From contig JAOPJZ010000003.1 of assembly GCA_025517525.1 (NCBI GenBank), positions 186,001 through 250,000 on the forward strand: a stretch of 64,000 nt of DNA. Reading direction: 5' to 3'. The first letter of the stretch is position 1. Every line of letters begins with the position of its first letter. The position numbers and the translations under genes are program-made. The DNA is from Natronosalvus hydrolyticus. GTDB taxonomy: Archaea > Halobacteriota > Halobacteria > Halobacteriales > Natrialbaceae. Shown here in pieces: positions 1-64,000 of this stretch. The notes under the pieces are model-generated. The model did no database searches. It was given only the letters and a program-made list of their open reading frames with translations, and had not been told where the DNA came from.

Positions 1-3000
1 GTCCTGATAACATAGCGCCAGTGCCCCGTTGGTATCACACATGGCACTCGCGTGATTGGCCCGCCCCGGAGACACCGTCGCGTTCCAGACGGCCTGATCG
101 AGGTGGGCGCCGTCGGCGACAACGTCCGTTGGTCCGGTGCTGACCGCCGCCCCCATCGAAACGCCGATCGAGCGGTCAGTCGTCCAGGTTTCGTTGCCGC
201 CCGTTCCGGAGACTGCAGTCGAACTCGCCAGGGTGACGACGGTCGCGTCGACGTCCAGCGGGACGTGCTGGTGGCCGGGTTCGGTCGGCGTCGGTACCTC
301 GCCCGCGTCGACCTCGAGGTCGTCCCCAGTGTCAAACGCCTGGTAGAGTACCCGAACGTCGGGATGGTCGACGTCGGTGCCCGTCGCCCGAACACGCAAC
401 TCGAACCCGTCGTCGGTAAACGACGACACGCCCGCACGAAGGCGTCCGAGCGAGTGGTCACCGTGGACGACGATATCGACGGCGTCGCCGGTTCGAACCC
501 CACACGTGCCGCGTTCGACGCTCCGGGCGTCGTCACCAACCGTCATCGCGTGTTGCTCGATACCCTCCTCGCCGCTCACGGCGACCCCGTGTGTCCAGCC
601 GGCCGTCCGGGTCGCGGTCACGTCGCCCTCACCCTCGGCGTTCGTCGCCGTGAGCACCAGGAGGTCGGGCCTGAATCCGATGCCCGTCACCGACACCGTT
701 CCACCACGTCCGGGTACCGTCGTGGTGCCCGTCTCGTACCGCGCAGGTCGTTCGGCGACACCCGTCGACGGCGGTTTCGGCGGTGGTGTCCGCCGATTGT
801 CCGACCCGCCCGAAGACGAGCCACCGCCGCCGAACGGCCCGGCTGCGTAGGCGAGTCCCGCGAGGGCGGCCGCGAGCAAGACGCCAGCACCCACGTGTTC
901 GATACCGATATCGAATCCGCCACCTGGAACGTCGATGAACGACCCGCTCGAGGCTGGCTCGCTCACGATCACAGTCGCACAGTCGGCCTCGTCGCTTCGT
1001 TCGATGTCGTCCCAGACGAGGACCGTCGGCGTGTACTCGCCCGGTTCGTCGAAGCGCGTCGTCAGGACGAACTCGTCGGTCCACCGTTCGTCCCACTCGC
1101 CGTTTCCGTCGAAGTCGACGTTCACCGCGATGGCGTTTTCAGAGTCGCGCAGGTCTATCGTGAGCTCGTCGCCAGGCTCGAGTTCCGTACTCGAGACCCG
1201 ACAGACCGCCACGGGTGCCGGGTCGAGGATCCGTACCGTCGTCGTTGCCGTCGCCGTCGCGCCCGCGTCGTCTTCGACCTCGACCGTAATGGTGTACGAG
1301 CCAGGCTCGTCGAACGCGCGCGTCACCGTCGGTTCGTCCGTCGTTTCCTCGAAGGTGCCGTCGCCGCTCAGATCCCAGCGGTAGGCGACGAGGTCCCCGT
1401 CGGGGGCACTCGAGTCGCTCGCATCGAACGTTACGGTCTGGCCCAGTTCGGGCGTACGCGGATCAGCAGACAGGTCGGCGATTGGATCCGCACGCTCGGC
1501 TTCCGATTCCGGTTCAGTAACGACGATCGTCGCACACTCGACGGTGTCGCCGCGTTCCTGGAAGTTCCAGACCCGGACGACGGGCGTGTAGGTTCCCGGT
1601 TCAGCGTAGCTCGTCGTCTGGACGAACTCGTCGGTCCACTGTTCGTCCCACTCCCCGTCGCCCTCGAAGTCGAAGCTGACAGCGTCCGCGTTCTCGGAAT
1701 CGGTGGCGTCGATCGTGACCGGTTGCCCGGGTTCAGCCGAAGTACTCGAGACTGCACAAACGGCGACCGGTTCCGGATCCGGCTCTGGATCGGGATCCTC
1801 GGTCGTTCGAACCGCCACCGACCCCTCGTCGGTCCCCGTCAGTTCGCGAGCGTCCATCACGGTGAGCGAGACCGATTTGATCCCCTCGGTCTCGTAGGTG
1901 TACGTCGTCACGGGATCGCTGGTGGTCCTGTCGACGGTGCCGTCGCCGGTGAAGTCCCACCAGTACTCGAGGATCTCGCCCGTCGGCGAACTCGAGGCGC
2001 TGGCGTCGAACGTGACTTCCTCGCCGGTCTGGGCCGTTTCGGGGTCGATCGTGAACGACGCCGTCGGCGGTTCCGCATCGGCGACGGTGATCGTCGCGCA
2101 CTCGACGGACTCCCCGTACTCGAAGTGGCGCCAGGCGGTGACGACGGGCGTGTACTCGCCGGGTTCGTCGTAGCTCGTCTCGACGACGAAGGTTTCCACA
2201 CGGTCGATCTCGTTGGTTCCGTCGCCGTTGAAGTCGAAGCTCGCGTATTCGGCATTTTCGGAATCGCTGGCGTCGATCGTGACTGTTTCCCCGGGCTCGA
2301 GGGCCGTACTCGAGACCGAACACGCGGGAACCGGTGGCGGCTCCTCCACGAGGACGGTCTGTGTGGTATCGTCCGTGCGCTCGATTTCGTCGACGATGCG
2401 TAACGACACGCTGTAGAATCCGCTACTCTCGTACGTGTGCGTGATGACGGGTTCGGACGTAACCACGTCGAACGTCCCGTCACCGGTGAGGTCCCAGCGA
2501 TAGGAGAGGATGTCGCCGTTCGGTGACTCGGAGTCGCTCGCGTCGAACGTGATCGTGTCGTCGACGAACGGTGATTCCGGTTCGAACGTAAAGGCCGCTG
2601 TCGGTTCGTTTGGGTCGGTGACCGTTATCGTCGCACACGTCACCTCGTCGTGTCGTTCCATGTCGTCCCAAACCCTGACGACGGGGGTGTAAGTCCCCGG
2701 CACCCCGTAGCTCGTCGTCTGGACGAAGTCGCCAGTCCACTGCTCGTCCCAGTTACCGTTTCCTGCGTAATCGAAGTTCGCAGCGACGGCGTTTTCCGAA
2801 TCGCTGGCATCGATGGTGACCGACTGGCCGGGTTCGACGGTCGTACTCGAGACCGAGCAGACGGCAACCGGTTCCGATGGCGTCGAATCCTCGACTGTCA
2901 CCGTTCCCGTTGTCGTGTCCAGGCGTCGCTCCGAATCGACGACGGTGAGTTCCACAGTGTACGTTCCCGACTCGCTGTACGTATGTGACGTCTCTGGACT

Positions 3001-3594
3001 CTCTATTGTGCTATCGGTGGCTCCATCACCGAAGTCCCAGCGGTATTCCACGATATCTCCACTCGAGGCACTGGCATCGAACCCGACCGTTTCGCCGACG
3101 TCGGCAGTCTCCGGTTCGACGATGAACGATGCGGTTGGATCCGCAGCGGCTTCGACCGTGATCATGCCACACCTGTCTTCGTTCGTCTCGCCATCTTCGG
3201 ACCATACCTGCACCCAGGGCTGATACTCTCCCGGCTCGTCGTAGCTCGTCGTCTGGACCAGATTGGTCGTTCCCTCGACGTCGAAGCTCCCGTCGCCGGT
3301 GAAATCGAAACTCGCTCGAGCGACGTTTTCGGACTCACTTGCGTCGATAGTTACCGATTCACCGACCGCGACGGAGGAACTCGAAACTGCACAGACTGGC
3401 TCGGGTTGCACAGCCAGGAACGACGTCCCAGATGGTCCATCGACTGGCCCGCCGACGGTGCTCGCGCCGACGAGTATCGTGCCAGCACCCAGGACGAAAA
3501 GCAGGCCAATCACGACAATAAGGACAGTCGCCGGGCTGAAGTGAGCGGCTCTCGCCCCATCTGACCGGCTTGCATCGTGAAAATTATTCGACAT
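1..3594 (-). CDS. PKD-repeat membrane protein, 3' end outside window
   Basis: The reverse frame is open from an ATG at 3594 to the window edge, giving 1198 codons without a stop. An N-terminal hydrophobic segment (about residues 23-48) is followed by nine PKD/Ig-like repeats of about 80-90 residues. They strictly alternate between two types: type A starts with CxVSS and has a second Cys near its end (possible disulfide), and type B starts with PTASF-like residues and carries WDF/WDLxGDG. A second hydrophobic helix lies at about residues 900-920, then a Gly/Ser/Pro-rich linker and an unrecognised beta-rich domain of more than 230 residues. PKD repeats are extracellular binding or spacer modules in archaeal surface proteins. 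I infer that the repeats are outside and the C-terminal domain possibly in the cytoplasm. Function is unknown. Confidence 0.9.
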   Translation of the reverse strand, partial: MSNNFHDASRSDGARAAHFSPATVLIVVIGLLFVLGAGTILVGASTVGGPVDGPSGTSFLAVQPEPVCAVSSSSVAVGESVTIDASESENVARASFDFTGDGSFDVEGTTNLVQTTSYDEPGEYQPWVQVWSEDGETNEDRCGMITVEAAADPTASFIVEPETADVGETVGFDASASSGDIVEYRWDFGDGATDSTIESPETSHTYSESGTYTVELTVVDSERRLDTTTGTVTVEDSTPSEPVAVCSVSSTTVEPGQSVTIDASDSENAVAANFDYAGNGNWDEQWTGDFVQTTSYGVPGTYTPVVRVWDDMERHDEVTCATITVTDPNEPTAAFTFEPESPFVDDTITFDASDSESPNGDILSYRWDLTGDGTFDVVTSEPVITHTYESSGFYSVSLRIVDEIERTDDTTQTVLVEEPPPVPACSVSSTALEPGETVTIDASDSENAEYASFDFNGDGTNEIDRVETFVVETSYDEPGEYTPVVTAWRHFEYGESVECATITVADAEPPTASFTIDPETAQTGEEVTFDASASSSPTGEILEYWWDFTGDGTVDRTTSDPVTTYTYETEGIKSVSLTVMDARELTGTDEGSVAVRTTEDPDPEPDPEPVAVCAVSSTSAEPGQPVTIDATDSENADAVSFDFEGDGEWDEQWTDEFVQTTSYAEPGTYTPVVRVWNFQERGDTVECATIVVTEPESEAERADPIADLSADPRTPELGQTVTFDASDSSAPDGDLVAYRWDLSGDGTFEETTDEPTVTRAFDEPGSYTITVEVEDDAGATATATTTVRILDPAPVAVCRVSSTELEPGDELTIDLRDSENAIAVNVDFDGNGEWDERWTDEFVLTTRFDEPGEYTPTVLVWDDIERSDEADCATVIVSEPASSGSFIDVPGGGFDIGIEHVGAGVLLAAALAGLAYAAGPFGGGGSSSGGSDNRRTPPPKPPSTGVAERPARYETGTTTVPGRGGTVSVTGIGFRPDLLVLTATNAEGEGDVTATRTAGWTHGVAVSGEEGIEQHAMTVGDDARSVERGTCGVRTGDAVDIVVHGDHSLGRLRAGVSSFTDDGFELRVRATGTDVDHPDVRVLYQAFDTGDDLEVDAGEVPTPTEPGHQHVPLDVDATVVTLASSTAVSGTGGNETWTTDRSIGVSMGAAVSTGPTDVVADGAHLDQAVWNATVSPGRANHASAMCDTNGALALCYQD

Positions 3595-4072
3595 TGTGAC
3601 GAGGTTCAGTTCGCAGTTTACTCCAGTTGGCCAGGCACCTGTAGATAGTCTCAGATTAAATGGAATCTATAAATAGACGTAGGTGAAATCGAGGTAATGT
3701 CATAGGTTACTTTCGAGTAACCAGTAGCCCAACTCAACGATTGGGGGGCGAGTCATGTACGAGTACCGCAACACCTCACAAACCGGATCTCACGTGCCTG
3801 TAGGAACCCTCTCCACACCATGACGAGAACGGCGCTAAAGTGGACAGTTCTGGGCGACATCGTCCTCGTCACCACGGAGGAAGTTGACGCAGTCGTCGCC
3901 GACGATAGCAAAGCCATTTCTCGGTGATCAAAATTCGAGAGGCCCTCGCTCGAGGCGTGCCGTTCCATCGAGATTGGCACTCGTTCGTGTGTGAATATGA
4001 CACCCGTGAACCGTTCGTTTGGATGGTTTTGTCAGAAGTCCCTTAATGACGCTCTTCGACGATACGGATGCA
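3595..4072. other. intergenic region, divergent promoters expected
   Basis: This stretch separates two divergently read surface-protein genes. Bases 3640-3720 are AT-rich and probably hold the promoter of the PKD gene. Only short ORFs of 22-75 codons occur between 3750 and 3980, on both strands, with no recognisable domain, and I do not call them. No repeat shared with the rest of the window was seen. Confidence 0.5.
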
Positions 4073-5257
4073 ATGAACCGTAACGCAGTCGCAACCGTCA
4101 TCGTCACGGCACTCGTGACCGTCAGTCTGGTCGCCGCCGGCGTTGGCGCGAGCACGACGGCCGAATCGGTTGAAACGACGACCTCGAACGAGGCGTACGC
4201 GGGTACACACCTCGCTTTCGAGGCCTCCGTAAACGCAGTTACCGACTACACGGTAGACGGTGAGACCATGTTCTCCTCAATCGCCGTCGACTCCCAGAGC
4301 GAGGTCGGCGGGGGTGCAGATGCCGCAATCGATCTCGGTGCCGTCGTCAACATCGACGGTGCCGGCCTCTCGATCGGTGCCCAGTCACAGACGACCACGC
4401 AGATCGAAGCCGAAAGCGGCGCAACGCTCTCGGCCCACGATAACGAACGCGGTCACCTGGTCGTCAACGCGGGCGACGATTCCCAGGTGGTCGAGGCCCA
4501 ACTCGACGGGAGCGCCCAGGCGAGCGCCGAAAGTGACGACCGCGTGATCGTCGAAAGTGACTCTCGCAGCGGCGTCTTCCTCGTCGTCGGTGACGGTGAG
4601 GCAACCGTCAACGAGGAGGGTGACGTCGTCGCCAACCTCGAGAGCGAGTCGACGCTCGTGTTCCGGTCGTACGCCGAGGGCGAGCGCGACGAGCAGGCCA
4701 AAGAAGACGAACAGCGCATCGCCGACGGTTCGGCCGCCGCCGAAGTGTACGTCGACATGCGAGACGGCGAGACCGTTGCCGACACGGTCACCTACGGTGA
4801 GGAGACCGCCGTCGAAGCCCGACAGGAGGGTGAACAGCGCGTCGAGGTTGTCGTCGATCGTGCCATCAGCGAAGGGACGATCGTCATGACGACCGTCGAA
4901 GAGGAGGCAGTGGGAACCCTCGAGAGCATCGAGGTTCGCATTGACGGCGAGGCAGCCGTACAGGCCTCCTCGCAGTCGGAACTCGAGAGCGCGATCGGCG
5001 GCGACGAGTCGGCGTACATGGTCAGCCAGCACGCCGAAGCCGAGGCGAAAGCGACCGTCTACGTCGCGTTCAACCACTTCTCGGAACGAACGGCTTCGAT
5101 CGGCTCGGCTGATGACGGCGGTGCCGACGATGGAAGTGCCGATAAAACTGACACCACCGATGACGACGATGAGGTCGCCGACGGCCTGCCCGGCTTCGGC
5201 GCACTCGCCGCGTTGCTCGGCCTCGGTGTCGGTATCGGCAGCCGACTCCGACAGTAA
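4073..5257 (+). CDS. PGF-CTERM secreted surface protein
   Basis: This is a 394-residue exported protein. An N-terminal signal segment (MNRNAVATVIVTALVTVSL and following Ala/Gly residues) precedes a long acidic beta-rich body. The C-terminus has an Asp-rich stretch (about residues 345-370), then DGLPGFG, a hydrophobic helix and a basic end (SRLRQ). That tripartite PGF-CTERM signal is the known substrate mark of archaeosortase A, which removes the tail and links the protein to membrane lipid. I chose the ATG at 4073 because the signal peptide begins there; in-frame upstream ATGs at 4019 and 4046 would place a charged extension before it. The body resembles no family I can name. It is probably a cell-surface component. 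Confidence 0.88.
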   Translation: MNRNAVATVIVTALVTVSLVAAGVGASTTAESVETTTSNEAYAGTHLAFEASVNAVTDYTVDGETMFSSIAVDSQSEVGGGADAAIDLGAVVNIDGAGLSIGAQSQTTTQIEAESGATLSAHDNERGHLVVNAGDDSQVVEAQLDGSAQASAESDDRVIVESDSRSGVFLVVGDGEATVNEEGDVVANLESESTLVFRSYAEGERDEQAKEDEQRIADGSAAAEVYVDMRDGETVADTVTYGEETAVEARQEGEQRVEVVVDRAISEGTIVMTTVEEEAVGTLESIEVRIDGEAAVQASSQSELESAIGGDESAYMVSQHAEAEAKATVYVAFNHFSERTASIGSADDGGADDGSADKTDTTDDDDEVADGLPGFGALAALLGLGVGIGSRLRQ

Positions 5258-5429
5258 CTCCCCCGCCAACGCGTCAACGTTCCGGCCCAGTTTTGCTATT
5301 TTGGTGAGGAAACCCGGCCAGTTCCAATACTTTCGGGGCACGCCGATACCGAAGCTTCCGTTTCGCTCATCGGCACGGCGAACGCACGACCGCGAGAACG
5401 TCTATTGATCCCGGGACTGTATCGACCCT

Positions 5430-6851
5430 ATGGACACGCTCCACGTCGCGATCATCGGTGCCTACGGCAGTGCCGGCGTCGCTACGGCCGATGGACTCCT
5501 CGAGCGAGCCGACGAATCGACCCAGACCCTTCAACTCACGCTGATCGACGACGGCGATCCGGGCGGTGGTCTCTGTATTCTCGAGGGCTGTATGCCCTCC
5601 AAAGACGTCCTCTCTGCGGCCAAACACCAGTACCAGGCCAGACACGACGACCGACTCGAGGGGACCGTCAACGCCGTCTCCGAACGCGTCGTCGAGCAAA
5701 AGAACGAGCATATCCACAGCTTTGCACGCCACCGGCGTGAGCACGTCCACGAGTTGGCCGACCGCGACCGCGTCGAGTTCGTCCACGACCGGGCACGGTT
5801 CGTCGACGACCGAACGCTCGTCGTGGGCGACCGGGTCATCGAACCCGACTACATCGTGATCGCGACCGGTTCGACGCTCAACGTGCCCGAGTTGCCCGGC
5901 ATCGACACCGTCGACTGGGATTCGAGCGCCGACGTCCTCGACGCGACGACATTTCCGGACTCCGCCATCGTCATGGGCTTTGGCTACGTCGGTCTCGAAC
6001 TCGTCCCGTATCTCAGTGAAGTCGGCGGTGTCGACCTGACCGTCATCGAACACGACGATCGGCCTCTGGATGCGTTCGCCCCCGCATACGGCGAGACCAT
6101 ACTCGAGATATACCGGGAGCACTTCGACGTCGAAATTCTGACCGAAACCGACGAAAAACGACTCGAGCGAACCGACGACGGGGTTCGACTCGCCGTGGAT
6201 CGACACGGAAACGAGTCGACGGTCGAGGCCGATGGTCTCTACCTGTTTACCGGCCGGCGTTCGAACGTCGATGGCCTTGGTCTCGAGCGAACGGGCCTCG
6301 AGGCGACTCGCGGGTGGGTCGAATCCACGATGCAAGCGCGGGACGACAAGCGCGTGTTCGTCGTCGGTGACGTCAACGGTCGCGAACCCATCTTGCACGT
6401 CGCCAAAGAGCAAGGATTCGCCGCCGGAGCGAACATCCTCCGACACGCTGCCGGTGAGCGCCTCGAGGCGTACACGAACGTGCCCCACCACGTCATCTTC
6501 TCCGGGCTGGGGACCTATCCCGTGGCTCGAGTCGGACACACACCACAGACGGCTGCCGCGGCCGAGTTCGATGCCATCGTCGTCTCGACCGAGGCGTCCT
6601 CGGATGGGGTGTTCAAGAGCAAGAATCACCCGGAAGGCGTGGCAACGCTGGTCGTCGACGCGTCGGACGGGACGGTCGTCGGCTACCAGGGGTTGCACCT
6701 CCACGCCGACGTGATGGCCAAAACGATGCAGGTCGTCGTCGAAATGGGGTTAGACGTTCGAGAGATTCCGGACCGGGCATACCACCCGACGACGCCCGAA
6801 ATTCTGGACAGCCTCATCCGGAGCGCGGTGGCCGAACTCGAGGCAAGATAA
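5430..6851 (+). CDS. dihydrolipoamide dehydrogenase-like flavoprotein
   Basis: This is a 473-residue class I pyridine nucleotide-disulfide oxidoreductase. An FAD-binding fold at the N-terminus is followed by the redox pair Cys49/Cys54 (GGLCILEGCMPSK, spacing CX4C), an NAD-binding fold near residues 180-215 (MGFGYVGLE), the second FAD motif VFVVGDVNG near 310, and a C-terminal dimer domain ending with YHPTTPEIL, where the family keeps its catalytic His-Glu dyad. The first glycine motif reads GAYGSAG, apparently one residue longer than the usual GxGxxG. No 2-oxoacid dehydrogenase genes adjoin it, so the substrate is open: a Lpd paralogue or a mercuric/glutathione reductase-like enzyme are both possible. 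The start at 5430 fits the fold exactly. Confidence 0.88.
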   Translation: MDTLHVAIIGAYGSAGVATADGLLERADESTQTLQLTLIDDGDPGGGLCILEGCMPSKDVLSAAKHQYQARHDDRLEGTVNAVSERVVEQKNEHIHSFARHRREHVHELADRDRVEFVHDRARFVDDRTLVVGDRVIEPDYIVIATGSTLNVPELPGIDTVDWDSSADVLDATTFPDSAIVMGFGYVGLELVPYLSEVGGVDLTVIEHDDRPLDAFAPAYGETILEIYREHFDVEILTETDEKRLERTDDGVRLAVDRHGNESTVEADGLYLFTGRRSNVDGLGLERTGLEATRGWVESTMQARDDKRVFVVGDVNGREPILHVAKEQGFAAGANILRHAAGERLEAYTNVPHHVIFSGLGTYPVARVGHTPQTAAAAEFDAIVVSTEASSDGVFKSKNHPEGVATLVVDASDGTVVGYQGLHLHADVMAKTMQVVVEMGLDVREIPDRAYHPTTPEILDSLIRSAVAELEAR

Positions 6852-6894
6852 GTGACGACGGCTCACCCTATCCGAAGGTCCCGGCGACCGTTCA

Positions 6895-7095
6895 TCACTC
6901 GGAGAGTTCCGGATCGAAGAGATCCTCGATCGAGCACTCGAAAAAGCCCGCTAGTTTGAACGCCAACTCGAGTGAGGGATCGTACCGCTCGCGCTCGAGC
7001 GCGTTGATCGTCTGACGAGAGACCCCGACCGCTGCCGCGAGATCGCCCTGGCTGAGGTCGTGGCGGTCGCGATACGTCCGAAGTTCGTTTTTCAT
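6895..7095 (-). CDS. small Xre-family HTH regulator
   Basis: This 66-residue protein is a single Cro/C1-type helix-turn-helix domain: the QGDLAAAVGVSRQTINALE stretch matches the HTH, and it ends with a short acidic tail (EDLFDPELSE). Members this short bind DNA as dimers and usually autoregulate. Its ATG overlaps the stop of the upstream membrane-protein gene by four bases (ATGA), so the two are translationally coupled. In other prokaryotes this HTH family is commonly paired with a small DUF2178-like membrane protein, which fits here. The palindrome at 7571-7586 is the likely operator (inference). Confidence 0.92.
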   Translation of the reverse strand: MKNELRTYRDRHDLSQGDLAAAVGVSRQTINALERERYDPSLELAFKLAGFFECSIEDLFDPELSE

Positions 7096-7550
7096 GAGTG
7101 CTGTCTGGAGTAATACCAGTGAGAAACGCTATAGATGGCAAACACGAGAAAGAAGGCGCCGCTGACGCCCCACACTTCGGCCGGCATCTGATACGTGCCG
7201 GTGGCGTCGAGGGCGACTGCTGCCGGTGTGAAAAAGACGAACAATACGGCGATGGCTCCCAGGGTTACCCCACCCGCTTCCGCGGCAATCTGGGCGTCTC
7301 GTTCGTCCTCGAGGCTGATCGAGGTTCCGAAGTAGATCCCGAGCATGCCGAGAAATCCGAGCCAGTACAGTCCCGTGCCGGCAAAGACGACGATATCTTC
7401 GGGAACGGTCATCCAGATTCCGATCGCGATAAACAGGCTCAGGATACCCGCCCAGAGGCTGTAGTTCATCCAGCGCTGGTATCGCTCCCGTTTTTCCAGT
7501 TCTGCGCGTGCCGCCTCGAGATCGCTCGAGGAGTTGGCTGTCGTATCCAT
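7092..7550 (-). CDS. DUF2178-like four-helix membrane protein
   Basis: This 152-residue protein has a short soluble N-terminus with a charged helix (DLEAARAELEKRERYQRW) and four predicted membrane helices. Between helices 2 and 3 lies a conserved-looking LEDERDAQI motif, typical of DUF2178-type proteins encoded next to Xre regulators. I place the start at ATG 7550. An in-frame codon at 7562 would lie inside the inverted repeat, and the TATA box at 7592-7599 suits a short leader before 7550. The gene is the first of a two-gene operon with the HTH regulator. Function is unknown. Confidence 0.82.
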   Translation of the reverse strand: MDTTANSSSDLEAARAELEKRERYQRWMNYSLWAGILSLFIAIGIWMTVPEDIVVFAGTGLYWLGFLGMLGIYFGTSISLEDERDAQIAAEAGGVTLGAIAVLFVFFTPAAVALDATGTYQMPAEVWGVSGAFFLVFAIYSVSHWYYSRQHS

Positions 7551-7552
7551 GG

Positions 7553-7599
7553 TGTAAAGCACCTTTTACAGTAAAGTATACTTTACAACCTCATATAAA
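7553..7599 (-). promoter_or_regulatory. promoter and palindromic operator of the membrane protein/Xre pair
   Basis: A perfect 16-base palindrome, GTAAAGTATACTTTAC, lies at 7571-7586. A second, imperfect inverted repeat of the same half-sites (TGTAAA, six bases, TTTACA) lies at 7553-7570, directly before the ATG at 7550. A TATA box (TTTATATG on the minus strand, 7592-7599) lies just upstream, so the palindrome covers the expected transcription start. Repression by the downstream Xre protein is inferred. Confidence 0.75.
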
Positions 7600-7704
7600 C
7601 CTATTGGTGTCAGCGGACAATCATAGCGTCGTGGTAGGTACGTATCGCTGATCGCCCGCACGTGGGTCGTCGACAGGTCGATTGGTGTGGACTACGAACG
7701 TTTA

Positions 7705-9213
7705 GTCAACTACCCCACCCTACTTCGCTCGGCCTGACGGCCTCGCTCGTGGAGGATGGGGCTTGTCCGTGAACTCGGCCTCGAACCCATCAGGGTAGGC
7801 GGTAAATCCGCTCTTCGGCGTCACCGTTCCAGACTTTAGGGCGAGCTGACTGTCGCCCGTCCGTCGAGACGACTGTTGGCTTCGACGGACGTACCGCATA
7901 CCGATGTTCTTCGCCGCGTTGTAGTCCGCGTTCGCTTGCGACCCACACTTCATACACCGGAAGTCGTTGCGCGACGGGCGATTCTCGTCTGCGGTGAATC
8001 CACACTCGGAACATCGCTTCGACGTGTATGCCGACCCGACTTGCTTTACCGAGATGCCGACCGACTCGGCTTTGTACTCGACCTGTTCGTAGAGCGTTCG
8101 GAACGCCCACTTGTGACCCCACGACGCACCGGTTCGGTCGCGGATGTGGGTGAGGTTCTCGAACGCAATCACGTCACAGTCGTAGCGCAGTGCTTCATCT
8201 ATCAGCACGTTCGACGCCCGGTGGAGAACGTCGCGGACGTAACGAAGTTCCCGACCGCTCGATCGTACGAGCGTCCGGTGGGCGCTTCGTGTTCCGGTCT
8301 GTTGCAACCCAGCGCGTACCGTCTCGAACTCGCGGAGCCGGTGGGTTAGCTCTCGCCCGCTGAAGAAGGAGGCGGTGCTGGTGACGGCGAGGTTTTCGAT
8401 ACCGAGGTCAACCCCAAGAACCGTTCCGTCCTCGGCGGTGTTGCGTTCGGTATCGTTCTTGTACCGGCGGAAGCCGATATGCAAGAAGAACTCGCCGCCT
8501 CGGGCGGTGAGCGTACTTTCCGTAACACTCCATTCGTCCGAGTCGAGATACTGACGCTGATAGCCATCGTCGTCGTCGGGAAGGTCGAGCGGACACCGGA
8601 CTCGACTCTTCGTTGTAGAGAGGGACACAGTATCGTCATCGAACACCGTCATCGTCCGTGTATCGTATTTTACCGTGGGTGCGGTGAACGTTGGCTTGCT
8701 GACCTTCTTGCCTTTCGACTGGCGTTCGATACAGCCGGTGATAGCTTGGGCGGCTTGGTGGGTGGCGAGAATCGCATGCTGACTCCCGAGGTCGGTGTTT
8801 TCGCGCACAGAATCATAAGCGAGAGGTTGCACGTCACTCCTGGTGTTGCAATGCCCCCACGCGAGGTCTGTGGCGATCTGGCACCCCCGTTTCCACTCGG
8901 TGATGGTGTCTTCGAGCAAGTCGCGTTGCTCGCCGTCTATCGAGAGGCGGGTGATTGCCGTCCGACGCACGTAGTCGTCTGCCACATTTTCAATGTAGTC
9001 TGTTGGCTATTTATAGATAATGAGACTACCCAGTGGTCCGAGAGACGGTGTCTCTCGTCATCACGAAAGGCTCGCCTTTCGAACGACTATATGAACGCGC
9101 TCCTCCCCTCCCTACCGCTCGCTTCGCTCGCGCTTGAGGATAGCGCGGAACCAAAGGTTCCGCTGACCATGCGAACGGCAAAGCCGTGAGCAGAAGGGGA
9201 CTCCGCGCTACCG
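7705..9213 (-). mobile_element. TnpB-only IS200/IS605-group element (IS1341 type), copy 1
   Basis: The boundaries come from comparison with the second copy at 54063-55612. Both share CGGTAGC[A/G]CGGAGTCC at the left end and GTAGGGTGGGGTAGTTGAC at the right end, and diverge outside. No TnpA transposase gene is present, so the element would need one in trans. The left end contains hairpins, for example GCGGAACC/GGTTCCGC near 9150-9172. The right end overlaps the tnpB stop codon, where the guide (omega) RNA of such elements ends. It lies between an Xre operon and a carboxymuconolactone decarboxylase-like gene. Confidence 0.88.
7720..8985 (-). CDS. tnpB: TnpB RNA-guided nuclease, copy 1
   Basis: This is a 421-residue TnpB/OrfB protein starting with GTG. 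The split RuvC nuclease site is complete: Asp193 (GVDLGIENLA), Glu276 (IAFENL) and Asp354 (NADYNAAKN). A zinc ribbon sits between the last two (Cys325, Cys328, Cys344, Cys347). TnpB proteins of IS200/IS605 elements cut DNA next to a transposon-specific motif, guided by an RNA from the element's right end; this helps retain the transposon. All key residues are kept, so the enzyme could be active. It is nearly identical to the copy at 54344, which suggests recent transposition or gene conversion. Confidence 0.95.
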   Translation of the reverse strand: MADDYVRRTAITRLSIDGEQRDLLEDTITEWKRGCQIATDLAWGHCNTRSDVQPLAYDSVRENTDLGSQHAILATHQAAQAITGCIERQSKGKKVSKPTFTAPTVKYDTRTMTVFDDDTVSLSTTKSRVRCPLDLPDDDDGYQRQYLDSDEWSVTESTLTARGGEFFLHIGFRRYKNDTERNTAEDGTVLGVDLGIENLAVTSTASFFSGRELTHRLREFETVRAGLQQTGTRSAHRTLVRSSGRELRYVRDVLHRASNVLIDEALRYDCDVIAFENLTHIRDRTGASWGHKWAFRTLYEQVEYKAESVGISVKQVGSAYTSKRCSECGFTADENRPSRNDFRCMKCGSQANADYNAAKNIGMRYVRRSQQSSRRTGDSQLALKSGTVTPKSGFTAYPDGFEAEFTDKPHPPRARPSGRAK

Positions 9214-9252
9214 CATCAGTTGAAACGGAGCCAGTTGGGATACCTGATAACT

Positions 9253-9588
9253 ATGGCTGACAACGACGCGTCCGACCTCCCGGATGAACTGCCATCGGCG
9301 GCTGGGCGAATCGCCACGGAATATCCGGACCTCTGGGAACAGTACACCGACCTCGGCAAAGCCAGCGCTGAAGCTGGCCCGCTCGAGGGAGAAACGAAGC
9401 GACTGGTCAAACTGGCACAGGCCGTTGGCACCCAGTCGGAGGGAGCAGTCCACTCACACACGCGTCGTGCACTCGAGGAAGGTATCGAGCCCGAAAAGCT
9501 GAAACACGTCGCCTTGCTCGCCGTGACGACCCAGGGCTTCCCCGAAGCCGTCGCCGCCCTGACGTGGGTCGAAGACATCACTGAGTGA
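9253..9588 (+). CDS. carboxymuconolactone decarboxylase-like protein
   Basis: This 111-residue all-helical protein has the CMD/AhpD core: a VKLAQAVG helix, then EGAVHSHTRRALEEG and a hydrophobic helix HVALLAVTTQG. The CxxC pair of AhpD peroxidases is absent; the position reads EGAVHSH. It therefore belongs with the non-thiol gamma-CMD-like members rather than the peroxidases. The substrate is unknown. The ATG at 9253 was chosen because an extension to 9220 would begin almost at the transposon end. The TnpB element ends only about 40 bases upstream, so the original promoter may have been altered. Confidence 0.85.
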   Translation: MADNDASDLPDELPSAAGRIATEYPDLWEQYTDLGKASAEAGPLEGETKRLVKLAQAVGTQSEGAVHSHTRRALEEGIEPEKLKHVALLAVTTQGFPEAVAALTWVEDITE

Positions 9589-9950
9589 TTCGACGAGCAG
9601 AGACGGGCGAACCATTTTGCAGATTCTGACGTCCCACTAAGTACTCCATCAAGCGTTGACGTCTAAACCGAACCCGACAACCGCTATCGATTCGGTTTAC
9701 ATACTCAGGCGTGACGAACCACTAAGGCCGTTCTCGAGAGGCCGAACACGAACGAAAAATCGTACAGACCATTGCCACGACGGTGAATGCGACCGTCTGG
9801 GAACAGATCTGACGTACCCACCGAGGGAACAGCGACCCGTTCGAATGACTGGACCAACTGGGAGAATTATAAAAAGAGGAGACAAATATCATTTGCCGAC
9901 GACGGACGGTGAACCCGCAAAATTAACTCCCACCGCCGACCATAGCAAGT
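9589..9950. other. intergenic region with repeat C copy
   Basis: This stretch holds the structured repeat C (9640-9724). The remaining 200 or so bases have no convincing ORF. An AAAATTAACT stretch at about 9919-9928 is a plausible TATA region for the CDGSH gene that starts at 9951. Confidence 0.6.
9640..9724. repeat. structured short repeat C, copy 1
   Basis: This is an 85-base unit shared with 52602-52686. It starts AGTACTCC[A/G]TCAAGCGT and ends CAGGCGTGACGAA[A/C]CACTA, with a constant centre GACAACCGCTATCG. The centre is the loop of a hairpin whose arms here are TAAACCGAA/TTCGGTTTA. Its outer ends form an imperfect inverted repeat. CCACTAAG occurs at both borders (9634-9641 and 9719-9726), like a target duplication. 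It may be a MITE or a mobile RNA-like element. Confidence 0.75.
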
Positions 9951-10205
9951 ATGAGCCGTCTAGTCGAACTCGAGGAAACTGGCCCGCTGAAACTCGACGA
10001 ATCGGATCTGAACGCGAAAAAAGGCAACGTCGCAATCTGCCAGTGTGGCCTCGCAGAGACCTTCCCGTTCTGTGATGGCACCCATCGAACGACACGATCT
10101 GAAACTGACGACGTCTGCTATCACTACCCAGATGACGAGGCCGATTCCCGCCGGGAAGTCGATCACGTCGTGTACAAAGAACCGGACTCCGATACCGGGC
10201 AATAA
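9951..10205 (+). CDS. CDGSH-type iron-sulfur protein
   Basis: This 84-residue protein has the CDGSH zinc-finger-like motif: CQCG at residues 32-35 and FCDGTH at about 44-49. The three Cys and one His bind a [2Fe-2S] cluster in this family. The rest is a short N-terminal strand region and an acidic C-terminal tail. No membrane segment is present, so it should be a soluble redox or Fe-S sensing or transfer protein. It stands alone between repeat-rich intergenic regions. Confidence 0.93.
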   Translation: MSRLVELEETGPLKLDESDLNAKKGNVAICQCGLAETFPFCDGTHRTTRSETDDVCYHYPDDEADSRREVDHVVYKEPDSDTGQ

Positions 10206-10374
10206 CGGGTCAGCGACGGTATTTTCCGATTGACACGCTGTGACGAGAGTACATACACTCCGACCGTCGCGACTCCGTCCATAGAGTATATTTTGTATAG
10301 CCCCATACGATATATCACGAGCACATCTAATGGTAGTAACACGGGTAGAGCGCTGTGCCCAGATATCCCGAAAG

Positions 10375-10414
10375 AGCCGTGAGATGCCGCTAGAAGCCGT
10401 GAGATGCCGCTAGA
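10375..10414. repeat. two exact tandem copies of a 20-base unit
   Basis: AGCCGTGAGATGCCGCTAGA occurs twice without a gap (10375-10394 and 10395-10414). It lies in non-coding DNA. It may be a slippage or duplication product, or a pair of protein-binding sites. Confidence 0.9.
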
Positions 10415-10514
10415 GGTATTAATGGGCTGTATTCGATATTTCGGTTCTATCGAAAGCAAGCGGAACGCGAAAACAGCCCAGCAGATTCGAAAACGAACGA
10501 CAGTTCATCGTTTA

Positions 10515-10600
10515 CTATAGTAGCCAGTGAAAGTCATTGCACACCCTATCGCAAGCGGGCGTCGCGGTAGGTGTGTAAATCGTTTCACTGGCTACTATAG
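10515..10600. repeat. MITE-like repeat A, copy 1 (intact)
   Basis: This 86-base unit is bounded by a perfect 18-base inverted repeat, CTATAGTAGCCAGTGAAA and its complement. Related copies lie at 11831-11908 and 46658-46737 (reverse). The internal part includes the shared ACACCCTATCGCAAGCGGGC. It is non-coding and probably mobilised in trans by a transposase not in this window. Confidence 0.88.
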
Positions 10601-10660
10601 CGGGCACTCTCGCAACTGCCACTGAACGAACAAACGAGGACTCCCTCGACAGGCGACCCG

Positions 10661-11560
10661 CTACTGTAACCCATCGAATTCGTTTGACTCTATCTCCGTG
10701 GCGAGGGCCCTGGTGCTCAACTCCTCCGGGACGAGCCGAGGGTATTTCCGACGGAAGTAGCCCACGGTGTTCTCGAGGTCACGCTCGAGGAACTCACGGG
10801 CGTGTTCGTGATCGGTCGCCACGGCCTGGGGCCAATCGAAGATTGTGATGCCGTCTTCGGCCACGAACACGTTGTACTCGCTCATGTCGGCATGCACGTA
10901 GCCCCTCTCGTACGCACGCGAGAGTTCAGTACAGATCAACTCGAGGACGCCAAGCACCTGGTCGTCTTCGAGTCGGGTCTGGGAGAGTTCGACGCCATCC
11001 ATTTTCTCCATCACGATGGCGTGTCGATTCTGGTCGATGGGACGAGGGACCGAGATGTCGGGATACAGCGTCTCGAGGGCGTCGTACTCTCGTTCGGCGG
11101 CTTTTCGAGCGGTATAAAGCCAGGAAACGTGGCGGTTTTCGGACGTGTAATCGCGTTCGCGATTGACTTCGCGAAAGTTCGTATACCCTTCTCGGTGGTA
11201 CTTGAGCGCGAGCGGTTTGTACGATTTGACCTCGTAGACGTCGCTCTCTTTGCCGACGCCGAGTGGCGAGCCGAACTCCGCGATGGTATCGCGTTCGACC
11301 AGTGCTCGCAACGCGAGCGTATCGTATCCCTCGAACGCGAGGGTGTACCCCTCGTACTGGATCGTCTTTTTTTCGATCAGGTCACGCTTCAGACAGCGCT
11401 CGAGGCGATAGTCGACTTCTTCGGGCGTCAACCCCGAGAATCGGGGCAGTTTTTCGCGCTGCACCCACTCCGAAAAGCGCATCCCCTGTTCGATACCCGA
11501 AAGGAGATAGAAATCCTCGGTCTCGAGTTCCGCCAACAGCTCGGCGACGTTCCGCACCAT
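10661..11560 (-). CDS. rio2: RIO2 atypical serine/threonine kinase
   Basis: This is a 299-residue Rio2 protein. An N-terminal winged helix (about residues 1-90) precedes the RIO kinase domain. The glycine-loop equivalent reads GVGKESDVY (residues 101-109); the catalytic loop is HADMSEYN (Asp225); the metal-binding Asp242 lies in IFDWPQ. Rio2 acts as an ATPase/kinase in late maturation of the small ribosomal subunit in archaea and eukaryotes. Length and all motifs are standard. It is a monocistronic gene with repeat A copies on either side. Confidence 0.96.
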   Translation of the reverse strand: MVRNVAELLAELETEDFYLLSGIEQGMRFSEWVQREKLPRFSGLTPEEVDYRLERCLKRDLIEKKTIQYEGYTLAFEGYDTLALRALVERDTIAEFGSPLGVGKESDVYEVKSYKPLALKYHREGYTNFREVNRERDYTSENRHVSWLYTARKAAEREYDALETLYPDISVPRPIDQNRHAIVMEKMDGVELSQTRLEDDQVLGVLELICTELSRAYERGYVHADMSEYNVFVAEDGITIFDWPQAVATDHEHAREFLERDLENTVGYFRRKYPRLVPEELSTRALATEIESNEFDGLQ

Positions 11561-11923
11561 AGGGTCGCTAGCCGGTGTACACGTAAAAGTCTGCGCGAGA
11601 CGGCTCGAGGATGACGGACGTGTCCTTGCTCAGGTCCAGTGTACGCCCCGGATAAACCAAATAGAACTATATGAAATCCACAAATGCTGGCGAAACAGGC
11701 ATGAGCCATTGGCCGAAGCGTCGCTACTCGAGTGGCAGTGCGCTCAAAAGAGAAGTGCAACTCTCAATTTGCAGAGCAACGGACTCGAGTCCAGTCGGTG
11801 GGACATCGAGTGTCATCTACGACGCGGCGACAGTAGTCAGTGACAGTCGGTGTACACCCTATCGCAAGCGGGCATCGCGGTAGGTAATAAATCGTTTCAC
11901 CGGCTAAATACCGTGGGCGTTTA
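11561..11923. other. intergenic region with degenerate repeat A
   Basis: Repeat A copy 2 occupies 11831-11908, between the start of rio2 and the stop of the Usp gene. A 70-codon ORF on the plus strand runs into the repeat and has no recognisable domain; I do not call it. Bases 11655-11690 are AT-richer and probably hold the rio2 promoter. Confidence 0.55.
11831..11908. repeat. MITE-like repeat A, copy 2 (degenerate ends)
   Basis: The centre (ACACCCTATCGCAAGCGGGC, then ATCGCGGTAGGT) matches copy 1 at 10515. The termini have decayed: AGTAGTCAGTGACA on the left and TTTCACCGGCTAAA on the right. It is an older or inactive copy. Confidence 0.8.
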
Positions 11924-12823
11924 TTAGATCTCGTTCGGTCGAACCGTAACCACCGGCACTGGAGCGGTCCGAATCACCCTGTCGGTGACGCTGCCGAGGA
12001 GCGCCCGTTCGAACCCGCTTCGACCAGCCGTTCCCATCGCAACCATGTCGATGCCCGCCGTCTTCGTATACTCGAGAATTTCCGTCGCCGGCTTCCCGCT
12101 TGTCGTCGCGACCACGACCTCGTGACCATCCGCTCGAGCACGGGTCGCAAGCGTCTCGAGGTGCTCGTCAACCGGTTCCGTACGCTCACTGGCGGGGTCG
12201 GCCCCTGTATCGAAGATCGACTCGAGCGTTTCCGCGAGGTCATCGTCGATCACCGTCAGGAAGTGGACGGTCGCCTCGAGGGCGTCGGCAAGTGCGAGAC
12301 AGCGATCAATTGCATCGGTCGATCGCTCGCTCCCATCGGTCGGGAACAGTATCGAGTCAAACTCGGTCTGTTGATCCGCCGTCTCGCCAGCAGCAGGCGT
12401 AACCGTCACCACGGGCACGGGAGCCGTTCGAACGACTTTGTCGGCAACGCTACCAATAATCGCCCGGGCGACACCGCCTCGCCCGACCGTTCCGATGACG
12501 ATAGCGTCGATGCCGTGTTCGTCGGCGTAGTCGACGATTTCCATGGCCGGGATCCCTTCACGAACTGCGGCCGTGGCCTCGAGCCCACGCGCTGTTGCCG
12601 TTTCTCGAAGCGCCGTTGCACGCACGTCCGCTTGCTCGCGGAGTCGACGCCGGATCGATGCCGAATCGCCCGAATACCCCGCTCCAGTCGCGATGGAACT
12701 GTCCGCAACTGAGAGGACGTGGACGTTCGCCTCGAGTTGTGTTGCAAGGTCGAAGCCACGGCGTGCAGCGGCCTGGGCTACATCGCTTCCGTCGGTGGGA
12801 ATCAGGAGTGTGTTGAGTGTCAT
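11924..12823 (-). CDS. tandem universal stress protein
   Basis: This 299-residue protein is made of two UspA domains in tandem (about residues 1-145 and 155-299). Each ends with the nucleotide-binding pattern of ATP-binding Usp proteins: GTVGRGGVARAIIGS in the first and GTAGRSGFERALLGS in the second, followed by APVPVVTV. It begins seven bases after the Acr3 gene on the same strand, so it is probably co-transcribed with the arsenic genes. Arsenic-linked Usp genes are known in other microbes, but a role here is inference. Confidence 0.93.
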   Translation of the reverse strand: MTLNTLLIPTDGSDVAQAAARRGFDLATQLEANVHVLSVADSSIATGAGYSGDSASIRRRLREQADVRATALRETATARGLEATAAVREGIPAMEIVDYADEHGIDAIVIGTVGRGGVARAIIGSVADKVVRTAPVPVVTVTPAAGETADQQTEFDSILFPTDGSERSTDAIDRCLALADALEATVHFLTVIDDDLAETLESIFDTGADPASERTEPVDEHLETLATRARADGHEVVVATTSGKPATEILEYTKTAGIDMVAMGTAGRSGFERALLGSVTDRVIRTAPVPVVTVRPNEI

Positions 12824-12829
12824 TGGAGA

Positions 12830-14008
12830 TCAATCGTTGGTTTTTACTGGAGTTGTGTCTTCACCTGTGGGTTTCGTGCTCTCGAGTTGCCCGGTTTCGT
12901 AGCCCGCCCAGTCGAACTTCTGCTGGAAGTAAATGGCGACGTTGACCAGCGCCAGCAGGACTGGCACTTCGATCAGCGGGCCGACCACGGTCGCGAACGC
13001 GACACCGGAGCCAACGCCGAAGACGGCGACTGCGACCGCAATCGCGAGTTCGAAGTTGTTCGATGCCGCGGTGAACCCAATGGCGGTGGTCGTCGAGTAG
13101 TCCGCACCGATACCACGCCCCATCGCGAAGCTCACGAGGAACATGATGACGAAGTAGATCGTTAGCGGTACTGCAATCCACAGCACGTCGGTTGGCTGGG
13201 CGAGGATGTTGTCACCCTGGGTGGCGAACATCACGATCACGGTGAACAGGAGTGCGATCAGGGTAACGGGGCTAATTTTCGGGACGAACTGCTCTTCGTA
13301 CCACTCCTCTCCTTTCGTACGAACGCCGCCGAACCGAGTGAGGATACCACCGGCGAACGGAATACCGAGGAAGATCGCAATCGCCCAGAACACCTGTTCG
13401 ACCGTAATGTCGAACGTACCGATCCCAGCCACCAGTGCATCCATACCCAGCAGTGGCGGCAAGAACAGGGCGAAAAACCAGATGTACACTCCGTAGGTAA
13501 TGATTTGAAAGACGCTGTTGAACGCGACCAGTCCGGCAGCGTACTCACTCGAGCCGTCTGCAAGGTCGTTCCAGACGAGTACCATCGCGATACAACGAGC
13601 CATGCCGATAAATATCAGGCCAAGGAAGTACTCGGGGTGTGCGGGGAACGGCGGTACGAGCCCACTGAAGAAGACCACCGCGAGCGCGAACATCAGCGTC
13701 GGCCCGATCAGCCAGTTCTGGATGAGGCTCAAACTGAGCACGCGCCAGGCGCTGAACACCCGCGGTAGCTGGCCGTAGTTGACCTTGGCCAACGGCGGAT
13801 ACATCATCGCGATCAGCCCGATCTCGACGAGGTAGTACTCCTGAATCGGCCCGACGACACCCGGTGTAATATAGCCCAGGCCGACACCGAGAGCCATCGC
13901 TCCAAAGATCCAGACGGTCAGATACTTGTCCAGGAAATCCATCGAACGCGGGTCCCCACAGTCGGGACACGCACAATCGGATCCGTGTTGGTGCTCGAGG
14001 TCACTCAT
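12830..14008 (-). CDS. acr3: Acr3-family arsenite efflux permease
   Basis: This 392-residue integral membrane protein has about ten helices. It carries the Acr3 signature GMARCIAMVLVWNDLA with the conserved cysteine of helix 4, and the later ASNNFELAI motif. Acr3 exports arsenite at the expense of the membrane potential. The first 20 residues form an unusual cytoplasmic extension with His residues and CxCPDCG (CACPDC), which could bind metal or arsenite. Neighbours (ArsR and a RidA-like protein upstream, Usp downstream, same strand) support arsenic resistance. The start at 14008 keeps the Cys-rich extension; a later Met (MDFLDKYL) would remove it. Confidence 0.94.
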   Translation of the reverse strand: MSDLEHQHGSDCACPDCGDPRSMDFLDKYLTVWIFGAMALGVGLGYITPGVVGPIQEYYLVEIGLIAMMYPPLAKVNYGQLPRVFSAWRVLSLSLIQNWLIGPTLMFALAVVFFSGLVPPFPAHPEYFLGLIFIGMARCIAMVLVWNDLADGSSEYAAGLVAFNSVFQIITYGVYIWFFALFLPPLLGMDALVAGIGTFDITVEQVFWAIAIFLGIPFAGGILTRFGGVRTKGEEWYEEQFVPKISPVTLIALLFTVIVMFATQGDNILAQPTDVLWIAVPLTIYFVIMFLVSFAMGRGIGADYSTTTAIGFTAASNNFELAIAVAVAVFGVGSGVAFATVVGPLIEVPVLLALVNVAIYFQQKFDWAGYETGQLESTKPTGEDTTPVKTND

Positions 14009-14095
14009 CAGGGTCGACCTCCGATAATCGGCTTGCGTTGACGATACTCGACGCTACCGCCGAGACGAGAGAGTTTTCATTCATTATTCTATCAG

Positions 14096-14545
14096 TTACT
14101 CGATAGCGGCAACGACGTCGAGTTGGATACCGGCATTACCTGGAAGCGCATACACGCCGGTGGTCGTTCGAGGTGGATAGGAACCGTCAAATCGTCGCTT
14201 GTAGACATCGTCGACAACGTCACGTGTCCCGATATCCGTCAGTTGGACCTCGATTTTCATCACGTCCTCGAGCGTGAGGTTCGACGCCGCAAGCACCGAC
14301 TGGAGTCGATCGAGACACAGGTCAGTTTGATCCTCAATTGAATGTTCGCTCATCACAACGCCAGACTCTTCGGGAAGAATCCCCTCGAAAAAGATTAGGT
14401 CAGAGCTACCGACCTGGACACCATACGCCGAGCCATTCGACTCAAACTGTCGTTTACTGGCGCTGCTGTGTGTCTCGAGAGTAACTCCTTCAGTTCCGGC
14501 GTTACCTGTATCTGAAGTCTGGCCGACCCGATTTGATTGAGCCAT
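14096..14545 (-). CDS. RidA/YjgF-family protein in arsenic cluster
   Basis: This 149-residue protein has the RidA fold: VGSSDLIFFEGILP at the first strand pair, then a helix with DLCLDRLQSVLAASNLTLEDVMKI-like residues, and PPRTTTGVYALPGN at the place of the active-site arginine (Arg in PPR). RidA deaminates reactive enamines and imines from PLP enzymes. The N-terminal 40 residues are Ser/Thr/Gly-rich and longer than usual. It sits between arsR and acr3 on the same strand. A role in arsenic stress is only inferred. Confidence 0.85.
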   Translation of the reverse strand: MAQSNRVGQTSDTGNAGTEGVTLETHSSASKRQFESNGSAYGVQVGSSDLIFFEGILPEESGVVMSEHSIEDQTDLCLDRLQSVLAASNLTLEDVMKIEVQLTDIGTRDVVDDVYKRRFDGSYPPRTTTGVYALPGNAGIQLDVVAAIE

Positions 14546-14614
14546 ACTTCAATTGAAGAGCCTCTCATTCAAAAATCCATCCATGCCCATCCACCGTGTG
14601 ATGCCAACGCAGGG

Positions 14615-15004
14615 CTAGCGGGCGCCATCGAGAACCGTTAGCAGTGCCTGAGCGCGTCTGGTCGCCCGATACTTCCGCCATCGCCCCTCCTTTCGCTTCG
14701 TAACGAGTCCCGATTCAGTCAGATTCGATAACGCGTGGCTGACAGCGCTATCGCTGACGTCAACGAGTGGCGTTATCTCACAGACACACAGTTCCGCATC
14801 CGCCTCGACGAGTAACCGAACCAATCGGTAACGCGTCTCGTTGCCGAGCGAGGATAACGTTTGTACGTCCTGTGCGATCAACGTGGGGTCCAGCGTCGTC
14901 TCGAGGTCTTCGAGTTCGTCAACTCGCTCTTGGACGTCCTCGTTCCGACATGCTCCAATGTCATCCTCGAGGTACCGGCGGAGGCGTTCGTTTGCCTGAC
15001 TCAT
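14615..15004 (-). CDS. arsR: ArsR-family metalloregulator
   Basis: This 129-residue winged-helix repressor has Cys73 and Cys75 in ELCVCEIT at the alpha-3 metal site (the ELCVCD box of ArsR/SmtB proteins), followed by the recognition helix VSDSAVSHALSNL. In this family arsenite or a heavy metal binds the cysteines and releases the repressor from DNA. It heads the arsenic cluster (RidA-like, Acr3, Usp). An alternative TTG start at 15013 adds three residues; the ATG at 15004 is preferred. A lipoate ligase-like gene diverges from it. Confidence 0.93.
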   Translation of the reverse strand: MSQANERLRRYLEDDIGACRNEDVQERVDELEDLETTLDPTLIAQDVQTLSSLGNETRYRLVRLLVEADAELCVCEITPLVDVSDSAVSHALSNLTESGLVTKRKEGRWRKYRATRRAQALLTVLDGAR

Positions 15005-15134
15005 GCTCGTCAATTCGAGAGTTGTTCAAATAAGAGTTCTGACGTTGCTCGCAGAGAGCAGGCGCGAGAAAAACGCACCGGGTCACTCGAGGCAGGTCGC
15101 AATCACTTTCTCACTTGCTCTCGAGCCTTCGAGT

Positions 15135-15977
15135 ATGACCGCACTCGCCGACCGCCAGTGGCGGCTGATCGTGGACGACCCCCGAGATGGCCCCACCCAG
15201 ATGGCGCTCGAGGAGATTGCCGCACGGACGGCCCTCGAAGACGACATCCGAACCGTTCGCGTCTACGACTGGGAGCCCTCGACGCTCTCTCTCGGCTATC
15301 GGCAGAATCCGGACACCGTCGATTGGGAGTTCTGTGAGGAGAACGACATCGGCGTCACGCGACGTCAGACCGGCGGTGGCGGCATCTATCACGACGCCAT
15401 TGCCGACATCTCCTATACCATCGTCGCACCCGCCGCTGAGGTCCCTGGGGACCTGATGGAGTGTTATGCGCTGTTCTGTGAGCCGATTCTCGAGGCGTTT
15501 TCCCGCATGGGTGTCGACGCCCAGTTCGCCGACGAGACACAGGATGCTATCTATCAACCATCCTGTTATCTCCGGGACATCAATCCCGCCCACGACATCG
15601 TGGTTCCGGCGAAAGCGGGACCAGCACAGAAACTCAGTGGTAACGCCCAGTATCGCCAGCGAGACGTCGTGATCCAGCACGGATCGCTCAGTTTCGACCG
15701 CGAGCCAGCGGCCCACCTCGGCGTGTTCACAACGGATAGCGTGTCGACCGAGACGTTCACCGACCGGGTTACGAGCATCAGCGAACAGACCGGAATCAGC
15801 CGTGAACGTGCGGTTTCCGACCTGGCAAGCGCACTCGAGGACTGGTGTGACGCCAACCCCGTCGACGGCTGGCGTAACGGCGAACTCGAGGCTGCCCGCG
15901 AGTTAGCCGCCCGGAAGTTCGGTGCCGATAGCTGGATTCGAAATCGGGAAGTTCTCACGGAAGCGGCTGACGGATGA
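15135..15977 (+). CDS. lipoate-protein ligase family protein
   Basis: This 280-residue protein has the BirA/LplA/LipB cofactor-transferase fold. It shows RRQTGGGGIYHD (residues 76-87), the lipoyl-binding glycine motif, and KLSGNAQ with the catalytic lysine Lys166. The C-terminal 70 residues are helical. Such enzymes attach lipoate (LplA) or transfer octanoyl groups (LipM) onto E2 or GcvH domains; the sequence alone does not separate the two. The ATG at 15135 begins the domain cleanly, while the open frame upstream to 15003 overlaps the arsR start. The flavoprotein at 5430 could be a pathway partner, but they are not adjacent. Confidence 0.88.
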   Translation: MTALADRQWRLIVDDPRDGPTQMALEEIAARTALEDDIRTVRVYDWEPSTLSLGYRQNPDTVDWEFCEENDIGVTRRQTGGGGIYHDAIADISYTIVAPAAEVPGDLMECYALFCEPILEAFSRMGVDAQFADETQDAIYQPSCYLRDINPAHDIVVPAKAGPAQKLSGNAQYRQRDVVIQHGSLSFDREPAAHLGVFTTDSVSTETFTDRVTSISEQTGISRERAVSDLASALEDWCDANPVDGWRNGELEAARELAARKFGADSWIRNREVLTEAADG

Positions 15978-16045
15978 GTTCGTTGGCGGGTCGCTCGAGG
16001 TAACGGAAGGTCGCTCGAGCCCCGAAAAACGTCCGGAACTCGCTA

Positions 16046-16336
16046 TTAGTCGTCGGTTTCGTCGTCAACGAGCACTTCCACAGGTTCGTCGGCGGACGCC
16101 TCATCGCCCGATTTGGATTCGCTCTGTTGTTGCTGCCAGAGGAGCGCCCCGGCAACGCCGACGACGATCCACGAGCGCCAGTTCGCCAGGTTAAGCGTGT
16201 AGCCGACCCCGAACGGCTTCTCGACCAGCATCCCTTCGCCGGGTTTCCAGTACGACGAGAGCATCCGTCCGAAACTCGGTCGCTCGAAATTATACGGTAC
16301 GCCAAAGATTTCACCGGAGGTCGGTTTATCTGCCAT
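16046..16336 (-). CDS. DUF5808-like small membrane protein
   Basis: This 96-residue protein has a conserved-looking soluble N-terminus (IFGVPYNFERPSFGRML, KPFGVGYTLNLANW) followed by one short membrane helix (WIVVGVAGALLW) and a very acidic tail. It matches my memory of haloarchaeal DUF5808 proteins. Function is unknown. It is convergent with the lipoate ligase-like gene. Confidence 0.8.
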   Translation of the reverse strand: MADKPTSGEIFGVPYNFERPSFGRMLSSYWKPGEGMLVEKPFGVGYTLNLANWRSWIVVGVAGALLWQQQQSESKSGDEASADEPVEVLVDDETDD

Positions 16337-16483
16337 ACGCTATTGTACACGCTCCGATACTAAGAGTATTGTGTCGTCTCAAGGCCCGTGCAAATCGAGT
16401 GACTGCGTGTTTCCATTCGCGAAACATGTCGTTCTCCCAATACTTTGTGCTCGAGGGAGAATCGGCGCTCGAGGAGCCCCCTC

Positions 16484-16657
16484 ATGATTCAAAGGTTGGT
16501 GAAGCGAGTTCGGGCATGGTTTGCCGTCGAGGATCCCGAGGACAGGATCGAAGGCTCTGGCGAGGCGATTACGTCACCCCAACATCGCCGATCGGCCGAA
16601 GCCGAGGCCGAACTCGAGCGGTTACAGGAGGCCGCCGAGGAGACCGAACGGACGTGA
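16484..16657 (+). CDS. small charged hypothetical protein
   Basis: This 57-residue ORF starts with an amphipathic basic helix (MIQRLVKRVRAWF) and ends with an Ala/Glu-rich helix that looks like a coiled coil (RRSAEAEAELERLQEAAEE). It fits tightly between its neighbours: its stop is six bases from the convergent threonine synthase stop. Composition is that of a real haloarchaeal acidic protein. Function is unknown, and support is compositional only. Confidence 0.6.
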   Translation: MIQRLVKRVRAWFAVEDPEDRIEGSGEAITSPQHRRSAEAEAELERLQEAAEETERT

Positions 16658-16663
16658 AGGAGG

Positions 16664-17854
16664 TCAGCTCGAAAAGACGGTATCGAGGGTGTCGCGAGTC
16701 CGGCCGGTCGTCTCCGGCTCGCCACCACTGCCGCCGTAGCCCCGACCCGTCAGGACGCCAGCGACACGGTCACCGGACTTGAGGGCCCCACCCTCACACA
16801 GCGCCGTGATCGCTGCCAGCGTCGTCGCAGAGGATGGTTCGACACGAATGCCGACCGAAGCGAGTCGGCGCTGAGCAGTGAGTATGGCGTCGTCGTCGAC
16901 CGAAACAACCGCACCGCCCGTATCGCGAACGGCGGCAAGTGCTCGCGTTCCGCTCGGTGGGTCCGCGTTCGCAATCGAGTAGGCGACCGTGTCGGCGTCG
17001 TCGTCAATCGGTGTCACAACGTCGTCGCTGGCACGATAGGCGCGAGCGATAGGATCACACGCTGTGGCCTGCACGAGATACAGTGCGGGGAGATCCGTGC
17101 ACAGCCCGCCAGCGCGCATCTCGAGGAGTCCCTTCCAGACGGCACTCGCGTTGCCGCCGCTGGAGACAGGAAGCACGATAGCGTCGAGGTCGGGGACCGC
17201 CTCGAGGAGTTCGAACGCGAGGGTCTTCTGACCGGCGACCCGTGAGGGTACGTCAGAGTTACAGACCGTGACGCCGTGGCGAGCACCCAGTTCGAGGGCG
17301 TCGTGGTAGAGCCGGCCGTAGTCACCGCGCACGCGGACGATTTCCGGCTCGAACGCACCAATTGCAGCCAATCGTTCGCCCGCGATGTCCTCGGGGACGA
17401 AGACGGTCGCCTCGAGGCCGGCCGCGGCCGCACACGCCGCCGTGCTCAGCGCCATATTGCCGTGGGAGACGGTGGCCACTCGAGCAGGATCGCCAGCGGG
17501 TGTACTCGCTTCGTGTGCCCGTTCGAGGGCGACCCCGACGCCAACTGCACTTCCCCGGTCTTTGAAACTGCCCGTCGGATTGCGGCCCTCGTCTTTGAGC
17601 CACAGTTCGAGACCGGTTTCTTCGCGGAGGCCCGGAACCGAGAGCAGGGGCGTGGCGCCGGGCGCGAGGTCACCAGCGGGTTGCTCGACAGGAAGGACGT
17701 CCTCGTAGCGCCAGATCGAGCCCGTCAGTTCTGCGAGGGCCGGCCACGCCTCGAGTGGCTGCACGGCAAACCACAGCGGCTCGCCGCAGTCACATCTGGC
17801 GTATGGTTGGTCGGTCGTCACCCCACAGGCGTAACACCGGCGCTCGAGAGTCAT
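16664..17854 (-). CDS. thrC: threonine synthase
   Basis: This 396-residue PLP enzyme of fold type II starts with a zinc-ribbon-like pair CYACG...CDCG (residues 7-24), common in archaeal threonine synthases. The PLP lysine is Lys98 in NPTGSFKDRG, and the phosphate-binding loop is SSGGNASA. It converts O-phosphohomoserine to threonine and phosphate. The ATG at 17854 is chosen; a longer frame to 17908 adds an unrelated 18-residue stretch. Haloarchaea often carry two ThrC paralogues, so this need not be the only one. Confidence 0.92.
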   Translation of the reverse strand: MTLERRCYACGVTTDQPYARCDCGEPLWFAVQPLEAWPALAELTGSIWRYEDVLPVEQPAGDLAPGATPLLSVPGLREETGLELWLKDEGRNPTGSFKDRGSAVGVGVALERAHEASTPAGDPARVATVSHGNMALSTAACAAAAGLEATVFVPEDIAGERLAAIGAFEPEIVRVRGDYGRLYHDALELGARHGVTVCNSDVPSRVAGQKTLAFELLEAVPDLDAIVLPVSSGGNASAVWKGLLEMRAGGLCTDLPALYLVQATACDPIARAYRASDDVVTPIDDDADTVAYSIANADPPSGTRALAAVRDTGGAVVSVDDDAILTAQRRLASVGIRVEPSSATTLAAITALCEGGALKSGDRVAGVLTGRGYGGSGGEPETTGRTRDTLDTVFSS

Positions 17855-18178
17855 ACACACACCAGCGGGGCGAAGCGACAAGGGTGTCACGATGCACAGA
17901 CACCTCATGAATCGTTATTGTCACATATGGAGCATACGTTCTCCGCACCTCTGATAGCTTTCCGTAGCAAATAATATTAATTATATAATAAATAACTATG
18001 AATTACATACTATAGTAAATAAGGACTTGAATCTGGCACTACTGCCAGAGAGTCCCGGGAATTCAATCGAAAGTCGGCAAACTGTTCCGCACACAACCAG
18101 CCGGTTCTCGAGACATTGTGAAAATTAATTATCAGAACTACGATACCTATATACTGTCTGAACACCTCAGGATAAGAG

Positions 18179-19960
18179 ATGATTCGGGGGAGCAACACAC
18201 AACAACGGTCGGAGAAAACGGGTGCCACGAGGCGAGCACTCCTCGCCGCCGGGGGAACCGTCGCGATGGGAAGCCTCGCCGGCTGCCTTGGTCGGATTGC
18301 GAGTGCGGCAACCAATACGATAGCGACGCCAGCGACACACTACGGGGGCGGTGCCGGGAAGGCTTCCCTGTCGTATCTGGACACCTCGAGCCGCGTGCTC
18401 GAACCCGATGGGAGTGCCGTCATATCGCTGCAAGGAACGATCGACGGGAGCGCTGGCCCCATATCAGGGTCCGTCGACCTCGAGGGGTGGCTCACCAATT
18501 CCACGCTCAAGGCGCAAGATTACAACTCCGTGCGATCGAACAAACGAAGGAGTGGCTACCAACCGGAACCAGCGGACCCACTTACGGACGTCCTCGAACT
18601 CGAGCGCGCCCTGCTCTCTGCGGTCGATTCCTGCCTCGAGGCACTGGGCGACCGCGCTCGAGCGGACGCGACAGGGGCTTTCGAGTCGATGGCGAAAACC
18701 ATCGACGACATACAGCGACGGCTCGAGGACTGTCCGGGTGAGGTCTGTAAGACGGTTCGCGAGAACGCCGATAAGCGCGAACTCGGGACGCGACGGGCTC
18801 GAACAGCCCTGGCCGATGGCGATTGGGACGGGGCCACCGGCGAAGTCGAAGCTGTCAAAGACATCGTCGAAGCCGATATCGTCCTCCTCGAGGCGGCGCT
18901 CGAACCTGCAGCCGACGAACTCGCACCCGTCGAGGAGGCCGTTTACGAGTATCTCGCGGGGGAACCCACTGTCGGCGAACGGTTCGTCTTTTCGTTGCCG
19001 GACGCGGCCGTGCCCGGTGGCGGGCCGTCTCTGGGCGATGAACTGACCCCCGAACGGATTCTGTCGGGACTGGCGGACGATGGACGAAGCTGTGCTCGAG
19101 ACGACAACACACTCTACTGTTGGGGGAACAACGAGCAAGCCGCCCTGTCGGCAGTCATCGACCCGGACGGGAACGCCGAGCGTGGCGTCCGGGCAATCAC
19201 AACCAACGATGGCGTCTGCGTGACCGGCGTTCCCGCCGACGCCGACGGTGCATCCCAAGTCCTCGCGCTTTCACAGGATCGGACATCGCCAGCTCCCTTC
19301 CAGGCTCGCTCGAAGCGGAGAGACACGCTCGAGGAGTGGGGGTCCGAAACTGACAGCGGCGGCACCCGCGTTACCCCAACGTTCGTCTGTCCGGTCGCCG
19401 CCACGCCGCCTGGTTGTCCCGCCCCTATCCCCGCCTTGCTGTGGTTCACTCGCCTCACTCGTGGCGACCAGTGTCTGTACGCCGGCGGCTGGCTCGTCGA
19501 CGACGGTGCGCTGTACGCCGACTCGTGTTCACTGCTCGTCGCCGACGGCCCACCCGAAGTGCTCGGCGTGACGGGGGCCGATGCCGACCGACGGAACGGG
19601 ATATCGGGTCGCCTCGAGCGCGAATTGAGCGCACAGGGATCGCTGATCTACGACGGCCCGGCCGGATCCGACCTGCTCGCTCACTGTCCCGAAGCGCTCC
19701 GAACGGAAGACGGTCTCCAGAGCATGACCGCTCTGGCACAAGCGTCGATCAGCAAGCGGAGTGCGCGAACCGGGCGCAATCCCCAGACTGGCAAGGAGAT
19801 TCAGATCGCTGCCGGAGCAGACGACGGTACCGACGACGAGATCAGGTGTGTCTGTGCACACCTGCGAAGCCCAGTATTGCACCTCGAGGACGACAGCTGT
19901 TCAGCCGACGGAAGACTCGACCGATGTGAACGGACGCTCCATGGATTGGAATCCGCTTGA
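18179..19960 (+). CDS. Tat-exported lipoprotein of unknown function
   Basis: This 593-residue protein has a Tat signal (ATRRALLAAGG) followed by the lipobox GSLAGC, so it is probably exported folded and lipid-anchored. The middle (about residues 120-270) is helical and charged, with regularly spaced Leu as in coiled coils. The following part has several cysteines (CARDDNTLYCWGNN, which recalls an RCC1-type blade motif) and could be disulfide-rich. No catalytic motif was recognised. The AT-rich DNA at 17960-18010 and a CCTATATAC stretch near 18147 lie upstream and probably carry the promoter. Confidence 0.87.
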   Translation: MIRGSNTQQRSEKTGATRRALLAAGGTVAMGSLAGCLGRIASAATNTIATPATHYGGGAGKASLSYLDTSSRVLEPDGSAVISLQGTIDGSAGPISGSVDLEGWLTNSTLKAQDYNSVRSNKRRSGYQPEPADPLTDVLELERALLSAVDSCLEALGDRARADATGAFESMAKTIDDIQRRLEDCPGEVCKTVRENADKRELGTRRARTALADGDWDGATGEVEAVKDIVEADIVLLEAALEPAADELAPVEEAVYEYLAGEPTVGERFVFSLPDAAVPGGGPSLGDELTPERILSGLADDGRSCARDDNTLYCWGNNEQAALSAVIDPDGNAERGVRAITTNDGVCVTGVPADADGASQVLALSQDRTSPAPFQARSKRRDTLEEWGSETDSGGTRVTPTFVCPVAATPPGCPAPIPALLWFTRLTRGDQCLYAGGWLVDDGALYADSCSLLVADGPPEVLGVTGADADRRNGISGRLERELSAQGSLIYDGPAGSDLLAHCPEALRTEDGLQSMTALAQASISKRSARTGRNPQTGKEIQIAAGADDGTDDEIRCVCAHLRSPVLHLEDDSCSADGRLDRCERTLHGLESA

Positions 19961-19991
19961 GCGACCAACGACTACCCCGCTACTGCCAACC

Positions 19992-20627
19992 CTATCGCGG
20001 CGTGTCGCTGCCCACCGCAACTGCCGTCTCGATACCGACCTCGAGACCTCGAGCCATCGTCTCGAGGGCCATACTCGGTTGGGTGTCCTCACGGGCCGCG
20101 GCCCCCTCGTGGCTGAACGGGACGTGGACGAACCCCGACCGGATATCGAGGTCGTTCACCGCAACGTGGTGGCACGTCGCGTAGAGGATGTCGTTACAGA
20201 GATGAGTTCCCGCGTTGGTCGACAGCGTCGCCGGGATTCCGGCCTCGTTCATCGCCTCGACCATTTTGCGATCGGGAACGGTCGCGAAATACGCGTCCGG
20301 CCCATCAGAGGTGACCGGTTCGTCGATCACGTCCCGGTCGTCGTTATCGGGCGTGCCGTTCGTATCCCGCAGATTGATGCCGATTCGCTCGAGCGAGAGC
20401 GCCGATCTGCCGGCGGCGAGTCCCAGCGAAAGCACGATATCGGGATCGTGTCGTTCGAGCAACTCGACCAGGGCAGGTCTGGCACGGTCGAACGCGACGG
20501 GAAGTTCACGGCCAACAATCGAGCAGCCGGCACACCGCCGTCCGTCAAGTCGATTCGCCAGCCGACTGGCGGGGTTGCGGTCGAACTCACCGAACGGTTC
20601 GTATCCAGTGAGTAGCACGGTCGTCAT
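19992..20627 (-). CDS. pcp: pyrrolidone-carboxylate peptidase
   Basis: This 211-residue cysteine peptidase of family C15 removes N-terminal pyroglutamate from peptides. The triad is visible: Glu80 (LSLERIGIN), Cys144 (NAGTHLCND) and His168 (GFVHVP). The N-terminal TGYEPFGEFDRNP motif is typical. The ATG at 20627 starts at the family's usual N-terminus; the upstream frame to 20687 is not needed. It is convergent with the Tat lipoprotein gene and divergent from a GNAT gene. Confidence 0.95.
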   Translation of the reverse strand: MTTVLLTGYEPFGEFDRNPASRLANRLDGRRCAGCSIVGRELPVAFDRARPALVELLERHDPDIVLSLGLAAGRSALSLERIGINLRDTNGTPDNDDRDVIDEPVTSDGPDAYFATVPDRKMVEAMNEAGIPATLSTNAGTHLCNDILYATCHHVAVNDLDIRSGFVHVPFSHEGAAAREDTQPSMALETMARGLEVGIETAVAVGSDTPR

Positions 20628-20719
20628 GTTCCCCATCTTCGTGCCCGGTAGCAAGAACCCACGGTATCGCCTGTCAGGGCACCCCAATCGGTTTACTCGA
20701 GGGGGACACAGCCTCTGCC

Positions 20720-21247
20720 ATGGAAACCGCGTTCAGCATACGCGAGGCCGATACTGGAGACGCCGAAGCCATCCAGTCGGTTGCTCGCAAGAGCTGGCAT
20801 GCCGCCTACGACGACTTTCTCGGGGCGGATACCGTCGGCGCGATTATCGACGAGTGGTACGCCCTCGAGTCTCTCCGGTCGTCCATCCGCGCATCCGAAC
20901 ACCACATTTTCGTCGCAACCAAAGACTCCCCAACACGCGAGGACTCGAAACTCATGGGATTCGTCCACGGCGGTCCCTGGGCTGACGAGCCACGCATTGG
21001 CCACCTGATGCGGCTGTACGTCCGTCCGGACAGCTGGGGGCGAGGGATTGGGACCAGCCTGCTCGAGCGCGCCGAAACCGCACTCGAGGGCGACGGCTAC
21101 GAGCGGATTCGCCTCGAGGTGTTCGCCGAAAACAGCGACGGCGTCGAGTTTTACGAGGCTCGAGGATACGACAGGGCCGACGAGGAGTGTGAGACACTCG
21201 GCGGCCAGACGCGGCGATTGCTGATCCTCGAGACGGGCCTCGAGTGA
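20720..21247 (+). CDS. GNAT-family N-acetyltransferase
   Basis: This 175-residue protein has the acetyl-CoA-binding motif A (LYVRPDSWGRGIGTSLLERA, with RGIGTS contacting the pyrophosphate) and a late motif B (FYEARGYDRADEE). The N-terminus (IREADTGDAEAIQSVARKSW) is typical of RimI-like members. The acceptor is unknown. It is a single gene, divergent from pcp with about 90 bases between them. Confidence 0.93.
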   Translation: METAFSIREADTGDAEAIQSVARKSWHAAYDDFLGADTVGAIIDEWYALESLRSSIRASEHHIFVATKDSPTREDSKLMGFVHGGPWADEPRIGHLMRLYVRPDSWGRGIGTSLLERAETALEGDGYERIRLEVFAENSDGVEFYEARGYDRADEECETLGGQTRRLLILETGLE

Positions 21248-21413
21248 CTCGAGGTGTTGTGGGGCTGCTGTGGGTGTATACGCCCGTACTACAATACCAA
21301 TACTACGATAAATATAGTATATGCTCCAGCAACTATAGTATTATCTAGATACGGCCACCTTGCACATTCCGGACGCACGCCTTAGTGCCACTCCGTGGTT
21401 AACACTGCCGACT

Positions 21414-21767
21414 ATGCTCGTCCACCTTCAGCAGTACAAACACGAGGAAGTCCAGTTCGACGACAACCGCACGACTGGTCGGTCACAGACGGAGGACTCC
21501 GTCGACAAGGACGCCCAGGAGTACTTCGGGGAGAGCGTCGAAAAAATGGACGTCGAAACCTGGGAAACCGTCGAATACGAAGGCGACCCGATTCAGCGCC
21601 GGGGCGTCACGCTCACCGGCGTCACCTCCGTGTCGGTTCCCGACCGGCCGCTCGAGGGTGAGGGCGACGCTCCGCTCCCGGGAACCACAGTGCAGGTGCA
21701 CGTCGACGGCGGCATCGAATCCCTCGAGCAGGCGGTAATCGTCGAGGTGCAGGACGCAGAGGTCTAG
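21414..21767 (+). CDS. conserved haloarchaeal hypothetical protein
   Basis: This 117-residue acidic soluble protein begins MLVHLQQYKHEEVQFDD. It has an internal stretch of beta-rich sequence (RRGVTLTGVTSVSVPDRPL) and no membrane segment, cysteine cluster or known motif. I do not recognise the family. The start at 21414 follows an AT-rich region (21290-21350) with several TATA-like stretches. The frame's composition and its isolation support a real gene. Confidence 0.75.
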   Translation: MLVHLQQYKHEEVQFDDNRTTGRSQTEDSVDKDAQEYFGESVEKMDVETWETVEYEGDPIQRRGVTLTGVTSVSVPDRPLEGEGDAPLPGTTVQVHVDGGIESLEQAVIVEVQDAEV

Positions 21768-21859
21768 CTCTCGAGGGTCGCCCGTCGTCTCGCGACCCTT
21801 AGATCGTCTTCTCGGCCTCGCTCTCTCGCGGCTTCACCGCTCTGTACTCCGAGGCCTCC

Positions 21860-23158
21860 TCACAGCGTTCGTTCGGCCTCGCTCTCTTCGACGACCTCGA
21901 GGCCGCGATTGTTGACCGCCTGCGCGTCGAGGCCCACCTCCGAGAGGAAGCCTTTGTACTCGCGTTCGCACGTCTCGGCCGCCTTCTGTTTGTCGCTCGC
22001 TCGGTCACAGAGTTCGATCAGGTTCTCGGGGACGTCGTTCTGGTAGACGATCCAGTGATTGATCAGGTCCGAGAGGCGACGAATCGGGCTGGTGAAGTGA
22101 CCGTAAATCTCGAAGTTGAGCGCGTGGTGGCCGCCGAACGGGTCGTTCATGTACTTCGCCCGCGGCATCACCTTCATCACCGCCCACTGGATCTTATCGA
22201 GCTGGCGACCCGGCGCGGTCTCGAGGGTCGCGTTGACGGCTTTTCGCGGTTCGTCCCAGGTGTCGCCGGGGATGGAAACGCCATCCAAATCCTGAATCTC
22301 CTGGAGCGCTTTCGACCACTCGTCGGGCGTTGGCTGTGGGTGGACGCGATACATCGCCTCGACCCCCCGATTCCACATCAGTTCGTGCGTGACGGCCTTG
22401 TTCGCCTTGAGCATGCACTCTTCGATGATGGTGTGAGCGCGGTCGCGACTCGGGTTGAGCACGAGCGAGCCATCTTCCTTGCGAATTTCGTGCATTTCGT
22501 TGGCGACTTCGAAGACCAGTTTGTTCTCCTCGTGCAACGGCGCGTCGGGGTCGTCGAGACGGTTTTCAGCCTGTGAGTAGGTGAGCCGCTCGTCCGATTC
22601 GATCACCGATTTGTAGATATCGATCGACTCGTAGGAAAGCGTCTCCTTGTCCAGGTGCATCTCGACGGTGTGAGCCAGTCGCTCCTCGTTCGGAACGAGC
22701 GAGCACACGGATTCGGCCAGTACCGGCGGTAGCATGTGGATAGTATAGGCAGGCAGATAGACGGTGTTCCCGCGCTCGACGGCCTCCGCCCACATCTTCG
22801 ACTCGGGGTGAACGTAGTGGGTTACGTCGGCGATGTGGACCCAGAGGACGTACTCCTCCTCTCGCTCTTCGATCGACAGCGCGTCGTCGAAGTCCTGGGC
22901 GTCGATGGGGTCGGTCGTCCACGTCGTCATCTCCCGCAGGTCTTGCCGATGCTCGAGTTCCTCGTCGATGTCGGCCTGGGGGTTCTGCGTCAGTTCCTCG
23001 GCCTCCTCGAGTACCGGTTCGGGAAACGCGTCACGGATTTCGAACTTCTCGAACAGCTCCTCGCGTTTGTTCTCGAGATGGCGTGCCAGGTCCTCGGAAA
23101 TCTGGACCGGGCCTTGCCCTTCGGCCGTGCCGGCTGCGGCCTGTGCGTCGTCGCTCAT
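21860..23158 (-). CDS. RNB-domain exoribonuclease (RNase R/II family)
   Basis: This 432-residue protein is a compact RNase II/R catalytic domain. The metal site lies in TTDPIDAQDFDDAL (Asp83, Asp89, Asp91, Asp92). Later motifs include HIADVTHYV, AYTIHMLPPVLAES and FTSPIRRLSDL. It lacks the cold-shock and S1 domains of bacterial RNase R, as is usual for haloarchaeal members. It degrades RNA processively from the 3' end. Haloarchaea do not have the usual archaeal exosome, so this enzyme is expected to be a main 3'-5' exonuclease (family knowledge). The ATG at 23158 is chosen. Confidence 0.93.
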   Translation of the reverse strand: MSDDAQAAAGTAEGQGPVQISEDLARHLENKREELFEKFEIRDAFPEPVLEEAEELTQNPQADIDEELEHRQDLREMTTWTTDPIDAQDFDDALSIEEREEEYVLWVHIADVTHYVHPESKMWAEAVERGNTVYLPAYTIHMLPPVLAESVCSLVPNEERLAHTVEMHLDKETLSYESIDIYKSVIESDERLTYSQAENRLDDPDAPLHEENKLVFEVANEMHEIRKEDGSLVLNPSRDRAHTIIEECMLKANKAVTHELMWNRGVEAMYRVHPQPTPDEWSKALQEIQDLDGVSIPGDTWDEPRKAVNATLETAPGRQLDKIQWAVMKVMPRAKYMNDPFGGHHALNFEIYGHFTSPIRRLSDLINHWIVYQNDVPENLIELCDRASDKQKAAETCEREYKGFLSEVGLDAQAVNNRGLEVVEESEAERTL

Positions 23159-23248
23159 ACCCCTGCCTACGAAAAGGAGGGCCAAAGACGTGTCGGGACG
23201 CCGGTCAGAACCTGTCCGGACCGCATCGAAGATCCTCCCGACTGAAAT

Positions 23249-23533
23249 TCAGGGGCCCTCGAGCCGTTTCCGCTCGAGCACGCACTGATACCGTCGCAAG
23301 AACGTTTCCTGTGAGTGTTCGCCGGCCTCGAGGGCGATAAGCTGGTCCTCGAGTCCCGCTCTATCGGCGCGACAGCGATCACGGTCACAGGGCTTACACA
23401 GGTACTCGAAGCTCTTGCCCTCGCGGTCCCAGCGATTGCCGTACTTGTCATATTCGCGCAAATCGGCCCGAGAGAGCCGGTTGCCACAGGCGATACAGGT
23501 GACCATCTCGGTTCGCCACCGCGAGAACCTCAT
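23249..23533 (-). CDS. small zinc-ribbon protein
   Basis: This 94-residue protein has two cysteine pairs, CIACG and CKPCDRDRC, about 38 residues apart, forming a probable zinc ribbon, plus a charged helical C-terminus. The start could be 23533 or the internal ATG at 23506, directly before the first cysteine pair. It lies upstream of the RNB exonuclease gene on the same strand, about 90 bases away. Function is unknown; nucleic-acid binding is a guess. Confidence 0.75.
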   Translation of the reverse strand: MRFSRWRTEMVTCIACGNRLSRADLREYDKYGNRWDREGKSFEYLCKPCDRDRCRADRAGLEDQLIALEAGEHSQETFLRRYQCVLERKRLEGP

Positions 23534-23620
23534 ACTCGAGCCATCATCGTGTGAGTACTTAGCATTTCTCACAGCCCTCGAGACGGACGTTTTATACCGA
23601 AACCCCTCGTGCTGGGGAGT

Positions 23621-24100
23621 ATGCAGGTCAAATCGCGACACCACCTTCGGAGTGACGTCGTCTCCGACATCGAGACGGCCGTCGCCGACCGGCTGGGCGT
23701 GACCCTCGAGGGCGACGCGTACGAGCGCGTCGAGTTCGAAGAGAGCGACTGGGAGGTCGTCCTGGTCGACGGCTCGCCCGAAATTGCCTACTTCGACGAG
23801 GAACCGTTTCTCACCGTTCGTGGGGCAAACGTCTACGAGCCATCCCAGCGCATCGTCACCGTCGACGCCGGCGCCGTCTCGTTCGTCTCCGACGGCGCGG
23901 ATGTGATGCGTCCAGGTATCACCGAAGCCGACGAACTAATCGAACCCGACGACCTCGTGCTCATCGCTGAGGAATCGCACGGAAAGATACTCGCAGTCGG
24001 CCGTGCACGCGTCGATGGCGACGATATGGCCGGATCGGAGGGAAAAGTCGTCGACTCGCTGCACCACGTCGGCGACGATCTATACTCGTTTTCCGGGTAG
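23621..24100 (+). CDS. PUA-domain RNA-binding protein
   Basis: This 159-residue protein has a short N-terminal domain (MQVKSRHHLRSDVVSDIETAV) and a C-terminal PUA domain. The latter starts near LTVRGANVYEPSQ, with DAGAVSFVSDGADVMRPGI and a closing EESHGKILAVGRA strand. PUA domains bind structured RNA, typically tRNA or rRNA. It is divergent from the zinc-ribbon gene. Partner or target RNA is not evident. Confidence 0.9.
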   Translation: MQVKSRHHLRSDVVSDIETAVADRLGVTLEGDAYERVEFEESDWEVVLVDGSPEIAYFDEEPFLTVRGANVYEPSQRIVTVDAGAVSFVSDGADVMRPGITEADELIEPDDLVLIAEESHGKILAVGRARVDGDDMAGSEGKVVDSLHHVGDDLYSFSG

Positions 24101-24218
24101 CGACTGCCGCTTCGACCCTGTTTCCATCCCCTCGAGCGAACAGTCCCGCTCGAGTGGAAACGAGTGCTCGAGTGAGCAGGAGCTCTCGAAAGAGCGTCAA
24201 ACACCGTTACCGGGCAGC

Positions 24219-24998
24219 CTACGAGTCGTCCGTACCAGTGTCGGCTCTTTCGCTCTCTTCGCCCGAGTCGGCCCCACCGTCTTCCATCCCGTCATCGTCT
24301 CCCATATCGTCGTCCTCGTACGCCTCCTCGTACAGCTCGAGGCTCTTTTCGTAGCCTTCGACCGCCAGTTCGTACGTTTCCTCGAGGTCGACGATTGGCT
24401 CGAGGCTGGCGTCGACGCGCAAATCGTTGTAGAACGGCTCGAGTGCGGGCTCTTCGGTCGTCTCGACGCGCACGGCGGCGCTCTGGACTCGTAGTTCCTC
24501 ACGTTTGTCTCCGCCTTCGGCCTGTCCGGCGGCGAGCACCTCGATCAGTCGTTCGGCCAGCGGGGCGTCGCCGTCTCGTGCGTCTTCGTAGCCGTCGGCC
24601 GTCGCCTGGATCACCGACTCGCCGGTGAGCAGGTTCCCGGCGACGGTGAAGCCCTCGCCCTCGAGGTGCCCGAACCAGTCTTTGCAATCCTCCCCGGAAA
24701 ACGTGAACATCCCCTCGCGGTCGACGCCGTGGAGCTGGCGGTTCGACGCCCCGTCGTCGGCGTTGAGCAGCGCCTCGAGGGCATCCTCGACGGCGAGGCC
24801 GTCGTCGAGGTACTCGATTCCCTTGCGCCCGAGTTCGACGTTGACGAGGCTCTGGGTCGCGACGGCCCCGTTCTCGCTCGCGAACGGACAGAGCGTGCCA
24901 ACGCCGGGGAGACGGGTCGTCACCGCGACGCCAAAGCGGTCGTGTTCCTCGCCGTCCTCGTTCTCGTAGGTCTCGTGAACGCAGATGCTGAACGTCAT
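24219..24998 (-). CDS. DUF1028-family protein
   Basis: This 259-residue protein matches DUF1028, a family with an Ntn-hydrolase-like fold: it begins MTFSICV, continues with RFGVAVTTRLPGVGTLCPFA and ATQSLVNVELGRKG, and has FTVAGNLLTGESV. The C-terminal 35 residues are an Asp/Glu/Gly-rich tail that is probably disordered. The substrate is unknown; peptidoglycan- or peptide-related hydrolysis was proposed for the family, but nothing here confirms it. Confidence 0.88.
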   Translation of the reverse strand: MTFSICVHETYENEDGEEHDRFGVAVTTRLPGVGTLCPFASENGAVATQSLVNVELGRKGIEYLDDGLAVEDALEALLNADDGASNRQLHGVDREGMFTFSGEDCKDWFGHLEGEGFTVAGNLLTGESVIQATADGYEDARDGDAPLAERLIEVLAAGQAEGGDKREELRVQSAAVRVETTEEPALEPFYNDLRVDASLEPIVDLEETYELAVEGYEKSLELYEEAYEDDDMGDDDGMEDGGADSGEESERADTGTDDS

Positions 24999-25090
24999 CT
25001 GCCTCGAGCCACGTATTCCAGCGTGAAAAAATGATTCGAGCCGGCAGTTCGGTCGCGAGATGTCGTCGCGACTCGAGTGTTACCTGAGCG

Positions 25091-27265
<2,175 letters not shown>

Positions 27266-27533
27266 TCTATCTCTAACCACAATCACCATCATCAACTATT
27301 ATGGTATAAATTATGGGGTTAGTTTTCTTTACTAATAGTGAGTTTTAATAGACAAAGGTTTTATGATATTGCATTATATGTATTTGGATAGCAATTAACT
27401 GCCGCGAAGCTCGTCCGATAGCGGCTCAAAAATGTGCCGTAAACAGCGAACCGCTTCAGAGGGATGGTGTCACAGTACCGCCGAGAGCCCACCACGGTCG
27501 GGACTCGGCGGGACGTGACCACACCGGTCCCGC

Positions 27534-29078
27534 TCAGTAGTCTTGCGTCTCGCTCGTCTCGTTGCCCGCCTCGTCGGTCACCGTCAGCCGGACGCTATCG
27601 GGGTTGCCGCGCGTGCGAACCTCATGTTCGCCGGACGCGCTCGAACCGCTAACGCTCGAGGTCGCGCTGTCGTCGACGCTGCCATCGACGAGCAGTTCGG
27701 TGGTCACGGTGTCGAGGTCGCCATCTTCGTCGGAAACGGCCCAGTCGACCTCGGCGCGCGACCAGGGGCCACTCGATCGAGTGGATACATCGAATTGTTC
27801 GATAACCGGTGCGTTGTCGCCGGCGTCTCCGTCATCACCGTCGTCGCCATCATCGTCGTCACCATCGTCGTCATCATCGTCATCGCCGTCATCGACCTCG
27901 ATTCCAAGCGAGTTAGCGACGTTCAATCTGCCAGCACCCTGCTCGTTGTCGTCGAGGCCGATATCGTCGGCCCCGTCTTTGAGTGCCTGTCGCACCTCGC
28001 TCCGGCTGTATCCGGCCCCGATGAGCGTGGCTGCAGCACCGCTGACGTGCGGGCAGGCCATCGACGTGCCGGAGAACTCATCGTAGTCGTCCCGCGGAAT
28101 CGTCGAGAGCGTGTCGACACCGGGAGCAGCGAGTTCGACCTCCGGCCCGGTCGAGGAGAAGTCAGCGAGCTCGTCGTTCTCGTCGGTTGCCGACACCGCG
28201 ATGACTTCGTCGTGAGCCGCCGGATACCCGACACAGTCGGTACACTCGCCGTCGTTGCCCGCCGCAGCGACCTGTACTTTGCCCTGCTGATCGGCGTACT
28301 GCACTGCGTCGTAAACGACGTCGGATTCGTCGCCACCGAGGCTCATACTGAGGACGTCGATCTGGTCCTGGTCGGCAGCCCACTCGATTCCGGCCGCAAC
28401 GCCGTCCCAGGAACCGCCACCGGAACAATCGAGTACCTTGACGGCGTGCATCGTCGCATCGGGTGCGACACCGAGAACGCCTTCGCCGTTGTCCGCTGCC
28501 GCAGCCGTCCCGGCGCAGTGGCTCCCGTGATCGTTGTCGTCGTCCCAGACCTCGAGACACTCTTCGATGGCGTTCCCGCCGCCGAATGGGCCGCCGCCGC
28601 CACAGTCGGCGTCACACTCGGCGTCGTCGGCAGCCCACCCTTCACCGAGGTTTTCGGCAAGCGTCTCGTGCTGGGCGTCGATGCCGGTGTCGATAATCGC
28701 GATGTGGGCACCGTCACCCGTTTCACCGTCGTCGATGGCGACGTCGGCATCGACTTTCTCGATGCCGTACGGTGTCGTTTGCAGAGCGTGCATTCGGCCG
28801 TTTTGTTCGACGTACCGAACGTCCGGATTGTTCTGGAGCGCTTCGACGGCCTGCTCGGAAAACCGACCAGAGACGGCTTTCCCGATGGAACCGAAATCGA
28901 GTTCGAACCGAACACCGTTAGCTCGCTTTTTGGCTACGTCGAAGCTGCTGTTGGCACGAAGTCCGACAATATACTCCGCGTCGTCCTGTGCGGCAGCCTG
29001 TCCAGCGAGTGCTGTCGCTGCAACACCAGCACCGACGCCCTGCAGCAGTCGTCGACGAGATACGTTGTCACGCGTCAT
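27534..29078 (-). CDS. secreted subtilisin-like protease with Ig-like C-terminal domain
   Basis: This 514-residue protein is a paralogue of the protease at 25091. It has the same Tat signal (SRRRLLQG), propeptide and S8 domain with Asp130, His184 and Ser339. After a poly-Asp linker, the C-terminal 100 residues differ completely: a beta domain (VIEQFDVSTRSSGPWSRAEV and following) resembling archaeal Ig/PPC-like domains. The two catalytic domains are very similar, including Cys pairs in loops (CDADCGG, CTDCVGYP), while the substrate-directing tails differ. Halolysins are secreted through Tat already folded. The ATG at 29078 precedes the Tat motif. Confidence 0.96.
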   Translation of the reverse strand: MTRDNVSRRRLLQGVGAGVAATALAGQAAAQDDAEYIVGLRANSSFDVAKKRANGVRFELDFGSIGKAVSGRFSEQAVEALQNNPDVRYVEQNGRMHALQTTPYGIEKVDADVAIDDGETGDGAHIAIIDTGIDAQHETLAENLGEGWAADDAECDADCGGGGPFGGGNAIEECLEVWDDDNDHGSHCAGTAAAADNGEGVLGVAPDATMHAVKVLDCSGGGSWDGVAAGIEWAADQDQIDVLSMSLGGDESDVVYDAVQYADQQGKVQVAAAGNDGECTDCVGYPAAHDEVIAVSATDENDELADFSSTGPEVELAAPGVDTLSTIPRDDYDEFSGTSMACPHVSGAAATLIGAGYSRSEVRQALKDGADDIGLDDNEQGAGRLNVANSLGIEVDDGDDDDDDDGDDDDGDDGDDGDAGDNAPVIEQFDVSTRSSGPWSRAEVDWAVSDEDGDLDTVTTELLVDGSVDDSATSSVSGSSASGEHEVRTRGNPDSVRLTVTDEAGNETSETQDY

Positions 29079-29276
29079 GTTATTATCAACCACAAAGACT
29101 GCAACTATAGAATATAATAAAAATGTTTTGGAATGAAATTACTAATATGAACGAATACCACCGAGTATCTAGTTAATATTTTTAACCTATAGTAGTTATA
29201 ACACAACAAACACGCCCCTCGAGTACGGTCGTGTCTGACGCAAGAACTATACTCGCTGCGACGGACGGGTTACGCT

Positions 29277-29633
29277 ATGGGACTGATGAGCAAAATTCTC
29301 GGCAGCGAACAGAACCGCAGCGCCGACGAATACGTTGAACTCGACCTCGACGACGTTTCCCCGGCAAGCGGTGACGCGGCAATGTCCGTCCACATCGCCG
29401 AAATCGGCGGGCAGGTCGACGTAATTGACATCAAAGATGCCGTCTACGACGGTGACATCGTCATCGCAGACATCACACGACTGCGAACGAAAGATAGCAC
29501 GACCGAACACATCATCGACGAACTCAGGCAGGTCGCCCGCGAGGTCGACGGTGATATCGTCCAGAAAGGCGACGACCAAATTATCGTCACGCCGACCGGC
29601 ATCAGTATCGGCCGCGAAAAACTCGGCCAGTAA
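29277..29633 (+). CDS. sepF: archaeal SepF, FtsZ membrane anchor
   Basis: This 118-residue protein begins with an amphipathic membrane-targeting helix (MGLMSKILGS), has an acidic linker, and ends in a SepF/DUF552 domain (HIAEIGGQVDVIDIKDAVYDG and a late GDDQIIVTPTGI). In haloarchaea SepF anchors FtsZ rings to the membrane and is required for cell division. It lies in a single-gene unit; the upstream 29080-29210 is strongly AT-rich and probably carries its promoter. Length matches the family. Confidence 0.93.
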   Translation: MGLMSKILGSEQNRSADEYVELDLDDVSPASGDAAMSVHIAEIGGQVDVIDIKDAVYDGDIVIADITRLRTKDSTTEHIIDELRQVAREVDGDIVQKGDDQIIVTPTGISIGREKLGQ

Positions 29634-30234
29634 CGAAGACATCTTCGACGTTTCTCACGAGCAGGACCCTCGAGACTGTCCAGTGGCATCAAGAGGACAC
29701 TCCGAGCACCAGACCTCGAGTGCGGCTATCTTGCCACCCTGTTCGCGTTATCGTCCACACGTGTTATGAAAAATCGGCGTCGGCCACGTTGGACGGTGAG
29801 ACTACCAGATCACTGATTTCGAAGCGACCCCAGCGGCCCCGCGTTCATACACTCCAAATGAACAGTCGTGCATAGCGGCGACGCACTCGATAATGGACAG
29901 TCCGAGACCAACATCGTCACCGTCAATCGAGTACCCGGGTTCGAAAATTCGGTCCACCGCCTCAGGATCGGTGCTGACACCGTCGTCTTCGATGTAGAAA
30001 CCGTCAACGGCCTCGAGCGAACCCACGGTTATTATCAGATGTCTATGAGTACTGAGTCCGCTGTGAACAGCGGGGTTCTCTCATCGAAGAAAGATAGATA
30101 GTCGAAATCAGCTGTAAACGCAAACGCGAGCCGGTCCCTGGTAAACGACCACGGGTCGGGTGTTGAGTAAATAGAATATTTGCGAAAGCCGAAAACGTCC
30201 GATTTCGGAAACCCGTGAACGCTCGCTGTTTTCT
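29634..30234. other. 600-base region with only a kinase remnant
   Basis: Between sepF and the EF-2 stop, the only recognisable coding trace is the histidine-kinase fragment at 29802-30026. No intact gene was found. In many haloarchaea EF-1alpha and rpsJ follow EF-2 closely; they are not here. Confidence 0.6.
29802..30026 (-). pseudogene. histidine kinase remnant (HATPase end)
   Basis: This 74-residue frame matches only the C-terminal part of a HATPase_c domain: IEDDG (N/G1 box equivalent), RIFEPGYS (F box), DDVGLGLSIIECVAAMH (G2 box) and a terminal strand. The dimerisation/His box, sensor domains and N box are missing, and no upstream frame supplies them. It is a decayed end of a haloarchaeal sensor kinase. 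Confidence 0.8.
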
Positions 30235-32421
30235 TTAGATGTAGTCGATCGCCGGTGGCAACTCGAGTTTCATGCCTTTGCGCTCGCGAATCTCCATGAT
30301 GGTTTCGCGCTGGAGCGAGTCGGCCATGACCTCAAAGCCGGCGTTCTCGGTGTTCCAGGCGGCACGACCTTCGGTCGCACTGCGGATGTCACTCGAGAAC
30401 CCGATCATCTCTTCGACGGGTGCAATACCTTCGACGACCATGAGGTCACCCTCCTGGTACATGTCGTCGACGCGGCCACGTCGACCCTGGATCTCGCCGG
30501 AGGCGGCACCCATGTGGTCGTTTGGCACGTCGATTCGGACGTCCTGCATCGGCTCGAGCAGCTTGATGTGACCGTCGACCAGCGAACGGTGAACGGCCTC
30601 ACGCGTCGCGGGGATAACCTGTGCCGGGCCACGGTGGATGGTGTCCTCGTGGAGTTTGGCGTCGTGCAGGCGGATGAGTGTCCCCTGGACGGGCTCGTTG
30701 GCGAGTGGACCGTTGTCGAGGGCGTCTTCGAGCCCCTCGATGAACAGTTCCATCGTCTCGTTTAGGTGCTGGATACCTTTCGTGTCGTCGATGAGGATGT
30801 TCGTCCCGTGGATGTGTTCGACGTTCTGAGACGTGTCTTTGTCCATGCCGGCTTCCTGGAGCGCTTCACGGCGCTCGAGTTCGGGCATATCCATCGACGC
30901 CTCGCCGAGTTGGATCGTGTGTACGAGTTCGTCGCTGAGCGGGTGTGCGGAGATGTAAAAGCGGTTGTGACGGTTTGGCGAGATGCCTTCGACCTCGTCA
31001 CTCTCTCGCTGCACGGCCTCGCGATAGACGACGATCGGCTCACCGGTGTTGACCGGGATACCCTGATTGGCCTCCATTCGCTGGGTGATGACCTCAAGGT
31101 GAAGTTCACCTTGTCCGGAGATCAGGTGTTCGCCGGTGTCCTCGTTGATGTCGATCTGGATCGTCGGGTCCTCTTTGGAGAACTGCCGAAGCGCTTCGAT
31201 GAGCTTTGGCAGGTCGTCCATCGTTTTGGCCTCGACGGACTTCGTGATGACCGGCTCGGAGATGTGCTCGATGGATTCGAACGGGGTCATTTCGACGCTC
31301 GAGACGGTGGAACCGGCGATTGCATCGCGAAGACCGGTGACGGCCGCGATGTTTCCGGCTGGAACGCGCTCGACTTCCTCGCGTTCACCACCCATGTAGA
31401 TACCGACGGACTGGACACGGTTTTTCCCGGCGGTTCCGGAGACGTACAGCTCCTGGCCCTTCTCGAGGCTGCCCGAGAACACACGTCCGGAAGCGATTTC
31501 GCCGGCGTGTGGGTCCATGGAAATGTCGGTGACCATCAAGACGACTTCGCCGTCTTCGTCGACGAAGCGCATCGTTTCAGCCAGCTCGGATTCGGCATCA
31601 CCACGCCAGATACGCGGGATACGACGGGGCTGAGCGTTGACCGGGTTCGGGAAGTGTTCACAGACCATGTCGAGGACGACGTTCGACAGGGGCGTCTTCT
31701 CGTGGAGCTCCTGGCGCTTGTCGTTTTGCTCGAGGTTGATGATCTCGCCGAAATCCATGCCGGTGCGCTGCATCGAGGGCATGGAGACGCCCCACTTGTA
31801 CAGCGCGGAACCGAAGCCGACAGTCCCGCCTTCGACCGAAACCGTCCAGTCGTCGATGTCGTCCATATCCTCGGTCATGCCTCGGATGAGTTCATTGACG
31901 TCCTGAATGACTTTCAGGAGGCGTTCTTGCATCTCCTGTGGCCCTTCCTGGAGTTCCGAGATGAGACGGTCGACTTTGTTGATGAACAGTGCCGGCTTGA
32001 CACCCTCGCGGAGCGCCTGGCGTAGCACGGTCTCGGTCTGGGGCATTGCGCCCTCGACGGCGTCGACGACGACGAGTGCACCGTCAACGGCACGCATCGC
32101 CCGCGTCACGTCGCCACCGAAGTCGACGTGCCCTGGCGTGTCGATGAGGTTGATCAGGTGATTGGTATCGTCGTACTCGTGGGTCATCGAAACGTTTGCC
32201 GCGTCGATGGTGATCCCACGCTCTTGCTCGTCTTCTTCCGTGTCCATAGCGAGCTGCTGACCTGCCGTATCATCAGAGATCATACCCGCGCCCGCGAGGA
32301 GATTGTCGGAAAGCGTCGTTTTACCGTGGTCGACGTGAGCGGCGATGGCGATGTTCCGGATGTTCTCCGGGTTATCCATCAACCGTTCACATTCTTGAAC
32401 GATCTTCTTACGTCGGCCCAT
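30235..32421 (-). CDS. fusA: translation elongation factor 2 (aEF-2)
   Basis: This 728-residue GTPase moves tRNAs and mRNA on the ribosome. The G domain has AHVDHGKTT (P-loop, about residues 27-35), RGITIDAA (switch I), DTPGHVDF (G3) and NKVDR (G4). The C-terminal domain IV carries [12 protein letters not shown] with the histidine that archaea modify to diphthamide. The length equals other haloarchaeal EF-2. The ATG at 32421 ([15 protein letters not shown]) is the family start; the upstream open frame is not part of it. It usually follows rpsL-rpsG; here the gap is about 4.5 kb. Confidence 0.98.
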
Positions 32422-32619
32422 ATATCCACCTGTACCGGTAGCGGGGTCAAAAGGGTGCTGTTTCGTGTTCGCCGAAATCACCTGCTGTGACCGTCTCACA
32501 CACGACATACTCAGTCTCGAGTGAGGATAACACACAGGAAACGAATGTCGAGACTGGCTACAGTAGCCGTACAAACGGGCGAAAAAACCATACCTGCCCA
32601 TCCCTTGGTATACAACCAC

Positions 32620-33453
32620 ATGGACATTCGTATACAGGGTCCCGGCCCCAGCGCACCGTTTCTCGGGGCTCGAGACCTGTTCGAAACCGAACGGGACCTC
32701 TCCCTGCCGGTGTACGTCCACCTGCGTGATGACCCCGACGAACGAACCTGGGCTGGCCACTACGACGACAGACACGTCCTGAACATCTCGCGGCAGGCTG
32801 CCTCCTCTGCAATGGCTCGCGAACTCGCGTTACACGAGTTTTCGCACATGGCACGCTACGAGGAATCACACCCCTCGCACGTCCAACCCATCGAAGAGGC
32901 GCTGTATCTGGCACTGGCCGGCCACCGTGTCGAACGCCGCCGGCTGACTCACTGTTACCAGATCGCCAATCACGCAAAAGACATCTACGCCGACGATATC
33001 ACGCTCGCCATCGGACCCGGCGAGAAACTCCTCGCGTTCCTCGAGTCCTCGCTCGCAACGGCGATTGCAGACCACGAGTCGACGCAACCACATCAGACGG
33101 CCGAAACGACCCGACTCACGGCAGCCGCCGATCCAAACCTCACCGCCGTCAACGCCGCGTTTGCCCTGGCACTCGCCGAACGACACGACCTGCTCGAGGC
33201 CGATCACCGACTGTACGACCTGGCTCGAATCGCTGCCATGGACGCACCCACAGTCGATCTCGATGCCTTCGTCCGGCAGTTCCGGGACCTCAGTCACGAC
33301 CCTGACGTGAGTAGCTATCGACAGACGCTCGTCGAGTTGACACGAGCGTACGTCCTGGGGCAACCGCCCGGATCGACGTCAGAAGCTGAGCTATCAACAA
33401 TCCGTGAAAACCGCCGCGGCTCACAACGTGGCCCTAATACTGGAGCCGACTAG
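32620..33453 (+). CDS. HExxH metalloprotease-like protein (DUF5781-like)
   Basis: This 277-residue soluble protein contains [13 protein letters not shown] at about residues 74-86. The HExxH pair is the zinc-binding signature of zincin peptidases, and a Glu further on could be the third ligand. The first part ([20 protein letters not shown]) and the helical C-terminus match my memory of haloarchaeal DUF5781. It diverges from EF-2. The ATG at 32620 is chosen; the longer frame to 32521 runs through the EF-2 promoter region. Peptidase activity is inferred from the motif only. Confidence 0.82.
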
Positions 33454-33543
33454 TCCCCAAGCGGGATTCTCGAGGTATCACACCGAGAGAAAATCGGACC
33501 CAGAAAACTTAACCTTCGATAGGCACTATCAGCTGGTAGTTAC

Positions 33544-34305
33544 GTGATACAATCCGGAAACGATTGCAGGCGCGATCACGATGAAAGCGCCTTCGCAGCC
33601 AAATTATCGGAGTTAAAACAGCAGGGAGCTTCGGTTTTAGTCGTTGGGTCCGTCGACTCGACGTATCGAAACCACCTCGAGCAACGATTACTTGGACAGT
33701 CCTCGATAGCTCCACGCCGACAAATCGTGGTATCGACGGCGTCCGACGACGTCGATACGAATCTGTATCCAGAGCAGTATCGACCGGAATCGTTCGTACA
33801 CATCGAATATGCAAATCAGGCTCGTTGCACCCAAACAGCGGCGACCACGAGTGAGGGAGGGCAGTCGGCATCGACGACAGCTACGCCGTCGATAAGCGCA
33901 GACGAGCCGAGTACGACAACTGCCACCGACCCAGTGACGGCCGAAACGCTTGCGGATGTCGGTATTACCATCTCCGAAGCCATCGAACGGTTCGAAGACG
34001 ACGCCCGCACACTCACACCGGGCGAAGTACGACTCGGGATCACCACGCTGATGCCGTTTCTCGAGACCTACGGGCGAGAGACCGTGTTCCAGTTTTTGCA
34101 TCTCATCAACGGTCGTATTCGAGCAGTCAACGGGATGGGACACATCCACCTGCCAGTAGACGAGAATGCAAACATCGTCTCAGTGTTGACTCCGTTGTTT
34201 GACGCGACCATCGAGTTACGAGAACGAGGGGACAGCTGCCAGGAACGGTGGACCATTACAAGCGGAGATCATACCTCGGGATGGCTCCCAATGCCTCGAG
34301 AGTAG
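33544..34305 (+). CDS. DUF7504-like RecA-fold protein without P-loop
   Basis: This 253-residue protein starts with GTG. It has an N-terminal alpha/beta unit (GASVLVVGSVDSTYRNHL, no Walker A), a Ser/Thr-rich linker at about residues 96-132, and a C-terminal unit with GITTLMPFLETYGRETVFQF, a helix and HIHLPVD. This layout resembles haloarchaeal DUF7504 proteins, degenerate relatives of RecA/KaiC-type ATPases. No catalytic residues are visible. Seventy-nine bases downstream on the same strand is a CHAT protease gene, so the two are probably co-transcribed. It could be a sensor or scaffold for that protease (inference). Confidence 0.78.
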   Translation: MIQSGNDCRRDHDESAFAAKLSELKQQGASVLVVGSVDSTYRNHLEQRLLGQSSIAPRRQIVVSTASDDVDTNLYPEQYRPESFVHIEYANQARCTQTAATTSEGGQSASTTATPSISADEPSTTTATDPVTAETLADVGITISEAIERFEDDARTLTPGEVRLGITTLMPFLETYGRETVFQFLHLINGRIRAVNGMGHIHLPVDENANIVSVLTPLFDATIELRERGDSCQERWTITSGDHTSGWLPMPRE

Positions 34306-34384
34306 CTGTTTCGAACGGAGACACACTCACGCCAAACAGTCTACCAACAGCCCATCCCGGCTGAAGCTGCCAAATCCTCGAGAT

Positions 34385-36520
34385 ATGAAACCCACATTCG
34401 AACCGGTCGAGAACGGCCTCGAGATAATCGACCGAATCGAACGCCACCGGTGTCAACTCACCACACACGAGCCGGTAGCGCCGACCGCGGTTGCATCCGA
34501 TACGATTCCGTACCCGGTCGACGCAGCCGTCTCAGTGACGACGGATACGATAACACTGCCAACGAACACGTTGCCGTGTATTCGAGACGATACCGGATCG
34601 ATGATTGAGGGGATCGGTCCGGCGGGGAAAACGTTCCTCGAGGCTGACCACTACACGATCGATTTGACCAATCCGTTCAAAATATATATCGACGTCGAGA
34701 GTTCAATTCAACTCTATTTTGACCCTGAACACACACACATCGGGTTCGATGAATCGACGACAGCGGTGATCGGGGCCCGGTCCTATCACACTCGCCCTGC
34801 AGGGACGATTACGACGACCGAGGATCCCACGGACCTCATGCAGGCAGTGACGATGTTTGGCTCGGCACTGAAGACGACGACCGCCGAACGTTCGTATCCA
34901 ACGCTTCGTGGCCATCCGCCAACGCTGGAACTCGGTGAGCGCCTCTCTATTCCCAAAACCCTCGAATCACCGGACACTGGTGTCCGTATAGCGGTGCCTC
35001 CGGACCTGGCTTCGGTTTTTGTCGTGACGCCGCTTGCAGCCTATCTCGGCGCGACGCTCGTCGAAGGGGAGAAACCGGTGATTACGACTGAGACCGGATT
35101 TTCGTTTCCCCTTGAGGAGTCGGACGATTTCGAGAAGACGGTCGAACGCGTCCTGAAACACGTCTTCTTTCTCGACTGTATCGTCCGAACGGAGGGAACG
35201 ACACCCGTTTCGTTACACGCACGATCGGTTACCGAATCCGAGCTATCCTGGGATCCAGCGACGGTTTACGAACAGTCACCTGCCGAACGACTGCAGACGT
35301 ACCTCGAAACGCCGTACGAGGTACTCGAACCCGAAATCCCCCTGTGGCGACTCGAGGCCGAGTTGAAACCGACAGCCACGTCCATAGAGTTCCTGCCGTT
35401 TATTGCCAACAGCCTCGCAATCGTGACGACCGAGAACGATCAAACGAACGGGTCGACAGCACAGTACCAGCACGCGATTAATACGTTCACACGCGATTCG
35501 TCCGTTCGCGGCGTTCGCTCGAGTCAGGACGGGGCAGATGGGGGTGAAACGGAGACGACAGTGACCGGGGAGTCAAACAGCGAAGGCGAAACGCCGGAGT
35601 CAGAAGATACGGCGAGCGAAGATATGGGAACTCTGCCACCGACGATTACGCAATTCTGGCGACGACAGGATGGTCCCGATATCCGGAGTACAACACCCGT
35701 ATCAGCGTTCTATAACAGTATCGGACGGGAGCCGAGATCGGACCCGATCGAGATCGAGGTGGTCTGTAACGACCCCGAAATGCGCGACGAACTCGACGCA
35801 GTCAACGGGATCTACGGGGATCGTGAGTCCTTACCGTTCAGCGTCACCGAACACTACAACCTGACGAGGAACGAACTCGAGGAAGTGCTCACTCACGAGA
35901 GCGATTTGTTTCACTACATCGGCCACATTGACGAATCGGGGTTCCAGTGTTCGGACGGAATCTTCGATGTGTCGACCATTGACTCGGTGGGTGCCAAGGC
36001 GTTTTTGCTCAACGCGTGCCAGTCCCGTGATCAGGGGCTGTATCTGGTCGAATGCGGGAGCATCGGCGGTGTCGTCACCCTTGGTGACGTCATCAACAGT
36101 GGTGCAATCAGCGTCGGAACCGAACTGGCTCGGTTGCTCAATCGCGGCTACCCGCTGTATGCCGCCCTCGAGATCGCTCGAGAACGAAGTCTCATCGGAC
36201 AACAGTATCAGTTAGTTGGTGATGGCCTCATAACCATCGCGCAGTCGGAGACGGGAATACCCAACCTGGCCAAAATAGAGCGCTCGAACGGCCACTTCGA
36301 AATCGAACTGGAACTGTATACACACAGGAGCTCCGGGAAAGGAAGTCTTTATATGCCCTATCTGGATATGACTGGCTCGTACTTTATTAGCCCGGGAACG
36401 ATCGGCCCATTTACAGCGACAACGACCCAGCTCGAGGCGTTTCTCGAACTCGAAGAGATTCCAATCCTGTACGACGGTGGACTCACGTGGGGAAACGAGA
36501 TCGCTGACAAAGAGCTGTGA
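34385..36520 (+). CDS. CHAT-domain (caspase-like) protease
   Basis: This 711-residue protein has a unique N-terminal region (about residues 1-375, beta-rich), an acidic disordered linker (about 378-420) and a C-terminal CHAT domain. The catalytic dyad is visible: His514 in HYIGHIDESG and Cys545 in LLNACQSRDQG, followed by GGVVTLGDV and the GYPLYAALEIARE helix. CHAT proteases are caspase relatives that act in signalling and conflict systems (for example separase-like and gasdermin- or Csx29-type proteases). The ATG at 34385 is the first one after the DUF7504-like gene; the frame reads further upstream but overlaps that gene. The target is unknown. It is a good candidate for a cell-fate or defence switch. 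Confidence 0.85.
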   Translation: MKPTFEPVENGLEIIDRIERHRCQLTTHEPVAPTAVASDTIPYPVDAAVSVTTDTITLPTNTLPCIRDDTGSMIEGIGPAGKTFLEADHYTIDLTNPFKIYIDVESSIQLYFDPEHTHIGFDESTTAVIGARSYHTRPAGTITTTEDPTDLMQAVTMFGSALKTTTAERSYPTLRGHPPTLELGERLSIPKTLESPDTGVRIAVPPDLASVFVVTPLAAYLGATLVEGEKPVITTETGFSFPLEESDDFEKTVERVLKHVFFLDCIVRTEGTTPVSLHARSVTESELSWDPATVYEQSPAERLQTYLETPYEVLEPEIPLWRLEAELKPTATSIEFLPFIANSLAIVTTENDQTNGSTAQYQHAINTFTRDSSVRGVRSSQDGADGGETETTVTGESNSEGETPESEDTASEDMGTLPPTITQFWRRQDGPDIRSTTPVSAFYNSIGREPRSDPIEIEVVCNDPEMRDELDAVNGIYGDRESLPFSVTEHYNLTRNELEEVLTHESDLFHYIGHIDESGFQCSDGIFDVSTIDSVGAKAFLLNACQSRDQGLYLVECGSIGGVVTLGDVINSGAISVGTELARLLNRGYPLYAALEIARERSLIGQQYQLVGDGLITIAQSETGIPNLAKIERSNGHFEIELELYTHRSSGKGSLYMPYLDMTGSYFISPGTIGPFTATTTQLEAFLELEEIPILYDGGLTWGNEIADKEL

Positions 36521-36558
36521 TCAAGCGGCGATCAGTACCGAGTGCAGTACGGAATCGA

Positions 36559-36687
36559 TCAGGGGCCGATATACGTATCACCGTTCCCGGCAACGACCGT
36601 CCCCGCCTGGGACAGCAACAGCATGGCCGTGAACAGGACGCCGATCATTCGTGGGTGTTTCTTCAGGTAGTCGCTAAGTTCCGTCAT
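36559..36687 (-). CDS. 42-residue hydrophobic peptide (DUF7503-like)
   Basis: This small ORF codes for MTELSDYLKKHPRMIGVLF, then a hydrophobic stretch with LLLSQAGTVVAGN and a short end. It has a charged amphipathic start, one membrane helix of about 20 residues and a polar tail. The pattern (LKKHPRM.GVLF...LLLSQAG...AGN) matches what I remember of haloarchaeal DUF7503 peptides. It is convergent with the CHAT gene, 38 bases between the stops. Upstream (36700-36760) is very AT-rich and can hold its promoter. Function is unknown. Confidence 0.75.
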   Translation of the reverse strand: MTELSDYLKKHPRMIGVLFTAMLLLSQAGTVVAGNGDTYIGP

Positions 36688-36973
36688 GATACATATGACC
36701 CATGGTACCGGCTAGTAATGAAATTATTTAAATATATCAAACATAGAAAGAATAGTACCATCGGGCGCGAGGAATAGTTAAATCGAGTAGAAATATAGAA
36801 AAAGCAGACGGTAGTCTCATCCAAGAATTACACATCGGCGTAGCTATCCACAGAAAACGCTCGCGAACCGGGTTGACAGTGGGTTCGAGCACATCCCACC
36901 AGCGTTCTCGAGGTAAAACAGAAGCGACGACTCTCGAAGTTGCGACGAGCGAAACGAAAATCCCGAGGCGCGG

Positions 36974-37582
36974 TTATCTGGCTGCGGCCGCGACGCGCTC
37001 TTTTTCTTCTTTCTGGCTGATCGAGTACGTCTGGACGTCGTAGTCAGCGGCACCGATAAGCTGCCGTGCCAGCGCTTCCGACGCCGACGTCGGCGACTTG
37101 AACGACGCACTTTGTGTGCCTTCGGCGATGAACTTCAACGCCTGGTCGACGCGGCGCTGGGGGGCGACGTCGACGGCCTTGGGAACCGAAATCCCACCGT
37201 ATTTCAGGCGGACGGTCTCCTCACGCGGTGCCGAGTTCTCGACAGCCGTCACGAGGACCTGCACGGGGTTTTCTTCCGTTCGCTCGTTGACGATGTCGAA
37301 GGCTTCGCGGACGATTTTCAGCGTCTGCTGTTTTTTGCCCGTGTTCTCTTCGGTCTGCATCAGACGGTTGGTCAGTCGCTCAACGACCGAAATCTCGGAC
37401 TTCTGGAACTGCTTGCTCGCGTGGCGACCCGCCGTGTGGGCGATTGGCGTCACCGAGAGGTAGCGCTCAGTCGAGGGGTCGTTGTAGACGATATCAGAGA
37501 CGTCCCACGTGCCAAAGAGTTTGGCCGAAAGGTCGCCGCCACCGGCCGGTGCCTCGGGTTCTGGTTGTTCTTGCTCGCTCAT
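36974..37582 (-). CDS. rpsG: 30S ribosomal protein S7
   Basis: This 202-residue protein is archaeal S7 (uS7). It carries [30 protein letters not shown] and the [13 protein letters not shown] motif, and ends in a Lys/Arg/Ala tail. It nucleates assembly of the 30S head by binding the 3' domain of 16S rRNA. The ATG at 37582 is one base after the rpsL stop, so translation is coupled. It is the last gene of the RNA polymerase/ribosomal operon in this window. Confidence 0.97.
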
Positions 37583-37583
37583 G

Positions 37584-38012
37584 TTATCGCACCGGTTTCT
37601 CTGCGTTTCCGCGAACCAGTTCGAGGAGCGCGACACCGTTGACCTTGTCAACCTTGTAGTTGACACCCGAAAGGTCACCCATGGCACGACCCTTTGCCCC
37701 ACCGATACCGGCGATGGTGACTTCGTCGTGTTCGTCGATGAAGCTGATCGCACCGTCACCGGGACAGAACGCGGTGACCTGCTTGCCGTTTTTGATCAGC
37801 TGGACTCGGACACACTTTCGAATTGCCGAGTTGGGCTGTTTCGCTTCGATGCCGACCTTTTCGAGGACGATACCGCGAGCCTGTGGCGCACCCTCGAGCG
37901 GGTCCGACTTCTCACGCAGGCCGCGTGCTCGGCGCGCGTAGTCCGAGTCGGACCACCGCTGTTTCTGGCGGTCCTTCTGGAGCTTCCGCGCGGCGTATTT
38001 GCCGTTTGCCAT
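37584..38012 (-). CDS. rpsL: 30S ribosomal protein S12
   Basis: This 142-residue protein is archaeal S12 (uS12) with [19 protein letters not shown] and FCPGDGAI. It sits at the decoding centre and takes part in tRNA selection. The ATG at 38012 is the normal start ([12 protein letters not shown]). It is separated from nusA by about 160 bases and leads directly into rpsG. Confidence 0.97.
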
Positions 38013-38170
38013 GGACGTGGCTATCCGACGGAGACACTTAAGCATCCCCTTTTGAGGCGGGCGAAACGCCTCGAGAGCGCTTTATCGATAGCTCTCGAGG
38101 AATCTCAGAGCGTTTCGTCGGGAACGGCGGTCGCTCGAGGCGTGACAGATCAACCAGTAGCAGATACCGA

Positions 38171-38590
38171 TCAGACCAACTGCACGTCATCGATCCCGAA
38201 GTGCCGGCTTGCGAGCACTCGAGCGTCTTCGATTCGCTCGCCACCCGTCCCAATCGCCACGCCGCGGTCACCCGAGGCGACTTCGACGTAGGCGACCGTG
38301 TCGTCGTTCTCGCTGATGGTGACGTTGAACACGGCCGCCGGGGCGAGGGCGTTCGCTACGAACGTCTCGGGTTCGCTCGCGCCCTCGACCAGTCGGACCG
38401 AGCGGCCCGCCTCTTTTTCGAATCGTTTGACGTGTTGTCCGCGGGCGCCGATCGCTTCGCCGAGGGAGTCGGTCGGGACAACGATCACTAACCGGTCATC
38501 GGAGACGAGACAATCCTGTCCCGAGACGTCCGAAATATCCTCGAAACGGGCGATAAACTGGCGGGCGTCGTCCTCAAGTGTAATAGTCAT
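38171..38590 (-). CDS. nusA: NusA-like transcription factor (KH domains)
   Basis: This 139-residue protein is the short archaeal NusA: two KH domains, with GEAIGARGQHVKRFE in the first and GVAIGTGGERIEDARVLAS in the second. It lacks the N-terminal polymerase-binding and S1 domains of bacterial NusA. KH domains bind single-stranded RNA. Its place directly after rpoA'' and before rpsL is conserved across archaea. Confidence 0.95.
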   Translation of the reverse strand: MTITLEDDARQFIARFEDISDVSGQDCLVSDDRLVIVVPTDSLGEAIGARGQHVKRFEKEAGRSVRLVEGASEPETFVANALAPAAVFNVTISENDDTVAYVEVASGDRGVAIGTGGERIEDARVLASRHFGIDDVQLV

Positions 38591-38623
38591 ACGAAAAGTA
38601 CTCGTGAAATTCGGCGACCGCGT

Positions 38624-39823
38624 TCAGTCCGCTTTGTTCGGCGACGACCCCATCCGCAGGTCGACGTCACCGGTGCCGAGTTTGATCGGCTTCCCGACGA
38701 TAACGTTCTCCGTGACGCCGTCGAGTTCGTCGACCTCGCCGTGGATGGCTGCGTTGAGCAGGTGGTTGACCGTGACTTCGAATGCCGCACGGGCCAGGAC
38801 GGAGTCTTTCGCCCCGGAAATCCCGTGTCGACCGATCGACTCGATGGTCCCCTCGTTGGTCATCATGTCGGCGACCAACATCAGGTGGCGAACGTTCACG
38901 TCGTCAAGTCCCTGTTCGGCCAGCGTGTTGTTCGTCTCCTCGATGATGGCCTCTCGAGCGGCCTCGATGCCGAGGTTTCGGTGAATCTCGTGGATGTTGT
39001 TACAGGTGGTCCGTGAGCCGTCGACTCCTTCGATCGAGAGGACATCACCGAACGCCGATCCCTCGGTGTAAAGGATGAACTCCTCCTCGCCGTTCTCGAG
39101 TTCTTCGCGTCGAATAACGACACGAGAGACATCTTCGATACCCTTGAACGTGATGTCTCGAAGCTCCTCGACGAGTTGGAGCAGATCGCGGTAGGACGGC
39201 TCTTCGGGACCGAACTCGACGGTCGTCCCCTGCTGGATCGTTTTGACGCCGAGGTTATCTTCGATGATGTCGGCCACTTCTTCGGCCGAAATCATGCGCT
39301 CGTCGAGGGTGTCCTTGTTGAGCGAAATCTGGACGCGCATATCGGCGACGTTCGTCGAGACGTCACCCAGCGCAAGAATCTTCGAAGCCTCGATCTTCCA
39401 GACGACTTCGTGTGCCTTCTCGCGTTCGGTAGCGTACTCGTCTTCGAGATACACCGTCATCATCGGCGTGTCCGGCGTCTTCCGGGCGTCGACGAGTTCG
39501 ATAAGGCGGGGTAACCCCTGCGTGACGTCGATCTCTGCAACACCCGCGTAGTGGAACGTGTTCATCGTCAGCTGGGTTCCCGGTTCTCCGATGGACTGAG
39601 CGCTAACGGTGCCGACAGGATCGAGCGGGTCGACACGCGTGTCAATGTACTTCGTCTCGACGGCTGAAACCACGTCCTGAGCCTGTTCCGGCGTCACCTC
39701 GCCATGTGCCTCGAGCGTCTCGTACACCCGATCTTTGAGGCGACGGGGCAGTTCGCTGTCCTCGACGATGACGATAATGTCGTCGCTCACGTCGTACCCT
39801 TGCGTGAACACCGACTCAGTCAT
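38624..39823 (-). CDS. rpoA2: RNA polymerase subunit A''
   Basis: This 399-residue protein is the C-terminal part of the largest subunit. It includes the trigger-loop region ([18 protein letters not shown]) and [11 protein letters not shown], then the jaw and clamp-end motifs ([19 protein letters not shown]). It works as one half of the split beta'-like subunit with A'. Its ATG overlaps the rpoA1 stop by eight bases, which ensures coupled translation. Length is standard for haloarchaea. Confidence 0.98.
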
Positions 39824-42776
39824 CGGAGGTCACCTCCTCGGACGCAACACGACGGCTGGCGGCGTGTTCGGAGAGGTTCGTCTCGACGGTTTTCCCACTG
39901 AGGAATTCCTCGCGCTCTTCGGGAGAGTCGAACTCTTCATCGAGAACTTTACTGGCGATACCTTCGACGTCGACGTCGTGATCTTGGTCGTAGGCGACCT
40001 GAACCGGCGAAGTTCCGTCTTCACCGAACTCGAACTGGACGATAGTGTCGCTCGTATCGCGAACCGTCCCGTCATACTGGGTCTCGAGTTCCGAGAGCGC
40101 GTTGATTAGTCGGCGCTGGAGGTAGCCGGATTTCGACGTTCGGACTGCCGTGTCGACCAGCCCTTCGCGCCCACCCATCGCGTGGAAGAAGAACTCGCGC
40201 GGCCCAAGGCCGACGGTGTAGGAACTCTCAACGAACCCGTGTGCTCCCGCGGAGAGGTCGTTTGGCTCGTAGTGGCTCAACGTTCGGTCTTCGTACCCGC
40301 GGTTGATTCGCTCGCCCCGAACTGCTTGCTGGCCGACACAGCCGGCCATCTGAGTCAGGTTGAGCATCGACCCACGCGCTCCGGAGTTCGCCATGACGAC
40401 CGCCGGGTTGTCCTCGGTGAAGTGTTCCTCGGCGATGTTACCTGCATTGTCACGCGCACGCGAGAGCGTCTGCATGATCTTCATCTCGAGCGTCTCGTCG
40501 ATGGTCCGACCAGGCAGACTCTCGAGTTCGCCGCGTTCGTACGCCTCGATCAGTTCGGCGACCCGGTCGTAGGCGTCATCGATGGTTTCATCGATGCGCG
40601 CCTCGGCTTCGGCCGGAATCGTTTCGTCGTCGATTCCGATCGAGAACCCGAAGTGCATGATCGCCCGCATCGCGAGCGTCGATAGCTCGTTGATGAACAC
40701 CCGCGAGCGGGTGTTGCCGTACTGTTTCGTGATGGCGTCGACGATTTCGCCGCCGAACTCGCCCACTTCGTCTTCGGCAATCGTCCCTTCGACGAGCTGG
40801 CCGTCTTCGATGATGACGTCGTCCCCGATAGTGCCCGTGAACTCGAGGTTCATGTCGTCGGGCAAGAGTTCGGAGAAGACGTCCCGGCCGGTCCAGAACG
40901 GCTTGTCCTCATCGTCGATGCCGCTCGGTTCGGGCAGTTCGTCGATTCGGGTCGCTCGCAGCAAGTCGAGCGCCTGCGTCTCGTTGAACCGTGGGTTGTC
41001 CTTCGTGAGGAGATACGTTCCAGAGATGTGGTCCTGAATTGCCCCGATAATATTCTGTCCGAAGCGCGGGCTCAGGATCTGTTCTTGCACGCGCATGAGA
41101 ACGCGCGCTTCCGCTCGAGCCTCCTCGTTTTGCAGCGCATGCATGTTCATCTCATCACCGTCGAAGTCGGCGTTATACGGCGGACAGACGACGGTGTTGA
41201 GGCGGAACGTCTTGTACGGCATGACCACGACCTCGTGGGCCATGATCGACATTCGGTGCAGCGATGGCTGTCGGTTGAAGATGACGATGTCGCCGTCGAT
41301 AAGGTGCCGGTTGACCTCCCAACCTGGACCGATGGTCTGGGCCTCGTCGAGTTCGGCTTCCTCCGACATACCGGCTAACGCCTTACAGTTTTTCTCAGTA
41401 ACCTTGAGTCGTCGGCCGTCCGGCCGCCGAACGTAGTTCGCACCTGGGTGGGCGTTTGGCCCGTTGGCGACGTACTGTTTGGCCTGCTCGATGTTACGTT
41501 CGGTAACGAGCATCGTTTGGGTCATCTCGGTCGCAACGCGGTCCGGGACACCGACCTCGTTGAGCGAGAGCGTCGGGTCCGGCGAGATGACGGTTCGGGC
41601 CGAGAAATTGACGCGCTTTCCGGACAACGAGCCACGGAATCGACCCTCCTTGCCTTTGAGTCGCTGAGAGAGCGTTTTGAGCGGTCGTCCCGAACGGTGT
41701 CGGGCCGGTGGCGTTCCCGAGATTTCGTTGTCCATGAACGTCGTGACGTGGTACTGGAGCAGTTCCCACAGGTCCTCGATAATCAGCTGTGGCGCACCCG
41801 CCTCACGGTTCTCCATGAACCGCTGGTTGATGCGAATGATGTCCACGAGTTTGTGCGTGAGGTCGTCCTCACTGCGCTGGCCGTTGTCGAGCGTGATCGA
41901 TGGCCGTGTCGTCACGGGTGGAACCGGCAACACGGTCAGAATCATCCACTCAGGGCGCGAGCGCTCGGAATCGATGCCAAGCACTTCGATATCCCCGTCC
42001 GGAATCGCTTCGAACCAGTCACGAATGTCCGAAGGCATCAGTTTGTTCGTGTCCTCCTCAGTGAGGTCGATATCCAGTGCTTTCTCGATGGCCTTCCGCT
42101 GACTTTCGCGCGGACGGAACGACCCAGAGAGGATTTCGTTGATGCGCGTCAGTTCAATATCCGTCTTCTCGGCCAGTTCGTCCGGCGTCGTCCGGTCGAT
42201 TCCTTCCTCCTCGTTGCCCTGCATCGCGCCCGCGATACGCTGGGAGTACTCGCTCGTGAGAACCTGCTGGACCTCGTAGTAGGTCGTCGGTTTCTCGTGT
42301 TCGATGTCGTACTGGATCTCGCCACAGTGTGGACACCGGTCTTTTTTCCGTGCCTGCCGGATCGCCGCTTTCAACACGTCCTGTGGATCACGGCCGAGAC
42401 GCCGCGCTTCCGACAGTCGGTCGCGGAACTCCGCTTTTTCGTCTTCCGTCAGCAGCAAGCGCGAACACTCACGGCAGGTGCCACGCAGCAGTCGTCGCAT
42501 GAGTTTGGTAAAGCCGACGTGAATCACCGGCGCGGCGAGTTCGATGTGCCCGAAGTGGCCCGGACACGAACCCGAGTGCTGACCACAGGTTGGACACTCG
42601 AGACCGGGGTCGATGACGCCCAGTCGCGTGTCCATCAGCCCCATATCGATGGGGAAACCGTCGTCGTCGTAGGTGTCCGCCGTAATGACCTTCGTGACCG
42701 AGAGGTCCCGATACGTCTCCGGGTCCATCAGCCCGAACTGAATCTCGTCGAGTTCTTTTGGTGTTTGTAGTGACAT
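39816..42776 (-). CDS. rpoA1: RNA polymerase subunit A'
   Basis: This 986-residue protein carries the catalytic centre: [12 protein letters not shown] holds the three aspartates for magnesium. The N-terminal clamp has zinc sites [25 protein letters not shown] and [30 protein letters not shown] and the bridge helix region ([20 protein letters not shown]) are also present. It pairs with A'' to form the largest-subunit equivalent. One base separates it from rpoB'. Confidence 0.98.
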
Positions 42777-42777
42777 A

Positions 42778-44607
42778 TTAGACTGCGTCCTTGAGGTTGA
42801 GTCGTGGTCGAATGCCGAGTGCCATCATCTCGTCGAGCAGCAGTTTGAACGCGTAACTGATTTCGACGCGGTGGATGTCGCTTTCGTCACCGGTAAGCTG
42901 GTCGTACACACGACGCTGGTTGACGTCACTAACCGCGATCATGCCAGTTTCGGCGGAGATGTACACCTCCTCGCGGTCGGATTCGTCGACCAGTCGTTCT
43001 TTCAGCGTCATGGCCGCCCCGTGGCCGATGAACACGTCACGTTCCATCTCACCGATACGCAGCCCACCTTCGCGGGCCCGCCCCTCGGTCGGCTGGCGCG
43101 TCAGTACCTGCACCGGCCCGCGCGAACGGGCGTGCAGTTTGTTCGAGACCATGTGATACAGCTTCTGGTAGAAAATGACGCCGACGAAGATTTCGGCCTC
43201 GATCTTCTCGCCGGTGACACCCGAGTACATGACTTCTTTCCCGGCGGAATTGAAGCCAGCATCCTCGAGGCCATCGCGAAGTTCGTCTTCGTCCTCGCCG
43301 AGGAACGGCGTACCGTCGACACGACGGCCCTCGAGCGCACCGAGTTTGCCGCCGATCATCTCGAGAATGTGCCCGACGGTCATTCGGGATGGCAGCGCGT
43401 GTGGGTTGACGACCAGGTCGGGGACCACGCCCTCCTCGGTGAACGGCATGTCCTCCTGGGGGGCCAGGTGGCCAACGACCCCCTTCTGTCCGTGGCGGGA
43501 AGCGAACTTGTCGCCCAGTTCCGGAATCCGTTCGTCACGAACCGAGACCTTCGAGAGCTTCGAGCCGTCTTCGCCTTCCATCAGGGTGACGGTGTCGACG
43601 ATACCGTTTTCGCCCGAGCGCATCGTGACGCTCGTCTCCCGTCGTTTCTGGGGCGAGAGACCGCCCATGTCGTCGGGTTCCTCGAGGAACCGCGGCGGGC
43701 TCGTCTTGCCCAGCAGAACGGAGTTCTCGTCGACGTTCGTCTCCGGATTGACCAGGCCGTCTTCGTCGAGGTGCGTGTAGGCTTCCTCGCCGCGGGCACC
43801 ACGTACGTCCTGGCTTGGGATCTCGAATCGATCTTCCTGGCCGCCGGGGTAGCGTCGTTCCTCACCCTCGTACGTTCGGAAGAAGTGCGAGCGAGCGAGC
43901 GCACGCTCGACGCTGGCTTTGTTCATGACCAGCGCGTCCTCGATGTTGAACCCCTCGTAGCTCATTACGGCGACGACGAAGTTCTGTGCCGCCGGTCGCT
44001 CGTCGAACCCGATCTGCTCGGTCGTCTGGGTCTTGACCATCGACAGCTGCGGGTAGTGCAGCAGGTGCTGGCGCGTGTCGGGCCGGATTCGGTAGTTCGC
44101 GCTCGGCAGACCGAGCGACTGTTTGACCATCCCTGCGCCCATTGTAATACGCGGACTCGCGTTGTGTTCCGGGTAGGGAATCATGCCCGCACCGATACCG
44201 AAAATCAGCGACGGGTCGATCTCGAGGTGGGTGTGGTCGTCGGAGAGGTCGTCCTCATCGACGGCCACGTAGATGTCCTCCTCTTCTTCGGCGTCGATGA
44301 ACTCGACGTACCCGTGGTCGACGAGGTCCTCGAACTCGATGTCACCGTCCCGAAGCGCCTCGATCTCGTCCACTGAGATCCGTGGTTCGCCGTTTTCGAC
44401 GACCAGCAGTGGTCGACGGGCTCGGCCCGCGTCGGCGTTGACGATGACCTCGCGTGTGCGTTCTTTGACCGAGACGTTGACCATCTCGGAAATATCCCCG
44501 ATTCGTCGCGCTTCTCGAATCTGTTCAGCAAGTTCGTTTGGGTTCGGGTGGGTACCGACCAGCGACCCGTTGACGTACACCTTGGCTTCGCGTTGTTGGC
44601 TACTCAT
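42778..44607 (-). CDS. rpoB1: RNA polymerase subunit B'
   Basis: This 609-residue protein is the C-terminal half of the split second-largest subunit. It has [17 protein letters not shown], the [15 protein letters not shown] motif close to the active site, and the clamp anchor [13 protein letters not shown]. The translation contains no cysteine at all. The clamp zinc ribbon, normally two CxxC pairs about 45-15 residues before the end, is replaced by polar residues ([20 protein letters not shown]). It lies between rpoB'' and rpoA' in the operon. Confidence 0.98.
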
Positions 44608-44613
44608 GTCGTA

Positions 44614-46182
44614 TTAGTCATCCGCTGTCGTTCGTGCGATACTCTCGAGTCCTGGAATGCCCTCGACACCCATCGACGCGAGTTCGCGTTTGAGTTCCTG
44701 TTCGTCCTCGACGTGCTGGGAGAGTTCCATCGCCTGGGCGAAGTTCTTCACCAGGCCACAGTTCGGTCCCTCGGGCGTCTCCGAGGGGCAGATACGACCC
44801 CACTGGGTCGCGTGCAGGTCCCGTGCCTCGAAGTGGGGCTGGCTGCGCGAAAGCGGCGAGCGCAGTCGTCGAAGGTGGCTAAGCACCCCCATGAAGTCCG
44901 TTCGGTCCACCAGCTGGCTCACACCTGAGCGCCCGCCGACCCAGTTCCCGGTCGCAATCGGATGTTCGAGACGTTCGGTCAACACGTCGGATCGAACCAC
45001 GGTATTCACCGATAGCTGCCGGTTTCGCATGTTCGCCCGCTCGAGCTGGTATTTCACGTCGCGTGCCAGCTTGTTCAGCGCCGTCCGGAACAGGTCTCGC
45101 ATCAGGTCGCCGCTGACCTTGAGGCGTTTGTTGGCGTAGTGGTCCTTGTCGTCGGATTCACGGCGGTTGAGTGCGAGTTCGAAACACGCTTCGGCCATCC
45201 GGCAAAGGTAGTGAGCTTTGTTGATTCGAACGTCCTCTTCCTCGACGCCGTCCTCGTGGAGGTGTGGAAGGAGGTATCGGTCAATGACGTAGTTGGCGCG
45301 TTTCAGCTGGTAGTTTTTCCCCTGGCCACTGGCAACGCGTTTGCCCAGCGTCTCGATTGCCTCCTCTTTGGTCTGAACGTCCGCTTCCTCGAGGTTCTCG
45401 AGCATGTACTTGACGACCTCCGGATCGTTCGATACCTTGTGGACGATCTCCTCGTCAGACTCGAGACCGAGTGCGCGCACGAGCGTAACGAAGTTGATCG
45501 AACCCGAGACGGAAGGGAACGAAACCTCGAGCAACCCGTCTCGCGTCCGTTCACACAGCACGAGGGCGCGGTACCCGCGTCGCTGGCTGAACGTTTTGGC
45601 GACCTGAATCTCGTCGCCGTATTTGGTATCGTACTCGGCGAGGATTTTGTTGGGAGCGAGGTCTTCGCTCGTCATCAGGACGCGCTCGGAACCGTTGACG
45701 ATGAAGTAGCCACCGGGGTCAGCCGGGTCTTCACCGATTTCGATCAGTTCCTGGTCGCTGAAGCCGGCAATGTTACACTTCTCGGAGCCCACCATGATCG
45801 GCATCCGACCGATTTTCGTCTCCGTGGAGTCGACGACGCGCTGGTCGCCTTCCTCCCCTTTGACGATGGACATCTCCATGAACACCGGCGCGGAGTAGGT
45901 AATGTTTCGCAGGCGGGCTTCTTGTGGGTACAGCAGTTCTTCTGACCCGTCCGCTTCACGCACACGCGGGGTGACGACCCGAACGTCACCGAGTTCGACG
46001 TGCACCGGTTCTTCGCCTTCCTTGTCACCGATGTCCGTCTCGATCGTCGCCTTCTCGTCGACGACCTCCTGCATCCCCCGATTGAGGAAGGAGTTGAACG
46101 ACCGATAGTGGTGTTCGGCGAGGCGTTCTTTCGAAAAATACTCCCGCGAAATGTCTCGTCTAAGTGTTCGGTCCAGTTCCAT
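44614..46182 (-). CDS. rpoB2: RNA polymerase subunit B''
   Basis: This 522-residue protein is the N-terminal half of the split second-largest subunit: protrusion, lobe and fork. It has SFNSFLNRGMQEVVDE near the start, GGYFIVNGSERVLM, and ends with ATQWGRICPSETPEGPNCGL and the following fork motif. Its ATG directly follows the rpoH stop. The B''/B' split is the normal state in haloarchaea. Confidence 0.98.
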   Translation of the reverse strand: MELDRTLRRDISREYFSKERLAEHHYRSFNSFLNRGMQEVVDEKATIETDIGDKEGEEPVHVELGDVRVVTPRVREADGSEELLYPQEARLRNITYSAPVFMEMSIVKGEEGDQRVVDSTETKIGRMPIMVGSEKCNIAGFSDQELIEIGEDPADPGGYFIVNGSERVLMTSEDLAPNKILAEYDTKYGDEIQVAKTFSQRRGYRALVLCERTRDGLLEVSFPSVSGSINFVTLVRALGLESDEEIVHKVSNDPEVVKYMLENLEEADVQTKEEAIETLGKRVASGQGKNYQLKRANYVIDRYLLPHLHEDGVEEEDVRINKAHYLCRMAEACFELALNRRESDDKDHYANKRLKVSGDLMRDLFRTALNKLARDVKYQLERANMRNRQLSVNTVVRSDVLTERLEHPIATGNWVGGRSGVSQLVDRTDFMGVLSHLRRLRSPLSRSQPHFEARDLHATQWGRICPSETPEGPNCGLVKNFAQAMELSQHVEDEQELKRELASMGVEGIPGLESIARTTADD

Positions 46183-46410
46183 TTATTCCACCACAAGTCG
46201 GTATACGACGGCCTGATCCGTCGTTCGTGAGTTTCGGACGATTTTGATGACGTCCCCGACCTCGGCTTCGTCGGGCAACGCCTTGTCCGTGCGTTTGATT
46301 TTTGGCAAGTCTGTACGGTCGATGTCGTACTCGTCGAGCACGTCCTCAAGGATGTCTTCCTCGAGAACCGTGTGCTCTGGCACGAGTTCGTGTTGGCTTA
46401 CGTCTACCAT
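46183..46410 (-). CDS. rpoH: RNA polymerase subunit H
   Basis: This 75-residue protein is the archaeal/eukaryal RPB5-type subunit [28 protein letters not shown], and [11 protein letters not shown] at the end. It lies at the jaw of the polymerase. It is the first gene of the operon rpoH-B''-B'-A'-A''-nusA-rpsL-rpsG, so the operon promoter must lie in the repeat-bearing DNA upstream of 46410. Confidence 0.97.
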
Positions 46411-46657
46411 GTGTTGTTGGTCCGGCCTACCGGGAGAGAAGCGGCTGTCACGAGATACTACAGGGAGTTAGCGCCGGCAAGCATTTAACCGTTATGAAGT
46501 CGTCTCACGCGTCGCTAGTCGACTCGGCCGCAGTCGACCACGCGGCAGTCACCTGCTATTCTGTGACCAGGTACTAAAACAGTTGCGGGTAGACACCATC
46601 TACCACGGTGACAAAAAACAACCTGAATCGCACGATTTCACCCGCCGTGAAGGGGTA

Positions 46658-46737
46658 TAGTAGCCAGTGAAACGATTTAGCCACCTATTGCGATGACATC
46701 TGGTGATAGGGTGTGCAACGACGTTCACTGGCTACTA
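46658..46737. repeat. MITE-like repeat A, copy 3 (reverse orientation)
   Basis: The ends are TAGTAGCCAGTGAA and TTCACTGGCTACTA, the same inverted termini as at 10515. The interior matches copy 1 when read on the other strand (GCACACCCTATC; CGATTTA at the far side), with a diverged middle. Confidence 0.85.
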
Positions 46738-46738
46738 G

Positions 46739-46818
46739 TGGCTTCCCAAACCTGCACGGATGCGTGAAACCGATTACGGGCGTCCGGTTTCCACGCATCG
46801 GTTGTCGTTTGGGAGGGT
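46739..46818. repeat. MITE-like repeat B, copy 1
   Basis: This 80-base palindromic unit has ends TGGCTTCCCAAAC and GTTTGGGAGGGT, and inner arms CGGATGCGTGAAACCG and CGGTTTCCACGCATCGG. ACTAG stands on both sides (46734-46738 and 46819-46823), as a target duplication would. It is 80% or more similar to 52688-52766. Confidence 0.85.
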
Positions 46819-46835
46819 ACTAGAGTAAAACGCCA

Positions 46836-47669
46836 TCAGAGGTCCGTTCGGTCGAATCGAGAGAGGCCAACTGCCAGTGGGACGGCGATCCACGCGGCGA
46901 AGACGACAACCCCCATCCACCAGTCGACGAACCACGGTGCCTCGGAGCTGGCATATCGCGCACCTCGAGTCGTGTCGAACCCAACCCTGAGGAGACGATT
47001 GTACGCTTCGGCCGGTTTGAGCAGATACAACAGATACGCCCAGTCGGGAAGGGTAAACAGCGCCTCCTGTCGGAACCGGTAGAGGAACTGAACGGTCGCG
47101 GTAACCAGATTGTCCCAGAACGAGACGAGCAGAATGTAGGCACCGAAGGTTCCGAGCGTGACGCGACGTTCAGCCGTCGTACTCATCGAGAGCGCGATAG
47201 CAACAGCGAGAAAGCCAAGTCCGAACAGGGCCGTGATGAGCACGAACCAGGCGAAGCCGAGGAGTTCGCTCCCAGAGGGCGGATACATGAGCCCCCCGAG
47301 AAGACCGACGACGGCCAGCGTTCCCAGTACTGGGGCGAGGAGCACGACCCCACGTCCGGCGAAGGTACCGGCGATGAGCTCACGCCTCGAGTGTGGAAAC
47401 GACAGTGAAAGGACGATGCTCCCGCTAACGCGTTCGTGGATGACGGATTTATAGCCCAACAGGAGGGCGATAAGCGGCACCAGAAAGCCGAGTATGGACA
47501 CGATCGTTGTAACAAAGTCGGTGAAATCGGTGAACAGGTCCCCATCGGTCCAGAGGTCGGCACCGATCAGAACGAGAAACAACAATCCGAGGACGCCAAC
47601 GACGAGCCAGATCGTTTTCGACCGGCCCGCATCACGAACGTCTTTCGCTGCAACGGTTTGCCAGCTCAT
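46836..47669 (-). CDS. ABC transporter permease (second)
   Basis: This 277-residue membrane protein has about six helices and matches ABC-2-type permeases: SKTIWLVVGVLGLLFLVLIG at the start, a cytoplasmic loop with GYKSVIHERVSGSI, and an SRRELIAGTF-like element after the second helix pair. It overlaps the stop of the first permease gene by one base. Together with that paralogue and the ATPase it should form an exporter. The substrate is unknown (multidrug, antibiotic or copper/NosY-like export are all possible). Confidence 0.9.
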   Translation of the reverse strand: MSWQTVAAKDVRDAGRSKTIWLVVGVLGLLFLVLIGADLWTDGDLFTDFTDFVTTIVSILGFLVPLIALLLGYKSVIHERVSGSIVLSLSFPHSRRELIAGTFAGRGVVLLAPVLGTLAVVGLLGGLMYPPSGSELLGFAWFVLITALFGLGFLAVAIALSMSTTAERRVTLGTFGAYILLVSFWDNLVTATVQFLYRFRQEALFTLPDWAYLLYLLKPAEAYNRLLRVGFDTTRGARYASSEAPWFVDWWMGVVVFAAWIAVPLAVGLSRFDRTDL

Positions 47670-48475
47670 TAGAGGTCACCTCCCGAGAACCGCCAGAACG
47701 CCAGGGTGAGTGGGCCGACTATCCAGCCGGCAAACAACACGAGTGCGAGCCACTCGCTAAGATACCACGCGGCGGAAACCGACTGTGACGGGTCGATAAA
47801 TCCGGCGATCAACCGCTCATAGATGGCACCCGGTTCGGCCGCGAAGAGAAACTCGAGGACCCCCGGCAGTTCGTCTTCGATCAGCCCAGCTTGCCACAAT
47901 CCGAACGTGAGCGCTCCCTCGAGGACGTCCCAGACGAGGACGAACAGGAAATAGACGCCGAAGGCGAGAACCGTCGCCCGCTGTTTCGTCGAGACGGCCA
48001 TCGAAACGGCGACGCCGAGTGCCGTGTACAACACGCCGAATCCAATCGTGAGGGCGACGAACCCGACGAACGGCAAGACGACGAGTTCGCCGAAGGGATA
48101 CACCACGAGTGCGCCCGCGACGAGGAGGCCAGCCACGATTGCGGCGACGAATACACCAGCCCGCCCGAACAGTTTCCCTGCGATCACGTCGCGACGGCTG
48201 TACGGCATCGAGAGCGTCAGCAACAACGAGCCCGAGGCGCGGTCGCTACAGATGGCATTGTAGCCGATGAGCAATCCGATCAGCGGGAGCAACGTCGTGA
48301 ACCAGCCGGTCAGAAAGCCGCTAAACTGGGCAGTCGTGTACGGTTCGCTCGCCATCACCGGATACAGATACCCCCCGAGAAAACACACGATAACCAGCAA
48401 GCCGAGAAGCCACCGTGCCGACCGTGCCCCGGCGAGCAACTTCGCCTCCTGGCGAGCGATCGGTTCCCATCTCAT
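47669..48475 (-). CDS. ABC transporter permease (first)
   Basis: This 268-residue membrane protein is a paralogue of the following permease: similar size, about six helices, and the same motifs GYNAICSDRASGSLLLTLS and SRRDVIAGKLFG. It overlaps the upstream ATPase stop by four bases (ATGA) and the downstream permease start by one base, so the three genes form one operon. It belongs to the NosY/ABC-2 type. Confidence 0.9.
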   Translation of the reverse strand: MRWEPIARQEAKLLAGARSARWLLGLLVIVCFLGGYLYPVMASEPYTTAQFSGFLTGWFTTLLPLIGLLIGYNAICSDRASGSLLLTLSMPYSRRDVIAGKLFGRAGVFVAAIVAGLLVAGALVVYPFGELVVLPFVGFVALTIGFGVLYTALGVAVSMAVSTKQRATVLAFGVYFLFVLVWDVLEGALTFGLWQAGLIEDELPGVLEFLFAAEPGAIYERLIAGFIDPSQSVSAAWYLSEWLALVLFAGWIVGPLTLAFWRFSGGDL

Positions 48476-49389
48476 TGGCGTGAACCTCCCGTATACTCGA
48501 TGAACATGTCCTCGAGACTGGCTTCCTCAGTTCGGAAGTTCACGACATCGACGCCCGCTCCGTGGAGCGCAACGAGGACGTCCATCTTCGCGTCGTTCGT
48601 ACAGGTGACTTCGACCGTCGATTCGTCCTCGGCTGGCCGGGCCGTCTCGACGCCCTCCGTGCCACGAAGCGTATCGAGAATCGCCGGCGACAGTTCGTCG
48701 ACCGTGATGATGAGTTTCGTTCCACCGCCAAGCGAGTCGCGAAGCCCCTGAATCGTGTCTACGGCGACCAGTTCGCCACCCTGCAAGATAGCGACACGGT
48801 CACAGACGGCCTGGACTTGCTCGAGGATGTGACTCGAAAAGAAGATCGTCGCGCCGCGTTCGTTTTCCTCCTCGATGATACGTCGCATCTCGGCGGCCCC
48901 GTTGGGGTCGAGTCCGGAGGTCGGTTCGTCGAGCAAGAGCAAGTCGGGTTCGCCGACGAGTGCCATGCCCAGAACCAGCCGCTGGGCCATCCCTTTCGAA
49001 TAGTCGCTCGCTTTTCGGTCACCATCCTCACGGATACCGACGCGACGCAGGATTTCGACCGGGTCGTCGTCCGCGTTTTTCGACCTGATTGCGTACTCGA
49101 TGTGTTCCCGCCCGGTGAGCCGATCGTAGACGGCATAGCCTTCGGGGAGGACGCCGAGATGTTCTCGAGCGGCGACCGGATTTCGCTGGCAGTCAGCCCC
49201 AAAAATAGTAGCCGACCCGTGAGTCGGTTTGGCGAAGTCGAGCAGAATGTTCAACAGGGTCGATTTACCGGCCCCGTTGGGGCCCAGAAAGCCAAAGATT
49301 TCGCCCTCTTCGACAGCGAGGTCGACTCTGTCGAGTGCGAGCAGACTTCCGTACCGCTTAGAAACGCCGTTAACCTCGATTGCAGCCAT
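48472..49389 (-). CDS. ABC transporter ATP-binding protein
   Basis: This 305-residue ATPase has Walker A GPNGAGKST (residues 36-44), the signature YSKGMAQRL, Walker B LLLLDEPTSGLDP and a late H-loop (FFSSHILEQ). The C-terminal 80 residues are an extension common in DrrA/CcmA-like exporters. It energises the two permeases encoded directly downstream. The short AT-rich region 49390-49440 upstream probably carries the promoter. Confidence 0.95.
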   Translation of the reverse strand: MAAIEVNGVSKRYGSLLALDRVDLAVEEGEIFGFLGPNGAGKSTLLNILLDFAKPTHGSATIFGADCQRNPVAAREHLGVLPEGYAVYDRLTGREHIEYAIRSKNADDDPVEILRRVGIREDGDRKASDYSKGMAQRLVLGMALVGEPDLLLLDEPTSGLDPNGAAEMRRIIEEENERGATIFFSSHILEQVQAVCDRVAILQGGELVAVDTIQGLRDSLGGGTKLIITVDELSPAILDTLRGTEGVETARPAEDESTVEVTCTNDAKMDVLVALHGAGVDVVNFRTEEASLEDMFIEYTGGSRQ

Positions 49390-49552
49390 ATATCACCCAC
49401 AAAACCACAGTAAAATATACCTTTTGTTGTCAGTTAAGCTACCGGAACGGTGGAGAAATCGCTCGAGGGAATCGTGTTGGGTGTCACCCTACCAAGGCGA
49501 CGTTGATTGGAAAGCCTTAATACTCCGACCGGGAAACGAAGAGGTGTAGCAA

Positions 49553-49625
49553 GCCCGGGTGGTGTAGTGGCCTATCATACGACCCTGTCACGGTCGTGAC
49601 GCGGGTTCAAATCCCGCCTCGGGCG
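49553..49625 (+). tRNA. tRNA-Asp (GTC)
   Basis: This 73-base cloverleaf has acceptor stem GCCCGGG/CTCGGGC with discriminator G, a T arm GCGGGTTCAAATCCCGC and anticodon GTC in the loop CCTGTCACG. No intron is seen and CCA is not encoded. Its 3' end is repeated twice downstream (see the pseudo-tRNA entries). Confidence 0.97.
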
Positions 49626-49723
49626 CTTCCTTGATTTTCATTCCATGAGCGACTGACGTAGGCATGTCGCGAATAACCGTATCGAAAAGCGACAAACTGG
49701 GATTTGAACACAAAGAGCCGCAC

Positions 49724-49796
49724 GCCCGGAACGGTCGAACGAAGTGAGACCGCAGCCCGGACCGTCTCTGCACGGGTTCAAATCCCGCCTCGGGCG
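49724..49796 (+). pseudogene. 73-base pseudo-tRNA-Asp, copy 1
   Basis: Exactly as long as the tRNA gene. It starts GCCCGGA and ends with the intact T arm and acceptor strand (CGGGTTCAAATCCCGCC and CTCGGGCG). The D and anticodon arms are replaced by unrelated sequence (ACGGTCGAACGAAGTGAG and following). No GTC anticodon loop forms. It is preceded by GATTTGAACACAAAGAG, also present before copy 2. Confidence 0.8.
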
Positions 49797-49898
49797 CTTC
49801 TTTCGACGACCAACAACATATCCCGAGTGTCAACGAGTGCTGTTTGTATCCGTGAGTCGGAAAACCTACACAGCTGATTTGAACACAAAGAGTCGCAT

Positions 49899-49971
49899 GC
49901 CCGGAACGGTCGAACAAAGTGAGACCGCAGTCCGGACCGTCTCTGCACGGGTTCAAATCCCGCCTCGGGCG
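49899..49971 (+). pseudogene. 73-base pseudo-tRNA-Asp, copy 2
   Basis: Differs from the copy at 49724 at only two positions over 73 bases and has the same intact 24-base tRNA 3' end (49948-49971). The 24-base ends of the tRNA and both copies are spaced 171 and 175 bases apart. Confidence 0.8.
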
Positions 49972-50292
49972 CCTTGTTCGATTTTCGTTCCATGAGTGAC
50001 TGACATAGTCACGGTACGAATAGCCAACACCGAAAAGCGATGAATGGGGGCTTCTTTCAGCGCACACATCCATACGTGTTGATGCAAGAATGCTACGTTC
50101 GGAAGCCAACGACGGTTCACATATGACCTCGAGTGAGGCCCCTGACCTTTTGGGAAACGTGCGTCTACTCCCGTGAACACTAATTCTTTAGTATCCGCTG
50201 TGCCACCTCCAACTAATGAAGCCTGTTGCACGCCGCCAGTCGGTCTCGAGCGTGTGTCCAGTCGGTAGCGACGATTCGAGGAGGCGACAGTC

Positions 50293-52413
50293 ATGAACGA
50301 AGCGATTCGCGCCCTGATCGTCGACAACGAACCGGGATTTGCCGACCTGGCCGCGACGATGCTCGAGCGCGAGGACGACCGACTCGAGGTGACGGGCGTA
50401 ACGAGTGCGAACGAGGCGCTGGAAACCCTCGACAGCAACGGCGTCGACTGTATCGTCAGCGACTACGAAATGCCCGGATCGACCGGTCTCGAGTTACTCG
50501 AGTCCGTGCGAAAGCGGGATCCCGATCTCCCGTTTATACTCTTTACCGGAAAAGGGTCAGAGGAGATTGCCACGGAAGCTATCGCGGCGGGAGTCACCCA
50601 GTATCTCCAGAAGAAACCGGGAAGTGACCGATACACGTTGTTGGCCAATCAGATTTCGAACGCGGTCTCACAGTATCGAGCAGAGACCGAGTTACGCGAA
50701 AGCGAACGGCGGTACGAGCGGACGCTGACGACGCTCCACGATACGACGCGTGATCTGATGCGTGCGGGAACGAAAGAGGAGATTTACGAGGCCGCCGTCG
50801 AGACAGCTGGCACGATTCTCGAGGTCCCGCTCGTGACCGCGTACCGTTTCGATCCGACGGTTGGGGCACTCTCCTATGTGGCCTCGACGACGGAGACCCG
50901 CCAGCGATTGACCCCCGATACAACGATCGAACGCGGCGATGGACACATCTGGGAGGGCTTTTCGGAGGGCGAACCGGTGTACGTTTCCGACCTAGCAAAT
51001 TCGAGCCAAAACACCGCACTGGAGGCCGTTACTCGCAGCGAGTTGGTCGTTCCGCTTGGCACCCACGGGGTGATCGTCGCTGGAAGTGAGACCGTCGACG
51101 GGTTCGACGAATCGATGCAAGAATTGCTCTATATTCTCGCTGCGAACACCGAAGCAGCCCTGGACAGGGCAGAACGAGAACAATTGCTCCGTGAGCACGA
51201 CCGAACGCTGACCGAACAGAACGAAGCGCTGACGCGGCTCAATCACACCAACGAGATCGTTCGGGCGATCAATCGGGCGATTGCACAGGCGTCGACACGG
51301 CGCGAAATCGAAACCACTGTTTGTGAGCAACTCGCCGACGCCGACCGGTATCTGTTCGCCTGGATCGCCTCGAGCGCCCAGTCATCGCCGGAACCGATGG
51401 CCTGGGAGGGCGTTGACGCGACCTACATCGACCGGATTCGAGATGACGGGGAGGGTGCTCCCGAGTATACACTGATCAAGCGGGCGCTCAAGACCGAATC
51501 AGTGGTCGTCATCGAAAACGTCCTCGATGACGACGGCTGGCAGGACCGACGAACCGCAGCACTCACCTACGGTTATCAGACGGTCATCGCCGTCCCGTTG
51601 CTCGACGGTGAGCGAGCCTACGGAGTCATCGTCGTCCACGCCCCACAGGCCAATGCGATCAGCGACAGCGAACGGGAAGTGCTCGGTGAACTCGGTGAGA
51701 CGATCGGTCACGCAATTCGATCGGTCGAACGGACACAGGCCATGCTGACCGACAGTCGGCTGGAGCTCGAGCTCGAATGTGTCAGTTCACAGCTGCTGTT
51801 CAACCGTATTGCAGCCGCTGCTCCAGGTCCCATTTCGCTCGAAGGGTTGCTCGAGCGAGAACAGGAAACGGTTCTCTTTATTTCGGTCGAAGCCGCCACT
51901 GTCGACACCCTGTTAGACCTCGTCAAGGACTGGGCGGCGATCGATTCCATCTCGATTGTCTCTACGAGCGACGAGTCGACACTGCTCGAGTGTACGATGA
52001 CGTCGACACCATTTCTGGACACACTCCGGGAGTTCGACGCACAGATTACACACGTCACGGCGGCAGAAGGGACGAGTTCGATCGTTCTTTCAGTGCCAAG
52101 CGGCATCGACACGCGGGCGCTGGTAGAGCGAATCCAGGAGCGGTATCCGGAGACATCGTTGACTGCCCGACGTGAAACGACGAACACGGTGTCGCCTCGA
52201 GGAATCGACGCTCACCTCGAGTCGACGCTCACCGCAAAGCAACTCGAGGCGCTGCAGGCTGCCCATTATAGCGGCTTTTTCCACTGGCCTCGAGAAAGCA
52301 CCGGCGAGGATATCGCCGCGGCCCTTGACGTCACGCCGCCGACCTACCACTACCACTTGCGAGCGGCACAGAGAAAGCTGGTATCGATGGTCTTCGACAA
52401 CGACTCTAATTGA
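50293..52413 (+). CDS. response regulator with GAF, Bat and HTH_10 domains
   Basis: This 706-residue regulator has a receiver domain (about 1-120, phospho-acceptor Asp57 in DCIVSDYEMPG, Lys in the LFTGKG motif), a GAF domain (about 150-290), a coiled coil, a second GAF domain (about 325-480), a bacterio-opsin-activator-type domain (about 490-640) and a C-terminal HTH_10 (AKQLEALQAAHYSGFF, DVTPPTYHYHLRAAQ). Such proteins are haloarchaeal transcription factors responding to light, oxygen or redox. No kinase is adjacent. The start lies within the DNA that follows the tRNA-Asp repeats. Confidence 0.94.
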   Translation: MNEAIRALIVDNEPGFADLAATMLEREDDRLEVTGVTSANEALETLDSNGVDCIVSDYEMPGSTGLELLESVRKRDPDLPFILFTGKGSEEIATEAIAAGVTQYLQKKPGSDRYTLLANQISNAVSQYRAETELRESERRYERTLTTLHDTTRDLMRAGTKEEIYEAAVETAGTILEVPLVTAYRFDPTVGALSYVASTTETRQRLTPDTTIERGDGHIWEGFSEGEPVYVSDLANSSQNTALEAVTRSELVVPLGTHGVIVAGSETVDGFDESMQELLYILAANTEAALDRAEREQLLREHDRTLTEQNEALTRLNHTNEIVRAINRAIAQASTRREIETTVCEQLADADRYLFAWIASSAQSSPEPMAWEGVDATYIDRIRDDGEGAPEYTLIKRALKTESVVVIENVLDDDGWQDRRTAALTYGYQTVIAVPLLDGERAYGVIVVHAPQANAISDSEREVLGELGETIGHAIRSVERTQAMLTDSRLELELECVSSQLLFNRIAAAAPGPISLEGLLEREQETVLFISVEAATVDTLLDLVKDWAAIDSISIVSTSDESTLLECTMTSTPFLDTLREFDAQITHVTAAEGTSSIVLSVPSGIDTRALVERIQERYPETSLTARRETTNTVSPRGIDAHLESTLTAKQLEALQAAHYSGFFHWPRESTGEDIAAALDVTPPTYHYHLRAAQRKLVSMVFDNDSN

Positions 52414-52511
52414 TTAGTGCTCTAGTTCCCCACACACCAAACAGTTAGACAGTATTCTTAACCCCCATGCACCCATACGATTAGTTGGCGATTCAAGACA
52501 GACTGTCGCCA

Positions 52512-52548
52512 CCCCCCCCCCCTAACCCCCCACCCCACTTTTCCCCCA
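52512..52548. repeat. homopolymeric C-rich tract
   Basis: A run of 12 C is followed by TAA, six C, A, four C, A and later five C. The purine/pyrimidine strand asymmetry is unusual for this genome. It might form i-motif/G-quadruplex structure and is prone to length change. Confidence 0.9.
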
Positions 52549-52601
52549 GACTACTCCCACAGTGCAAACAGTCGTAACCGGTAACTCGAGCGCGTAGTAC
52601 C

Positions 52602-52686
52602 AGTACTCCGTCAAGCGTCGACGGGTGAGTCAAACCAGACAACCGCTATCGGTGCGACTCACACGTTCAGGCGTGACGAAACACTA
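52602..52686. repeat. structured short repeat C, copy 2
   Basis: It matches 9640-9724 at the ends and in the centre (GACAACCGCTATCG). The hairpin arms are GTGAGTC/GACTCAC, different in sequence from copy 1 but again complementary. Repeat B follows with only one base between them. Confidence 0.75.
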
Positions 52687-52687
52687 G

Positions 52688-52766
52688 TGGCTTCCCAAAC
52701 CTGAACGGATGCGTGAAACCGACTACAGACGTCCGGTTTCACGCATTGGTCGACGTTTGGGAGGGT
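52688..52766. repeat. MITE-like repeat B, copy 2
   Basis: The same terminal arms as 46739-46818 (TGGCTTCCCAAAC and GTTTGGGAGGGT) and the same inner CGGATGCGTGAAACCG. It is flanked by ACTAG (52683-52687) and ACTGG (52767-52771). Confidence 0.85.
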
Positions 52767-52809
52767 ACTGGTCCATTCAGCAAGCATCTGACAACCCATT
52801 GACTCGAAG

Positions 52810-52818
52810 TTTATATAC
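52810..52818 (+). promoter_or_regulatory. TATA box of the pilin-like gene
   Basis: TTTATATAC, centred about 26 bases before the ATG at 52840, the spacing for a leaderless haloarchaeal mRNA. Confidence 0.75.
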
Positions 52819-52839
52819 AAATCGGCGGCCAGACCAGCC

Positions 52840-53292
52840 ATGGAAAGACGACCCGAATTTAGCCGCGATCAGCGTGCAATCGAAGGCCTTCCAATCCGCC
52901 TAGTCATCGCCCTCGTTGTGGGCGTGGCAAGTCTCGCAATCATGATGTCGATGCTCGGTGGCGTCGGGACGATCAGCGAAACCGAAGTCGACGTCGAACC
53001 GGTCCCCGTAACAGTCGACGCGGATACCAGCACGGACGTCGAACTCACCGTTATCGGCGACGATGGTAACACGGTCAGTGAGGCAACCGTCATCGTCTCG
53101 AGTGAAAGCGCCTGGCTGGACTCGGCAGCGAAAGGGACGACTGACGACGATGGACAGGTCCAGTTATCACTCGAGCCGGAACTCAAACAGGGACAACGTA
53201 TTGGCACCCTTCAGGTCGATATCGTTCCCCCAACGAACAGTGATTACGTCGACGATCAGGCCAATACCGAGATCGTCGTCATCGAGAGCTAA
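52840..53292 (+). CDS. pilin-like exported protein with Ig-like domain
   Basis: This 150-residue protein starts with a short charged leader (MERRPEFSRDQRAIEGLP) followed by a hydrophobic helix (IRLVIALVVGVASLAIMMSML), a type IV pilin-like beginning. The remainder is one beta domain with an Ig/carboxypeptidase-regulatory flavour (VELTVIGDDGNTVSEATVIV). It resembles haloarchaeal DUF7382-type proteins. A membrane-anchored extracellular domain is likely; assembly into a pilus is not shown. Its 3' end overlaps the convergent Pcm-like gene by 14 bases. Confidence 0.82.
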   Translation: MERRPEFSRDQRAIEGLPIRLVIALVVGVASLAIMMSMLGGVGTISETEVDVEPVPVTVDADTSTDVELTVIGDDGNTVSEATVIVSSESAWLDSAAKGTTDDDGQVQLSLEPELKQGQRIGTLQVDIVPPTNSDYVDDQANTEIVVIES

Positions 53293-54028
53293 CGCCCTCC
53301 CACTCGATCCAGTCACGTTCCCAGCCAGTTCGTGATTGGGCCCGACGAGTCGTATATTCGCCGTCCTCTCGAGCCATTCGATTTCGCTCGAGTGTTCCTA
53401 CCTGCTCGCCATCGACCAACAGTGGCTCGAACGACACCGCGCCGAACGTCTCGAGCGTGCCAGCCTGCGTGTGCGCCTCGAGTCGCTGTGTTCCGCTGGC
53501 CGTGATTCGAGGAAAGACGATTACGCCGTCGTCCCGTAACTGCTCGAGCAGCGCTCGCGGCGGTGACACCGTGGCAGCCTCCAGTAAAATCCGGTCGAAC
53601 GGCGCGTACGAGGGTAACCCAGCGGCCCCATCGCGACAATCGACGAGCACACCACCGTATCCTGCTCGCTCGAGCATCGTCCGCGCCTCGTAGACGATTG
53701 GACGGGCGATGTCGACTGCGTGGACGTTCGTTTCGCCGACGAGTTCCGCGAGCACGGCCGCCGTGTAGCCGACACCCGACCCAACGATGAGCGTCGAATC
53801 GCCGGGGCTGGCCGACAGCGCCTCGAGCAATCGGGCAACGGTGCTCGGTGCGAGGACGCGGGTGCCGAGATGTTCGTGATCACGGTCGGCATACGCTGCC
53901 CCCTCCGGAACGAACTCGTGACGGGGAACAGCGCCCATGGCCACGGTGAGTGCCTCGTCCTCGAGGACGGCTTTCGACTCGTGGACGAGGCCATCGATCA
54001 TATCCTCGCGCAATACCGCAGCGTCCAT
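53279..54028 (-). CDS. pcm: protein-L-isoaspartate O-methyltransferase-like protein
   Basis: This 249-residue class I methyltransferase has the PCMT layout: PRHEFVPEGAAYADRDH, the SAM loop VGSGVGYTAAVLAEL, HAVDIARPIVYEA and ILLEAATVSPPRAL. The usual substrate motif ISAPH is changed to VLAPS, and the SAM loop lacks the common G-T-G pattern, so this is a divergent member. Haloarchaea commonly encode two Pcm paralogues, and this may be the non-canonical one. PCMT repairs isoaspartyl damage in aged proteins. It overlaps the neighbouring gene by 14 bases at the 3' end. Confidence 0.85.
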   Translation of the reverse strand: MDAAVLREDMIDGLVHESKAVLEDEALTVAMGAVPRHEFVPEGAAYADRDHEHLGTRVLAPSTVARLLEALSASPGDSTLIVGSGVGYTAAVLAELVGETNVHAVDIARPIVYEARTMLERAGYGGVLVDCRDGAAGLPSYAPFDRILLEAATVSPPRALLEQLRDDGVIVFPRITASGTQRLEAHTQAGTLETFGAVSFEPLLVDGEQVGTLERNRMAREDGEYTTRRAQSRTGWERDWIEWEGVSSR

Positions 54029-54062
54029 ACCGTCTCTATCGTGGCGAAGGTATTCAACTAAA

Positions 54063-55612
54063 CGGTAGCACGGAGTCCTCTTCTGCTCACGGCTTCTTCT
54101 CGCGACTTCGCCGCTCGAATGGTTCGCGGAACTGCGTTCCGCGCTATTGCCGTTCGCACGGTCAGCGGAACCTTCGGTTCCACGGTATCCTCAAGCACGA
54201 GTACAGCGAGCAGTAGGGTGGGGAGGAGCGCGTTCGTATAGTCGTCCGAAAGCCGAGCCTTTCGTGATGACGAGAGACTTCGTCTCTCGAACCACTGGGT
54301 ACGAACAATTATCTATAAATAGCCACAAGGTCATATTGAATTTGTGGCAGACGACTACGTGCGTCGGACGGCAATCACCCGCCTCTCGGTAGACGGCGAG
54401 CAACGCGACTTGCTCGAAGACACCATCTCCGAGTGGAAGCGGGGATGCCAAATCGCCACAGACCTCGCGTGGGGACGTTGCAACACCAAGAGCGATGTGC
54501 AACCCCTTGCCTATGACTCTGTGCGGGAAGATACTGACCTTGGCAGTCAGCACGCGATTCTCGCCACCCACCAAGCCGCACAAGCCATCACCGGCTGTAT
54601 CGAACGCCGGTCGAAGGGCAAGAAGGTCAGCAAACCGACGTTCACCGCGCCGACCGTAAAATACGATACACGGACGATGACGGTGTTCAATGACGATACC
54701 GTGTCCCTCTCCACGACGGAGAGTCGGGTCCGGTGTCCACTCGACCTTCCCGACTCCGACGATGGCTATCAGCGTCAGTATCTCGACTCAGACGAATGGA
54801 GTGTTACGGAAAGTACGCTCACCGCCCGGGATGGCGAGTTCTTCTTGCATATCGGCTTCCGCCGGTACAAGAACGACACCGAACGGAAGACCGTCGAGGA
54901 CGGAACGGTTCTTGGGGTTGACCTCGGTATCGAAAACCTCGCTGTCACCAGCACCGCCTACTTCTTTAGCGGGCGGGAGCTAACCCACCGGCTCCGCGAG
55001 TTCGAGAAGGTACGCGCCGGATTGCAACAGACCGGCACACGAAGTGCCCACCGAACGCTCGTTCAGTCGAGTGGCCGGGAACTTCGCTACGTCCGCGACG
55101 TTCTCCACCGGGCGTCGAACGCGTTGATAACTGAAGCCCTCCGGTACGACTGCGACATAATCGCGTTCGAGAACCTGACCCATATCCGCGACCGAACGGG
55201 CGCGTCGTGGGGTCACAAGTGGGCGTTCCGAACACTTTACGAACAGGTCGAGTACAAAGCCGAGTCGGTCGGTATCTCCGTAAAGCAAGTCGGTTCGGCG
55301 TACACGTCGAAGCGGTGTTCCAAGTGTGGATTCACGACAGACGAGAATCGCTCGTCGCGCAACGACTTCCGGTGCGTGAAGTGCGGGTCGGAATCGAACG
55401 CGGACTACAACGCGGCGAAGAACATCGGTATGCGGTACGTCCGCCGGGGGCAACAGTCGTCTCGGCGGACGGGCGACAGTCAGCTCGCCCTCAAGTCTGG
55501 AACGTTGACGCCGAACGCCGGATTTACCGGCTACCCCGACGGGTTCGAGGCCGAGTTCACGGATAAGCCCCACCCTCAACACGCCGAAGGCGCGTAGGGT
55601 GGGGTAGTTGAC
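54063..55612 (+). mobile_element. TnpB-only IS200/IS605-group element, copy 2
   Basis: The ends match copy 1 (CGGTAGCACGGAGTCC on the left; GTAGGGTGGGGTAGTTGAC on the right), and the element is inverted relative to it. The left end is about 50 bases longer than copy 1 and has two successive hairpins (GCGGAACTGCGTTCCGC and GCGGAACCTTCGGTTCC) where copy 1 has one. No TnpA. It sits directly upstream of the Pcm-like gene, whose TATA region (TTTAGTTGAATA) borders the element. Confidence 0.88.
54344..55597 (+). CDS. tnpB: TnpB RNA-guided nuclease, copy 2
   Basis: This 417-residue protein starts with GTG like copy 1 and differs from it by roughly 25 substitutions and the C-terminal end (QHAEGA in place of RARPSGRAK). 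All RuvC residues (GVDLGIENLA, IAFENL, NADYNAAKN) and zinc-ribbon cysteines are intact, with CSKCG and CVKCG as the pairs. The stop lies within the conserved right end of the element, so the guide RNA scaffold overlaps the 3' end of the coding region. The protein is predicted to be functional, with a guide taken from the flank after 55612. Confidence 0.95.
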   Translation: MADDYVRRTAITRLSVDGEQRDLLEDTISEWKRGCQIATDLAWGRCNTKSDVQPLAYDSVREDTDLGSQHAILATHQAAQAITGCIERRSKGKKVSKPTFTAPTVKYDTRTMTVFNDDTVSLSTTESRVRCPLDLPDSDDGYQRQYLDSDEWSVTESTLTARDGEFFLHIGFRRYKNDTERKTVEDGTVLGVDLGIENLAVTSTAYFFSGRELTHRLREFEKVRAGLQQTGTRSAHRTLVQSSGRELRYVRDVLHRASNALITEALRYDCDIIAFENLTHIRDRTGASWGHKWAFRTLYEQVEYKAESVGISVKQVGSAYTSKRCSKCGFTTDENRSSRNDFRCVKCGSESNADYNAAKNIGMRYVRRGQQSSRRTGDSQLALKSGTLTPNAGFTGYPDGFEAEFTDKPHPQHAEGA

Positions 55613-55749
55613 CCGCACGCTTGCTTTCTCGAGGGGTAATTCACGGTACAGAAAGCCATAGAGGCGCACCGCGGGGCGAAGGAACCGTCGTGTCCCAGCC
55701 ACGGAGAACCGGCTATGCGTATTTCACGCTGGCAATTCTCTTTTATCGT

Positions 55750-56211
55750 ATGCGTTCGCTGTCTCGGCCCGTTAGCGTCTATCTGCAGGGCGGTGTCGCT
55801 GCCCTCGGGGCCATCGTTATACTGGTGAGCCTCGCCGGGTTCGGTATCATCTTCTCGTCGATGCCACCGAGCGAGAGTGGCTTCGCCGAAGGGTTGGCGA
55901 TTCTGCTGTTTGGCCTGTACGTGTTAGCGGGGTTCGTGATTCTCGCTGGCGGGCTACTGATTCCACAACGGGACGCACACGGGATAGCGTTTACATCACA
56001 GCAACGAACACTCCTCACTTACGGCCTGCTTGCGCCGATTGTGGGTGTCGCCCTCGTTCCCCTTGGCGCGATGTTCGTGCCGCCCGCCCTGGATCCACTC
56101 CGACCGGTACTCGTGGTCGGGTTGGGGGTGTTCCTTTGCAGTGGTCCACTTGCGACCCTGGTTGCAATCGGGCTGAAACTACGTGATAGCAGACACAACG
56201 AGACCACCTGA
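55750..56211 (+). CDS. four-helix membrane protein
   Basis: This 153-residue protein has four predicted membrane helices (GGVAALGAIVILVSLAGFG; LAILLFGLYVLAGFVILAG; TYGLLAPIVGVALVPLG; PVLVVGLGVFLCSGPLATL) and a short polar tail. I do not recognise a family. The ATG at 55750 begins directly before a typical short cytoplasmic N-terminus; the frame runs on to 55621 but that part overlaps the transposon border. It follows the TnpB element by about 140 bases. Confidence 0.75.
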   Translation: MRSLSRPVSVYLQGGVAALGAIVILVSLAGFGIIFSSMPPSESGFAEGLAILLFGLYVLAGFVILAGGLLIPQRDAHGIAFTSQQRTLLTYGLLAPIVGVALVPLGAMFVPPALDPLRPVLVVGLGVFLCSGPLATLVAIGLKLRDSRHNETT

Positions 56212-56269
56212 AAACCGCTTCAGTCGGTATCATCCTCGAGTCAGCGCCACCCTCGAGACCGCGCCCTCA

Positions 56270-57196
56270 CTATCCGTCCAACGGCCAGCGCCCGGCAATA
56301 GCGTGAAAACCAGTTCCCGGAATCGTAGAAACGGCACTCTCCTCGAGGCCGTACTCCTCGAACCACTCGAGATACCTGTCGCCGTCATACACGCGACCGG
56401 CATCGGTTTCCAGGAGTAACTCGACGGCCCGCCGTGTAGCCCCCTCGCCCTCGAGTCGTTCGACGAGGACCAGCCAGCCACCCGGCTTGAGGCGTTCGGT
56501 CGCACGTTCGACCAGTCGACTGTTCGCCGCCGGGGCAAAGCAGGAGGCGTACTCGATACCGACGGTGATATCGAATCTTTCTGCAGGCATGTCTGCCGGC
56601 GTATCCGCTTCGAGTGGCCGTACTGATTTGCCAGCGAGAATCGCTTTCGAGTCTGCGAGACGTGCGGGCGTGTCGGTCAGCACCACCTCGAGCCCGCGTG
56701 ACGCGAGTTCGACGGCATACCGTCCCGGTGCGCCACTAATCTCGAGCACCCTCGTCGCGTCGGGGGCCGTCCGAACGATTTCGGTCACGACTGCACGGAC
56801 GGTCGCCTCCTCGACTGCAGCCTGGGCCCCGAGATTGTTCCGTCGCTCGCGTGCATCTATCGGGCGGGGAGCGTCCGTACACAGCGTCTCATCAAGCTCG
56901 AATCCACGATCGAGTCGGTCGAGGATAGCCGGCAGCGAGCCGATCGACCGGACGTCAGTTTTCGCCAGAAAACCGAGTGACCGGTTCGTCGGCTCGTAGC
57001 TGTCACCGACACGCTGCAAAAAGCCTTCGGCCTCGAGCACGTCGATCAGGCTCTCCGCTCCCCGTTCGGTCAGGTCCGTCCGTTCACAGAGTTCACTCGG
57101 AGTGGCGGCCGTTCGCATCAACGCCTCGAGCGCACCAGTCTCCCTGGCAGCCCGCAAGAGAAGGAGGACCTCGAGCGATGGTGATCGCTGGCTCAT
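56270..57196 (-). CDS. SAM-dependent methyltransferase with winged-helix N-terminus
   Basis: This 308-residue protein has an O-methyltransferase layout: an N-terminal winged helix (residues 1-75, ALEALMRTAATPSELCERT), then a Rossmann methyltransferase with VLEISGAPGRYAVELASRG (motif I) and a later LKPGGWLVLVERL. The substrate is unknown. It lies six bases from the following zinc-finger gene on the same strand (57203), which ends just upstream, so they may share a transcript. Confidence 0.88.
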   Translation of the reverse strand: MSQRSPSLEVLLLLRAARETGALEALMRTAATPSELCERTDLTERGAESLIDVLEAEGFLQRVGDSYEPTNRSLGFLAKTDVRSIGSLPAILDRLDRGFELDETLCTDAPRPIDARERRNNLGAQAAVEEATVRAVVTEIVRTAPDATRVLEISGAPGRYAVELASRGLEVVLTDTPARLADSKAILAGKSVRPLEADTPADMPAERFDITVGIEYASCFAPAANSRLVERATERLKPGGWLVLVERLEGEGATRRAVELLLETDAGRVYDGDRYLEWFEEYGLEESAVSTIPGTGFHAIAGRWPLDG

Positions 57197-57202
57197 TTGC
57201 CT

Positions 57203-57856
57203 TCACCAGGCCGACCAGGCGCGACTGGTTTCGTCGTAGGCGTAGACCCGTTTGGCGTCTTTGGCCAGCACCGTATCGCCCTCCTCTTCGAAGCGGTCAC
57301 GGAAGTAGCCCTCCGCGTCCGAACGGACGACGAACGCGTCGATTTCGAACTCGTCGTCACCGAACGATTCGGTTTCGCCGACGGTAAACTCGTAGTCGCC
57401 GGGCACGTGCGCGGTGATACTTCGACTGTCTTCTCGCCGGCCATCCTGTGGGTGGATGGTGATGTTGACCGAAACGTTGTCGACCTCGCGGGTCCAGACC
57501 GTCTGAATGTCCGGTGCCGGTGCGTGTTCGACGCGTTTCATTTCCTCGAGTTCGATGCTGGTGACACGAACCGTCGCGAGCACTTCGTCTGTCTCGAGGA
57601 GGAACTCGTCACCGAGTTCGACGGTCTCGTCTTCGGGCGTCGTCACGTTCGCGGTGAACGATTCGCCATCCTGTGAGACGATGACGTCGAGGGTGACTTC
57701 GCGTTCGGGTTCGGGCTGTATCTTGTGGACGTGGCCACACTCCCCACAGCGGACGGTGAGACTGCCACCGCCGGGTGAGAGGACTTCGTGGACCGTCTCG
57801 AGGTCGGGAGAACACGACGGACATGGCGTCGGGATACGGTCCTGTGTATCGCTCAT
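57203..57856 (-). CDS. HVO_0476-family zinc-finger protein
   Basis: This 217-residue protein begins with a zinc ribbon CPSC...CGECG (residues about 12-42) and continues with a long beta-rich domain with DGESFTANVTTPEDETVEL and an acidic C-terminus. It matches the haloarchaeal HVO_0476 family, of unknown function. The ATG at 57856 (MSDTQDRIPTPCPSC) is chosen over the 57865 frame start. A likely operon with the methyltransferase downstream. Confidence 0.88.
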   Translation of the reverse strand: MSDTQDRIPTPCPSCSPDLETVHEVLSPGGGSLTVRCGECGHVHKIQPEPEREVTLDVIVSQDGESFTANVTTPEDETVELGDEFLLETDEVLATVRVTSIELEEMKRVEHAPAPDIQTVWTREVDNVSVNITIHPQDGRREDSRSITAHVPGDYEFTVGETESFGDDEFEIDAFVVRSDAEGYFRDRFEEEGDTVLAKDAKRVYAYDETSRAWSAW

Positions 57857-57947
57857 ACGGGCCACATACAGGCTCCGTCCCTAAAAGGCGATTGAACTGG
57901 CCCGGGAAAGGCGGCCAACGGATACAACCGGCTCGAGAAACCGAAAG

Positions 57948-58895
57948 TCACTTCGATGGCAACGTTATCGGCTCGCCGTCGGCGTACACGGTCGGATCGC
58001 GAATAATCCCGTCGAGATGGATCGGGGCTTCGACAGTGCCGCCGATACCCGCATCGTCGCCGATGGCGATGTGAACCGTGCCGGCAGCTTTTTCGTCCAG
58101 CAGGACGCTCCCCACGAGTTCGGTCACGGCGACGTTCGTTCCGATGCCGAGTTCGGCGAGATTGTAGGCGTCATTGCCGGCTTCTTCGGCGGCCGTCTCG
58201 ACAGTTTCGCGAATATCGTCGTCAGAAATTCGTGTGACGAGTCCGTCTTCGACGTCGAACTCGAGTGTCTGTCCGTCCTCGAGCCGTCCGTGTGGCATCA
58301 TCGTGCCGTCGACGACGAACGTTCCGTCACCCGTTTCGGGACTGACGAACACCTCGCCGGCGGGGAGATTCGACATTTGCCCCGACTGGTGGACGATACC
58401 GGTATCTGAGAGGAACTGACGATCACCGATACCGAACGTAATATCGGTGCCGGCTGGCGTCGTCACGCGGATTTCGTCGGCATCGTCGACCTGCTCGCGG
58501 ACGTCCGCACAGTGGGCCGCGATCGTTTCGTAATCGGCATCCAGTCCCGTGATAAACACGTCTTCAGTGATGCCAGGTAGGGTGGCAACCCGCGCACCGG
58601 CTTCGTTGGCCTCGGTACGGGCTCTGGTGTGGCTCAAACTCTTGGTCGTGGGTGCGAGGACGACGTCAGCACTGGCCATCGCCGCAGCGACCGGTTCCGG
58701 CGGTTCGCTGCCGTGAGTATCACCCGGCGGATAGCAAACGATGACCGTCGAATCGGCCGTTTCACTCGCCACGTCATACAGCGCCTCACCGATCGGTTCG
58801 CGCTTGTCGTCGGTGACGATTACACACGATTCTTCCGACTCGAGACCCAGACATTGACGGATAGCCGTTTCAGCAGGGCTCCGCAGATCGCTCAT
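57948..58895 (-). CDS. M29-like aminopeptidase
   Basis: This 315-residue protein resembles leucyl aminopeptidases of the thermophilic M29 type: NLPAGEVFVSPETGDG with metal-binding Glu, AELGIGTN, and GTVHIAIGDD followed by a late HLDGII. M29 enzymes bind two divalent metals and release N-terminal residues. It is shorter than the typical ~400-residue enzyme because the N-terminal half is reduced. The ATG at 58895 is chosen. It diverges from the PAP2 gene. Confidence 0.85.
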   Translation of the reverse strand: MSDLRSPAETAIRQCLGLESEESCVIVTDDKREPIGEALYDVASETADSTVIVCYPPGDTHGSEPPEPVAAAMASADVVLAPTTKSLSHTRARTEANEAGARVATLPGITEDVFITGLDADYETIAAHCADVREQVDDADEIRVTTPAGTDITFGIGDRQFLSDTGIVHQSGQMSNLPAGEVFVSPETGDGTFVVDGTMMPHGRLEDGQTLEFDVEDGLVTRISDDDIRETVETAAEEAGNDAYNLAELGIGTNVAVTELVGSVLLDEKAAGTVHIAIGDDAGIGGTVEAPIHLDGIIRDPTVYADGEPITLPSK

Positions 58896-58988
58896 GCGAT
58901 AGTATGTGAACACCGATGGGAAAGCTCTTTCCGAAGGCTGGAAGACCGGTTATATTGGTGACAGAATTTCTGTCGAGGTCGGTAACCA

Positions 58989-58997
58989 TTTTAATAG
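58989..58997 (+). promoter_or_regulatory. TATA box of the PAP2 gene
   Basis: TTTTAATAG, centred about 29 bases before the ATG at 59022, fitting a leaderless transcript. Confidence 0.75.
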
Positions 58998-59021
58998 GAC
59001 CTCCATATGGCACTATAGACC

Positions 59022-59963
59022 ATGGTTCGTGAGGCACTCGAGTCGCTGTTGTTCGATCAGTCGACGAACGAGGCGATCCGAGAGGCACTGCCGGAGTGGG
59101 GAATCACGTTTTTCGAACTGTTCACCCACCTCGGGGACGGCGCAGCGTTGATCATCTTTGCGACGCTTTTGTACTGGTTCGGTGCCGAATCCCGTCGGCA
59201 ACGACGGGTACTCGTCATCGCCATCGGCATCGGCGCGCTCGCGATCAGTGCCGGGATGAAGGGGATATTCGTTCGCCCGCGCCCGGACCTTGCTGATGGA
59301 TACGGCGGCTATAGTTTTCCGAGTGCCCACGCTCTCGGCTCGGCAGCGTTCTACGGATCGCTCGCTGTCGTCGCAGACACCGGCACTCGCGCCCAACGCT
59401 ATTTTCTGGCCGGGACAGTCATTTTGCTCATCGCGTTCTCGAGGATCGTTATCGGCGTCCACTACGTCGGGGACGTTCTCGTCGGTGTCATTGTGGGGCT
59501 GTTATTCGTTGCGATTCTTCTCCGAGATTCCACGCCAGAACCGGGATTCGTGTTCATCCTTGCCGGTGTAATTGCGCTCGTGGCCCTCCTGTTGGGTTCC
59601 ACCGAGTTCACGACGATGACCACCGGTGCCTCCCTGGGAGCGACCGTTGCGTGGTACACTATCGCAGACGCGTCGTCGAATCCTCGAGGGGCCTCGATCC
59701 TGTTTCTGGCCTATCTGTGTCTTCCACTGATTATCGCGCTCAGAACGGCCACATCGGTTCTCGGAACGCCCGACCTGGGTAGCGCACAGTGGACGCTCGA
59801 AATTGTCGGATACGCTATAGCAACCGGCCTGATCCTCGCCGTGCCCGTCATCGCCGAGCAGCTCAACGACTGGCCACCTGTCGAGTGGTTGCAAGGACGA
59901 CTCCCTTTCACCGGGCGAACTATCGATCCGGAGAAACTGCAACGGACACAGACCGACGACTGA
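59022..59963 (+). CDS. PAP2-superfamily membrane phosphatase
   Basis: This 313-residue membrane protein carries all three PAP2 motifs: KGIFVRPRP, PSAHALGSAAFYG and SRIVIGVHYVGDV, with the catalytic histidines in the second and third. About eight helices are predicted; the four after the catalytic core have no motif. PAP2 enzymes dephosphorylate lipid phosphates or isoprenyl pyrophosphates outside the membrane; which applies here is unclear. The protein is longer than minimal PAP2 proteins. Confidence 0.93.
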   Translation: MVREALESLLFDQSTNEAIREALPEWGITFFELFTHLGDGAALIIFATLLYWFGAESRRQRRVLVIAIGIGALAISAGMKGIFVRPRPDLADGYGGYSFPSAHALGSAAFYGSLAVVADTGTRAQRYFLAGTVILLIAFSRIVIGVHYVGDVLVGVIVGLLFVAILLRDSTPEPGFVFILAGVIALVALLLGSTEFTTMTTGASLGATVAWYTIADASSNPRGASILFLAYLCLPLIIALRTATSVLGTPDLGSAQWTLEIVGYAIATGLILAVPVIAEQLNDWPPVEWLQGRLPFTGRTIDPEKLQRTQTDD

Positions 59964-59990
59964 TCACCGCACAGATTGCACTCGAGCCAC

Positions 59991-60695
59991 TCACAGAACG
60001 CCGATTCCACCGGAAAGATGGCGTTCACACCGTTCTATCGCCCAGGTGATCGAATCGAACCCCTCGAGCATTGGCGACGTGGGCGATTCGGTGCGGAGCG
60101 GACGGCCCGCCGCCTGTGCCGCTGCAATGTCCGCTCGGCGTTCGATCACCGTCACCGGTGCCCCCATCTTTGCTTCGACCTGTCCGACCAGGTCCTCGGC
60201 ATCCGTGGACCGACATTGGTTGAGAACGACCGACCCAATGGGCGTCTCGACGTCCAGTGCGAGACGCCGAGTTCGATACGCGTCGTGTAAGGCAACGCGG
60301 TTTGGCATCGTAACGAGGACGGCAACGTCCGCACTGTAGAGTTCGACGCCGACGTCCTGAGCGAGACCAGCAGGACAGTCGATAACTACGCGCCCACACT
60401 GACGCTCGAGGCGTTCGACGACGCGCGTCAGTTCGACGAGTTTCGACGCTCGGGCTCCCTCGAGCGTCCGTCCACAGGGGAGCAACCGGATAGGTCCCAC
60501 CGTTTCGACGGCTGCCATCGGTTCGGCTCGGCCGGCCAGCACGTCGTGTAAATTAGGACCCCGTCCAGCACCCGCAGGAAGGTCAGCAGTCGCCAGGTCC
60601 GCATCGACGATCACGGCATCGAGTTCGTAGCCGAGATTGAGCGAGAGCGTCGATTTACCGACACCCCCTTTCCCACCACTAACAGCGATAATCAT
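59991..60695 (-). CDS. MinD/ParA-family ATPase
   Basis: This 234-residue P-loop ATPase has the deviant Walker A GGKGGVGKST (residues 7-16), VDADLATADL, IDCPAGL (switch/Walker B) and a later MPNRVALHDAYRT. It is a haloarchaeal MinD-like protein; some homologues control positioning of archaella and chemoreceptors rather than division. Its ATG overlaps the stop of the upstream 124-residue gene by four bases. Confidence 0.93.
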   Translation of the reverse strand: MIIAVSGGKGGVGKSTLSLNLGYELDAVIVDADLATADLPAGAGRGPNLHDVLAGRAEPMAAVETVGPIRLLPCGRTLEGARASKLVELTRVVERLERQCGRVVIDCPAGLAQDVGVELYSADVAVLVTMPNRVALHDAYRTRRLALDVETPIGSVVLNQCRSTDAEDLVGQVEAKMGAPVTVIERRADIAAAQAAGRPLRTESPTSPMLEGFDSITWAIERCERHLSGGIGVL

Positions 60696-61066
60696 CGATT
60701 TCGAGTGACGATGTCAGTTGTCGGTGACCAGGCATCGAGGTCAGCCAGAATCGCCTCGGGCTGGGCAGTGGCCGCCTCGACGTCTCTGGCTCGGTCCACC
60801 GAGACGACTTCGACGGGATTCCCCAAGCATTCGGATTTCTCAACCGGCGAAGCAAATCCGAGACCGCGGCATCGACCCGGACCGACGACAGCCTCCCAGG
60901 TATCCCCGTTCCATGCTGGGGCCGACAGTCCACCCCGTTGCGGTGCCCACGTCGGTACGGAGATGCGCAGACACACTCGCTGAGCAGTCGTCTGCGGGTT
61001 CCGGACAGTTACGGTGACGAACGCCACGCCATCTGCGTACGCCGTACTCGAATCGACCTCGACCAT
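60692..61066 (-). CDS. uncharacterised haloarchaeal protein coupled to MinD
   Basis: This 124-residue protein has a beta-rich N-terminal part (VAFVTVTVRNPQTTAQRVCL, a possible Ig-like fold) with a few cysteines, and a helical C-terminus. I do not recognise a family. It overlaps the downstream MinD gene by four bases (ATGA), so it is translated coupled to it. Confidence 0.78.
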   Translation of the reverse strand: MVEVDSSTAYADGVAFVTVTVRNPQTTAQRVCLRISVPTWAPQRGGLSAPAWNGDTWEAVVGPGRCRGLGFASPVEKSECLGNPVEVVSVDRARDVEAATAQPEAILADLDAWSPTTDIVTRNR

Positions 61067-61145
61067 AGCAACGGTTAGCGTCGCTATGGGTTATAAATTT
61101 CAACACGATACCACGCGATATCAGATCTATTCTCACTGGCGACGG

Positions 61146-62312
61146 TTACGTCGAGAGGGACGTCTCAGAGCGTTTGCAGAGTGTCTCGATATCCGCTGGT
61201 AACCCAAAAGCATACACCGTGTCATCCGCTCGAATCGTTTCACGTCCGTCGGGGAACGCGACCAGTTCGCCCGCTCGCTCAAGCACCAACACGGTTGCTG
61301 GCAACCAGTCGACGAACTCGCCATCGAGAGGATCATCCGGTTCGACCGTCGTCTTCGTTACCGTCTCATCGGCCGTTTGAATCAGCCCAACGAGGTGGTG
61401 AGCGTCGTGTGGTGAATCCGAACGGGTGGTTAACCGATAGGAACCGCCATCATCCGCGTCGAATACCCCCAGGCCGCCATCGTCGATCAGAACCGACGCG
61501 ACATCGTCGGCGGTCGAACGTAACTGACCAGTGGTCACCAGGTGGCGCTCTCCGTCGGAATCCAACCAGAGTTCGACCGGGTCTCCGGCGCTCGAGCGCG
61601 GCGATGGATCACACTCGACGGCAATCAGTCCCGTTTCCGGCGGCACCGTCGAACTGAGACCAGTCGACCGACGACCCAGCGCCAGCCGCTCAATACCCCC
61701 ATCGGACCCAAACTCGACGTGGACCTGTCCGATGCCGTAATCCTCCTCGAGCCGACGGCAGAGTCGATCTTCGAGTTCCTCGAGCGAGAGTCGACGGGGA
61801 AACAACAGCGTCTCGCCGGCCAGAACTCGTTTGCGTTCCGGACCGACGGGTGGATAGCCGGGAACATCTCCAATCCGATCCGGCACTGTGAGGGAAACTG
61901 CCAACTCGGCCGATCGAACGAGTTCGGCGACGGACCCTCCAGCCTCGAGTGTCGTGATGTCGAAGACGCCACAGGCGAGGTGATCACCAACGTGTCGGCC
62001 AGTGGCAGACGCGAGGACGCTACCGGTAAAGACCCCGAGGATATACAGACCACTCGCGTAGCCGATCAGCGGCGACGGTTCGATGAGGATCCCCTGCATA
62101 ATCGCTTCGATTACCAACAACAACGACGGAAACGCCACACCGAGGACGACAGCTGTGCCAACGGGGATCGGACGAATAGTCGCTCGGCGGTACACGAACG
62201 CGGTCCCCATAGCCATCACGCCCGCCAGGAGACCGAACCCGAGGATGTTCAACAGGGCGGTATGGGTCCACTCGGAGACGAACGCCGGCGCAACGACGGG
62301 AAGCACGTTCAT
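61146..62312 (-). CDS. TrkA-C-domain membrane protein (second)
   Basis: This 388-residue protein has three N-terminal membrane helices (about residues 10-110), a middle domain of unknown type and a C-terminal TrkA-C (RCK-C) domain: LPATVLVLERAGELVAFPDG, then DTVYAFGLPADIETL. RCK-C domains sense small ligands in potassium transport and cell-volume control. The start overlaps the stop of the following paralogue by four bases (62309-62312). A transporter subunit itself is not present here. Confidence 0.88.
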   Translation of the reverse strand: MNVLPVVAPAFVSEWTHTALLNILGFGLLAGVMAMGTAFVYRRATIRPIPVGTAVVLGVAFPSLLLVIEAIMQGILIEPSPLIGYASGLYILGVFTGSVLASATGRHVGDHLACGVFDITTLEAGGSVAELVRSAELAVSLTVPDRIGDVPGYPPVGPERKRVLAGETLLFPRRLSLEELEDRLCRRLEEDYGIGQVHVEFGSDGGIERLALGRRSTGLSSTVPPETGLIAVECDPSPRSSAGDPVELWLDSDGERHLVTTGQLRSTADDVASVLIDDGGLGVFDADDGGSYRLTTRSDSPHDAHHLVGLIQTADETVTKTTVEPDDPLDGEFVDWLPATVLVLERAGELVAFPDGRETIRADDTVYAFGLPADIETLCKRSETSLST

Positions 62313-63454
62313 CGGGTCACCTCCATCGTTGCCGGACGCCCCCTCGGTCGACCGACATCGACGAGAGCAGCGAGTCGAGTACGGTCGCCAACGATCATCA
62401 CGTCGTCACCGTCCTCGAGCGTCGATACCGGCGGTTCGAACACCCATCCGTCGGATTTCGACCTGACGGCGAACGGGAGCAACCCATCAGTCGACTCCAG
62501 AGCCCCCAGCGTCTCCGTATCGAGAACGAGTCGGCGGACAGTCTTCCCGGCTCGCTCGAGTTTCGAAACGGCTTCGAACGCATGGGTAGCCCCAGCCGAA
62601 ACGACGACGACGCGAGCGCGGTCGGCATCGAGCACAGCACCGGCATCCGTCGTCGGAACGGCGATCGTCAGCCGCCTCCTGGCATCGGCCGTCCTCGTCG
62701 AATCCGCCGTACTCAATACCTGTCCGGTTACCGACCCCGTCTCCATCTCGAGACGAACGCGATCGCCCGAGGAGAGACCGCTTGGCAGAAGGGCCGGTAT
62801 CGACACCGCTCGCCATCCGTTCGGCACCTGTCTTCCGACGCCTTTTGCCGGGGGCGATCCGGCAATGGTGGCTCGCCCACATGCATCGATCGAGACCGAG
62901 ACGGTTTCCAGATCGTGGTGTTGACGGAGTTGTCGTTCGAGCCGAGACTCGAGGGCCAGTAGCGGGAGATCGACCGGCAACCGCCAGACGCCGTTTTCGA
63001 GCGTCTCGCGAAGGGCCGGATCCAGCGGCGGGTAGCCCTCGATGTCTCGGATGTCACCGGCCGACCGAATCGTCACCTGTCCCATCGCATCGACCGAATC
63101 GACCGCTTCCACCGAAAGCGTTCGTCCGCGAACCGTCGGCTGGGCGTTCCCACGAGGAAACTGAGCGGCGAGTCGATCGCCCTGGCTGGTCGCATACAGC
63201 GTCAACAACACGACGATAACGGTCGCAATCGAGAGACGCAACGCGACCGAACTCGCTACCTCGAGAACACTTATGAAATGCCCGAGAACTGCGCCAGCGA
63301 GGACAGCACCGCTGATCACGACGAGTTGGGAGATCGACTGCTTCCCGTAGTATCGGTAGCAAAATCCTACAATCCCGAAAACGAACGCAAGAACCGTCCC
63401 GATGAGGAGCCCATAAGCAATCCCGATGAGCACTTCGACGGGGAGCGTGGTCAT
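62309..63454 (-). CDS. TrkA-C-domain membrane protein (first)
   Basis: This 381-residue paralogue of the gene at 61146 has three N-terminal helices (LIGIAYGLLIGTVLAFVFGI and two more), a middle domain with matching QVTIRSAGDIRDIEGYPPLD, and a C-terminal TrkA-C-like end (DGWVFEPPVSTLEDGDDVMI). Both paralogues share the GYPP motif and the same layout. The ATG at 63454 is coupled (ATGA) to a 53-residue ORF upstream. The pair may form a heteromeric regulator of an unlinked channel. Confidence 0.88.
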   Translation of the reverse strand: MTTLPVEVLIGIAYGLLIGTVLAFVFGIVGFCYRYYGKQSISQLVVISGAVLAGAVLGHFISVLEVASSVALRLSIATVIVVLLTLYATSQGDRLAAQFPRGNAQPTVRGRTLSVEAVDSVDAMGQVTIRSAGDIRDIEGYPPLDPALRETLENGVWRLPVDLPLLALESRLERQLRQHHDLETVSVSIDACGRATIAGSPPAKGVGRQVPNGWRAVSIPALLPSGLSSGDRVRLEMETGSVTGQVLSTADSTRTADARRRLTIAVPTTDAGAVLDADRARVVVVSAGATHAFEAVSKLERAGKTVRRLVLDTETLGALESTDGLLPFAVRSKSDGWVFEPPVSTLEDGDDVMIVGDRTRLAALVDVGRPRGRPATMEVTR

Positions 63455-63612
63455 CGGACACCCCATTGCACCCGAACTCGAGGGTCTCCGTCTGCCGGAC
63501 GGCCTGCTACGAACGCGACAATCTTGCCGATGAGGCCTGTACTGCCGACGAACGCGACGGCAACTCCTTCGGCCCGGCTCGAACGACTGACGAAAGACCG
63601 TTGGTGATCCAT
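63451..63612 (-). CDS. 53-residue ORF coupled to the TrkA-C genes
   Basis: This small ORF has the start MDHQRSFVSRSSRAEGVAVA, a mildly hydrophobic centre (FVGSTGLIGKIVAFVAG) and a basic end. Its TGA overlaps the next ATG by four bases, and a TATA-like box (TTTAAG on the minus strand, 63636-63644) lies about 28 bases upstream of its ATG, so it is probably the first gene of the operon. Function is unknown. Confidence 0.65.
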   Translation of the reverse strand: MDHQRSFVSRSSRAEGVAVAFVGSTGLIGKIVAFVAGRPADGDPRVRVQWGVR

Positions 63613-63635
63613 ACCGTCGTTGTTTCGGTATCGTA

Positions 63636-63644
63636 CTTAAATTT
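63636..63644 (-). promoter_or_regulatory. TATA box of the TrkA-C operon
   Basis: AAATTTAAG on the minus strand, centred about 28 bases before the ATG at 63612. It faces the divergent promoter at 63675. Confidence 0.65.
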
Positions 63645-63674
63645 CGAAGCGCTCACTCGAGAGTTCGGCCCCGA

Positions 63675-63683
63675 TTTTTATAG
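63675..63683 (+). promoter_or_regulatory. TATA box of the HerA-like gene
   Basis: TTTTTATAG, centred about 29 bases before the GTG at 63708; leaderless spacing. Confidence 0.7.
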
Positions 63684-63707
63684 CCCAAAACGTCCCTACC
63701 AAGCGGC

Positions 63708-64000
63708 GTGAAATTCGTTATCGGACGGGGGTCGGATACCAGCGGCGGCCCAGTCGGACATCTCGGCTCGTACAGAGCCCTCGACGGAAGCTTCGGCGCA
63801 GCACTGGGCCTCGACCTGGATGGACCACACGCGATGCTCGTCGTCGGAAAACGTGGCTACGGAAAATCGTTCACGTTGGGTGTCATCGCCGAAGAACTCG
63901 CCCGGTCGGACGGAGTCGCCCCCGTCATCGTCGACCCGATGGGTGTCTTTGCTTCACTCACTGCCACGGTGACTGGTAGACCTTGTGATGACGAAAGCGA
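63708..64000 (+). CDS. HerA-like ATPase, 3' end outside window
   Basis: The frame from GTG 63708 runs open to the window edge (97 codons). It begins VKFVIGRGSD, and has Walker A GKRGYGKSF at about residues 48-56 (LVVGKRGYGKSFTLGVI) and PVIVDPMGVF, which resembles the Walker B or hinge of HerA/FtsK-type ATPases. Such proteins are hexameric DNA pumps in repair or replication (HerA with NurA). NurA is not in the window. It is divergent from the TrkA-C operon. Confidence 0.8.
   Translation, partial: MKFVIGRGSDTSGGPVGHLGSYRALDGSFGAALGLDLDGPHAMLVVGKRGYGKSFTLGVIAEELARSDGVAPVIVDPMGVFASLTATVTGRPCDDES

Follow-up and report, generated by a model that had tools for sequence, protein, structure and literature searches.

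Gene content and layout of the locus

The window, the whole 64,000-nucleotide stretch of Natronosalvus hydrolyticus DNA that was analysed, carries a trio of neighbouring genes. A DUF7504 gene with a GTG start (33544..34305, + strand; 253 aa) is followed 79 bases downstream by the gene for a predicted caspase-like (CHAT-type) protease (34385..36520, + strand; 711 aa). A DUF7503 peptide gene (36559..36687, − strand; 42 aa) is convergent to the protease gene, with 38 bases separating the two stop codons (36521..36558). The coordinates and layout of the sequence-only reading were confirmed on the sequence, and the surroundings it had named were recognized by eye in the ORF list as EF-2, S7, S12, NusA, and RNA polymerase genes. 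A housekeeping gene of this EF-2/ribosomal region was considered and rejected, since the module elsewhere adjoins glpABC-like genes (by eye) or lies in other places. Homology between the window and G001 (L082) did not extend beyond about −960 and +2,400 relative to the protease start, which corresponds to the trio, so the trio sits at a different place there.

The 42-aa peptide matched PF24335 (DUF7503) with 81.2 bits (cut-off 27, E 3.9e-23), and the 253-aa protein matched PF24336 (DUF7504) with 156.5 bits (cut-off 27, E 1.3e-45). Pfam describes both only as families of unknown function, and a literature search returned no paper on DUF7503 or DUF7504. The peptide comprises a conserved HPR motif, a hydrophobic stretch, an A-x-A-like site, and a short tail ending in Gly-Pro (GNGDTYIGP, residues 34–42; 36562..36588, − strand). 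Conservation was scored over 102 copies, leaving out the L154 reading of more than 60 aa. The residue following HP or NP was R in 95 copies, K in 5, and Q in 2, and the Ala closing the [VA]-x-A pattern was present in 99; the tail was variable apart from its Gly-Pro end, which was found in 83 of the 102. The charge of the leader was weak, and ahead of the hydrophobic stretch of the Halorubrum peptides it was, by eye, even negative.

Co-occurrence of the peptide and the protease

The protease gene was adjacent and convergent in 97 of 100 DUF7503-centred haloarchaeal loci, which were selected among the DUF7503 matches listed and taken with more sequence on the expected protease side, so the layout is not due to chance. 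The peptide–protease module of the sequence-only reading, against which an absence of co-occurrence would have counted, was thereby upheld. Of 80 protease-centred loci, taken as the best 80 of 439 relatives and including many from Halorubrum and some shared with the first set, 74 likewise had the convergent pair. Among 149 genomes, the window's own included, 129 contained both genes, five the protease only, none the peptide only, and 15 neither.

The protease family is near-core in haloarchaea. Of 126 near-complete genomes, 115 carried DUF7503, a frequency that would be unusual for a defence switch; most of them had one or two copies. The phyletic patchiness anticipated earlier was modest, although genomes differed in the number of copies and in their location. 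The protease was carried by 25 haloarchaeal plasmid records, and the phage collection contained no copy at E ≤ 0.01. Eleven proteases without an adjacent DUF7503 gene were scanned (with L179 as the control), and a hydrophobic small ORF was found beside three of them (L112, L147, and L111), none of which was DUF7503-like. A substitute small membrane peptide was rejected for these loci; the L112 and L147 ORFs resemble the ORF antisense to ribosomal S7 in the window's ORF list.

Predicted structure of the protease

The AlphaFold2 model of the 711-aa protein (mean pLDDT 87.8) showed a caspase-like fold, the top solved relatives of which were SAVED-CHAT, gingipain, separase, and Csx29. The SAVED-CHAT match had a Foldseek E-value of 3.2e-7, and residues 452–622 were superimposed on SAVED-CHAT 8tl0 with a VIA Z of 18.8 (rmsd 2.5, 167 aligned). 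Residues 321–620 matched gingipain RgpB with a VIA Z of 18.6, while the separase chains reached 13.4–15.7 and the Craspase/Csx29 chains up to 14.2. The catalytic-type residues His514 (codon 35924..35926, + strand) and Cys545 (codon 36017..36019, + strand), previously read as an intact dyad, showed no variation in any of the 84 aligned homologues, comprising the window protein and 83 of 86 non-redundant proteases (L101, L110, and L129 were left out).

The Pfam CHAT profile (PF12770) had no match at E ≤ 1 in the protease or anywhere in the genome, and no SAVED, TPR, or CHAT model of Pfam or NCBIfam matched the protease at this threshold. A family-profile sequence search of the PDB gave two matches, at E 0.18 and 0.43, to a GCN4 construct. 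The earlier designation as a CHAT protease is thus supported by predicted fold and motif and not by the Pfam profile, and the model places the protein in the clan CD caspase-like (CHAT-type) fold, with predicted proteolytic activity. The N-terminal half (residues 1–350; 34385..35434, + strand) has conserved polar residues and was modeled with a pLDDT of 94.6. It had no Foldseek match at E ≤ 0.001, and its best VIA Z of 7.6 (residues 1–133) was within background; a known fold is still possible for this half.

The DUF7504 protein as an optional partner

The DUF7504 protein had been read as a RecA fold without a P-loop and as a partner of the protease. The DUF7504 paralogue L184, encoded at another place in this genome, has a P-loop-like GPPLTGK motif and a KaiC match (PF06745, 2.5e-7), and the CHAT-linked DUF7504 alignment rows are without this motif. 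The reading as a RecA fold without a P-loop is supported by homology only, by which the protein would be a degenerate KaiC/RecA-like protein. Based on a profile built in this analysis, DUF7504 adjoined the protease in 37 of 97 DUF7503-centred loci and was present in 21 of the 80 protease-centred loci (the best 80 of 439 relatives). An obligatory partnership was rejected on these counts, and DUF7504 is an optional upstream partner of the protease. Some CHAT-linked DUF7504 proteins in other genomes also bear HalOD1 (PF18545).

An exchangeable cassette at the abutting 3′ ends

The 3′ ends of the two genes form one exchangeable hypervariable cassette, which is new in this analysis and covers the final ~85 residues of the protease, the final ~8 residues of the peptide, and the gap between the stop codons. 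Its borders were located with 29 Halorubrum-type loci encoding a 43-residue HPKM/NPKM peptide (28 from records titled Halorubrum, together with the MAG L212); L197, L204, and L220 fell out of this set, and one analysis of the series used 15 of the 29 loci. Over most of their length, these proteases had a pS of ~0.35 and a pN of ~0.1, compared with ~0.80 and ~0.43 in the final ~90 columns. The protease-side border was sharp at column ~697, which a shared motif before the border places at residue ~625 of the window protease. The hypervariable, exchangeable C-terminal beta domain of the window protease thus delimited spans residues ~626–711 (36260..36517, + strand). The peptide-side border was also sharp and lay one residue past the A-x-A motif, with pS 0.24 and pN 0.045 in the leader and 0.76 and 0.24 in the tail. 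The final PGP of these tails was fixed inside the cassette (pN 0.011).

The same pattern was seen in individual pairs. The window and L082 had a pS of 0.62 in the C-terminal domain and 0.34 in the body, and L138 and L120 shared ~95% nucleotide identity over the protease, 68%, 47%, and 51% in three 120-base windows, and then 97%. In L198, the body was near one group, but the C-terminal domain and tail were of the L195 type. Among 39 disjoint sister pairs, C-terminal pS exceeded body pS in 36 (p 4.5e-11), and tail differences correlated with C-terminal pN (rho 0.71) but not with body pN or pS (rho 0.08 and 0.08). The median C-terminal/body pS ratio was 1.24 for pairs with identical tails (n = 5) and 2.16 for pairs with different tails (n = 34). 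Little jump (ratio 0.8–1.4) was found in 8 of 35 different-tail pairs, a count that takes one pair twice (L149/L133 is L256/L260), while the 39-pair set is without duplicates. No clear jump was seen in four sister pairs whose proteases have no linked peptide, drawn from the 60 closest pairs listed (ratios 0.6, 0.8, 0.9, and 1.3); in the peptide-less pair L238/L239, protein identity was 62% in the C-terminal domain versus 80%.

Nearest neighbours by C-terminal domain had common tails beyond chance (0 of 10,000 permutations), and the partial Mantel correlation was modest (0.24, reached in 3 of 5,000 permutations). Outside Halorubrum, a weak correlation of the tail with the body was seen (rho 0.34 and 0.37; p 0.10 and 0.07). 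Since the variable stretches are physically adjacent, co-inheritance is expected from linkage even without interaction, and since pN/pS in the cassette is below 1, it does not prove diversifying selection. Silent donor cassettes were searched for in the window's own genome and none was seen, the three matches at E ≤ 1 all lying inside full protease frames.

Two further associations were noted, namely that of tail type (GP or not) with protease residues and a mirror-tree correlation of 0.39. Both are confounded by phylogeny and were not used as evidence.

Interpretation of the module

The co-variation of the C-terminal domain and the tail suggests a ligand–receptor relation no less than a substrate–enzyme one. 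The explanation we favour, with about an even chance of being correct, is that the tail controls the protease as a specific ligand of its hypervariable C-terminal domain, the two genes forming an obligate recognition module. The peptide has a conserved leader, made up of the [HN]P[RK] motif, the hydrophobic stretch, and a [VA]-x-A site like that of signal peptidase, followed by the short variable tail with its usual Gly-Pro end. From the co-occurrence, layout, predicted fold, dyad, cassette, and co-variation, we infer that the tail would bind the C-terminal domain of its own protease as the cognate ligand, and that this would activate or inactivate the neighbouring caspase-like domain. Since the two convergent genes abut where they encode the tail and the domain, both halves of the lock and key are replaced in a single recombination event. 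Where DUF7504 is present, it would serve as an extra sensor. The module may serve to recognize self, to sense density, or to evade a viral inhibitor. An exported tail would have to be taken up again before a cytoplasmic protease could meet it.

The switch originally proposed for this locus, in which the activated protease cuts the peptide and the product then acts on the membrane, appears rather unlikely. The cut would most plausibly fall after the conserved [HN]P[RK], with the variable tail as a docking site. The switch agrees with the near-obligate pairing, with the 95 R, 5 K, and 2 Q after HP/NP as a possible basic cleavage site, and with the related CHAT protease Csx29, described as cutting a neighbour-encoded protein (PMC10028731). 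However, membrane topology would likewise lead one to expect a basic residue ahead of a hydrophobic stretch, and two linked copies have Q while protease residues 460–466, 543–548, and 562–569 look ordinary. No clear match between the peptide R/K and an altered active-site pocket was found; the two Q variants retain D463 and an NACxS motif. A purely intracellular substrate would also leave the interspecies exchange of tails and C-terminal domains unexplained.

That exchange could instead reflect linkage only, the convergent 3′ ends being a recombination hot spot under little functional constraint, where the cassette would vary as DNA without any interaction of tail and domain. Adjacency by itself predicts co-inheritance, and the cassette pN/pS below 1 and the different-tail pairs with little jump fit as well. 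We nevertheless regard this as unlikely, because the borders look functional and lie inside both genes (where the caspase domain ends and one residue past A-x-A), the final PGP is kept within the cassette, the four peptide-less pairs lack the synonymous jump, and the five identical-tail pairs show little of it. A toxin–antitoxin-like pair, in which the peptide harms its own membrane and the protease restrains it by binding or degradation, would account for the five genomes with the protease but no DUF7503 and the absence of the reverse. It is very improbable, as occurrence in 115 of 126 near-complete genomes, usually as one or two copies, would not be typical of such pairs, and the tail polymorphism is left unexplained.

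A more specific form of the ligand reading, which we consider possible but doubtful, is an archaeal peptide pheromone (pherotype) or kin-recognition system with the caspase-like protease as the receptor and a tail released by signal peptidase. The released tail would have ~8–9 residues ending in Gly-Pro (GNGDTYIGP for the window peptide). Cells of matching type would recognize it by means of the exchangeable C-terminal domain, and match or mismatch would set a proteolytic, possibly lethal, response.

Significance

Caspase-like activity was reported in Haloferax volcanii, while clear homologues of the caspase machinery were described as lacking in archaeal genomes (PMC3615174). The protease described here could be the missing gene behind this activity; the Haloferax volcanii control genome had matches to both DUF7503 and DUF7504. 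The protease represents a near-core haloarchaeal family with an intact dyad and a predicted caspase fold, which structure reveals and the Pfam CHAT model misses, and it has one co-inherited partner, the DUF7503 peptide. The lock-and-key-like co-change of protease end and peptide tail hints at a recognition or signalling system so far undescribed in archaea. No such system was found among the matches listed (title and start of abstract) in literature searches on CHAT, caspase-like activity and defence, haloarchaeal peptide signalling, and archaeal pherotype or kin recognition. Should the C-terminal domain indeed have the tail as its ligand, a polymorphic peptide–protease recognition system would exist in archaea, and the exchange cassette gives a sharp prediction, namely that cognate tails work and swapped tails fail.

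Comparison with known systems

Gingipains and separase, the clan CD enzymes matched by fold, are secreted or cell-cycle proteases, and we know of no convergent peptide gene for them. With SAVED-CHAT (PCaspase) and Csx29/TPR-CHAT (Craspase), the window protease has in common the predicted caspase-like fold with a His/Cys dyad. It differs from both in matching no SAVED, TPR, or CHAT model, in an N-terminal half without a confident match, in its 42-aa peptide partner, and in being near-core in haloarchaea.

RRNPP pairs (Rap-Phr, AimR-AimP, Rgg-SHP) are described from Gram-positive bacteria and their mobile elements, with a propeptide of 10–100 aa encoded beside a receptor of 250–500 aa with TPRs (PMC10075063). 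The gene for the 42-aa peptide, 38 bases from the protease gene, resembles this arrangement, the protease being the putative receptor. RRNPP propeptides are moreover secreted through Sec; in the DUF7503 peptides, the [VA]-x-A pattern ends in Ala in 99 of 102 copies, and the leader charge is weak. Unlike an RRNPP receptor, the window protein has 711 aa and no TPR match (Pfam and NCBIfam, E ≤ 1), is archaeal, and would have a protease output.

In the pherotype loci agr and comQXPA and in the CdiA-CT/CdiI cassettes, a polymorphic specificity segment with sharp borders extends over neighbouring genes and is exchanged as a unit. The cassette is likened to these by description, and differs in that its segment spans the abutting 3′ ends of convergent genes.

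Gene identities and protease fold

In the window, haloarchaeal to judge by its genes and relatives, a DUF7504 gene (33544-34305, + strand; Pfam DUF7504, E 1.3e-45) is followed by a protease gene encoding 711 aa (34385-36520, +) without a significant Pfam match, to which the gene of a 42-aa DUF7503 peptide (36559-36687, - strand; Pfam DUF7503, E 3.9e-23) is convergent. The stop codons of the latter two genes are 38 bases apart, and the three-gene layout described in the sequence-only reading was borne out by coordinates, strands, and this spacing. The region 32521-33453 (+) encodes a DUF5781 protein (PF19093, E 5.9e-125), whose ORF overlaps the opposite-strand EF-2 ORF solely in the upstream extension of the latter.

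The protease had been called a CHAT protease. His514 and Cys545 were invariant in an alignment of 84 homologues, and the AlphaFold2 model (mean pLDDT 87.8) had SAVED-CHAT as its top match (Foldseek E 3.2e-7, VIA Z 18.8, residues 452-622), followed by gingipain R (VIA Z 18.6, residues 321-620), with separase and Csx29/Craspase ranking behind. Nothing in the whole genome matched PF12770 (CHAT) at E<=1. The name thus stands for the predicted structure and not for the profile: as modelled, the enzyme has a caspase fold and is CHAT-type without being a PF12770 member. NCBI labels of related plasmid proteins were mostly 'hypothetical'; a single entry reads 'caspase family protein' and another 'CHAT domain-containing protein'. 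Modelled separately at pLDDT 94.6, the N-terminal half (window 34385-35434, residues 1-350) gave no confident fold match, with nothing in Foldseek at E<=0.001 and a best VIA Z of 7.6. Its polar residues R132, H135, R169, R175, H177, and R268 were invariant or nearly so in the same alignment and could mark a second ligand or active site.

Conservation of the pair

The protease-peptide pair is conserved in haloarchaea. Among 149 surveyed genomes, including that of the window, 134 carried the protease and 129 carried DUF7503; 129 had both, five the protease only (G005, G012, G039, G093, and G104, two of them incomplete), none DUF7503 only, and 15 neither. All 44 DUF7503 carriers in a sample of 294 phylum genomes belonged to the same order. 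In 100 DUF7503-centred loci, chosen from the matches listed in the survey, a convergent, adjacent protease was found in 97, the exceptions being L106, whose stretch contains no protease, and L110 and L111, where it lies 0.7 kb and 4.5 kb away, respectively. A convergent protease lay within 400 bases of 98 of 103 peptide copies, with a median stop-to-stop spacing of 8 bases (range -26 to 330). A scan centred on the protease covered the best 80 among 439 relatives, with Halorubrum frequent among them and a few loci already in the DUF7503-centred set, and gave the pair in 74 loci; one of the other six, L271, has just 550 bases downstream.

The genome of the window carries a second full trio on contig C12 (L179) and three peptide-less proteases, on C4, C6, and C11. 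Two tandem DUF7503 genes adjoin one protease in L110 and L167, and a second, DUF7503-less protease copy comes after the trio with the same orientation in L100, L108, L112, L121, L122, L137, L147, and L286-L293. Judged by eye, the pair is downstream of apparent glycerol-3-phosphate dehydrogenase operon genes in about 20-24 loci (e.g., L117, L129), and it is close to dhaKLM on a plasmid of Halomarina (L189).

DUF7504 had been taken as a partner of the protease. With a profile built for this analysis, it was found beside the protease in just 37 of 97 loci (33 just upstream on the same strand, 4 divergent) and is an optional companion. Three longer CHAT-linked proteins among those scanned (L172, L166, L162) carry a HalOD1 signalling domain. 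Since a KaiC-matching paralogue in the genome of the window keeps a P-loop-like motif that is missing from the CHAT-linked copies, DUF7504 may be a sensor or scaffold of degenerate RecA/KaiC-like type.

The DUF7503 peptide

Over 102 peptide copies, the Pro of an [HN]P motif and one Phe were present in all, a Gln in 96, and the residue after [HN]P was R in 95, K in 5, and Q in 2. The Ala closing a [VA]-x-A pattern occurred in 99 copies and is followed by a short variable tail. This tail closes with Gly-Pro in 83 copies and differently in the remaining 19, for example with NGGTIS. Located ahead of a short polar tail, [VA]-x-A resembles a signal-peptidase site, or its residues could be part of a membrane helix. 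In one subgroup (L156, L157, L158, L163, L168, L169, and others), the tails have an NGGTxx-like end in place of Gly-Pro, and the three sister pairs looked at in this subgroup all had identical tails and little C-terminal jump.

Co-varying 3' ends of the two genes

In 29 Halorubrum-type loci, the synonymous divergence (pS) of the protease, measured in 25-column windows, was about 0.25-0.41 across most of its length. It rose to 0.42-0.51 in a gap-rich linker, was 0.54 where the border lies, and reached 0.78-0.83 over the final ~90 columns; the nonsynonymous divergence (pN) increased along with it from about 0.1 to about 0.43. Likewise, the peptide went from pS 0.24 and pN 0.045 in the leader to pS 0.76 and pN 0.24 in the tail, with the final PGP almost fixed as protein (pN 0.011). 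Fine windows placed the borders of this cassette at protease alignment column 697 and peptide codon 36, one residue past the A-x-A-N junction. Among the 22 closest-body pairs listed, the bodies (the protease without its C-terminal domain) were 93-95% identical, and the C-terminal domain differed at 57-67% of residues in 20 pairs and at 36% and 43% in the remaining two. Because synonymous sites jump as well, relaxed protein constraint alone is insufficient, and replacement by divergent alleles is the simplest account. Locus L198 differs from L200, L203, L205, L214, and L222 by ~7% in the body and 60-65% in the C-terminal domain; against L195, the values are 20% and just 37%, with the tails NVAQTTPGP and NVAQANPGP.

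In L216 (Halorubrum trapanicum), the protease C-terminus stops early in unrelated-looking, frameshift-like sequence, and the peptide is intact. Leader pS was about 0.22-0.24 versus about 0.35 in the protease body (29 Halorubrum-type leaders; L194-L223 in part, L243, L264), and several leader codons, including GCA for Ala10, were invariant in 29/29; nucleotide-level constraint or codon bias is possible.

The sister loci L138 and L120, whose contexts upstream of the protease are unrelated, were ~95% identical along the protease; three 120-base windows then had 68, 47, and 51% identity, beyond which it was back at 97%. Similar dips were seen in L244/L261, L200/L214, and L205/L222, less sharply in L235/L237 and L081/L079, and not in L158/L157 and L102/L091, pairs with identical tails; the identity profiles of sister pairs also dip at other places outside the module. 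In 39 disjoint sister pairs with duplicates removed, C-terminal pS exceeded body pS in 36, and tail differences correlated with C-terminal pN (rho 0.71, p 4.7e-7) and not with the body (rho 0.08 for pN and 0.08 for pS). With Halorubrum excluded (25 pairs), rho was 0.75 for C-terminal pN and weak for the body (0.34 and 0.37; p 0.10 and 0.07). The pattern is general beyond Halorubrum. As evidence on the other side, the C-terminal/body pS ratio was only 0.8-1.4 in 8 of 35 different-tail pairs, owing in some of them to near-saturated pS. The window and its nearest relative L082 (tails GNGDTYIGP and GNGNAYIGP) had pS 0.62 in the C-terminal domain and 0.34 in the body, a less striking case, with residues 600-622 already at 0.67. 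Among the 60 closest pairs listed, the four without a linked peptide on either side had C-terminal/body ratios of 0.6, 0.8, 0.9, and 1.3; in one of them, L238/L239, the C-terminal protein was less conserved (62% vs 80%).

Functional interpretation and relation to known systems

In functional terms, the two genes are most economically read as encoding a cognate pair: the C-terminal domain of each protease would recognise the tail of its own peptide. Convergent gene order would set the two side by side as neighbouring specificity parts, and through this layout they would move together. We consider the chances about even that the tail is a ligand of this domain and controls the protease. The main weakness of the cognate reading is that adjacency itself yields co-inheritance of tail and C-terminal domain, so linkage predicts this result without any interaction. 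However, linkage does not predict that the hypervariable stretch stops inside each gene at functional-looking borders, that fixed residues (Gly-Pro) are kept within it, or that the four peptide-less protease pairs have no synonymous jump. The sequence-only reading, in which the protease cleaves the peptide as an effector, is a live rival. Bolder versions of the cognate reading would add export of the tail, a role as a pheromone, or kin recognition. For these, the tail would have to come into contact with the protease, where no export signal was recognised.

The exchangeable cassette is reminiscent of pherotype loci and CdiA-CT/CdiI cassettes. For Haloferax volcanii, a published study describes a caspase-like activity without a clear gene, acting on caspase (Asp) substrates and with hydrolysis of a trypsin substrate not measurable (PMC3615174). 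A link to this protease family may be wrong, since an Asp-substrate activity contrasts with a protease that has a possible R/K site. By analogy, the mode of action may be similar to that of RRNPP systems, although the pair departs from them in receptor size and TPRs, two of the criteria that describe such systems (PMC10075063).
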